From a virus, in IMG/VR virus record IMGVR_UViG_3300013113_000739, positions 1 through 28,068 of that record: 28,068 nucleotides of DNA. One strand, written 5' to 3'. The position numbers and the translations under genes are program-made. The stretch's first letter is position 1. The number at the start of each line of letters is the position of its first letter. Shown in pieces: positions 1 through 28,068 of this stretch. Below the pieces are notes generated by a model. It worked only from the letters and a program-made list of their open reading frames with translations, made no database searches and was not told where the DNA came from.

Positions 1-515
1 GTGGACTGAGGATTGAAGTCTCCTTCCACATCGGAGACGGTAGGAGTCAGAGCCAGCGAGTCCCAGATGAACAGGGTTCGCTCGGTGCCGGAGTTCAATA
101 CACTCTCGACAGTCTCTAGAACATGTTCCACTGATTGTGCCTGGACATAGATCAGATTCTCTAAATCACATCCGGTTCGTTCTAGGAAGCCCGGGTCAAT
201 CGCTGACTCCGAATCCATATATACCACCGTCATGCCCATTTTCTGGGCATTGGCTGCACACTGCGCGGCCATAAAAGATTTGCCGGTCGATTCAAGACCA
301 GCAATCTCCGTAAACTTGCCAACTGGAATGCCAGCAAGTTGGCCGCGACAGATAATAGAATCCAGCCACCGAGAGCCGGTGGGGATCCACTCTTTTACTT
401 CTGTAGGATTTGCTTCCTTCAGATTGTGGGCGACTTCCACGCCCGAAGTTTTGTTGATTAGGGTTCGCAGACCATCAATTGAAATCTTGCCTGCTTTGGA
501 CTTACTTTTTGCCAT
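1..515 (-). CDS. uvsX: RecA/UvsX-family recombinase, 3'-truncated by window edge
   Basis: ATP-dependent strand-exchange protein that would coat single-stranded DNA during phage recombination and recombination-dependent replication. The first 171 residues are present and the rest lies beyond position 1. Seen: Walker A GLESTGKS at residues 73-80, a Walker B-like strand LFIWDS at 148-153, and the RecA-type segment YMDSESAIDPGF at about 99-110 followed by QSVE at 127-130, which is closer to T4 UvsX (DSE...QSVE) than to bacterial RecA. The ATG at 515 has GGAGA about 8 nt upstream and overlaps the 3' end of the preceding 51-aa ORF by 14 nt. It is the last gene visible in a block with SSB and polymerase, as expected for a replication/recombination module. 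The family is certain; UvsX versus RecA is an inference. Confidence 0.93.
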   Translation of the reverse strand, partial: MAKSKSKAGKISIDGLRTLINKTSGVEVAHNLKEANPTEVKEWIPTGSRWLDSIICRGQLAGIPVGKFTEIAGLESTGKSFMAAQCAANAQKMGMTVVYMDSESAIDPGFLERTGCDLENLIYVQAQSVEHVLETVESVLNSGTERTLFIWDSLALTPTVSDVEGDFNPQS

Positions 516-657
516 CGAAATTCTCTCCGTATTTCATTCTAACTTCGCCTAGGAAGTCTTGGTGAAGTCGCGACACTTGTTCGCTAACTTCGCGTAAACG
601 CAGCTGGAGATCTAATACATATATTCCTAAACATATTAGTCCCAGCGTTGTCCACAT
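502..657 (-). CDS. 51-aa membrane-anchored microprotein
   Basis: Function not recognised. The translation begins MWTTLGLICLGIYVL, a short hydrophobic N-terminal segment (residues 1-15), followed by an amphipathic charged helix (about 16-42) rich in Leu, Arg, Glu and Gln that could form a short coiled coil, and a basic end (GKK). The ATG at 657 has GGAG about 11 nt upstream, and the start lies 4 nt after the preceding 46-aa ORF. Its last 14 nt overlap the start of the RecA/UvsX gene, a tight packing that supports real translation. It is probably the third member of a membrane microprotein cassette. It could in principle only couple translation of the recombinase. The reading frame has no homologue I can name. 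Confidence 0.6.
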   Translation of the reverse strand: MWTTLGLICLGIYVLDLQLRLREVSEQVSRLHQDFLGEVRMKYGENFDGKK

Positions 658-661
658 TGTC

Positions 662-802
662 TTATTTCATCTCCACGTTACCGCGGAGGTGGTCTTCCAA
701 TCTGCTTACGCGACTGCGCATTAGCAGGGTGTAAGCAAACGTCCACCCAAGGACGCCTGCTAGGAATGCCTGATACATCACTGAGAATGTAATGGCTTCC
801 AT
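662..802 (-). CDS. 46-aa single-pass membrane microprotein
   Basis: Function not recognised. Residues about 5-27 form one hydrophobic stretch (TFSVMYQAFLAGVLGWTFAY), followed by a basic patch RSRVSR and a charged C-terminus. By the positive-inside rule this predicts N-out, C-in topology. The start codon overlaps the stop of the upstream lipoprotein gene (TAATG), a sign of coupled translation, and the 51-aa microprotein starts 4 nt after its stop. A different 69-aa frame covers the same bases, but it is Pro/Thr/Arg rich and lacks this junction logic. The coupling to a lipoprotein suggests the two act in the same envelope process (lysis or exclusion are guesses). Confidence 0.6.
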   Translation of the reverse strand: MEAITFSVMYQAFLAGVLGWTFAYTLLMRSRVSRLEDHLRGNVEMK

Positions 803-963
803 TATTCTGCCGCCGAGTCGTCGTCGTCACCGGCGGAATCATCATCGTCCGCGGCAGAGTCGTCATCGTCTGCAGAGGGGCAACCACTAAGGGTTACCGC
901 GGTAAAACCCATCAAGAGGGCAAAAATGGCGAAGAGCGCCAGTCGGTTAATTCGAGCAATCAT
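802..963 (-). CDS. Small lipoprotein with three ADDDDSA-type repeats
   Basis: A 53-aa predicted lipoprotein. Residues 1-27 are a classic type II signal peptide: basic start MIARINR, hydrophobic core LALFAIFALLMGF, and lipobox LSGC with the acylated cysteine at residue 28. The mature part is only about 26 residues and consists almost entirely of three 7-residue repeats of the form (A/G)DDDDSA, ending AAE. Proline rather than aspartate follows Cys28, so by the E. coli +2 rule it would go to the outer membrane. The ATG at 963 has AAAGGAAA about 7 nt upstream. The stop overlaps the next membrane ORF (TAATG). Such poly-Asp-Ser linkers follow the lipobox in many Myxococcota-type surface lipoproteins as I recall, so host mimicry or acquisition is possible. 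A spanin or superinfection-exclusion role is speculative. Confidence 0.8.
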   Translation of the reverse strand: MIARINRLALFAIFALLMGFTAVTLSGCPSADDDDSAADDDDSAGDDDDSAAE

Positions 964-974
964 TTAATTTCCTT

Positions 975-1193
975 TCAAAATTCTTGTTCGGTGATGACCA
1001 AACATCCATCGTTGGTCAATCGTTCATAGTGACTATGATACCCTAAAGTACTCACGGTGTCAACTACTATTTCTCTCATTTTTTCAGATTTGCCGGTGAC
1101 AATCTTGACAGGCAGTTCATTATTGAACACAAAAGTGTGAACCTTCTGTTCCACGCTCTCGTGACTGTCACCGTGCAAATCCAAAGTTTTCAT
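975..1193 (-). CDS. Stand-alone Smr-domain protein
   Basis: A 72-aa protein matching the core of the Smr (small MutS-related) domain. Residues 3-8 read TLDLHG, the hallmark LDLHG motif, and a central strand PVKIVTGKSEKM (about 29-40) matches the family's (I/V)(I/V)xGxG-type nucleic-acid-binding segment, followed by a helix IVVDTVSTLGY. Smr domains nick or bind branched DNA or cleave RNA. A stand-alone form beside RecA/UvsX and SSB could process recombination intermediates or mRNA. The ATG overlaps the upstream stop (TAATG) and no good ribosome site precedes it, so translation is probably coupled. The protein is slightly shorter than the usual 80-residue domain, and the canonical GxG is reduced to TGKS. 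The assignment is good; the substrate is unknown. Confidence 0.8.
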   Translation of the reverse strand: MKTLDLHGDSHESVEQKVHTFVFNNELPVKIVTGKSEKMREIVVDTVSTLGYHSHYERLTNDGCLVITEQEF

Positions 1194-1723
1194 TAGTTGA
1201 GGGTCAGAGTACCGTTCTTAGTCTCGACCGAGACGTTAAATCCGCGGACAAAGTTATCCACGCTAAAGTAGGAATATCGACCCTCCTTCGATGCATCAGC
1301 CGCGTACAGATCTCCTGCGCGAACCTTGACCTCGGTGGAGATATCACAGCGTCCTCGCTTATAATCGTACTGGGTAGTCGAATACTCAATAGAATACTCT
1401 TGGTCGTAGACGGTCTCCGCCAACTTTTCCGCGATATATTCCTCGAAATACTCTTCACCACGCTCGTAATCATCAAGCAAATCGTTCCCACGCATGTCAT
1501 TAAGAATATCATTTCCCTCCGACACTTGGCTGTAGGTGCTGTATACCGGTACTGGCGATACCAGCAGTCCCGCTAGTAACCCAACAGTGGCAGTCTCGCC
1601 AACACTCTCCTCAACATAACTCTCGTTGATGTGCCAAACGTCACATCCCTCACTATAACTCATCGTTACGACTCCATCGTCCTCGACGCCTAATTCTCGC
1701 AACTTATTAACAAAATCACCCAT
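1193..1723 (-). CDS. Hypothetical acidic protein, 176 aa
   Basis: I do not recognise a named domain. The protein is strongly acidic and Tyr-rich, with a central segment about 80-125 (LLDDYERGEEYFEEYIAEKL, then EYSTTQYDYKRGRCD) that I recall vaguely from other marine phage hypotheticals. Residues about 47-60 (VGLLAGLLVSPVPV) are mildly hydrophobic but too short and isolated for a confident membrane helix. The C-terminus (FVRGFNVSVETKNGTLTLN) looks like two beta strands. The ATG at 1723 has AAAGGGAG about 10 nt upstream. It sits between the histone-like gene and the Smr gene, to which it is coupled by a TAATG overlap, so it may share the nucleic-acid-processing context. No function is proposed. 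Confidence 0.8.
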   Translation of the reverse strand: MGDFVNKLRELGVEDDGVVTMSYSEGCDVWHINESYVEESVGETATVGLLAGLLVSPVPVYSTYSQVSEGNDILNDMRGNDLLDDYERGEEYFEEYIAEKLAETVYDQEYSIEYSTTQYDYKRGRCDISTEVKVRAGDLYAADASKEGRYSYFSVDNFVRGFNVSVETKNGTLTLN

Positions 1724-1753
1724 TTTAATAACTCCCTTTCTGTGTGATAAAAT

Positions 1754-1777
1754 GAGACCCCTGTATCCCCGGGCCTC
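1754..1777 (-). promoter_or_regulatory. Leader hairpin copy 1 (terminator or RNA-binding element)
   Basis: In the sense strand, arms GAGGCCC and GGGTCTC pair over 7 bp (one G-T wobble) around a 10-nt loop GGGGATACAG. It lies 17 nt after the histone-like gene stop and upstream of the ribosome site of the 176-aa gene. ATTTTAT follows, a weak U-tract. A second copy with the same loop core occurs at 2006-2030, and one stem pair is changed in a compensated way between them. It could be a weak terminator or attenuator, an mRNA stabiliser, or a repressor site. Confidence 0.6.
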
Positions 1778-1794
1778 CCTGCGGCTGTCAGAGT

Positions 1795-1986
1795 TTAACC
1801 CGCGTTTTTGGTCTCTTGGACCTCGACTCGAAGTTCCTGTGCTAACGTCTTCACTTCCTGCATAGCCTTGCGAACACGAGTTCCGGCGGCATTGTTTCCA
1901 CTGCCGAAGAACTTATCGTGATCGTCCCGAGTTTCCTCAAGAATGGTGATCAGTTGTTGCAAACGATTTGTATCAGTATTTGTCAT
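1795..1986 (-). CDS. Histone H1-like (Hc1 family) DNA-binding protein
   Basis: A 63-aa all-helical protein matching the Hc1/HCT histone-like family found in Chlamydia, Bacteroidota and some phages. The diagnostic segment is GNNAAGTRVRKAMQEVKTLA (about residues 30-49), close to the NKAAGTRxRKxxQxxKxLAQExRxEIQ pattern of these proteins, followed by QELRVEVQETKN. The long Lys/Ala-rich tail of chlamydial Hc1 is absent, so it is only the globular part. It would bind or bend DNA non-specifically, fitting its place directly after the gp32-like SSB. The ATG at 1986 is preceded by AAGGAAG at about 5 nt. Hairpins lie in the leader before it and after its stop. The family call is good; its role (phage genome compaction versus host nucleoid takeover) is unknown. 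Confidence 0.8.
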   Translation of the reverse strand: MTNTDTNRLQQLITILEETRDDHDKFFGSGNNAAGTRVRKAMQEVKTLAQELRVEVQETKNAG

Positions 1987-2005
1987 AACTCTTCCTTTCT
2001 TATAA

Positions 2006-2030
2006 GAGGCACCTGATAACCCTGTGCCTC
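2006..2030 (-). promoter_or_regulatory. Leader hairpin copy 2 (terminator or RNA-binding element)
   Basis: Sense-strand arms GAGGCAC and GTGCCTC pair perfectly (7 bp) around an 11-nt loop AGGGTTATCAG. It sits 16 nt after the SSB stop and before the ribosome site of the histone-like gene, followed by TTATAAG. Stem position 6 is A-T here but C-G in copy 1 (1754-1777), and both share CAGGGAGGC on the 5' side and GGGxTA...CAG in the loop. It would trim SSB-distal transcription or act as an RNA-binding site. Confidence 0.6.
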
Positions 2031-2046
2031 CCTGTGGGGGGGATAT

Positions 2047-2820
2047 TTAGAGCGACCCTAGCTCTGCGAAAGCAGTGTCAACTGCACTGGCTTCACCTTC
2101 AGTGGTGTTGCCGTACCGCGTAGTTTCAGAACTAACACTCTCGGGATCATCAACTTGAGAGTTGACGAAGTTATCGAGAATAGTCTGTACATCAGCAGCT
2201 GACTTTCGCTCAAACAAACCAGAGAACTCTGGGATGCTATCAAGTAGTTCAGCACACTTGTCGGGCGTCATGTCGGCGCAGAGCGCAGAGGAACGACGTC
2301 GCGGAACAAGCTTAGTCTGGGGGAAAGAAGCGCCGGGAGGCTTTCCATAAGTCATAGTGAGGTCGGTGCCTGCCTCGGTGTCGGTGATATCACCATACTC
2401 CGGGTTGAGCACGAGCGTCAAGAGGTTCTCGTAGGCAGTCTTGCCGTAACCCCAGACGCGGATACCTAGCTCTTCCTCGCCGCGTACCATGACGGGGCTG
2501 AAGAATCGCTGTCGCACGAAGAGGTTCTTAGCCATCTTCTTACTGTGGTCATCGTTGTTGTCGACGCCTTCTCGCCAGAGCTGTGAAGCAAACTCGCAAA
2601 CAGGGCAGTCGTCGCCGTAGTTGCGCTTGGGGCACAGGAAGCCGCCCTTTTCTAGATTGTAGTGGAACCACATCTCCTTGAAGGGGTCTCCGTCTGCAGT
2701 GGGAACAATACGGATGTCCTGTTCGCCGTCAACCGGACGCCAGAAAACCGAATCTGAGGAAGTTCCCGTTCCTCTAAGTGATGCAAGCTTCTCTCGCATC
2801 TTGTCTAAGTTAATACCCAT
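2047..2820 (-). CDS. gp32: gp32-like single-stranded DNA-binding protein
   Basis: A 257-aa single-stranded DNA-binding protein of the T4 gp32 type, coating template strands and coordinating polymerase and recombinase. Seen: the N-terminal region MGINLDKMREKL (basic/amphipathic, the place of the cooperative B-domain), then FWRPVDGEQDIRIVP typical of the family, and a zinc-site pattern His53, Cys63, Cys72, Cys75 (CPVC), matching the order His-Cys-Cys-Cys in T4 gp32. The C-terminal 40 residues are acidic and Ser/Glu rich, as expected for the partner-binding tail. Length is slightly below T4 gp32 (301 aa). The ATG at 2820 has AAAGGAG about 7 nt upstream. The gene follows the FtsZ-like gene after 29 nt and precedes the histone-like gene. 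Confidence 0.92.
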   Translation of the reverse strand: MGINLDKMREKLASLRGTGTSSDSVFWRPVDGEQDIRIVPTADGDPFKEMWFHYNLEKGGFLCPKRNYGDDCPVCEFASQLWREGVDNNDDHSKKMAKNLFVRQRFFSPVMVRGEEELGIRVWGYGKTAYENLLTLVLNPEYGDITDTEAGTDLTMTYGKPPGASFPQTKLVPRRRSSALCADMTPDKCAELLDSIPEFSGLFERKSAADVQTILDNFVNSQVDDPESVSSETTRYGNTTEGEASAVDTAFAELGSL

Positions 2821-2849
2821 TTTAATCTCCTTTTAGGGTTATAGTACGA

Positions 2850-3716
2850 TCAGCTAATATCCTGATCGTCTAGCATTTCTTGGTATGATTGTACCATAGA
2901 TGAATATTTTATGCAATAACAATATTTTTGTTCATAAGCTGTCTTAAAGACTCCGTATGAGACGTTAATATCCTCTTCCACTCGCGACTTTACAAAGTTG
3001 TTGATCTTTCTAAACAGTGTGCCGTCGTTCTTCAAATCTTCTTCGCTGATACCATAGTAGTATACCACATCCCTGACACTTGTCAAGGGGTAAAACCACT
3101 TTTCTTTATGTTCTCTCTCATCATCTGACTCTATGTCTACAACGCCGACCGTTGCGATCCTGCTGATCTGGGCCGGGCTGATAAAGTTTCCGATGACGGG
3201 TTCTGTGTGCTTAAATACGTTAATCATGTGAATAGTATTGACGATGGCGTGGTTAAGAGTATCGTAGTAGCCGATGATTGACATATCTCCGATACTCCTC
3301 TCTAGTGCGCTGTTACTTATCATTACCACTAACTCTATAATACCAGATCGAGCGTACTCTTGCAAGACATTACTTACGATTTTTTCTTGTTTCTTTTGAG
3401 TCTCGGACATTATGGACTTATCGCCCTCAACATAGATGACCGTGATATTATTCTTGTTTAGCTGCTCAAGCAGGCGCAATGTGCCCCCCGAAATCTGTCC
3501 TGCTCCGGCGATAATAACAAATACATCTTCGCCTGTAAACTTTAGTTTTCTCTTAAGGTTGGGGAAGTTCTCGTCGTAGTCTTCGTGATTCTTCTTCTTG
3601 CGAATAGTAATATCAGCATCCTCTTGGACGTCAATACCGAAAGTTTCATACTGCGAAAACTTTGAAAAAGATTTCGCGATGTTGCACCCTGCTTTGCCGA
3701 GACCTACTACTTTCAT
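2850..3716 (-). CDS. FtsZ/tubulin-like GTPase-fold protein
   Basis: A 288-aa protein with the order of elements of FtsZ/tubulin GTPases. Residues 1-14 (MKVVGLGKAGCNIA) match the first nucleotide loop (FtsZ: VIGVGGGGxNA). DVFVIIAGAGQISGGT (64-79) fits the strand and T4 loop (FtsZ: xFVTAGMGGGTGTG), though the signature is diverged. ITVIYVE and IIELVVMISNSAL follow in the positions of the next strands. The T7 catalytic loop NxDxxD is not evident (GNFISPAQIS at 176-185), so GTP hydrolysis may be lost or altered. Start: an ATG at 3716 overlaps the MazG stop (ATGA) and directly opens the glycine-loop strand; a GTG at 3731 would add five residues. It could be a PhuZ/TubZ-type filament or a host division inhibitor; assembly is unproven. 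Confidence 0.72.
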   Translation of the reverse strand: MKVVGLGKAGCNIAKSFSKFSQYETFGIDVQEDADITIRKKKNHEDYDENFPNLKRKLKFTGEDVFVIIAGAGQISGGTLRLLEQLNKNNITVIYVEGDKSIMSETQKKQEKIVSNVLQEYARSGIIELVVMISNSALERSIGDMSIIGYYDTLNHAIVNTIHMINVFKHTEPVIGNFISPAQISRIATVGVVDIESDDEREHKEKWFYPLTSVRDVVYYYGISEEDLKNDGTLFRKINNFVKSRVEEDINVSYGVFKTAYEQKYCYCIKYSSMVQSYQEMLDDQDIS

Positions 3717-4030
3717 CCTTCTTCGACCCACTCCAAAATGAGACCCTTGTCAAAGCCGCCGCGGGAGATACGTTTGGCTGTCGTCTCAGCCATAATTTCG
3801 CTGTCTCTGATTTCTAGCTGTCCGCAGATAAAATGAAAGATCTCCATAATGTCTCCAGCTTCTTCAGCGCAAGGGTCTTCAATGAATTCCTGCACTTCTT
3901 CTTGAAGTTTCTTCATTGCGTACTCCATCAGCTCTGTTTCTGATGCTTTGCGGGTGGCGAAGGACTTTCCGTCGTCTGCAATAATTCCAGGGATGCGATC
4001 CCTCACTAGTTTTTGATAAATCTTCTTCAC
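3713..4030 (-). CDS. MazG-like nucleoside triphosphate pyrophosphohydrolase
   Basis: A 105-aa protein of the all-alpha NTP pyrophosphohydrolase (MazG/PRA-PH) superfamily. Seen: the opening YQKLVRDRIPGII (5-17), typical of the phage and bacterial 'LVRDRIP' branch, then the metal-binding helices KLQEEVQEF (E-x-x-E) and AEEAGDIMEIF (EExxD). These coordinate magnesium and remove pyrophosphate from NTPs, adjusting nucleotide pools or (p)ppGpp-like signals; the phage substrate is unknown. The start is GTG at 4030, overlapping the polymerase stop as GTGA, with AAGGA about 9 nt upstream. The 3' end overlaps the FtsZ-like start (ATGA). Placement between polymerase and replication proteins supports a nucleotide-metabolism role. 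Confidence 0.88.
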   Translation of the reverse strand: MKKIYQKLVRDRIPGIIADDGKSFATRKASETELMEYAMKKLQEEVQEFIEDPCAEEAGDIMEIFHFICGQLEIRDSEIMAETTAKRISRGGFDKGLILEWVEEG

Positions 4031-5214
4031 AGTTTTAATTCCTTCATTTCTCCAAGGTTTTTGCCAGCTGAGACATTAACCTTGAATACATCATACCGTG
4101 TTTTTCGGAACGTGTCAAGCAAATTCAGCAATTCGGGGCGATCTTCGTCAGCCAGGTCGATGTAGACCGCATCGTGTATAAGAAATGAAATGTGACTCTT
4201 CCTCCCCTTCAGAAGCTCATAGACCTTATAAGCCTGTTCGTGTACCATATCGATTGTAGTGCTTTGAATGATGTAGTTGAGCGCATGGTGTTCATCTACA
4301 TCTTCTATTATTCTACCATAATCAGTCGTAATTTTTAAGCCGTCCCAGTACTTATTCCGCACCAAATCCTTGTTATAAAGTCGCTCTAACTGCTTGTTTT
4401 CCTTACCGGAATACAGCCACGCGAAGGTTTTCACCTTGGCTTCTTCTCGGGTGAGGGTGCTGCCAAAAATGTTCTTAACACTCCAATCATGAATGTCGTT
4501 CTTGGGCTGTTCGACGCCTGCGAGAGCCAACAGCGTCCGCAGTTCGGCCGCATTGAAGTCAAGCTCCACCAACCAGTCGTTCTTTGGTTTAATACACGCG
4601 CGGAACTCCTTATTCATCGTGAGAATCGGCAGACTGTTGGGGTTGGTTGACAGACGCCCCGTGATGGTGCCCCATGGGTTATAATCGCATACATGATTGA
4701 CGGTTTGCAGCGTGCGGCGGAAGTTCATTCCGCGGACAGAACTGAGAAGATGATTGATTGGTCCGAGATCGATTCTCAGAGGGCGCAGCCGGATGTCCAT
4801 GAGCATCTTATTAAGATTCAGCATGGCATCGTAGTTCGCAGGACGAGGGTAGGTGTCCAGCACGTGTTGGGTTATCTTATTTTTGGCGTTTAAGTACTCA
4901 AAAAGGAAATACTCGGGGATCACATCATAAAGACAGTTTTCTTCTAAAGAAAGTCGAGAAGTTCGGAAGGCTCTCAGACACGATTTAAGCGTCTTCTTTA
5001 TCTTTTCCCACTCCTCCTTCATATCTTCCGGGCAAACGTCTGTAAGAGCCGCTCCTTGGCTGTAGAGACGCCCTAGCTCGTACGTCTCCCCTCGCATATG
5101 CTCAGACAGCTCCCAACTCTCGCCTTGAGGGGGTATAATGTTTGTTGAATGTATTTGGTTGTCGGCAAAATATCCGACACAATCTTTCTTGTGATCCAGA
5201 ACTTGAAAAAGCAA
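4027..5214 (-). CDS. polA: Short family A (PolA-type) DNA polymerase
   Basis: The replicative polymerase candidate, 395 aa. Palm and fingers motifs are clear: TGRLST at 185-190, motif A LDFNAAELR with catalytic Asp219 and Glu224, motif B R256-x3-K260-x3-F264-x3-Y268-S-G (O-helix), and motif C FLIHDAVYID with His347-Asp348. The residue equivalent to E. coli 762 is Phe264. In motif C the usual HDE is HDA. No 3'-5' exonuclease motifs are seen in the first 130 residues, and the thumb region is short, so proofreading, if any, must be encoded elsewhere. The start is TTG at 5214, chosen because AGGAGG lies 5 nt upstream, overlapping the stop of the preceding gene. The stop overlaps the MazG-like GTG start. 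Confidence 0.9.
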   Translation of the reverse strand: MLFQVLDHKKDCVGYFADNQIHSTNIIPPQGESWELSEHMRGETYELGRLYSQGAALTDVCPEDMKEEWEKIKKTLKSCLRAFRTSRLSLEENCLYDVIPEYFLFEYLNAKNKITQHVLDTYPRPANYDAMLNLNKMLMDIRLRPLRIDLGPINHLLSSVRGMNFRRTLQTVNHVCDYNPWGTITGRLSTNPNSLPILTMNKEFRACIKPKNDWLVELDFNAAELRTLLALAGVEQPKNDIHDWSVKNIFGSTLTREEAKVKTFAWLYSGKENKQLERLYNKDLVRNKYWDGLKITTDYGRIIEDVDEHHALNYIIQSTTIDMVHEQAYKVYELLKGRKSHISFLIHDAVYIDLADEDRPELLNLLDTFRKTRYDVFKVNVSAGKNLGEMKELKL

Positions 5215-5222
5215 GTTTCCTC

Positions 5223-6512
5223 CTAGTATAGCTGTTGCGTGACTGCTCCAGCTGTACTAATATTACCAGTTCTGGCCTGATTGTCAACCCCTTCTTTGCG
5301 AATTGTGTCATTTAATAGGATATATCCTATATCGTAGATGTAGTCTCTGAACACCACGTTGATATAGCGTGCAGCGTTTTGTGCTCTCGTAAGAGACTTG
5401 TCTGGCTGCTGCTGATAGACGCTGGCAACATCAAGCCTCATTGTCTTGAGTGATGATAAGGGGTTATTGACTTCGTTGGATCTCAGGGACAAATAAAGCA
5501 TTACCAAGTATTTGTCTGACACCACCACAGTCGGATCCGCCGGTAGCATCGGGCGCAAATGACTTTCGAAGTTGAATTGCTCACATTTATCACTATAGTA
5601 ACTCGTCTCATATAACGGACTGTTGTGGGCGAACTGTTTGTATCCGTTAACTATAAGACTTCTTAAGAACTCCATATCACTCAGGTAGGTTTGGTTATAA
5701 TAGAAATCAAAAAAGTTATCTTTAGTTACAAATATATAATCTGATGTTCTGTAGTTTCCTAAGTATTTCATTATCGCGTCACTAAACAGATCGGCTGTTA
5801 ATATCCACGGCATATTCTTGTTGACCGTGAACCCAAACTTCTTGGCTGCTTTGATATAAAACTGAAAATTGGGATCGCTAATGAAGTTATTATATTTATA
5901 TGTATCGTTCTGTGCCTGTCCTATGTCAATAGCTATTGATAGTCCCGAGCTTAGGGTATTTGTGATTCCTGACAGTTGGTAGCTTGTCTGAGTTACAGGG
6001 AGCGAGAGTGAGAGTCTTCTAAGATAGGCAGTGAACTTGTCCGCAAATGTTTGGAGGTTAGTTATCTCATTATAATCTTTTAGTGATAGGTTCTCAATGA
6101 ATGCTGTGTATACCTGCTCTAAATATCCACTGTAAATGTCTGTGGAGCTGCGGTAGCCGACATGGGCTTGCATGTCCGTCAGTTTGAGATTCCCTTTGCG
6201 GTTGAGTGCGCCGCTTATGACGCCTTTTTGCATATGTCTAACCAATGCTTCGAATGCGTCGGCCACAAAGTTGAATGCGCGAAGACTAGGATCAATAGAA
6301 GGCACTATGGCGCGCATCTGTTCGGGTCGAGGAATAATAGTATTTTGAGTTTTGTCCACCATGCCGTATAATTGCTTATCATACCACGTATCCAGCGGCT
6401 TTACAATACTGGATGGGTATATGTCGTTTTTGTAATATAATCTCTGAAAATATAAAGCATAGGAGCTTAAGTTATTATTTCCAAATGGCGTAGTTTCTGT
6501 GTTAGGGGGCAT
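5223..6512 (-). CDS. Presumed virion/baseplate-associated protein, 429 aa
   Basis: Not recognised by a named domain. The protein is rich in Tyr, Asn and Asp, lacks signal peptide or membrane segments, and has a helical stretch at about 79-100 (AFNFVADAFEALVRHMQKGVIS) followed by Tyr-rich mixed segments such as YSGYLEQVYTAFIENL. It starts 3 nt after the stop of the 1555-aa baseplate protein, with AAGGA about 12 nt upstream of the ATG, and ends where the polymerase ribosome site begins. Position as the last gene of the tail/baseplate run suggests a structural or assembly role. The C-terminal QQLY end and the internal composition give no further clue. Call based on context only. Confidence 0.75.
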   Translation of the reverse strand: MPPNTETTPFGNNNLSSYALYFQRLYYKNDIYPSSIVKPLDTWYDKQLYGMVDKTQNTIIPRPEQMRAIVPSIDPSLRAFNFVADAFEALVRHMQKGVISGALNRKGNLKLTDMQAHVGYRSSTDIYSGYLEQVYTAFIENLSLKDYNEITNLQTFADKFTAYLRRLSLSLPVTQTSYQLSGITNTLSSGLSIAIDIGQAQNDTYKYNNFISDPNFQFYIKAAKKFGFTVNKNMPWILTADLFSDAIMKYLGNYRTSDYIFVTKDNFFDFYYNQTYLSDMEFLRSLIVNGYKQFAHNSPLYETSYYSDKCEQFNFESHLRPMLPADPTVVVSDKYLVMLYLSLRSNEVNNPLSSLKTMRLDVASVYQQQPDKSLTRAQNAARYINVVFRDYIYDIGYILLNDTIRKEGVDNQARTGNISTAGAVTQQLY

Positions 6513-6515
6513 CGC

Positions 6516-9500
6516 CTATTTGTCCTTGTCCCAGTCGGACGCGGGTCGTCCATGGAGCCAGGCGCGGACCTGTCTAGCAGCTTCGTAGGGCTGCAGTACG
6601 GCTGCGCCGGCGGTGTCGAGACCGAGCTTGGGCGCTCGGCGGAGGTATTCGAAAAGTGATATCTCCCCTCGTTGGTACTTTTCGGCGTGCTCGACCTGGC
6701 GCTCATAGGCGCCGGCGAGGGCGCCGTGTTCACCTAGCATAACATTTTCCCTGCGGATTTGTTCGGATTCGATGTGATCGACAGATGGTCCTGCCGACGG
6801 ACTCAGTTCGGGCTCGACGTCGTAAACCTCAACAGGATGACTAGAATTATTGAATTCAATCCCTTCATGGAGGGCTGTGAGACTCGTTGAGAAACCATCA
6901 GGCGTGACTTTTGACTGCACGCCTGTGACCAGATAATACCCATGGAGTCCCAAATAATCAAGCTCGGATTCGGACGCATCCAGCAGAGTAGGATTGATAT
7001 AAATATACATACCATTCTTATATAGATTATTGCCCACCATTTCAAGCTGCGAAGAATACAATTCTCGAAGCTGTTCGGCGCCGAGGGCGCCTTCGCGTTG
7101 GATCTTGGCTTCTCTTAAATATGCCTGGTCCTCGCGAGAAAACCGCAAACTCTTGAGAAGCCCACACGAAGCACCGATATAGTGATGATATATTCCTTTT
7201 TCAGTGTCGGACTGGTAGTTCCCCGTGAGATTGCGTGGGCGAGAATCAGACGACTGAACTATGAGTGCCTGTCGGGTAGATCCCACCGGAGTGGAAGGCA
7301 AAATATCAGTTCGTTTACTAAAACTACTGATGCTGATCGCAGTGTTTCGAGTCTGGCGATTGGGGATATAGGTGGTCGGGCGCGCGTCGAATCTTTGTTG
7401 GAATCGGATATCTGGACCAAAACAAGCCTTGTTAAGTGCCTTAGTGATAAGCTCAGCGCATAATTCTTTGATAAAATATAAGAAGTAATAACTTTCTTTG
7501 TCCTTTTTTACAACCCTATTCTTAAAGAAAAGCTGAAATGCCTCTGTTGATATGGGAATATCCCCTATATTTGTGAGGTTGACAATTTTGCTTGCTTCGC
7601 TGCTAAATGTTCTGGGGTCTGAGTTTATTAATTTTTGCATGAACTCGACCTCACGAATATCGCCGCACGTGAGGATATCATCTAACTCTTTGACCTGAAA
7701 GGCTATAAGGGGATTAACCATATCGACGTCCGCCAGGAACGTATCAAACATTATTTTTTGCCCTTTATTATTGGTCTTCATCTGTTCAAGGATGTTATCG
7801 ATAAGGTCTCCCAAAAAGAAGAAAGGTAGAGATTTAATGTCGCCGGATTTTTGCAACTCCCGATAGCGTTCGCCGGCGCGTTCGGAATAAGCTTTTGCCG
7901 CGTCAGTTTCGCCGGTGGTGTCCGCTGCAGCGGTTGAAACAGAGTCCAGGAGATCGGTATGAAGTGTGCCGGTGTTGGTGAAAACTAGTTTGCCGGTAGT
8001 AGGGTCGAGTCTTCTTTTGGCGCGGCGTGCTCGATCTTCAGGAGATAAGTCACGATAGGGGACCATCAACAACTCAGCACCGGAGATTTCAAGAGCATGA
8101 ATTTTGGAGTGAGTCGGATTGAATAATCCCTGCAATAATTTCTTATACTTGTACATCTTTCCGCGGGTGTTCAGAGCTTTTTTCTTCTCTAAAAGTTCTT
8201 TTCTCTTTTTCTTTTCGTGTTCAGTAATCTGGTCGTCGCGATCGCTGTATTCTTCTAATTCCTCATCGATCTTTTTCACGGCTGCGCGCATGGAAGCGGG
8301 ATCTTCCGCAAATATATCGGCGCGAGGGGATGTGAGAAGTCCGGAAAGACTAGCTTGATAATCGATTGACAGTTCCAAGGATCCGTTCTCCGAGAAGTTT
8401 AGATTGTGACGCACTTGCGTAAGAAATAAAGTAACACGCGTTGCGGTGATCGCTTCAGATAATAACTGTATGTCGGAGGGGTCTGCTTTGGGCATAAGGT
8501 CCAGAAGATTGGGTGGGGTTGCCCAGCCGGCGACAACTTTGATCTGATATCGCAGTCCTTCATTCTTTCGATGCAGATTCTTGCGCAGTGTATCGCATGG
8601 TCCAGCTGGTTCGTCGTTGTTGGATTTTCCAGATTCTTGCAACTGCTTGGCGGAGGGGGAGTTGATCAGAAGATCAAGAAAAGTTGGTTCTTTTTCACCA
8701 GCTGCGGATTGTCCCCGGAAAAAATCATTGATACTCTGAAAATACAGCACCAACTTAGCTGTTATATTGTTATCTACCTCTTCCGGCTGGACACCTTGGA
8801 GTCCCCAAGAAAACGACTTAATTCCTGCGCCGGCGATGCGTCCTCGCTCGCCGCGGAGAATATTACTTATGTCACTTCGCTCTATAAAATTTGGGATCAC
8901 CAGTTCTCTTTCTTTTGGCTTATTGGTCTCTGGATCAATAGACACAGAACCGTCGTCTTCGTACTCAATTCGATATATTTTTATATGAGGAACTAAAGAT
9001 CCATAAACTTCCGGGCACAAATTAAGGATTTGTTGGATTCTTTTAGACTTGGGACTATTGGGCATACCATGTTTTAGAATATTTGTAACCCTTGACGGCT
9101 CCGGTGTCTTCAATATTTTAACATGCTTATAGGTCGCTGCTAGAGGGCTTCCTGTCTCCTTTCTTTTGGCAACGATTTCCTCTATGTTCTCCATCAAATA
9201 GCACTGCATGTCGAAGGGTGTCAGGTTTCGGCGCGCGGCTGAGAGAGCATCTTGCAGAGCTTTCTGGGCCTCCGGGTCTTTGATTGCTTCATTAATTGTG
9301 GCAAACTCAGGCTTATCGGGGAGGGGGTTTACTTCTGGTTGGGTGCCAAAGAAAGCCAGGATGGAGTTTATCTCTTTTGTTACTCCCTTGCGCCTGTCTA
9401 ACTCAGTTGGTACCAGCCCTTCTATTTGTATTATTTGAAGTAGGAGGTTTCTGTACGCTCCAAGATTGAGTCCCTTAGCCCACGAGTTAACTATCCCCTT

Positions 9501-11183
9501 ATATGCATCCGTTTCAGTGTTAGCGTAGCTGATTGTGGGGGCCGGATATAAACGCGGAGAAGGGTTATTGCCCCATACGATAGGAGAGTCGCTAAAGTCT
9601 TGTAGGGGTAATTTGGGAGATCCGAAATCTTTTTGGGTCTGGGAGGCATTGGGTCCGAAGTCTTCGGTCGCTTCAATTTTGAAGAGGATCTTATCCATTT
9701 TAATACTGGACGCTGCCACCCAATCGCGCCCGATGTGGGTGCCGAGTTCGGGTCCGCCATGGCGGATGAGGTGAGTCTCAAACTTAGAGATTAAAATTTT
9801 AGCATCCGCTGCCAGTCGAAACGCCAGATCCTTATAAGGATTGCCTGTGATTGCGGGGGGTGGGGCGGATGTGGATGCTGCAGCAGACGTTGTAAGCAGT
9901 TCGGCGAGGGCAGTCCTCAGAGCCTTGGCATGCCCTCTCTCATTGTTTGGGGGGCGGTTCTGCTGTTTAGAGGATGTGTGCCCGGCAGCAATAAGCTCAT
10001 CGTGTAGGGAAATGAGGGGCGGTTTATTGGGGGCGTCCCAGTTTCCCTCATGATAAAGCATCTTCGTGTTGGGTAAGTGTGTCTTCCCAAGAAGCTCTGA
10101 CGCTAGCGGATCAATATAGTATACTTGTGAAAAGCTGAGAGAGCCGGCGAGGGGGTCGGTGAGCGCCTTTGCCAATCCTTGAGCGCCCTGGCTCCAGCCA
10201 CCTAGACGATACTCAGATGCGGTCCCATGTCCGGTGAGAGCGGTGTCTGCAGCGCTTTTCATCGCAGCGAGGTCGCCATTGGAAGATTTATTTATAACAA
10301 GAATTAAATTATTTGGTGTTGAGATGGAAACACCAAGGTCTCCGTTGAGACCATCCGCCGGGTCTGCGGTACCGTATCTGGGATCCTTGCCGCTCTCGAT
10401 GCTATTCTTGATGTATTGAAAGCCGGCGCCAGTGTTGCCGAAGTTATTCTTTCCAGGAAACATAAACAGAACCACTGGGTTTTGCGTCACGGCATAGCGG
10501 ATTGTTAGGGTTTGGTTTGAGTCAGTAACATCGCTTACGGGCGTGGTGGATGCTGGAGGTGTGGTGGTGGTCGATGTGGTGGAGGGGTATCTATAGGCTT
10601 TATTGGCTAGGTACTGTAGGATCGGGGTATCGCCGAAGAATTGGTATGGTGAGGCTCCTTTGACGGCGGCGCTGTCGGCGGCCAGACCCGGGGCTTGCAT
10701 GAAAGAGAATTCTAATTTGGTGTCAGCCTGCTTAGCCTTCGCCACGCCCGTATTATATAATAAGTCATCAGCTTTCTCTTTCTCTTCAGGGTCCCAGAAG
10801 CCGTTTTGGCGTGCATTGAGAGAGAATCCTTCCCCTAAATTCTCGGGATCAATGCCGGTTAGGAGTCCGATTGTGCGGAAATCTGTTCTGTTATTGAGAT
10901 AGTTTGTTGTAGGTCCTAGTGCGGCTTTTGCTTGTTCGAGATTGCGTATACCTTCTCCATCCAGAATTTTGGGCTTGTGCATTGTGGCTCTAAGGATGTC
11001 CTGCTGATGTTCGTTGTATAGAGGGGTCTCATTGCTCCCATCGCCAACAAACTTATTATAAGCTTCTTGAGCATAAATTGTTTTTTGATACATCCGGAGG
11101 AGTTCTTGAAAACTCATTCGGACAGCCGGGGTGTGATGCCCGACTGTATTCCTGTTGGGATTTCGGGGCGTATTGATAGGCAT
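6516..11183 (-). CDS. Baseplate/virion megaprotein with embedded hydrolase-like domain
   Basis: A 1555-aa tail protein. Residues 1-200 are a helical N-terminal region. Residues about 222-430 look like an alpha/beta hydrolase fold, with nucleophile elbow G329-W-S331-Q-G333, a strand ending in Asp358 (QVYYIDPLA) and His418 (NNERGH); this block is bracketed by Thr/Ser/Pro/Ala linkers at 201-218 and 432-445. A conserved-looking block FDMQCYLMENIEEIV lies near 660 and GAGIKSFSW near 785, both of which I recall from marine phage structural proteins. A charged coiled coil lies at about 965-1005. Residues 1392-1444 (MYIYINP...LGLHGYYLVTGV) resemble phage hub-type proteins. The ATG at 11183 has GGAGG 12 nt upstream. 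It probably forms part of the baseplate hub or wedge; enzymatic activity is inferred. Confidence 0.8.
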   Translation of the reverse strand: MPINTPRNPNRNTVGHHTPAVRMSFQELLRMYQKTIYAQEAYNKFVGDGSNETPLYNEHQQDILRATMHKPKILDGEGIRNLEQAKAALGPTTNYLNNRTDFRTIGLLTGIDPENLGEGFSLNARQNGFWDPEEKEKADDLLYNTGVAKAKQADTKLEFSFMQAPGLAADSAAVKGASPYQFFGDTPILQYLANKAYRYPSTTSTTTTPPASTTPVSDVTDSNQTLTIRYAVTQNPVVLFMFPGKNNFGNTGAGFQYIKNSIESGKDPRYGTADPADGLNGDLGVSISTPNNLILVINKSSNGDLAAMKSAADTALTGHGTASEYRLGGWSQGAQGLAKALTDPLAGSLSFSQVYYIDPLASELLGKTHLPNTKMLYHEGNWDAPNKPPLISLHDELIAAGHTSSKQQNRPPNNERGHAKALRTALAELLTTSAAASTSAPPPAITGNPYKDLAFRLAADAKILISKFETHLIRHGGPELGTHIGRDWVAASSIKMDKILFKIEATEDFGPNASQTQKDFGSPKLPLQDFSDSPIVWGNNPSPRLYPAPTISYANTETDAYKGIVNSWAKGLNLGAYRNLLLQIIQIEGLVPTELDRRKGVTKEINSILAFFGTQPEVNPLPDKPEFATINEAIKDPEAQKALQDALSAARRNLTPFDMQCYLMENIEEIVAKRKETGSPLAATYKHVKILKTPEPSRVTNILKHGMPNSPKSKRIQQILNLCPEVYGSLVPHIKIYRIEYEDDGSVSIDPETNKPKERELVIPNFIERSDISNILRGERGRIAGAGIKSFSWGLQGVQPEEVDNNITAKLVLYFQSINDFFRGQSAAGEKEPTFLDLLINSPSAKQLQESGKSNNDEPAGPCDTLRKNLHRKNEGLRYQIKVVAGWATPPNLLDLMPKADPSDIQLLSEAITATRVTLFLTQVRHNLNFSENGSLELSIDYQASLSGLLTSPRADIFAEDPASMRAAVKKIDEELEEYSDRDDQITEHEKKKRKELLEKKKALNTRGKMYKYKKLLQGLFNPTHSKIHALEISGAELLMVPYRDLSPEDRARRAKRRLDPTTGKLVFTNTGTLHTDLLDSVSTAAADTTGETDAAKAYSERAGERYRELQKSGDIKSLPFFFLGDLIDNILEQMKTNNKGQKIMFDTFLADVDMVNPLIAFQVKELDDILTCGDIREVEFMQKLINSDPRTFSSEASKIVNLTNIGDIPISTEAFQLFFKNRVVKKDKESYYFLYFIKELCAELITKALNKACFGPDIRFQQRFDARPTTYIPNRQTRNTAISISSFSKRTDILPSTPVGSTRQALIVQSSDSRPRNLTGNYQSDTEKGIYHHYIGASCGLLKSLRFSREDQAYLREAKIQREGALGAEQLRELYSSQLEMVGNNLYKNGMYIYINPTLLDASESELDYLGLHGYYLVTGVQSKVTPDGFSTSLTALHEGIEFNNSSHPVEVYDVEPELSPSAGPSVDHIESEQIRRENVMLGEHGALAGAYERQVEHAEKYQRGEISLFEYLRRAPKLGLDTAGAAVLQPYEAARQVRAWLHGRPASDWDKDK

Positions 11184-11189
11184 CTCGAT

Positions 11190-11531
11190 TTAGCCTCCCT
11201 TATACGCGCGTAAAACGGCCTCTAACGGTGTCGGAATAAAGATGACTTCTCCAACTGTTACATCAGCCTCAGTTGGCTTCTGATTAAACAGAGCTATCAC
11301 CCACCAATACTGTGTAGAGTTATAATACTTATGGGCTAGTTTATAATAGCGGTCCCCACTGGTCCAAACGTGCCTAGATTTCGTAATCTGTTCCATCTCG
11401 CTTTGAGATGGATAAGACATCTGCGCGGTATTATAGTGAAGAATAGATTTTACATCTCTATCGTCCAAGACTTTTTCATACCTCTCGTTGTCGTTGGTAA
11501 AAAGTTTGCGGTTATCGTATCGTTTGCCCAT
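11190..11531 (-). CDS. gp53: gp53/LysM-like baseplate wedge protein
   Basis: A 113-aa tail protein with a LysM-like C-terminal half: SGDRYYKLAHKYYNSTQYWWVIA at about 58-80, then TVGEVIFIPTPLEAVL. This is the pattern of phage LysM/gpX and T4 gp53 baseplate proteins (YGDxYxxLAxxYYGDxxxWWxIAxxN...GxxIxIP). In T4, gp53 binds the wedges together; LysM-type proteins can also hold the hub. The ATG at 11531 is preceded by AAGGA, with the recurrent CTATTTA word lying between the ribosome site and the start. The 3' end contains the GGAGG that serves the next gene. It sits between the tail/baseplate protein at 11556-12464 and the megaprotein. Confidence 0.83.
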   Translation of the reverse strand: MGKRYDNRKLFTNDNERYEKVLDDRDVKSILHYNTAQMSYPSQSEMEQITKSRHVWTSGDRYYKLAHKYYNSTQYWWVIALFNQKPTEADVTVGEVIFIPTPLEAVLRAYKGG

Positions 11532-11535
11532 TATT

Positions 11536-11542
11536 TAAATAG
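11536..11542 (-). promoter_or_regulatory. CTATTTA leader word (site 1)
   Basis: Sense-strand CTATTTA, 5 nt before the ATG of the gp53-like gene and after AAGGA. Its position between ribosome site and start argues for a translational rather than a promoter role at this site. Confidence 0.45.
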
Positions 11543-11555
11543 TCCTTGAATAATT

Positions 11556-12464
11556 CTATTTCAGAAGCTCGGACCCAAAGGCTGACTCGATCTGCGTAAC
11601 TTCTGACACTACCTCTTCTTTGCCCTCGTCATTGATGACCGATGTGGTGTAGGTCACTTCTGCGGCGCCGGTGCGCTGACCTAGTTGTATATTTGGAAAG
11701 CTGCTGTTTGTCTGTTTATTGCCGAACACCATATTGCCGTCAGCGCCCTCGGTGCGAATCCATCCTGGCAGGTGTTTGTGAAGAACCGTAAAGTTCAAAC
11801 TTATGGAGAGCGTCTTGGGAATGTAAATACTTGTTTTATTCACATGTCCTATGCGCACAGACCTTTCAACCACGGCGTCATCAGGAGCACTGATCGGCAA
11901 CTTTCTACTCCCCTCTCTGGCGGCCGCTAGTCGAGCCATTGACTCTGTTGTGCCGCTGCCGCGAGTGCTAGCTGTGCCCTCTATGAAATTACCTCCGGCG
12001 GCGCGCCCGAAACCACCTTCCTCAACTTTCGGTGCATAGTTAACTCCATCCAGGTATCCGATTAATTCGGAATCGTCGCTGGCGTCTGCTATGAGGTTCG
12101 TCCACTTGAGTCCAATAAGGGGTGCCGCCTGAATGGTTTGTCCGACTCTCCGATTGCCAGAGTTTGGCTGCTGTTCATAAACCGGATAGAGATAGGTTAT
12201 CAGCTCATTGACAGCTGCTAGATTCTCCTCGGCGCCCGTCAAATCATCACTAACTACGTCAAACGCAAGTTGTATCTTGCGCCCCGTGCGCATAAAGGTA
12301 GCCAACGGATCCATGCGACCATATACCTGTTCTTCGTGCCATTGGGAGCTATAATTATCCGAGAAAGTAGTCACCCAGCCTTCGAACCACGTAGATCTTC
12401 TCGTGGGTACGTGTCGAATGAATATCTTAAAGAATTCGCTCTCTCTCATCGATGGTGAATACAT
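11556..12464 (-). CDS. Tail/baseplate structural protein, 302 aa
   Basis: A virion protein placed between tape measure and baseplate genes, where T4-like phages encode tail-tube cap and baseplate hub components (gp48/gp54). Seen: an N-terminal half that reads as a beta-rich tail protein (WHEEQVYGRMDPLATFMRTG at about 42-61, then RKIQLAFDVV) and a helical segment ENLAAVNELITYLYPVY (79-95). A Gly/Ser/Ala-rich flexible section covers about 150-190. The C-terminal part has a beta pattern (TLSISLNFTVLHKHLPGW). I recall the YGRxDP...RxxxLAFDV pattern from marine myovirus tail proteins, but cannot name the T4 equivalent. The ATG overlaps the tape-measure stop (TAATG), with GGAGGA 10 nt upstream. Confidence 0.75.
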   Translation of the reverse strand: MYSPSMRESEFFKIFIRHVPTRRSTWFEGWVTTFSDNYSSQWHEEQVYGRMDPLATFMRTGRKIQLAFDVVSDDLTGAEENLAAVNELITYLYPVYEQQPNSGNRRVGQTIQAAPLIGLKWTNLIADASDDSELIGYLDGVNYAPKVEEGGFGRAAGGNFIEGTASTRGSGTTESMARLAAAREGSRKLPISAPDDAVVERSVRIGHVNKTSIYIPKTLSISLNFTVLHKHLPGWIRTEGADGNMVFGNKQTNSSFPNIQLGQRTGAAEVTYTTSVINDEGKEEVVSEVTQIESAFGSELLK

Positions 12465-14383
12465 TATGTAATAAGTCCTCCGGCGTTTGTAAACGGACTG
12501 ATGGCGGACCGTGCCAGATCTGAGTCTAGTCCCTTAACAACTAGTTCGTCGATCTTTTCTTGACCAACATACACTGCAATTTGTTGGTTTCCGCGGTTCT
12601 GTTGTTTAACAGAGTCAATTAGTTCCTGGAATTTCTCTGCGGTGATAACTTGGGATCCTTGTCCTCCGGTCACCAGTAGCTCGCCCGGGTGGACTACGGC
12701 TTGTTCTGTGGTGATTGTGCCGCCCTCCGCGAAGCTCGGTGTGATTTCTCCGCTGCTTGTTCCACCGGGTACCATTGAAGTGGCGATGCCTGCTAGTCCG
12801 CCAGCCATCAGTCCTGCCGTTCCGACGAACGTCGCATATGCGCCTAGGCTCATACCACCAGTGAAGGGTGCTGCGATAAGAGCAGCTATGCCAGCGGCAA
12901 CCATCCCTATTTTCACAAACATACCCAGAGCATTTGTTCCTTCGCCAATCCCCTTAGCCATCTTAGATATAGCGCCGATCATTGGCTTTATAACACCATC
13001 GATTATCGGACGCATATCCACAGCCAGAGCCATCATCGCTGATTTAAGTTCCTCCATCATGGTCTGGGTTTCGCGGGCTAGCTCTTGGGCTTCTTCTTGT
13101 TTGATAGCATCCAGTTGATATTGTGCGTCAGACATGTTGAAGAGACGCTGGGCTTCCTCGACGCTCGTTCCCATCGCTGAGGCAATTGCCTGCTGCTCAA
13201 AACGATTTAATGCATCAAACTGGCGACCGGAAGCTTCGACAGATCGCGAAAGAATTTCAATACGCTCTTCTTCGGTGGCATTGAGCATATCAATGGAGTT
13301 CAAATATGGTCCACCCAAGATGGCATTAAGACGACCGACTGCTTGCCCAGCTGAATCAAACTTATCAAACTGGCTTGCGATCTTTACCAAACTCGACACT
13401 TCAAGTCCCGTGTTCTTAGCTTGGACTGCAAGTCCCTTGAAAACCTCAATGGCATTGTCACCATATTTCGCCAGTTCTCCGAAGTTGGCTTCAAAATCAC
13501 TTGTCATCTGTTGCATGGTCACGCCAAGTCCCTGTGCTGAGCCGGCGAGATCAAGTATTAAATCGTTCGCCTCACTGGCGGACTTTCCGCTCGCTCTCAT
13601 GGCTTGGTCCATCAGCTTGCCGGACAAGGATGCATCAACACCGAGCTTTTGCAGCACGGCTGTCGTATCAATGAGTCCGGCTTTTTCTCCCTCTGTTAAT
13701 GTAGTAAAGTTTGAGAAGTTAGTAAATAGAGTTTGTGTTGCTTTGCCGGCGTCGATGGCGCTCACCCCGTATAGGAAGTTGCGGCGCTCTGCTTGCGTTA
13801 TTTGGGTGTTATATTCTGCAGTCGCTCCTGTGGCGCGCCGAAAGTCTGATATTGCTTTGTCTTGTTCCTTGGCGAGGTTGATAGTTTGGTTGACAAAGGT
13901 GCCTATGACCTTAGTGAGCGCGCCGGTGATGACGTCTGTCTTAAATAACTCTCCCTTGAAGGCATCAAAATCGCCGGCGACATTCTTGGCGATCGCGCCA
14001 AGCTTCTCGGAAGTGCCACTAAGTCCAAATAAGCTCTTTTTCAGGTTCTTGGCTTCGCCTGCAGCAGCCTTCTTATTCTCGGCAAGTTTTGCTGTCGCAG
14101 CTGCTTCCTCTTTCAGTGCCTGGGTGGAGTCTTTGACATTTTGTGTTTGTGTTTCTAGAGCATTCGCCAGAGACCTGATGACCGCCTCGGACTCCTCGTT
14201 CTCGATGGCCATCTCAAGTCTCTGGCGGGCGAGCGCCTGCTCGGCTTTGTTAACGTTGTCAACAATCGCAAGGTAGCGCTCCGAGTCGGCGGCCATTTGC
14301 TTTGCGTTCTTTAGGAGGACCGTTTGAAGCTCCAGTTGATTTTCTAATTGCTTAAGTTTTTTCTGTGGGTCTTGGGGCGGCAT
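12464..14383 (-). CDS. Tail tape measure protein
   Basis: A 639-aa tape measure protein that sets tail length and occupies the tube lumen. Seen: a long coiled coil at 1-118 (heptads rich in Leu, Ala, Gln, Lys, Glu), a helical middle region with repeated Ala/Gly-rich helices, a hydrophobic block at about 488-536 (GMFVKIGMVAAGIAALIAAP onward) likely to enter the membrane on ejection, and the typical C-terminal FAEGGTI...VVHPGELLV (551-571). The rule of about 0.15 nm per residue gives a tail near 95 nm, close to T4. The ATG at 14383 has AGGA about 10 nt upstream. It follows the 106-aa gene by 10 nt and overlaps the next gene at TAATG. Confidence 0.92.
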   Translation of the reverse strand: MPPQDPQKKLKQLENQLELQTVLLKNAKQMAADSERYLAIVDNVNKAEQALARQRLEMAIENEESEAVIRSLANALETQTQNVKDSTQALKEEAAATAKLAENKKAAAGEAKNLKKSLFGLSGTSEKLGAIAKNVAGDFDAFKGELFKTDVITGALTKVIGTFVNQTINLAKEQDKAISDFRRATGATAEYNTQITQAERRNFLYGVSAIDAGKATQTLFTNFSNFTTLTEGEKAGLIDTTAVLQKLGVDASLSGKLMDQAMRASGKSASEANDLILDLAGSAQGLGVTMQQMTSDFEANFGELAKYGDNAIEVFKGLAVQAKNTGLEVSSLVKIASQFDKFDSAGQAVGRLNAILGGPYLNSIDMLNATEEERIEILSRSVEASGRQFDALNRFEQQAIASAMGTSVEEAQRLFNMSDAQYQLDAIKQEEAQELARETQTMMEELKSAMMALAVDMRPIIDGVIKPMIGAISKMAKGIGEGTNALGMFVKIGMVAAGIAALIAAPFTGGMSLGAYATFVGTAGLMAGGLAGIATSMVPGGTSSGEITPSFAEGGTITTEQAVVHPGELLVTGGQGSQVITAEKFQELIDSVKQQNRGNQQIAVYVGQEKIDELVVKGLDSDLARSAISPFTNAGGLIT

Positions 14384-14393
14384 CTAACTAATC

Positions 14394-14714
14394 CTAGTTC
14401 TTAAACGGCCACTTGAGCCCTGTTTCATATTCGAATTGCCTGACTGCAGTATCCAGCTGGGATTTTGAAACCATGGTAGGTCCTTTGTCTAGCCCGTGCC
14501 GCATGTATGAGTCCATATAGCGTTTCTCTTTAGACAGTGCTGTCATAAAGCTCTCAACTTGTTTTGAAGTTCCTATCAGGCTCAACGGCACATTTATACC
14601 GCCGGCATAAAGATCCAATAGCATTCGCTCTACCTTCCCGGCGAACTGGGAGAAAAAAACCTCATTAAGCGTTTTGCCTTTTTGGTTTAAATTAATTGTC
14701 TCTTTCTTTATCAT
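14394..14714 (-). CDS. Conserved small protein upstream of the tape measure, 106 aa
   Basis: Function not established. A soluble helical protein: KTLNEVFFSQFAGKVERML at about 14-32, VPLSLIGTSKQVESFMTAL at 41-59, then YMRHGLDKGP and a C-terminal FEYETGLKWPFKN. I recall this pattern from marine phage genomes at the same position, before the tape measure, which suggests a tail assembly role. No membrane segment or cysteine motif is seen. The ATG at 14714 has AGAGGA about 8 nt upstream. The leader carries an intrinsic terminator (14751-14781) and the CTATTTA word (14738-14744), so this gene probably heads its own transcript with the tape measure and baseplate genes downstream. Confidence 0.78.
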   Translation of the reverse strand: MIKKETINLNQKGKTLNEVFFSQFAGKVERMLLDLYAGGINVPLSLIGTSKQVESFMTALSKEKRYMDSYMRHGLDKGPTMVSKSQLDTAVRQFEYETGLKWPFKN

Positions 14715-14737
14715 TGCGAAATCCTCTAGAGATATAG

Positions 14738-14744
14738 TAAATAG
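14738..14744 (-). promoter_or_regulatory. CTATTTA leader word (site 2)
   Basis: Sense-strand CTATTTA, 24-30 nt upstream of the 106-aa gene start and just after the terminator at 14751-14781. Its position suits a -10-like promoter element for a new transcript. Confidence 0.5.
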
Positions 14745-14750
14745 TCACAC

Positions 14751-14781
14751 ACAACAAAAGCCGCAACTAAGAGCTGCGGCT
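14751..14781 (-). terminator. Intrinsic terminator after the assembly-protein genes
   Basis: Sense-strand arms AGCCGCA and TGCGGCT (7 bp) around a 9-nt loop, followed by TTTGTTGT. The stop of the 52-aa ORF (TAG at 14767-14769) falls in the loop, so translation to the stop would affect the hairpin. Confidence 0.8.
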
Positions 14782-14925
14782 TGCTGTTTCATTTACTTCA
14801 TTTTGCTTCTTATGTTCTTCTACGAGTCGATTGACGAACCAGCGACGCAGAGCGATCGGTAAATTATATGCTTCAACGAAGGACCATCCTCCGTAATGCT
14901 TCAGAGCAAAAAACTCCTCATACAC
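14767..14925 (-). CDS. Short tail-assembly ORF downstream of gp26-like gene (GTG start or frameshift product)
   Basis: A 52-aa ORF if started at the GTG at 14925: the protein opens MYEEFFALKHYGGWSF and continues with EAYNLPIALRRWF at about 19-31, ending KKQNEVNETASRSS. I recall the 'YGGWS...EAYNLP...LRxWF' pattern from marine myoviruses, where such ORFs follow the gp26-like gene. The ribosome site is weak (AAGAAG). The frame is open upstream of the GTG to about 14973 and overlaps the 3' end of the gp26-like gene, and a +1 or -2 shift at the T-run 14953-14959 would fuse the two. It is thus either a separate small protein or the C-terminal extension of a frameshifted tail assembly chaperone. 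Confidence 0.72.
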   Translation of the reverse strand: MYEEFFALKHYGGWSFVEAYNLPIALRRWFVNRLVEEHKKQNEVNETASRSS

Positions 14926-14938
14926 CGCTTCTTGGTAT

Positions 14939-15781
14939 TTACTGCTTAGGCCAAAAAAACTCTGCCGTTAACGGCATTACCACCTTTTCTCCATGCATGC
15001 ACTTATTACACTGAAAATCTAAATTCATGTCAATGTCGGGCATAATCTTCTCATAAGTCCTACGAAGATATTTAGAATCCTTGATTGGCAGCAGTCCAGT
15101 CAACTTATTAAGCTGCTCGCGGTCTGTTACGCCGTTTGCAGATACGATTAGCGAACTCAACATAAGGGTGGCTGCATTTTCCGGCTGCTTTTTGGACTTT
15201 CGAGCTTCCAATTGTCTTGAAATAAACTTCTCATCCCGAGCTGTCAACAATTTAATCTCTACGTTGATGCCGGTTGACGGCAACGTTATCATAAATGTAC
15301 CATCCTCAGTAGGATCGACGTCGGAAGTGTCTGTGTCCTTTAATTCCAGCAAAGACAAGTCAACTTCATGAGCTGTTGTTTCGCTACAAGCGGGACACGG
15401 GAATGTCACTTCATAGAATGGACCAAAGCCGGTGATTCTCGACGCAACCAGTATGGCATTCTTATCCCCCACCAGGAAGGACTCAGGGGGAATCGTTTTA
15501 TCAACCAATATTGATTGAACGAGTCTATCGATAGCAATTCCCTTTCTTAGAAGAGTCTCGGATGTTAAAATATCCTCCTCTTTTGCCGTCATGTGACGGA
15601 TCTCAATTGTTTCAACACCACATAGGGGATGATTGGGGGGATAGTACTTTCCGCCGCTAGGGAGATCCACAAACTCTGTGGGGCTCACGAACGAAAAGAG
15701 ATCGTTCTCGTTATTTAAAGGGGGTGTTGGCGCGTCGGGGTGCGGTGCGCCGAGCCGCTCATTATTATTTCTTCTTGACAA
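14939..15781 (-). CDS. gp26: gp26-like tail/baseplate assembly protein with four-cysteine site
   Basis: A 280-aa protein resembling the gp26-like baseplate hub/assembly proteins of T4-like phages. Residues 28-75 (LFSFVSPTEFVDLPSGGKYY...IEIRHMTAKEEDIL) are the recognisable core (typically 'LPSxGxxYP...Mtaxeedil'). A probable zinc site is formed by Cys129/Cys132 (CPAC) and Cys258/Cys261 (CNKC). The last six residues, FFWPKQ, are encoded over a run of seven T. The start is TTG at 15781, preceded by AAGGTGA at about 5 nt; the nearest ATG is out of frame. It lies between the tail tube and the tape measure, the usual place for assembly chaperones. The exact role in T4 is catalytic or assembly, not fully known. 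Confidence 0.78.
   Translation of the reverse strand: MSRRNNNERLGAPHPDAPTPPLNNENDLFSFVSPTEFVDLPSGGKYYPPNHPLCGVETIEIRHMTAKEEDILTSETLLRKGIAIDRLVQSILVDKTIPPESFLVGDKNAILVASRITGFGPFYEVTFPCPACSETTAHEVDLSLLELKDTDTSDVDPTEDGTFMITLPSTGINVEIKLLTARDEKFISRQLEARKSKKQPENAATLMLSSLIVSANGVTDREQLNKLTGLLPIKDSKYLRRTYEKIMPDIDMNLDFQCNKCMHGEKVVMPLTAEFFWPKQ
14953..14959 (-). other. Candidate frameshift site (seven T in sense strand)
   Basis: In the gp26-like frame the run reads TTT TTT TGG, four codons before the stop CAG TAA. A +1 shift (or -2 slip on the T-run) enters the open frame that leads into the 52-aa ORF. Sequence shows only the site and the open frame; shifting is inferred. Confidence 0.35.
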
Positions 15782-15800
15782 AAGTCACCTTCTTTCGATC

Positions 15801-16376
15801 TTAGAGGTCCACTGCAGCTGCAACAGCCGCTCCAGATTCATACTCAGCCCAATCATACCTGAAAGTGATGTCAATGTTAAGCAAATCATCATTATCGTAG
15901 TTAAGATCGCCAAACTTGGCGTCTGTGATGAAAGAGTTCTGAAGTCTCCATGTACCGATGAGTCCGCCGTCGCCATTCAGCTCCTCGATTGTAACATCGC
16001 CGACGACGCGGAGGGCGGCGGCCTTGTTGACGGTGGAGGGGGACTGGGATACGTTAAAGAAAGCGTCTTCCTGCACATCGGGCTGTAAATATCCGGAGCC
16101 AGCGAGGGCATCCATAAGAATCTGGTTACCGTCTGGGTTTACGGCGTTGACAATTTGAATACTGACCGGCTGCCATGTTACAATCCCCGGGTAGTGATAT
16201 GTGTTGCCCAAGAACTTGTGCTCTTTGCTTGATATCTGATACGCGGGCTTTCCTGCTGTCTTGGCAAGGTACTGCTGGTATGAATGTGCTCCGTCGGCTG
16301 ACACGAGGTTGGGTAGGGTGAGCAAAAAGCGATGTGATCGTCTAGGCTCGGATAGTGCGCTTGTCCAAAATGGCAT
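15801..16376 (-). CDS. gp19: Tail tube protein (gp19-like)
   Basis: A 191-aa protein of the contractile-tail tube family. Seen: the N-terminal WTSALSEPRRSHRFLLTLPN (about 4-23), AYQISSKEHKFLGNTYHYPG (45-64) and WQPVSIQIVN, a close match to the gp19-type tube monomer where the segment around 'FxGxxxxxPG...W' precedes the beta-barrel strands. The C-terminal half reads LINxFI-like 'WRLQNSFITDAKFGDLNYDNDDLLNIDITFRYDWAEY' in short, the final tube strand pattern (shift in sense and orientation expected in this family). It follows the sheath gene by 62 nt and precedes the gp26-like gene by 19 nt. AGGAGA lies about 10 nt before the ATG at 16376, with CTATTTA in between. Homo-hexameric rings of this protein form the inner tube. 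Confidence 0.93.
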   Translation of the reverse strand: MPFWTSALSEPRRSHRFLLTLPNLVSADGAHSYQQYLAKTAGKPAYQISSKEHKFLGNTYHYPGIVTWQPVSIQIVNAVNPDGNQILMDALAGSGYLQPDVQEDAFFNVSQSPSTVNKAAALRVVGDVTIEELNGDGGLIGTWRLQNSFITDAKFGDLNYDNDDLLNIDITFRYDWAEYESGAAVAAAVDL

Positions 16377-16377
16377 T

Positions 16378-16384
16378 TAAATAG
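16378..16384 (-). promoter_or_regulatory. CTATTTA leader word (site 3)
   Basis: Sense-strand CTATTTA directly before the tail tube ATG (1 nt gap) and after AGGAGA. As at site 1 it lies between ribosome site and start, which favours a translational or RNA-binding role. Confidence 0.45.
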
Positions 16385-16413
16385 TCTCCTGTAATTCTTA
16401 TATTATATAGTGA

Positions 16414-16431
16414 GGGAGGAATAAACCTCCC
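16414..16431. terminator. Hairpin between sheath and tube genes
   Basis: Arms GGGAGG and CCTCCC (6 bp) around a 6-nt loop. Read on the plus strand it is followed by ACATTTTTT, a good U-tract, so it would stop antisense transcripts. On the minus strand, the gene direction, it is followed by TCACTATAT, a poor U-tract, and would at most attenuate. The A-rich bases just 5' of the hairpin on the minus strand overlap the sheath stop. Confidence 0.5.
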
Positions 16432-16438
16432 ACATTTT

Positions 16439-19400
16439 TTAATCCTCGAACGATGCTCCGGTTCGTGAGATATTGAAATCGATTGCGATGAATTCAATAG
16501 CTCTAGTTGGCTTCAAGAAGATTTGAGCATATAGAATGTTTCTATCGATCAAATCGGGGGTTGTTGTACTTGAATCGAGTACAACCTTGAAATCGGACAA
16601 ACCGAAGTTTGTTTTTACATCTGCCAAGAAGGGATTAACCTGCGCTAAGAAACGCAACCATGTCTGCTTGACGTTCGGATCAAAGAGCAAGCCGGCTGCA
16701 ATCTGCGAAATGCGTTTCTTGACGAAAATCATCAGGCGCCGGACGTTAATACGGTCCAGAGCGGAAGGCGTAACCTGAAGGGTCTTCTGACCGAAGATTA
16801 CAATGCCCTCTGCGGGGAACTTGGCAATCGGGTTGATGTTTGCGCTATAGAGATCGTCGCGATCCTTGCGGCGTAGCTGGTGAGCCACATCGACCACTGG
16901 GATGCCAGCGGAGCCCTCTGTCAGTCCGCCGCGGTTGAAGCCGGCTGGAGCAAACCAAACCTGCGTCTTGCGCTGGGAGCTTGAGAGCGTGCCCAGTGCG
17001 GGGATGGACGGGGGCAACCAGAGGAAAGCGCCATTGATGGTGTCTCTGGCGCGAACCCATGGGTAGTAGGTGCAACCGTAAGAAGAGTTAAGTCCTCTAG
17101 AGCGCATGCCATTAATCAGGCTTGTGATTGTGCTAGGTAGGTTCTCGCGACTTACTGCATCTGATTCCTCTCTGGGTGTGAAGGCACCAGGAAGATCGAT
17201 GATCGCCAGTGCGTCGGCGCGATCTTCGCATGTGTTAATCAAGTGTGTGGTAAGTCCCTCGTGGGTTAGTCCCGGGATGGTGGCTAAGCTCATCTCTACG
17301 GTTTCCGGATCGGAGATCGAATCGATCGACCGGCGGATGGTGTTGAGGGTATAGCTAGTTGTCTCGGAGCTACCGATGTTGATGTTGGCGAAGGCATCCA
17401 TATCTGTAATGTTAACACCGTCGAAGCCACCGTACATTGGGATTGTGAAGCGATCGTAGCCTTGATCGAGGACGCCGCTTACAGCACCGTTCACAAACGT
17501 AAGCGAGTCGCTAGTGTGCGATCCACTTGACCACACGCCGGAGCCAGAAATGTCATCGAGTGTGAATGTAACCGAACGCTCTGTTTTGGCTCCAGCTGTC
17601 TCACTGAACATGGCACCTACATTGCCGCCGCGAGGACGCATCAAATCAATTGTGGATCGAGCGAACACGGTACTGCCGGCAGAGCGGGCAGTCTGCAGAC
17701 CGAAGTATGCATCGGTTGGGTTTGAAAGACTACCCGCGCTCGCACTCAAACGAAGCTCAGGAGCGGGGTAAAGCACCGAGGCTGTAAGAGCACCCGAGCC
17801 GGACACAATAAAGGGACCAGCTGCAACGTGGAGAGCAGGAACGGTTGCCGAAGCGGAGACCCAGTTGCCGTTACCGGCTGCGTCGAGTAGCTCGTCGTCA
17901 TACTTGACCATACCACGGAAACCAAACGGCAAGAGAGAGGAGTTAGTACTACCGGCATCCACACCGCTGTTCATCGCGATACGAATGTATGCAGAGTTAT
18001 TGGGCCAGTCGCCGCGGGTGCGGTACCGACGGGATGTAGGCTCCCACTCACGGTACTGCGTACCAATCTTCCGTGCTACATAGTTCAGTGAGTCGGGGTT
18101 AAGATCGCAGTTGTTAAACTGTTCAATAACGCGCACAACATTATCACTATCACTCAAGTGACGAACAACCACAGAGAAAGTACCATAATCAGTGCTGTCG
18201 TTAGTGGAGCGCCTAATGTCCTGAATCGAGATCTTAATGTTACGGTTAGACCAGTCTCCAGGCTCATCCAGCGCTACGAAGTTGAACAAGTTCACCGGAG
18301 CATCTGTTGGCGACATGCGTGAACTAATGACTTGCGGTGTTTGAGCAGACTGAAGCTGTTGCTTGAAATCTCCGCCCGAGGCGGCAGTTCCGGAAGCCTT
18401 CTCGATCTTCACAAGTGCGGCGAAGGTGTTGTTGGCACTATCGGCACTAATGTTGCTCTCAAGGTGACGATCAAACGTTTCTCCCAGGAAGTACTTCTCT
18501 CTATCCGCGGCGGCAGTGGTCTGTTCATTACCCAGTTGAGGGTTTGTGTTGAACACCTTTCGGATATATCGGGAGTCGGCGCGGTTAAAGTTAAAGGTAA
18601 TATCGGTGTTCGAGGTTCCCTTATAGTTAGCGATGTGCATCTTGAACTCGCGACCGGGACCAACTGCCTTCACTACAGTGTCTAGGGACTGTGTGGGGTC
18701 ACCCGTACCCCAGTCTGTAGCGGTGGAGTAAAGAATGTTACCACTGAGGGCGAAAGTCGTCGACTCATTAGTCGAATAGAAGATGGCTGCGAGAGCGCCG
18801 GTAAGAGCCGACTCCGGATCTTCGCCTCCACCCAGAGTACCACTGAGGGTGTCGCCGCTGCCAAACCCTGACAGAGAGAGGTATGAGTCATCGGAGGATG
18901 TGATTTGCAGTAGGTTTCCAGCGGTACCGCACGTTACAGCTGTGTAAGTAATGAGATTACCCACAGCACTAGCTGTAATATCCGTGAAGTTGTTGTTGGA
19001 AGCGGTGACTAAGTTGGCTGCCATCTCTTCGTTGTCTGCTCCGACTTCGAAGTCCGTTCCAGCTACAGCCGTCCATTGGGCGGTTAAAGTAGTACCCCCA
19101 TGCGTGAGAGTGACGCCCTTGGCAGAAGCCGATGTGGCAGTCACGCTACCTGTGGCACACACGGCGTCTGTGTGGGCGCCGCGGTCGAACACTACCAAGC
19201 CATACGCATCACCGTCTGCATTCCAGCCAGCCGCGCCGGCTGCTGTGGCATCGTCGTTCTCTGCACCGAGAAGACGAATGTAGGTCAAAGGAGCACTGTT
19301 CTTCAGGTATGCCTGTGCAGCATACATGCCATACGTGGTTGCTGTTTTGTCAGTTCCTTCCCGCCATACATCGTCGCCGGTGCCACCAGGAGCGGGGGTT

Positions 19401-19579
19401 CCAAAGATGTTTACAAACTCTTCAAAAGAATTGACGGTTACAGGTCTTAGTGCTGGTCCCGAAGCGGCGCGCCCAATAACTACTGGACCGATGCCAGCTG
19501 GGGAAGCAGGAACTTGGGAGTTGTCGATTTCGTTGACAAACACGCCGGGGGATACAAATCGGTAATTTTTAACTGACAT
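16439..19579 (-). CDS. gp18: Tail sheath protein (gp18-like), unusually long
   Basis: A 1046-aa contractile sheath protein; T4 gp18 is 659 aa. Seen: the opening SPGVFVNEIDNS (10-21), the sheath hallmark, followed by GPVVIGRAASGP and a 'SFEEFVNIFG' segment (51-60). The C-terminal third has the conserved sheath fold, including DRINVRRLMIFVKKRISQ and LFDPNVKQTWLRF near the end, then KPTRAIEFIAIDF. The extra length sits partly in a Thr/Ala/Gly-rich beta-like insertion at about 141-253 (bases 18821-19159) and in further Ser/Gly-rich segments in the middle. Sheath domains of this kind face the tail exterior, so insertions can add surface decorations. AGGAGA lies about 10 nt before the ATG. An inverted repeat and CTATTTA lie upstream. 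Confidence 0.93.
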   Translation of the reverse strand: MSVKNYRFVSPGVFVNEIDNSQVPASPAGIGPVVIGRAASGPALRPVTVNSFEEFVNIFGTPAPGGTGDDVWREGTDKTATTYGMYAAQAYLKNSAPLTYIRLLGAENDDATAAGAAGWNADGDAYGLVVFDRGAHTDAVCATGSVTATSASAKGVTLTHGGTTLTAQWTAVAGTDFEVGADNEEMAANLVTASNNNFTDITASAVGNLITYTAVTCGTAGNLLQITSSDDSYLSLSGFGSGDTLSGTLGGGEDPESALTGALAAIFYSTNESTTFALSGNILYSTATDWGTGDPTQSLDTVVKAVGPGREFKMHIANYKGTSNTDITFNFNRADSRYIRKVFNTNPQLGNEQTTAAADREKYFLGETFDRHLESNISADSANNTFAALVKIEKASGTAASGGDFKQQLQSAQTPQVISSRMSPTDAPVNLFNFVALDEPGDWSNRNIKISIQDIRRSTNDSTDYGTFSVVVRHLSDSDNVVRVIEQFNNCDLNPDSLNYVARKIGTQYREWEPTSRRYRTRGDWPNNSAYIRIAMNSGVDAGSTNSSLLPFGFRGMVKYDDELLDAAGNGNWVSASATVPALHVAAGPFIVSGSGALTASVLYPAPELRLSASAGSLSNPTDAYFGLQTARSAGSTVFARSTIDLMRPRGGNVGAMFSETAGAKTERSVTFTLDDISGSGVWSSGSHTSDSLTFVNGAVSGVLDQGYDRFTIPMYGGFDGVNITDMDAFANINIGSSETTSYTLNTIRRSIDSISDPETVEMSLATIPGLTHEGLTTHLINTCEDRADALAIIDLPGAFTPREESDAVSRENLPSTITSLINGMRSRGLNSSYGCTYYPWVRARDTINGAFLWLPPSIPALGTLSSSQRKTQVWFAPAGFNRGGLTEGSAGIPVVDVAHQLRRKDRDDLYSANINPIAKFPAEGIVIFGQKTLQVTPSALDRINVRRLMIFVKKRISQIAAGLLFDPNVKQTWLRFLAQVNPFLADVKTNFGLSDFKVVLDSSTTTPDLIDRNILYAQIFLKPTRAIEFIAIDFNISRTGASFED

Positions 19580-19608
19580 TCGTTATGTTCTCCTACATTA
19601 TGAAAATG

Positions 19609-19638
19609 TTCAAAGTAAATAGTGTTAAATACTTTGAA
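19609..19638. repeat. Nine-base inverted repeat in the sheath leader
   Basis: TTCAAAGTA and TACTTTGAA are perfect complementary arms separated by 12 nt in the 64-nt gap between the stop of the gene at 19644 and the sheath start. The CTATTTA word overlaps one arm and loop (19616-19622). No U-tract follows on the minus strand, so a terminator is unlikely; a repressor or activator operator, or an RNA hairpin, is possible. Confidence 0.6.
19616..19622 (-). promoter_or_regulatory. CTATTTA leader word (site 4)
   Basis: Sense-strand CTATTTA, 37-43 nt upstream of the sheath ATG, inside the inverted repeat 19609-19638. Distance suits a -10-like element. Confidence 0.45.
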
Positions 19639-19643
19639 TGGTA

Positions 19644-20588
19644 CTATTCTCTGTAAAATCCATCCTTAATCGTGTCAGGTATATCACCAAAGATTGTTCT
19701 TTCTCTCGCAAACTTAAATTCAACTGCATTTTCACGCTTGACAATCTTGGGCTTCTCTTGGTTGTCGCCATCGCCAATAAGATACCCTAAAGTCTCGATA
19801 TTGATCGTTGTTTCATAGTTGCGCTGTTCCATTCCGAGGGCTGCTTTATTAGATGTATCTGTCAGACTACCATCAATGAAAATTTCATAGTAATGACCCT
19901 CATTTTCTATTCTCTTGGGGGTACGGGAGTTGCCGGGGACTGTCAAGAAAGGGGTAACCATTTGATTGAGTTGCTGCTGGTATTCAGATCTCACTGTTAT
20001 CTCATATACTACCTTCACCCAGACCGGGATTGGGATTGTAATTGTCTCATATACTGTTTTGGCTGCCGACATATTGCGCTTATTGGTGTTCTTCATTTTG
20101 CTAGATATATTTTTATCGACACCGTACTTGCGGTTTGCTTGAGCATTCTGGAACTCTGCTGTTTTCTTTTGATTGATCTGGCGGGCGATGGTGATCACCC
20201 CACCTTTCGCGTCGTTCTCGGGATACAGGTTGGCATATACAGAACCCTTAAAATTTGGCTCTTTTGTTACAGATGAACGATTAACTGTGATCAGCGGGAG
20301 GATTAGCATCTCTTCTTTGTCTCTCAAATCTTTGTTATGCTTGATTTGATAGGCGCGTTCTGCTGTCACCCACAAAACTGGGACCTTTTCAAAGCCATTG
20401 TTGGTTTCTACTGATAGATTTAAGGTTTCATCAATGAACTTGAGCATTGCCGTATCAATGGTTTCAAGTGTGGATGCCGGAAACTCGATTTCTTGGAGTT
20501 TATCAGCCACTTCTTTGTCACCAATGTAGTCATACTTGTCTGCTTCTTTGTTTTGTATTTGCTTTTGTGTTCTTTTGCTTCTCGACAT
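19644..20588 (-). CDS. Tail completion/sheath stabiliser-like protein
   Basis: A 314-aa protein between the neck gene and the sheath, where T4-like phages encode gp14 and gp15 (neck and tail sheath stabiliser). Seen: a basic N-terminus SRSKRTQKQIQNKE, a helix about 38-58, then long beta-rich segments including IPIPVWVKVVYEITVRSEYQ (about 189-208) and QQLNQMVTPFLTVPGNSR, a pattern I recall from sheath-stabiliser-like proteins of marine myoviruses. The C-terminal part (ETTINIETLGYLIG) is a likely domain terminus. The start is ATG at 20588; the ribosome site is weak (AGGGTAAG) and overlaps the stop of the preceding gene, so coupling is likely. Assignment to gp15 is tentative. Confidence 0.72.
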   Translation of the reverse strand: MSRSKRTQKQIQNKEADKYDYIGDKEVADKLQEIEFPASTLETIDTAMLKFIDETLNLSVETNNGFEKVPVLWVTAERAYQIKHNKDLRDKEEMLILPLITVNRSSVTKEPNFKGSVYANLYPENDAKGGVITIARQINQKKTAEFQNAQANRKYGVDKNISSKMKNTNKRNMSAAKTVYETITIPIPVWVKVVYEITVRSEYQQQLNQMVTPFLTVPGNSRTPKRIENEGHYYEIFIDGSLTDTSNKAALGMEQRNYETTINIETLGYLIGDGDNQEKPKIVKRENAVEFKFARERTIFGDIPDTIKDGFYRE

Positions 20589-20593
20589 CTATC

Positions 20594-21862
20594 TTACCCT
20601 ACAAAAATGCCGGAGGGGACATTCTCAGTAATCTTCTTGGCTGAATCTTGTAGACCAGCATCAATCGTTGATAGACTTGCGTATGTTGTCTCGTCAAGAA
20701 TCGTCTTAAGCTCATTGCGCAGGTTATCCTGTTCGGTTCTGGCTTGTCCTAGGAGTTCGCTAGCGTTAAGGGTCACGCTTTCACCGGGGATTGGTACTGT
20801 GGAGAACTTGCCTCTGATCTGTCCAAGCATTTCTTTAGTTAACGCTAATGCAAAACGACGAATCCACTGTTTACCAATAGAATTAATATTTTCAAATGGA
20901 ATATTTTCAAATGGAAGCGTATTAAGGTTGTTAATTCCCTTTGCGCCGTTGTCGCCTCGTCCTGTTTCGTCCCAGGGTTCATACTGATTCTCAATTGTGA
21001 ACTGGACCCAGAACTTCTTGGGACTTGTAGCGGCGGGCTCTGGAAATAGGCGCAACATGTTGTCCTTGATTTCGTAAGAGTAGTGTGATACGCGGGTATA
21101 GAGAGCATCTTCATATGCCATGGCCTGTAGTTTGTTCTGCCATGTTGGGACAATCTCAAAAGTTGAGTCATCGGCGTACTGTCCGTATGTTCTCATATTT
21201 CCCACAACAGAAAAGCCCCCATAATATCCGTAGAATCGCCACATAGCGCGGGGGGTCCTGAAGAAGACTTTGCGAACTATGATGCGCTTGTCCTTGACTT
21301 GCTCATAATAAGATGCCGAGGGGGAGGTGGCTGATGATGCTGATATAATACTTTGAAGATCATAATCTTGTTGGTCGGGGATGGTTGTGACGGACGCCGA
21401 GTAGATTGGGACTGTTCCTCCCAGACCTGTTTCCGTCGACATTATCTGTGTCACTCTGCGAACATACCCATAGTCGAATCGTGGATAGCGAAGCTCGATA
21501 TTTGATCCAGAGAGAGGGTCGCCTTCGGCGATCTGACCATCCTGATCAAAGGAGCCCGTACTAGATCCCAAGTAAGACGACAGCGAGTTCTTCGTCTGAT
21601 GGAGATTAAGGAGATATGAGTACTCTAGAACTGCCTCTTCGTAGGCTGCATATACATTCCCTTCGGTTAATTCAATATCGAGGACGTCACCGCCTAGTTT
21701 CTTGTAGGTATATGCTACCTGGTCGGCTGCGCCTGATAGGAACGCAGTGGACGCAGCGTACATTCCGAATGGGAGGGCAGCTGCCACGTATCCTGCTGTG
21801 CCGCTAGCGGGTAATATATTAGCATTTGCTGTTGAAGCAGGATTAAGATTTGGGATGGCCAT
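20594..21862 (-). CDS. Neck/head-completion protein (gp13-like)
   Basis: A 422-aa protein of the head-tail connector region, lying directly after the capsid gene as the neck proteins do in T4-like phages. Seen: segment DQVAYTYKKLGGDVLDIELT (about 47-66) with 'AYEEAVLEYSYLLN' next; central HYSYEIKDNMLRLFPEP followed by FWVQFTIENQYEPWDE; and near the C-terminus QWIRRFALALTKEMLGQIRG then IPGESVTLNASELL, matching the 'IRkYALALtK...lPGgvtlNg' pattern of gp13-type neck proteins. A tandem 15-bp duplication encodes PFENIPFENI within it. AGGAA lies 6-7 nt before the ATG at 21862, downstream of a terminator and CTATTTA. gp13 is the best match but I leave the symbol empty. Confidence 0.78.
   Translation of the reverse strand: MAIPNLNPASTANANILPASGTAGYVAAALPFGMYAASTAFLSGAADQVAYTYKKLGGDVLDIELTEGNVYAAYEEAVLEYSYLLNLHQTKNSLSSYLGSSTGSFDQDGQIAEGDPLSGSNIELRYPRFDYGYVRRVTQIMSTETGLGGTVPIYSASVTTIPDQQDYDLQSIISASSATSPSASYYEQVKDKRIIVRKVFFRTPRAMWRFYGYYGGFSVVGNMRTYGQYADDSTFEIVPTWQNKLQAMAYEDALYTRVSHYSYEIKDNMLRLFPEPAATSPKKFWVQFTIENQYEPWDETGRGDNGAKGINNLNTLPFENIPFENINSIGKQWIRRFALALTKEMLGQIRGKFSTVPIPGESVTLNASELLGQARTEQDNLRNELKTILDETTYASLSTIDAGLQDSAKKITENVPSGIFVG
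20885..20914 (-). repeat. Tandem 15-bp duplication inside the neck gene
   Basis: Two exact adjacent copies of a 15-bp unit (20885-20899 and 20900-20914). Read in frame on the minus strand they encode PFENI twice. Identical copies indicate a recent in-frame slippage or duplication in an otherwise conserved structural gene, or an assembly artefact. Confidence 0.9.
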
Positions 21863-21888
21863 TCAAAGTTCCTCGATTAGTCTATTAC

Positions 21889-21895
21889 TAAATAG
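21889..21895 (-). promoter_or_regulatory. CTATTTA leader word (site 5)
   Basis: Sense-strand CTATTTA, 27-33 nt upstream of the neck gene ATG. It forms the end of the U-tract of the terminator at 21889-21926, so termination and re-initiation would share bases. Confidence 0.5.
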
Positions 21896-21926
21896 AAAGC
21901 CCCGCCTCAAAAGAGAGACGGGGCTT
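21889..21926 (-). terminator. Intrinsic terminator after the major capsid gene
   Basis: Sense-strand arms AAGCCCCG and CGGGGCTT (8 bp, GC-rich) around a 14-nt loop, followed by TCTATTT. It lies 36 nt after the capsid stop and would end the capsid transcript before the neck operon. Confidence 0.85.
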
Positions 21927-21961
21927 AACTATTTTGACCTTACGTCAGACGTACTAGGCTA

Positions 21962-23668
21962 CTATGCGCCCTCTACGACACCCTTGCAGATGACGAGACC
22001 GTACATGTCTGGACGAACCATCTTCTTGGCATAACGGGTCATGACACCCTTGCGAGGTACAAAGTCCTCTACACCGAAGATAGTAGGTGTGGTCTGCAGC
22101 GGCACATAAGGTGCATACACATAACCACTCTCAAGGAAGGAACTTCCGCGGCGACCAACGAGGATCACGTTGCGCATGAAGTAAGGATCGACCATAATGT
22201 CGAGCTTCTTGGAGAGGGAACCAACCTTGACAGCACCCGCGTCACCGCGGTCTGCGTCAGCAGTCACGTTAGCACGGAAGCCAGCAGTGAACTCAAGGAT
22301 GTTGGCAACTTCAGGTCCGCAGACGATGAAGTTGGCAGCACCACGGAGAGTCTTGCGGTGGATCTGTGCAGAGACATCATTGATGGACTCAATGAGGGTC
22401 TCGTACCACTCGGACACGTTACCCGTGAACTCGCCGCCGGCTGCAACTGCACCCGTCTCGCGGTTCAAGAACTCACCCGGAGCGCGGGACCAGTAACGAA
22501 TACCGGCGCGTGCACCTGCGACGAGGTCCTCAAGGATCTCGCGATCGATCTCAAGAGCAATCTGCTCAGAGAGGATCTGAGTAAGCTCGACCTCTGCATC
22601 CAAGTTGTGGTATGCGTTAAGGTCTTGACCCAACTCAGGAGTCCACTTAGCCTTGAGCTTCTTGGTGACAGCTGTGACAGCCACGGAATCAACCTTAATG
22701 TCGATCTCGGGGATGTCCGGATTGCCTTCAAGTCCCCAGACTGCATCGCCCTGAACAGCACCGAGGGCTGCGCTAGAAACGAAGTTGTCCTTGATTGGGA
22801 TTACCGTTGCAACAGCAGCTGCGACGCTATCGTTGAGGTCGTTCGCAGTTTGACCCACATCACCGATGTAGACCAAACGCGCGATGCTACCATTGACGGT
22901 GTCCGGATCGTCGAACGAGCGGCTAAGAGCAGACAAGCGCGGTACGAGTACAGCCCCTGCAAGAGAGCTCTCGGCTGCGATCGCAGACAAGTCATCCTTG
23001 TTGAAGGACGAAGAAAGAGCCAACTCTGCGATGAGCCATGCGGAACCAGAAGTTAGATCCGGGTCAAAGCGCAAAACAGTGTTAACGTCAGTGATCGTGA
23101 GGGTTGAACCAGCTGTGTCAGCGGCACCACCGGCACCATTGAGGGTACCAGAAGCAATGATAGTAACATCACCACCGGAACCTGTCGGGGAAGCATAACC
23201 ATTATCTAGGTTATACGGACCCTGAGCGGCTGTACCATTGGCTCCGTCCAACTGAACACCGCCTGTGATCTGCGAACCGACCACGTTACCACCGTAGAGG
23301 GAACGATCGACTGTCTGATTCAGGCGACTTTCATTGAAAGTGAAGTCAAGGAAGAAGATGAGACCCGAGGGCAAGCTCATCGGCTGAACGGAAACGAGTT
23401 CGTTTGCGATCAGGTTACCGAATACTCGGCGTACTAGTGGGAATGCAACTGCTGCAAAGCCCTGGACATCTCCGCCCGCCATGGACGAAGACTCACGAAG
23501 TAGCTCTTTTGCCTGGTTCTCAAGCAAACGGGCCATTCCGTTTCGAAGTGTATCGTTCGCGATTCCCTCAAGAAGTCCTGTGCTCTCCCACTTAGAGATG
23601 AGCGCAGCGCCTTCTGTAGAAAGGTCGCGGTTTACGATGCCTTCAGTTAATTTCTCAACGATAGACAT
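21962..23668 (-). CDS. gp23: Major capsid protein (gp23-like)
   Basis: A 568-aa HK97-fold capsid protein of the T4 gp23 type. Seen: the hallmark region VFGNLIANELVSVQPMSLPS followed by GLIFFLDF (about 82-110), and later VELTQILSEQIALEIDREIL in the conserved gp23 E-loop/A-domain region. Residues 1-60 are helical and acidic/amphipathic, resembling a removable N-terminal peptide; the L-R-E at 57-59 fits the Leu-x-Glu cleavage rule of prohead proteases, giving a mature protein of about 509 aa (inference). Length exceeds T4 gp23 (521 aa). A strong AGGAGG lies about 8 nt before the ATG at 23668. The scaffold gene precedes it by 39 nt, and a strong terminator follows. Confidence 0.95.
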   Translation of the reverse strand: MSIVEKLTEGIVNRDLSTEGAALISKWESTGLLEGIANDTLRNGMARLLENQAKELLRESSSMAGGDVQGFAAVAFPLVRRVFGNLIANELVSVQPMSLPSGLIFFLDFTFNESRLNQTVDRSLYGGNVVGSQITGGVQLDGANGTAAQGPYNLDNGYASPTGSGGDVTIIASGTLNGAGGAADTAGSTLTITDVNTVLRFDPDLTSGSAWLIAELALSSSFNKDDLSAIAAESSLAGAVLVPRLSALSRSFDDPDTVNGSIARLVYIGDVGQTANDLNDSVAAAVATVIPIKDNFVSSAALGAVQGDAVWGLEGNPDIPEIDIKVDSVAVTAVTKKLKAKWTPELGQDLNAYHNLDAEVELTQILSEQIALEIDREILEDLVAGARAGIRYWSRAPGEFLNRETGAVAAGGEFTGNVSEWYETLIESINDVSAQIHRKTLRGAANFIVCGPEVANILEFTAGFRANVTADADRGDAGAVKVGSLSKKLDIMVDPYFMRNVILVGRRGSSFLESGYVYAPYVPLQTTPTIFGVEDFVPRKGVMTRYAKKMVRPDMYGLVICKGVVEGA

Positions 23669-23707
23669 TTTTAAAACCTCCTATAATATTGTTATTAATG
23701 AATGTCA

Positions 23708-24802
23708 TTATTTATTCAAACCTGCTAAACGCAGCATTCGACCCAAATTTGGGTCTTTTGTTGCCGTGTTGTTTTTCTTGGAGTTGAGCAAAAGCGAGGT
23801 TGGTCTCTGGACTGCTTCACGAAGTGTTTGTGGTCGTGTACGCTGATCTGGCGTGGACCCCACTGCGTTTTGAACAGTTTCAAAAATCATACTCGCTTCT
23901 TCAACAGAATTGGCAGATTGAACAGCTTCGGCAATTTGTGTTTTTTGCCGCTCATTCAAGGAGGCGCTATTCAAAGCCTTGTTTTGATAAACAAGCTTAG
24001 CATTATCCAAGTTCAACTTCATGAGCTGATCCTTGGCTTCCATAATAAGAGCACGTAGCTCTGTATTAGAATCTGTAAGTTCTGAGATCTTTGTCTCAAA
24101 TAGTTCCGCATCGACAATGTCGGATGAGGTGGACACATCTTCCTCGACTTCTTCATCTTCTTCGAGGTGGGCGCCTTGTGCGGCTGCCATTGCATCGTTG
24201 TTGGCTTGCTGGACGAAGTTGTCGGCAGAGTTCATGGACGACCAGCCTTGTGGGACAGGTGTCATATCTACGACTAACTCTTCAATAAGGTCAGCTAGCA
24301 TTTCTTCGGTAAGGTTGATATCCTCGTCTTCTTCGAGTGGCATTCCTGCAGTGCCGCCTCCAGAAGAAGCGACTGCAGTGGACTCCTCCGCATCGTCTTC
24401 ATCTTTCTCCATCTGGTCAAGATCTGACGCTTGATCCTCTTCCAGAGCGATATCGTCAGCCATGGCTGTTGCGTCAATCATGTCGGAACTCTCAACAACC
24501 TCTTCCTCTTCTTCAAGGCGGGCTTTGAGGGCATCAAAGTCGATCTCGACGATCTCTTCGGCAGCGGGAGCACCAATCTCTTCGTTTGCAAAAGCAAAGG
24601 GGACCTCTTCCGTGAACTCCATTAGGTCTTCGCCGTCGGCTGTGTCCTCTTCTAATCCCATTTCGTCCTGCTCCAAGAGTGTGTCGAGGGCTTTCTTAAC
24701 ATCTCCCGAATACTTCTCTAGTACGGCAGTTTCCGCATTTTTAAGTGCGGCTTCCTTGAGGGCTTTAGCGTCTACAATCGCTTCTTCTAATAGTGAAGAC
24801 AT
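23708..24802 (-). CDS. gp22: Prohead core scaffold protein (gp22-like)
   Basis: A 364-aa, strongly acidic, mostly helical scaffold directly before the capsid gene, as T4 gp22 is. Seen: the N-terminus with DAKALKEAALKNAETAVLEK (12-31) and DVKKALDTLLEQDEM, a pattern I recall for marine-phage prohead cores; a long Asp/Glu-rich middle (EEEEEVVESSD-type and EEDEEVEEDVSTS-type stretches); and a C-terminal coiled coil about 235-290 (SNTELRALIMEAKDQLMKLN). The acidic low-complexity middle is expected for a protein removed by proteolysis during head maturation. GGAG lies about 9 nt before the ATG. CTATTTA lies about 34 nt upstream. No protease gene is in the window. Confidence 0.87.
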   Translation of the reverse strand: MSSLLEEAIVDAKALKEAALKNAETAVLEKYSGDVKKALDTLLEQDEMGLEEDTADGEDLMEFTEEVPFAFANEEIGAPAAEEIVEIDFDALKARLEEEEEVVESSDMIDATAMADDIALEEDQASDLDQMEKDEDDAEESTAVASSGGGTAGMPLEEDEDINLTEEMLADLIEELVVDMTPVPQGWSSMNSADNFVQQANNDAMAAAQGAHLEEDEEVEEDVSTSSDIVDAELFETKISELTDSNTELRALIMEAKDQLMKLNLDNAKLVYQNKALNSASLNERQKTQIAEAVQSANSVEEASMIFETVQNAVGSTPDQRTRPQTLREAVQRPTSLLLNSKKNNTATKDPNLGRMLRLAGLNK

Positions 24803-24835
24803 AGAATTACTCCAAATCTGATGACTTATCAGAAA

Positions 24836-24842
24836 TAAATAG
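24836..24842 (-). promoter_or_regulatory. CTATTTA leader word (site 6)
   Basis: Sense-strand CTATTTA, 34-40 nt upstream of the scaffold ATG, in the 147-nt gap after the fibre gene. No convincing terminator was found in that gap; the stem pairing tried there is weak. Confidence 0.45.
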
Positions 24843-24949
24843 TTCCTAAGATGGGGAAATGACTAATAGTTGTGATTTTGAGAGTTCAGTGATCAAATTT
24901 ATCAACTCACTAGTACCATAGAGAAAAGCGAAGATGATTTTTAGACTTA

Positions 24950-27451
24950 CTACTTGCCGGCTATTTGATACCACGTGTGCGGTGGCGAGGAGGCTGAGTG
25001 CGCCGCCAACGTAACCCACCCATTATTGCTACTAATCGTCTTAGCATTAACAGACCCATCAATCTTATCACCGGAGAGAGCAGATCCTGTAATATTTATT
25101 ACATTAGCCGTTGCGTTGGCGGCCGCGTCTTTGATAGTTAACACCAGACCGTGCGTTGTATTACTGATTGCAGGAAGCGTAACATCGTGTTGTCCGGTGC
25201 CTGTATCAACTAGATATACGCGATAGAAGGGAGCTGTAAGGGTCTGGTCTCCGGTTATCTTTGTGCCGAAGGATATTTGCTGGGCGCCTCGCATATCTAT
25301 GTCCGTGCCGCAGCGGATATTCCCAGCGACAGTCAGAGACCCACCTTCGATGGCGGAGGATCCAGAATAACTTGTTCCGCCGGCGATGGCGCCTGCGTTA
25401 CTGATTGAAACAAGAGAAGCGACATCCAAGGAGTCACAGGTTGTCTCGCCGTCGCCATTAACAGAAAACCCTGTCATAGTGATGGTTCCCATTGTCAGGT
25501 CGCCAGAGCCGTCGATAGAAGTGAAACCAGATGCCGCGCCGGCACTTATTGTGGCAGTTCCATCCCCCAGGGATCCGCCGAGAATGGCAGATCCAGAGAT
25601 CTCACCATCGCTATTCATATGAGCTGTGTGTGCTCCACCGCCAGTGTGTCCGGCGAGGATATTGCCTGTACTCAGTATAGAGGCTCCGCCGGTGTAGGTA
25701 CTACTAACGTTGAGTCCGACGTCCGAAGAACCAGTAATCGAAACGGCGGTGGCGAAGTTAGATTGAGCGCCAGAGACGTCTAGACCATTGTTTGCTGCTA
25801 GATTCCCTTCAACCGTAGTATTATCATTCAGATTGGCGGCGCCCGCTACGTTGAGTATGCCGCCTGTATGCATATCACTGGAGGCGGAGATTTGTCCATC
25901 AGAGCCCACAGACGCGAGGTAGCCGGTAGCAGCTGCGTTCAAAACAGCGAAGGAGCCAGTCTGAGTATATATTGACCCATTGAAGCCGTCCTTGGACATA
26001 ACTTTCAGAACAGAACCATCATATACGATGTCGCTGTTGTCTTCTATCACCCCGTCTGTTCCAGCTAGAAGAACGCGTCCGCTTGTCAAAGCGTTGCTCT
26101 CGATTGTGCCGCTAGCTATGAGAGAACCGGATACGATAATCAAGTCTGCTGCGTCATTGCCGAGAGTAACGGAGTCCGGATCTGTTACGTTTTCATCCAG
26201 CATAAGCATGCGTTTGCCGCCCACAACTAGCTGGATTCCATCAACGCCGGGAGGAACTGATCCACCGAACTTCATATAGGTATTAGAGTCCTGATTGCTA
26301 AAGATGTACGCCGTAGCTGACTTGCCTATTGTTATATGTCCTTGGACATCGAGCATGGTGTCGGCGCTGCCGCCGATGCCGGGGTCAGAGGTACCAATAC
26401 CTACGCGGCCGCTGCCGGTAACAAACAATATGGCATCTGCTTCTGACTGACTATCAACTCGTAAAAGCGAGACATTGTCCGTAGAAGACGAAATATGAAG
26501 CGATGCCTGCGGATTTGTGTTGTTGATTCCCACTCTATTAGCAGAGGAAGAAATGAATACTGTGTTGTCTTGGGAAGAGCAGTTAGTATCATCACCAACG
26601 AAAAGGTAACCCTTATCCAAGTTTGGTGTTGCGTTTATTCTGCCGGCGCCGGAGACTTTGATTTGACCATCGCCACCGCCGCCATCGCGCACAACCTTGC
26701 CCATGTTTTGCAAGAGGTTGCCTGAGCCTGTGGGTCGAACATTTGTTAGCTTACCGGCATTGCCGCCGGAACCTGTCTGAACATATACGAGATCGCCAAC
26801 TGCGAATGTTTGATCGTACAGCGCCGTAAGATTAAGGCTCTTGATAGATCCGAGCGTTACAACCTGAAGGGCGGCGCCGTTGGCGGCAGTTTCTCCTGCC
26901 AACCCAAATGCTGGCATCTTGCTGGCATCGTCACAGGCAGCCAAACCAACTGTTGCGGTCTGACCCGAAATGCCATTAATATAAACTACCTGACCTCTGG
27001 TGATGCCGCCGGCTTCGTCTACTTGTGCTGGGAATCGAATGGCGCCTTCGATATCGCCGTAGAACTCATAGTCTTCATGAAGACGGACGTTGCCGGTGAC
27101 TACAAGGTCGTTTGTGGCTGTTTTCCACACCAAGTCTGCAGAGCCGCTCAAGTCGCCGGAGACAGGAGTGTCGTATCTAAACTGTAGAGAGTACTCTGGA
27201 CCGTCTGCGATATTGACTGCAGATGCTGTAATGCCTGTCAGGTTCGAACCATCGCCGTAGAAGGCCGAGGCTGAGATATTGATTGATGCTGATATGTCTG
27301 TGGTGACTACTGTCGAGCCGTCCCATATTAGATCTGCGGATCCTCCGAAGGCTCCCGCATTGTTAAACTGAATGTTTGTGTCTGCGCCGCCGGGTGTTCC
27401 GGATGCGCCTGAGCCACTTACGTATGCCCAACCTTGATTTTGAATAGCCAT
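24950..27451 (-). CDS. Fibre-like virion surface protein, 833 aa
   Basis: A Gly/Ser/Ala/Thr-rich beta-structured protein typical of marine phage tail or head fibres. Seen: repeated short motifs of fibre type, including FYGDGSNLTGI (64-74), GSADLIWDGS and a second SGSADLVWKT, a VGIGTSDPG repeat-type segment, VGINNTNPQASLHIS, and RVLLAGTDGVIEDNSD. The C-terminal region (TLPAISNTTHGLVLTIKDAA...) matches the C-terminal domain of the partial protein at 27560-28068 in general design. No catalytic motif is seen, and the molecule may include a collagen-like or beta-helix stalk. AGGAGTG lies about 9 nt before the ATG at 27451. It could be a host-recognition fibre or a capsid-decorating fibre; host binding is inferred only. 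Confidence 0.8.
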   Translation of the reverse strand: MAIQNQGWAYVSGSGASGTPGGADTNIQFNNAGAFGGSADLIWDGSTVVTTDISASINISASAFYGDGSNLTGITASAVNIADGPEYSLQFRYDTPVSGDLSGSADLVWKTATNDLVVTGNVRLHEDYEFYGDIEGAIRFPAQVDEAGGITRGQVVYINGISGQTATVGLAACDDASKMPAFGLAGETAANGAALQVVTLGSIKSLNLTALYDQTFAVGDLVYVQTGSGGNAGKLTNVRPTGSGNLLQNMGKVVRDGGGGDGQIKVSGAGRINATPNLDKGYLFVGDDTNCSSQDNTVFISSSANRVGINNTNPQASLHISSSTDNVSLLRVDSQSEADAILFVTGSGRVGIGTSDPGIGGSADTMLDVQGHITIGKSATAYIFSNQDSNTYMKFGGSVPPGVDGIQLVVGGKRMLMLDENVTDPDSVTLGNDAADLIIVSGSLIASGTIESNALTSGRVLLAGTDGVIEDNSDIVYDGSVLKVMSKDGFNGSIYTQTGSFAVLNAAATGYLASVGSDGQISASSDMHTGGILNVAGAANLNDNTTVEGNLAANNGLDVSGAQSNFATAVSITGSSDVGLNVSSTYTGGASILSTGNILAGHTGGGAHTAHMNSDGEISGSAILGGSLGDGTATISAGAASGFTSIDGSGDLTMGTITMTGFSVNGDGETTCDSLDVASLVSISNAGAIAGGTSYSGSSAIEGGSLTVAGNIRCGTDIDMRGAQQISFGTKITGDQTLTAPFYRVYLVDTGTGQHDVTLPAISNTTHGLVLTIKDAAANATANVINITGSALSGDKIDGSVNAKTISSNNGWVTLAAHSASSPPHTWYQIAGK

Positions 27452-27472
27452 TAAAATACACTCCTGCTCTTA

Positions 27473-27479
27473 TAAATAG
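27473..27479 (-). promoter_or_regulatory. CTATTTA leader word (site 7)
   Basis: Sense-strand CTATTTA followed by TAAG, 22-28 nt upstream of the fibre ATG and 13 nt after the terminator U-tract. The plus strand here reads TATAAATA, the T4 late-promoter consensus, but in the direction opposite to the genes. Confidence 0.5.
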
Positions 27480-27491
27480 ATTCCCGAATGC

Positions 27492-27526
27492 AAAAAGGGT
27501 GGGTACCCCGAAAGATACCCACCCTT
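27492..27526 (-). terminator. Strong intrinsic terminator between fibre genes
   Basis: Sense-strand arms AAGGGTGGGTA and TACCCACCCTT pair over 11 bp around a 10-nt loop and run into five T. It ends the transcript of the upstream fibre-like fragment and precedes the CTATTTA word of the 833-aa fibre gene. Confidence 0.9.
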
Positions 27527-27559
27527 AAGTGTTAGCAGATTTAATCGGCTAGTCTAGGA

Positions 27560-28068
27560 CTATACGATTCTCCACTTGTCAGAACCGACATATACCAATG
27601 AAACAGCGGCATATGGGGATTCGAGGACGAGTGCCGAAGCACCATCAATTTCCTGGGAACCAACAGCGTTGATTGTCAACGTTGCACCACCTGGAAGGGC
27701 TGCAGCCTTGACGCTGATCTGGTCACCAGCTTCCGAATCAACGGATGCTGGCAAGCTCATAGCCTGAGCCACGCCGGAACCGAGGTCACCAGCGTAGTTG
27801 AGACCCTCAGAGAGAGTACCACCATTGCTCCAAGCAGACGGAGCAACAGCACCATCAGCAGCGAGAACGCCGTCAGTAGCAGTGAGACCTGCACCAGCGA
27901 TCTGACCCATGACGGTTGCCCAAGAGCGACTCTTGAGGGAACCATCGGAATCGCGGAAGTACATTGCATCAGCCGCAACATCAAACGCCGTATCGAGGTC
28001 AGCAGAGAACTGAATCGAGCTGTTGCTCAAGTCAATCGCACCGTCAGCTGTGATTGCTGCCATTGTGG
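27560..28068 (-). CDS. Fibre-like protein, C-terminal part (5' end outside the window)
   Basis: The frame runs off the right edge. An ATG at 28063 would give 167 aa, but the frame stays open to the edge and no ribosome site is visible, so this is probably the C-terminal part of a longer fibre. Seen: the fibre-type segment YFRDSDGSLKSRSW and GAGLTATDGVLAADG (a common phage fibre linker), then a C-terminal domain MSLPASVDSEAGDQISVKAA...GATLTINAV ending YVGSDKWRIV, a domain of the kind found at the C-termini of several marine fibre proteins and similar in design to the 833-aa protein's end. The stop is followed by a strong terminator. Function in virion surface or receptor binding is an inference. 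Confidence 0.75.
   Translation of the reverse strand, partial: TMAAITADGAIDLSNSSIQFSADLDTAFDVAADAMYFRDSDGSLKSRSWATVMGQIAGAGLTATDGVLAADGAVAPSAWSNGGTLSEGLNYAGDLGSGVAQAMSLPASVDSEAGDQISVKAAALPGGATLTINAVGSQEIDGASALVLESPYAAVSLVYVGSDKWRIV

Follow-up and report, generated by a model that had tools for sequence, protein, structure and literature searches.

The window, by which we mean the whole 28,068-nucleotide stretch of viral DNA that was analysed (IMG/VR record IMGVR_UViG_3300013113_000739), carries a long open reading frame with an inserted block in its N-terminal extension; the features are listed in Table 1. The gene lies amid baseplate and tail genes, with gp53-like, T4_baseplate, tube, sheath and head neighbours, and the cluster around it is a contractile-tail baseplate cluster. 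The tail sheath protein itself (16439-19579, minus strand, 1046 aa) is unusually long; the sheath profile covers mainly its C-terminal third, and a large N-terminal or inserted region remains. On the same strand, a 395-aa family A DNA polymerase-like open reading frame with a TTG start (4027-5214) was matched in its C-terminal polymerase region only, and a 293-aa protein (2850-3731), which starts with VVGLGKAGCNIAKSF and later contains an AGAGQISGG stretch, gave faint matches under the cut-off to TrkA_N and Tubulin/FtsZ; it may be a phage protein that binds nucleotides and is possibly tubulin-like.

Table 1. Positions in the window of the carrier gene, its neighbour, the inserted module and the candidate catalytic residues.
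Feature	Position	Strand	Basis
Carrier: baseplate hub protein of 1555 aa, long extension at the N-terminus	6516..11183	-	ORF and hub fold of insert-free L002 model
Hub core (gp27/VgrG/gp44-like), about residues 730-1441	6861..8996	-	approximate; coordinates transferred by alignment
Upstream neighbour, baseplate wedge (gp53-like) protein	11190..11531	-	PHROG 7145, E 2e-12
Module inserted at residues 225-432, probably an alpha/beta serine hydrolase	9888..10511	-	alignment with insert-free and SGNH-bearing relatives; strand/elbow order
N-side linker, residues 200-224, Ser/Thr/Pro rich, PSTTSTTTTPPASTTPVSDVTDSNQ	10512..10586	-	sequence; absent in L002/L003
C-side linker, residues 433-447, Ser/Ala/Pro rich, SAAASTSAPPPAITG	9843..9887	-	sequence; absent in L002/L003
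Ser331, candidate nucleophile in GWSQG	10191..10193	-	motif; conserved in L001
Asp358, acid proposed earlier, judged less likely	10110..10112	-	hand alignment to LysB
Asp383 in HEGNWD (TKMLYHEGNWD), likelier catalytic acid	10035..10037	-	hand alignment to LysB Asp166
His418, candidate catalytic base, in RGHAKAL	9930..9932	-	hand alignment to LysB; conserved in L001

Relatives over the whole length of the carrier were found on about 74 contigs in IMG/VR scans, whereas 50,697 phage records yielded none. An insert-free relative, L002, was modelled with AlphaFold from an alignment of 51 sequences (pLDDT 74). Residues 475-1200 of this model matched many solved hubs with Z about 9-13, among them those of contractile-injection systems and pyocin R2 as well as Mu gp44, T4 gp27 and VgrG, in accord with the pair of tube-like domains that characterises the hub fold. 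Foldseek placed the same hub group on top with modest E-values (best 5e-3), and in a viral library its matches were predicted proteins that go under the names tail lysozyme, M15B peptidase and glucosaminidase-like. By this modelled fold the carrier is a phage baseplate hub of the gp27/VgrG/Mu gp44 type. Another hub (L078:4325-9910, 1861 aa) has an N-terminal extension of about 890 residues in which Pfam recognises nothing.

In the alignment of relatives the chain runs ILQYLANKAY - block - NPYKDLALKL. In L002 and L003, the nearest insert-free relatives, the block of about 208 aa is absent and a loop of about seven residues (PPGADNP) stands in its place; this point is a short loop joining two predicted helices in the extension that precedes the hub core. 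L001, whose hub is 86% identical to that of the window overall, has the same block (78% identical), and the sister pair L004 and L011 carries a different block of about 210 aa at the same loop, surrounded by Thr/Ser/Pro linkers. In a tree of the hub core the SGNH, empty and window-type sequences formed one clade (support 1.0). An assembly artefact is unlikely because each loop state was seen in two separate contigs. The alignment shows the block to be an insertion. The original prediction, made from the letters of the window, had inferred an inserted module from the Ser/Thr/Pro/Ala linkers that flank it in a baseplate protein; the linkers and the insertion were confirmed, and the carrier can be specified as a hub from the L002 model and the neighbouring genes.

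The block of L004 and L011 contains motif blocks of an SGNH hydrolase (GDSQ for GDS, GAND for GxND and DGVH for DxxH) and matched PF13472 with an E-value of about 1e-6, PF00657 in L011 being just at the cut-off. A profile built from this block together with SGNH domains of L034, L036, L037 and L038 matched TesA and GDSL esterases of solved structure. By motifs and profiles the block is a recognisable GDSL/SGNH hydrolase. L034, L036, L037 and L038 belong to another, distant clade within this hub family, in which the SGNH domain lies within the N-terminal ~650 residues in a different architecture and is 26-30% identical to that of L004/L011. Since this second clade is distant and its N-terminal architecture is another one, we infer that SGNH domains either entered these hubs at least twice or changed places inside the family.

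The insert of the window matched nothing in Pfam, PHROGs, NCBIfam or the sequences of the PDB, and L001 was the only homologue found in viral contigs and genome contigs. Candidate homologues in Vibrio phages D69/D148/D181 (tblastn E 0.6) were rejected, as they are without GxSxG and a DPAD-type repeat drives the alignment; plasmid matches (E 0.06 and worse), which fell in SDR oxidoreductases and in other places, were taken to be chance. An AlphaFold model of the insert reached a pLDDT of 32 and was unusable because the alignment held only two sequences, and its Foldseek matches were noise. A LysB profile gave no significant match to the insert with HMMER or hhalign, the only local match of hhalign being on the nucleophile elbow, with 2.5% probability. 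GWSQG is the only GxSxG motif within the N-terminal 656 residues of the protein (motif scan). Since GxSxG turned up in 15% of shuffles of the insert sequence, the motif by itself is weak evidence; it is raised above chance by the sister proteins, in which this loop holds a recognisable esterase instead.

The elements of the insert follow one another as VVLFMFPG - NLILVIN - EYRLGGWSQG and helix - SQVYYIDP - TKMLYHEGNWD - RGH and helix, where the helix after GWSQG appears in the low-confidence model (pLDDT 32) only and no clear strand beta8 precedes His418. This order likely fits a small or minimal alpha/beta hydrolase of cutinase/LysB-like type. When the insert was aligned by hand with ten mycobacteriophage LysB proteins (LysB of D29 matches Pfam Cutinase and was solved as 3HC7), the elbow corresponded to AGYSQG, YYIDP to FWGNP, GNWD to AHDGD with the invariant Asp166, and GH to PH with the invariant His240. 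Ser331 in GWSQG, Asp358 at the end of YYID and His418 in RGHAKAL lie where they had been placed before. The choice of Asp358 as the acid of the triad is probably wrong; it follows the strand past the elbow helix, a position that the N of WGNP takes in LysB. Asp383 is probably the likelier catalytic acid because it sits at the invariant Asp166 of LysB in the hand alignment. The proposed serine hydrolase is likely from the element order and the esterase of the sister proteins, but the insert matched no hydrolase family significantly, and the alpha/beta fold is only probable.

Ser331, Asp358, Asp383 and His418 are all kept in L001, the x of GxSxG being changed; with inserts that are about 78% identical, the conservation of Ser331, Asp358 and His418 says almost nothing. 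Between the window and L001 the insert has a dN/dS of about 0.31, so it is under purifying selection. Along the whole hub gene (window 6516-11183 vs L001:8001-12677) dS forms a mosaic from 0 to 1.05 that peaks in the insert's first half; this suggests repeated recombination, and because of it no clean breakpoint could be placed at the insert.

We favour, with rather more confidence than doubt, the reading that residues 225-432 form a small alpha/beta serine hydrolase that is carried on the hub and attacks ester bonds in the envelope of the host. The enzyme would probably be lid-less, with cutinase/LysB-like order, Ser331 as nucleophile and probably Asp383 as acid and His418 as base. Flexible linkers would hold it as a loop between two helices of the N-terminal extension of the hub, and it would ride in the virion at the tail tip. 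Its most likely targets would be ester bonds of lipids, lipoprotein acyl chains or O-acyl groups on a surface glycan or on peptidoglycan, and cleavage would take place during adsorption or penetration. The role as depolymerase or the capsule target that the original prediction put forward among its options found no support here.

The main competing explanation, which we consider distinctly less probable, is that the insert has no catalytic role: it would be a binding or decoration domain, or else a hydrolase that has decayed, its GxSxG would be due to chance, and it would be exposed at the tail tip to bind the host surface. The complete lack of family matches, the frequency of the motif in shuffles and the loop past the first strand, which differs strongly between the window and L001, would all suit such a domain. 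Against it speak the sister proteins, which have a recognisable SGNH esterase in this very place, the retention in L001 of the Ser, both Asp and the His although the x of GxSxG differs, and an element order that suits an alpha/beta hydrolase. Another alpha/beta enzyme with a GxSxG elbow, e.g. a serine protease, amidase or acyltransferase that acts on peptidoglycan or protein and not on esters, appears improbable: hubs of similar predicted fold are annotated with lysozyme, peptidase M15B and glucosaminidase domains, but the loop in the sister proteins holds SGNH domains of esterase type and not peptidoglycan hydrolases. A degenerate SGNH hydrolase that diverged from the block of L004/L011 would account for the same insertion point, the similar length and the alternation of strands and helices in both blocks; it was rejected and is very improbable, as GDS and DxxH were absent from the insert in the motif scan and GxND by eye, and hhalign against the SGNH set gave 1.5% with an implausible alignment.

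Among known systems, T4 gp5 is a lysozyme built into the hub; hubs of the T4 gp27/gp5 type thus also have an envelope-cutting enzyme at the centre of the tail, while enzyme class and place of insertion differ from the window. Mycobacteriophage LysB, a phage alpha/beta serine esterase with a GYSQG elbow, resembles the insert, which is probably of this kind, and by the hand alignment has the same element order, but it is a free lysis enzyme outside the hub and has no significant sequence match to the insert. A hub with an SGNH esterase has precedent in the Tal proteins of 80alpha and phi11: both the staphylococcal phage 80alpha Tal (gp59; PMC7048315) and phi11 gp44 (PMC5380687) combine a gp27-like hub at the tail tip with a predicted C-terminal GDSL/SGNH serine esterase. 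The hub of the window is likewise gp27-like, with a module predicted here to be of serine-esterase type; however, the 80alpha and phi11 proteins are from siphoviruses and their domain is SGNH and C-terminal, whereas the module of the window is probably alpha/beta and lies inside the N-terminal extension in a contractile-tail cluster. The SGNH deacetylase domains of phage fibres and tailspikes are serine esterases in tail proteins with host surface decorations as target (PMC9569702, PMC11058221, PMC5380687, PMC10684548); the probable esterase of the window would resemble them in this, but they have the SGNH fold and sit on fibre or spike and not on a hub. The window differs from the known hubs in the insertion site, the contractile-tail setting and the replacement between apparently unrelated folds. 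A hub that probably bears an alpha/beta hydrolase, in a slot left empty or SGNH-filled by close relatives, looks new.

The three states of the loop suggest an exchangeable tool for crossing the outer layers of the host. That the loop is an enzyme-exchange slot, which in close relatives is empty or holds an SGNH or an alpha/beta enzyme, two unrelated serine-hydrolase folds, and which may follow shifts in the ester chemistry of host envelopes, is a proposal on which we are evenly divided. If true, esterases with different folds would replace one another on the hub of contractile tails, and ester-linked groups of the host envelope would be a barrier at the penetration step. The same hub would then exist in nature in an empty, an SGNH and an alpha/beta form, a ready comparison for the role of these enzymes in infection.
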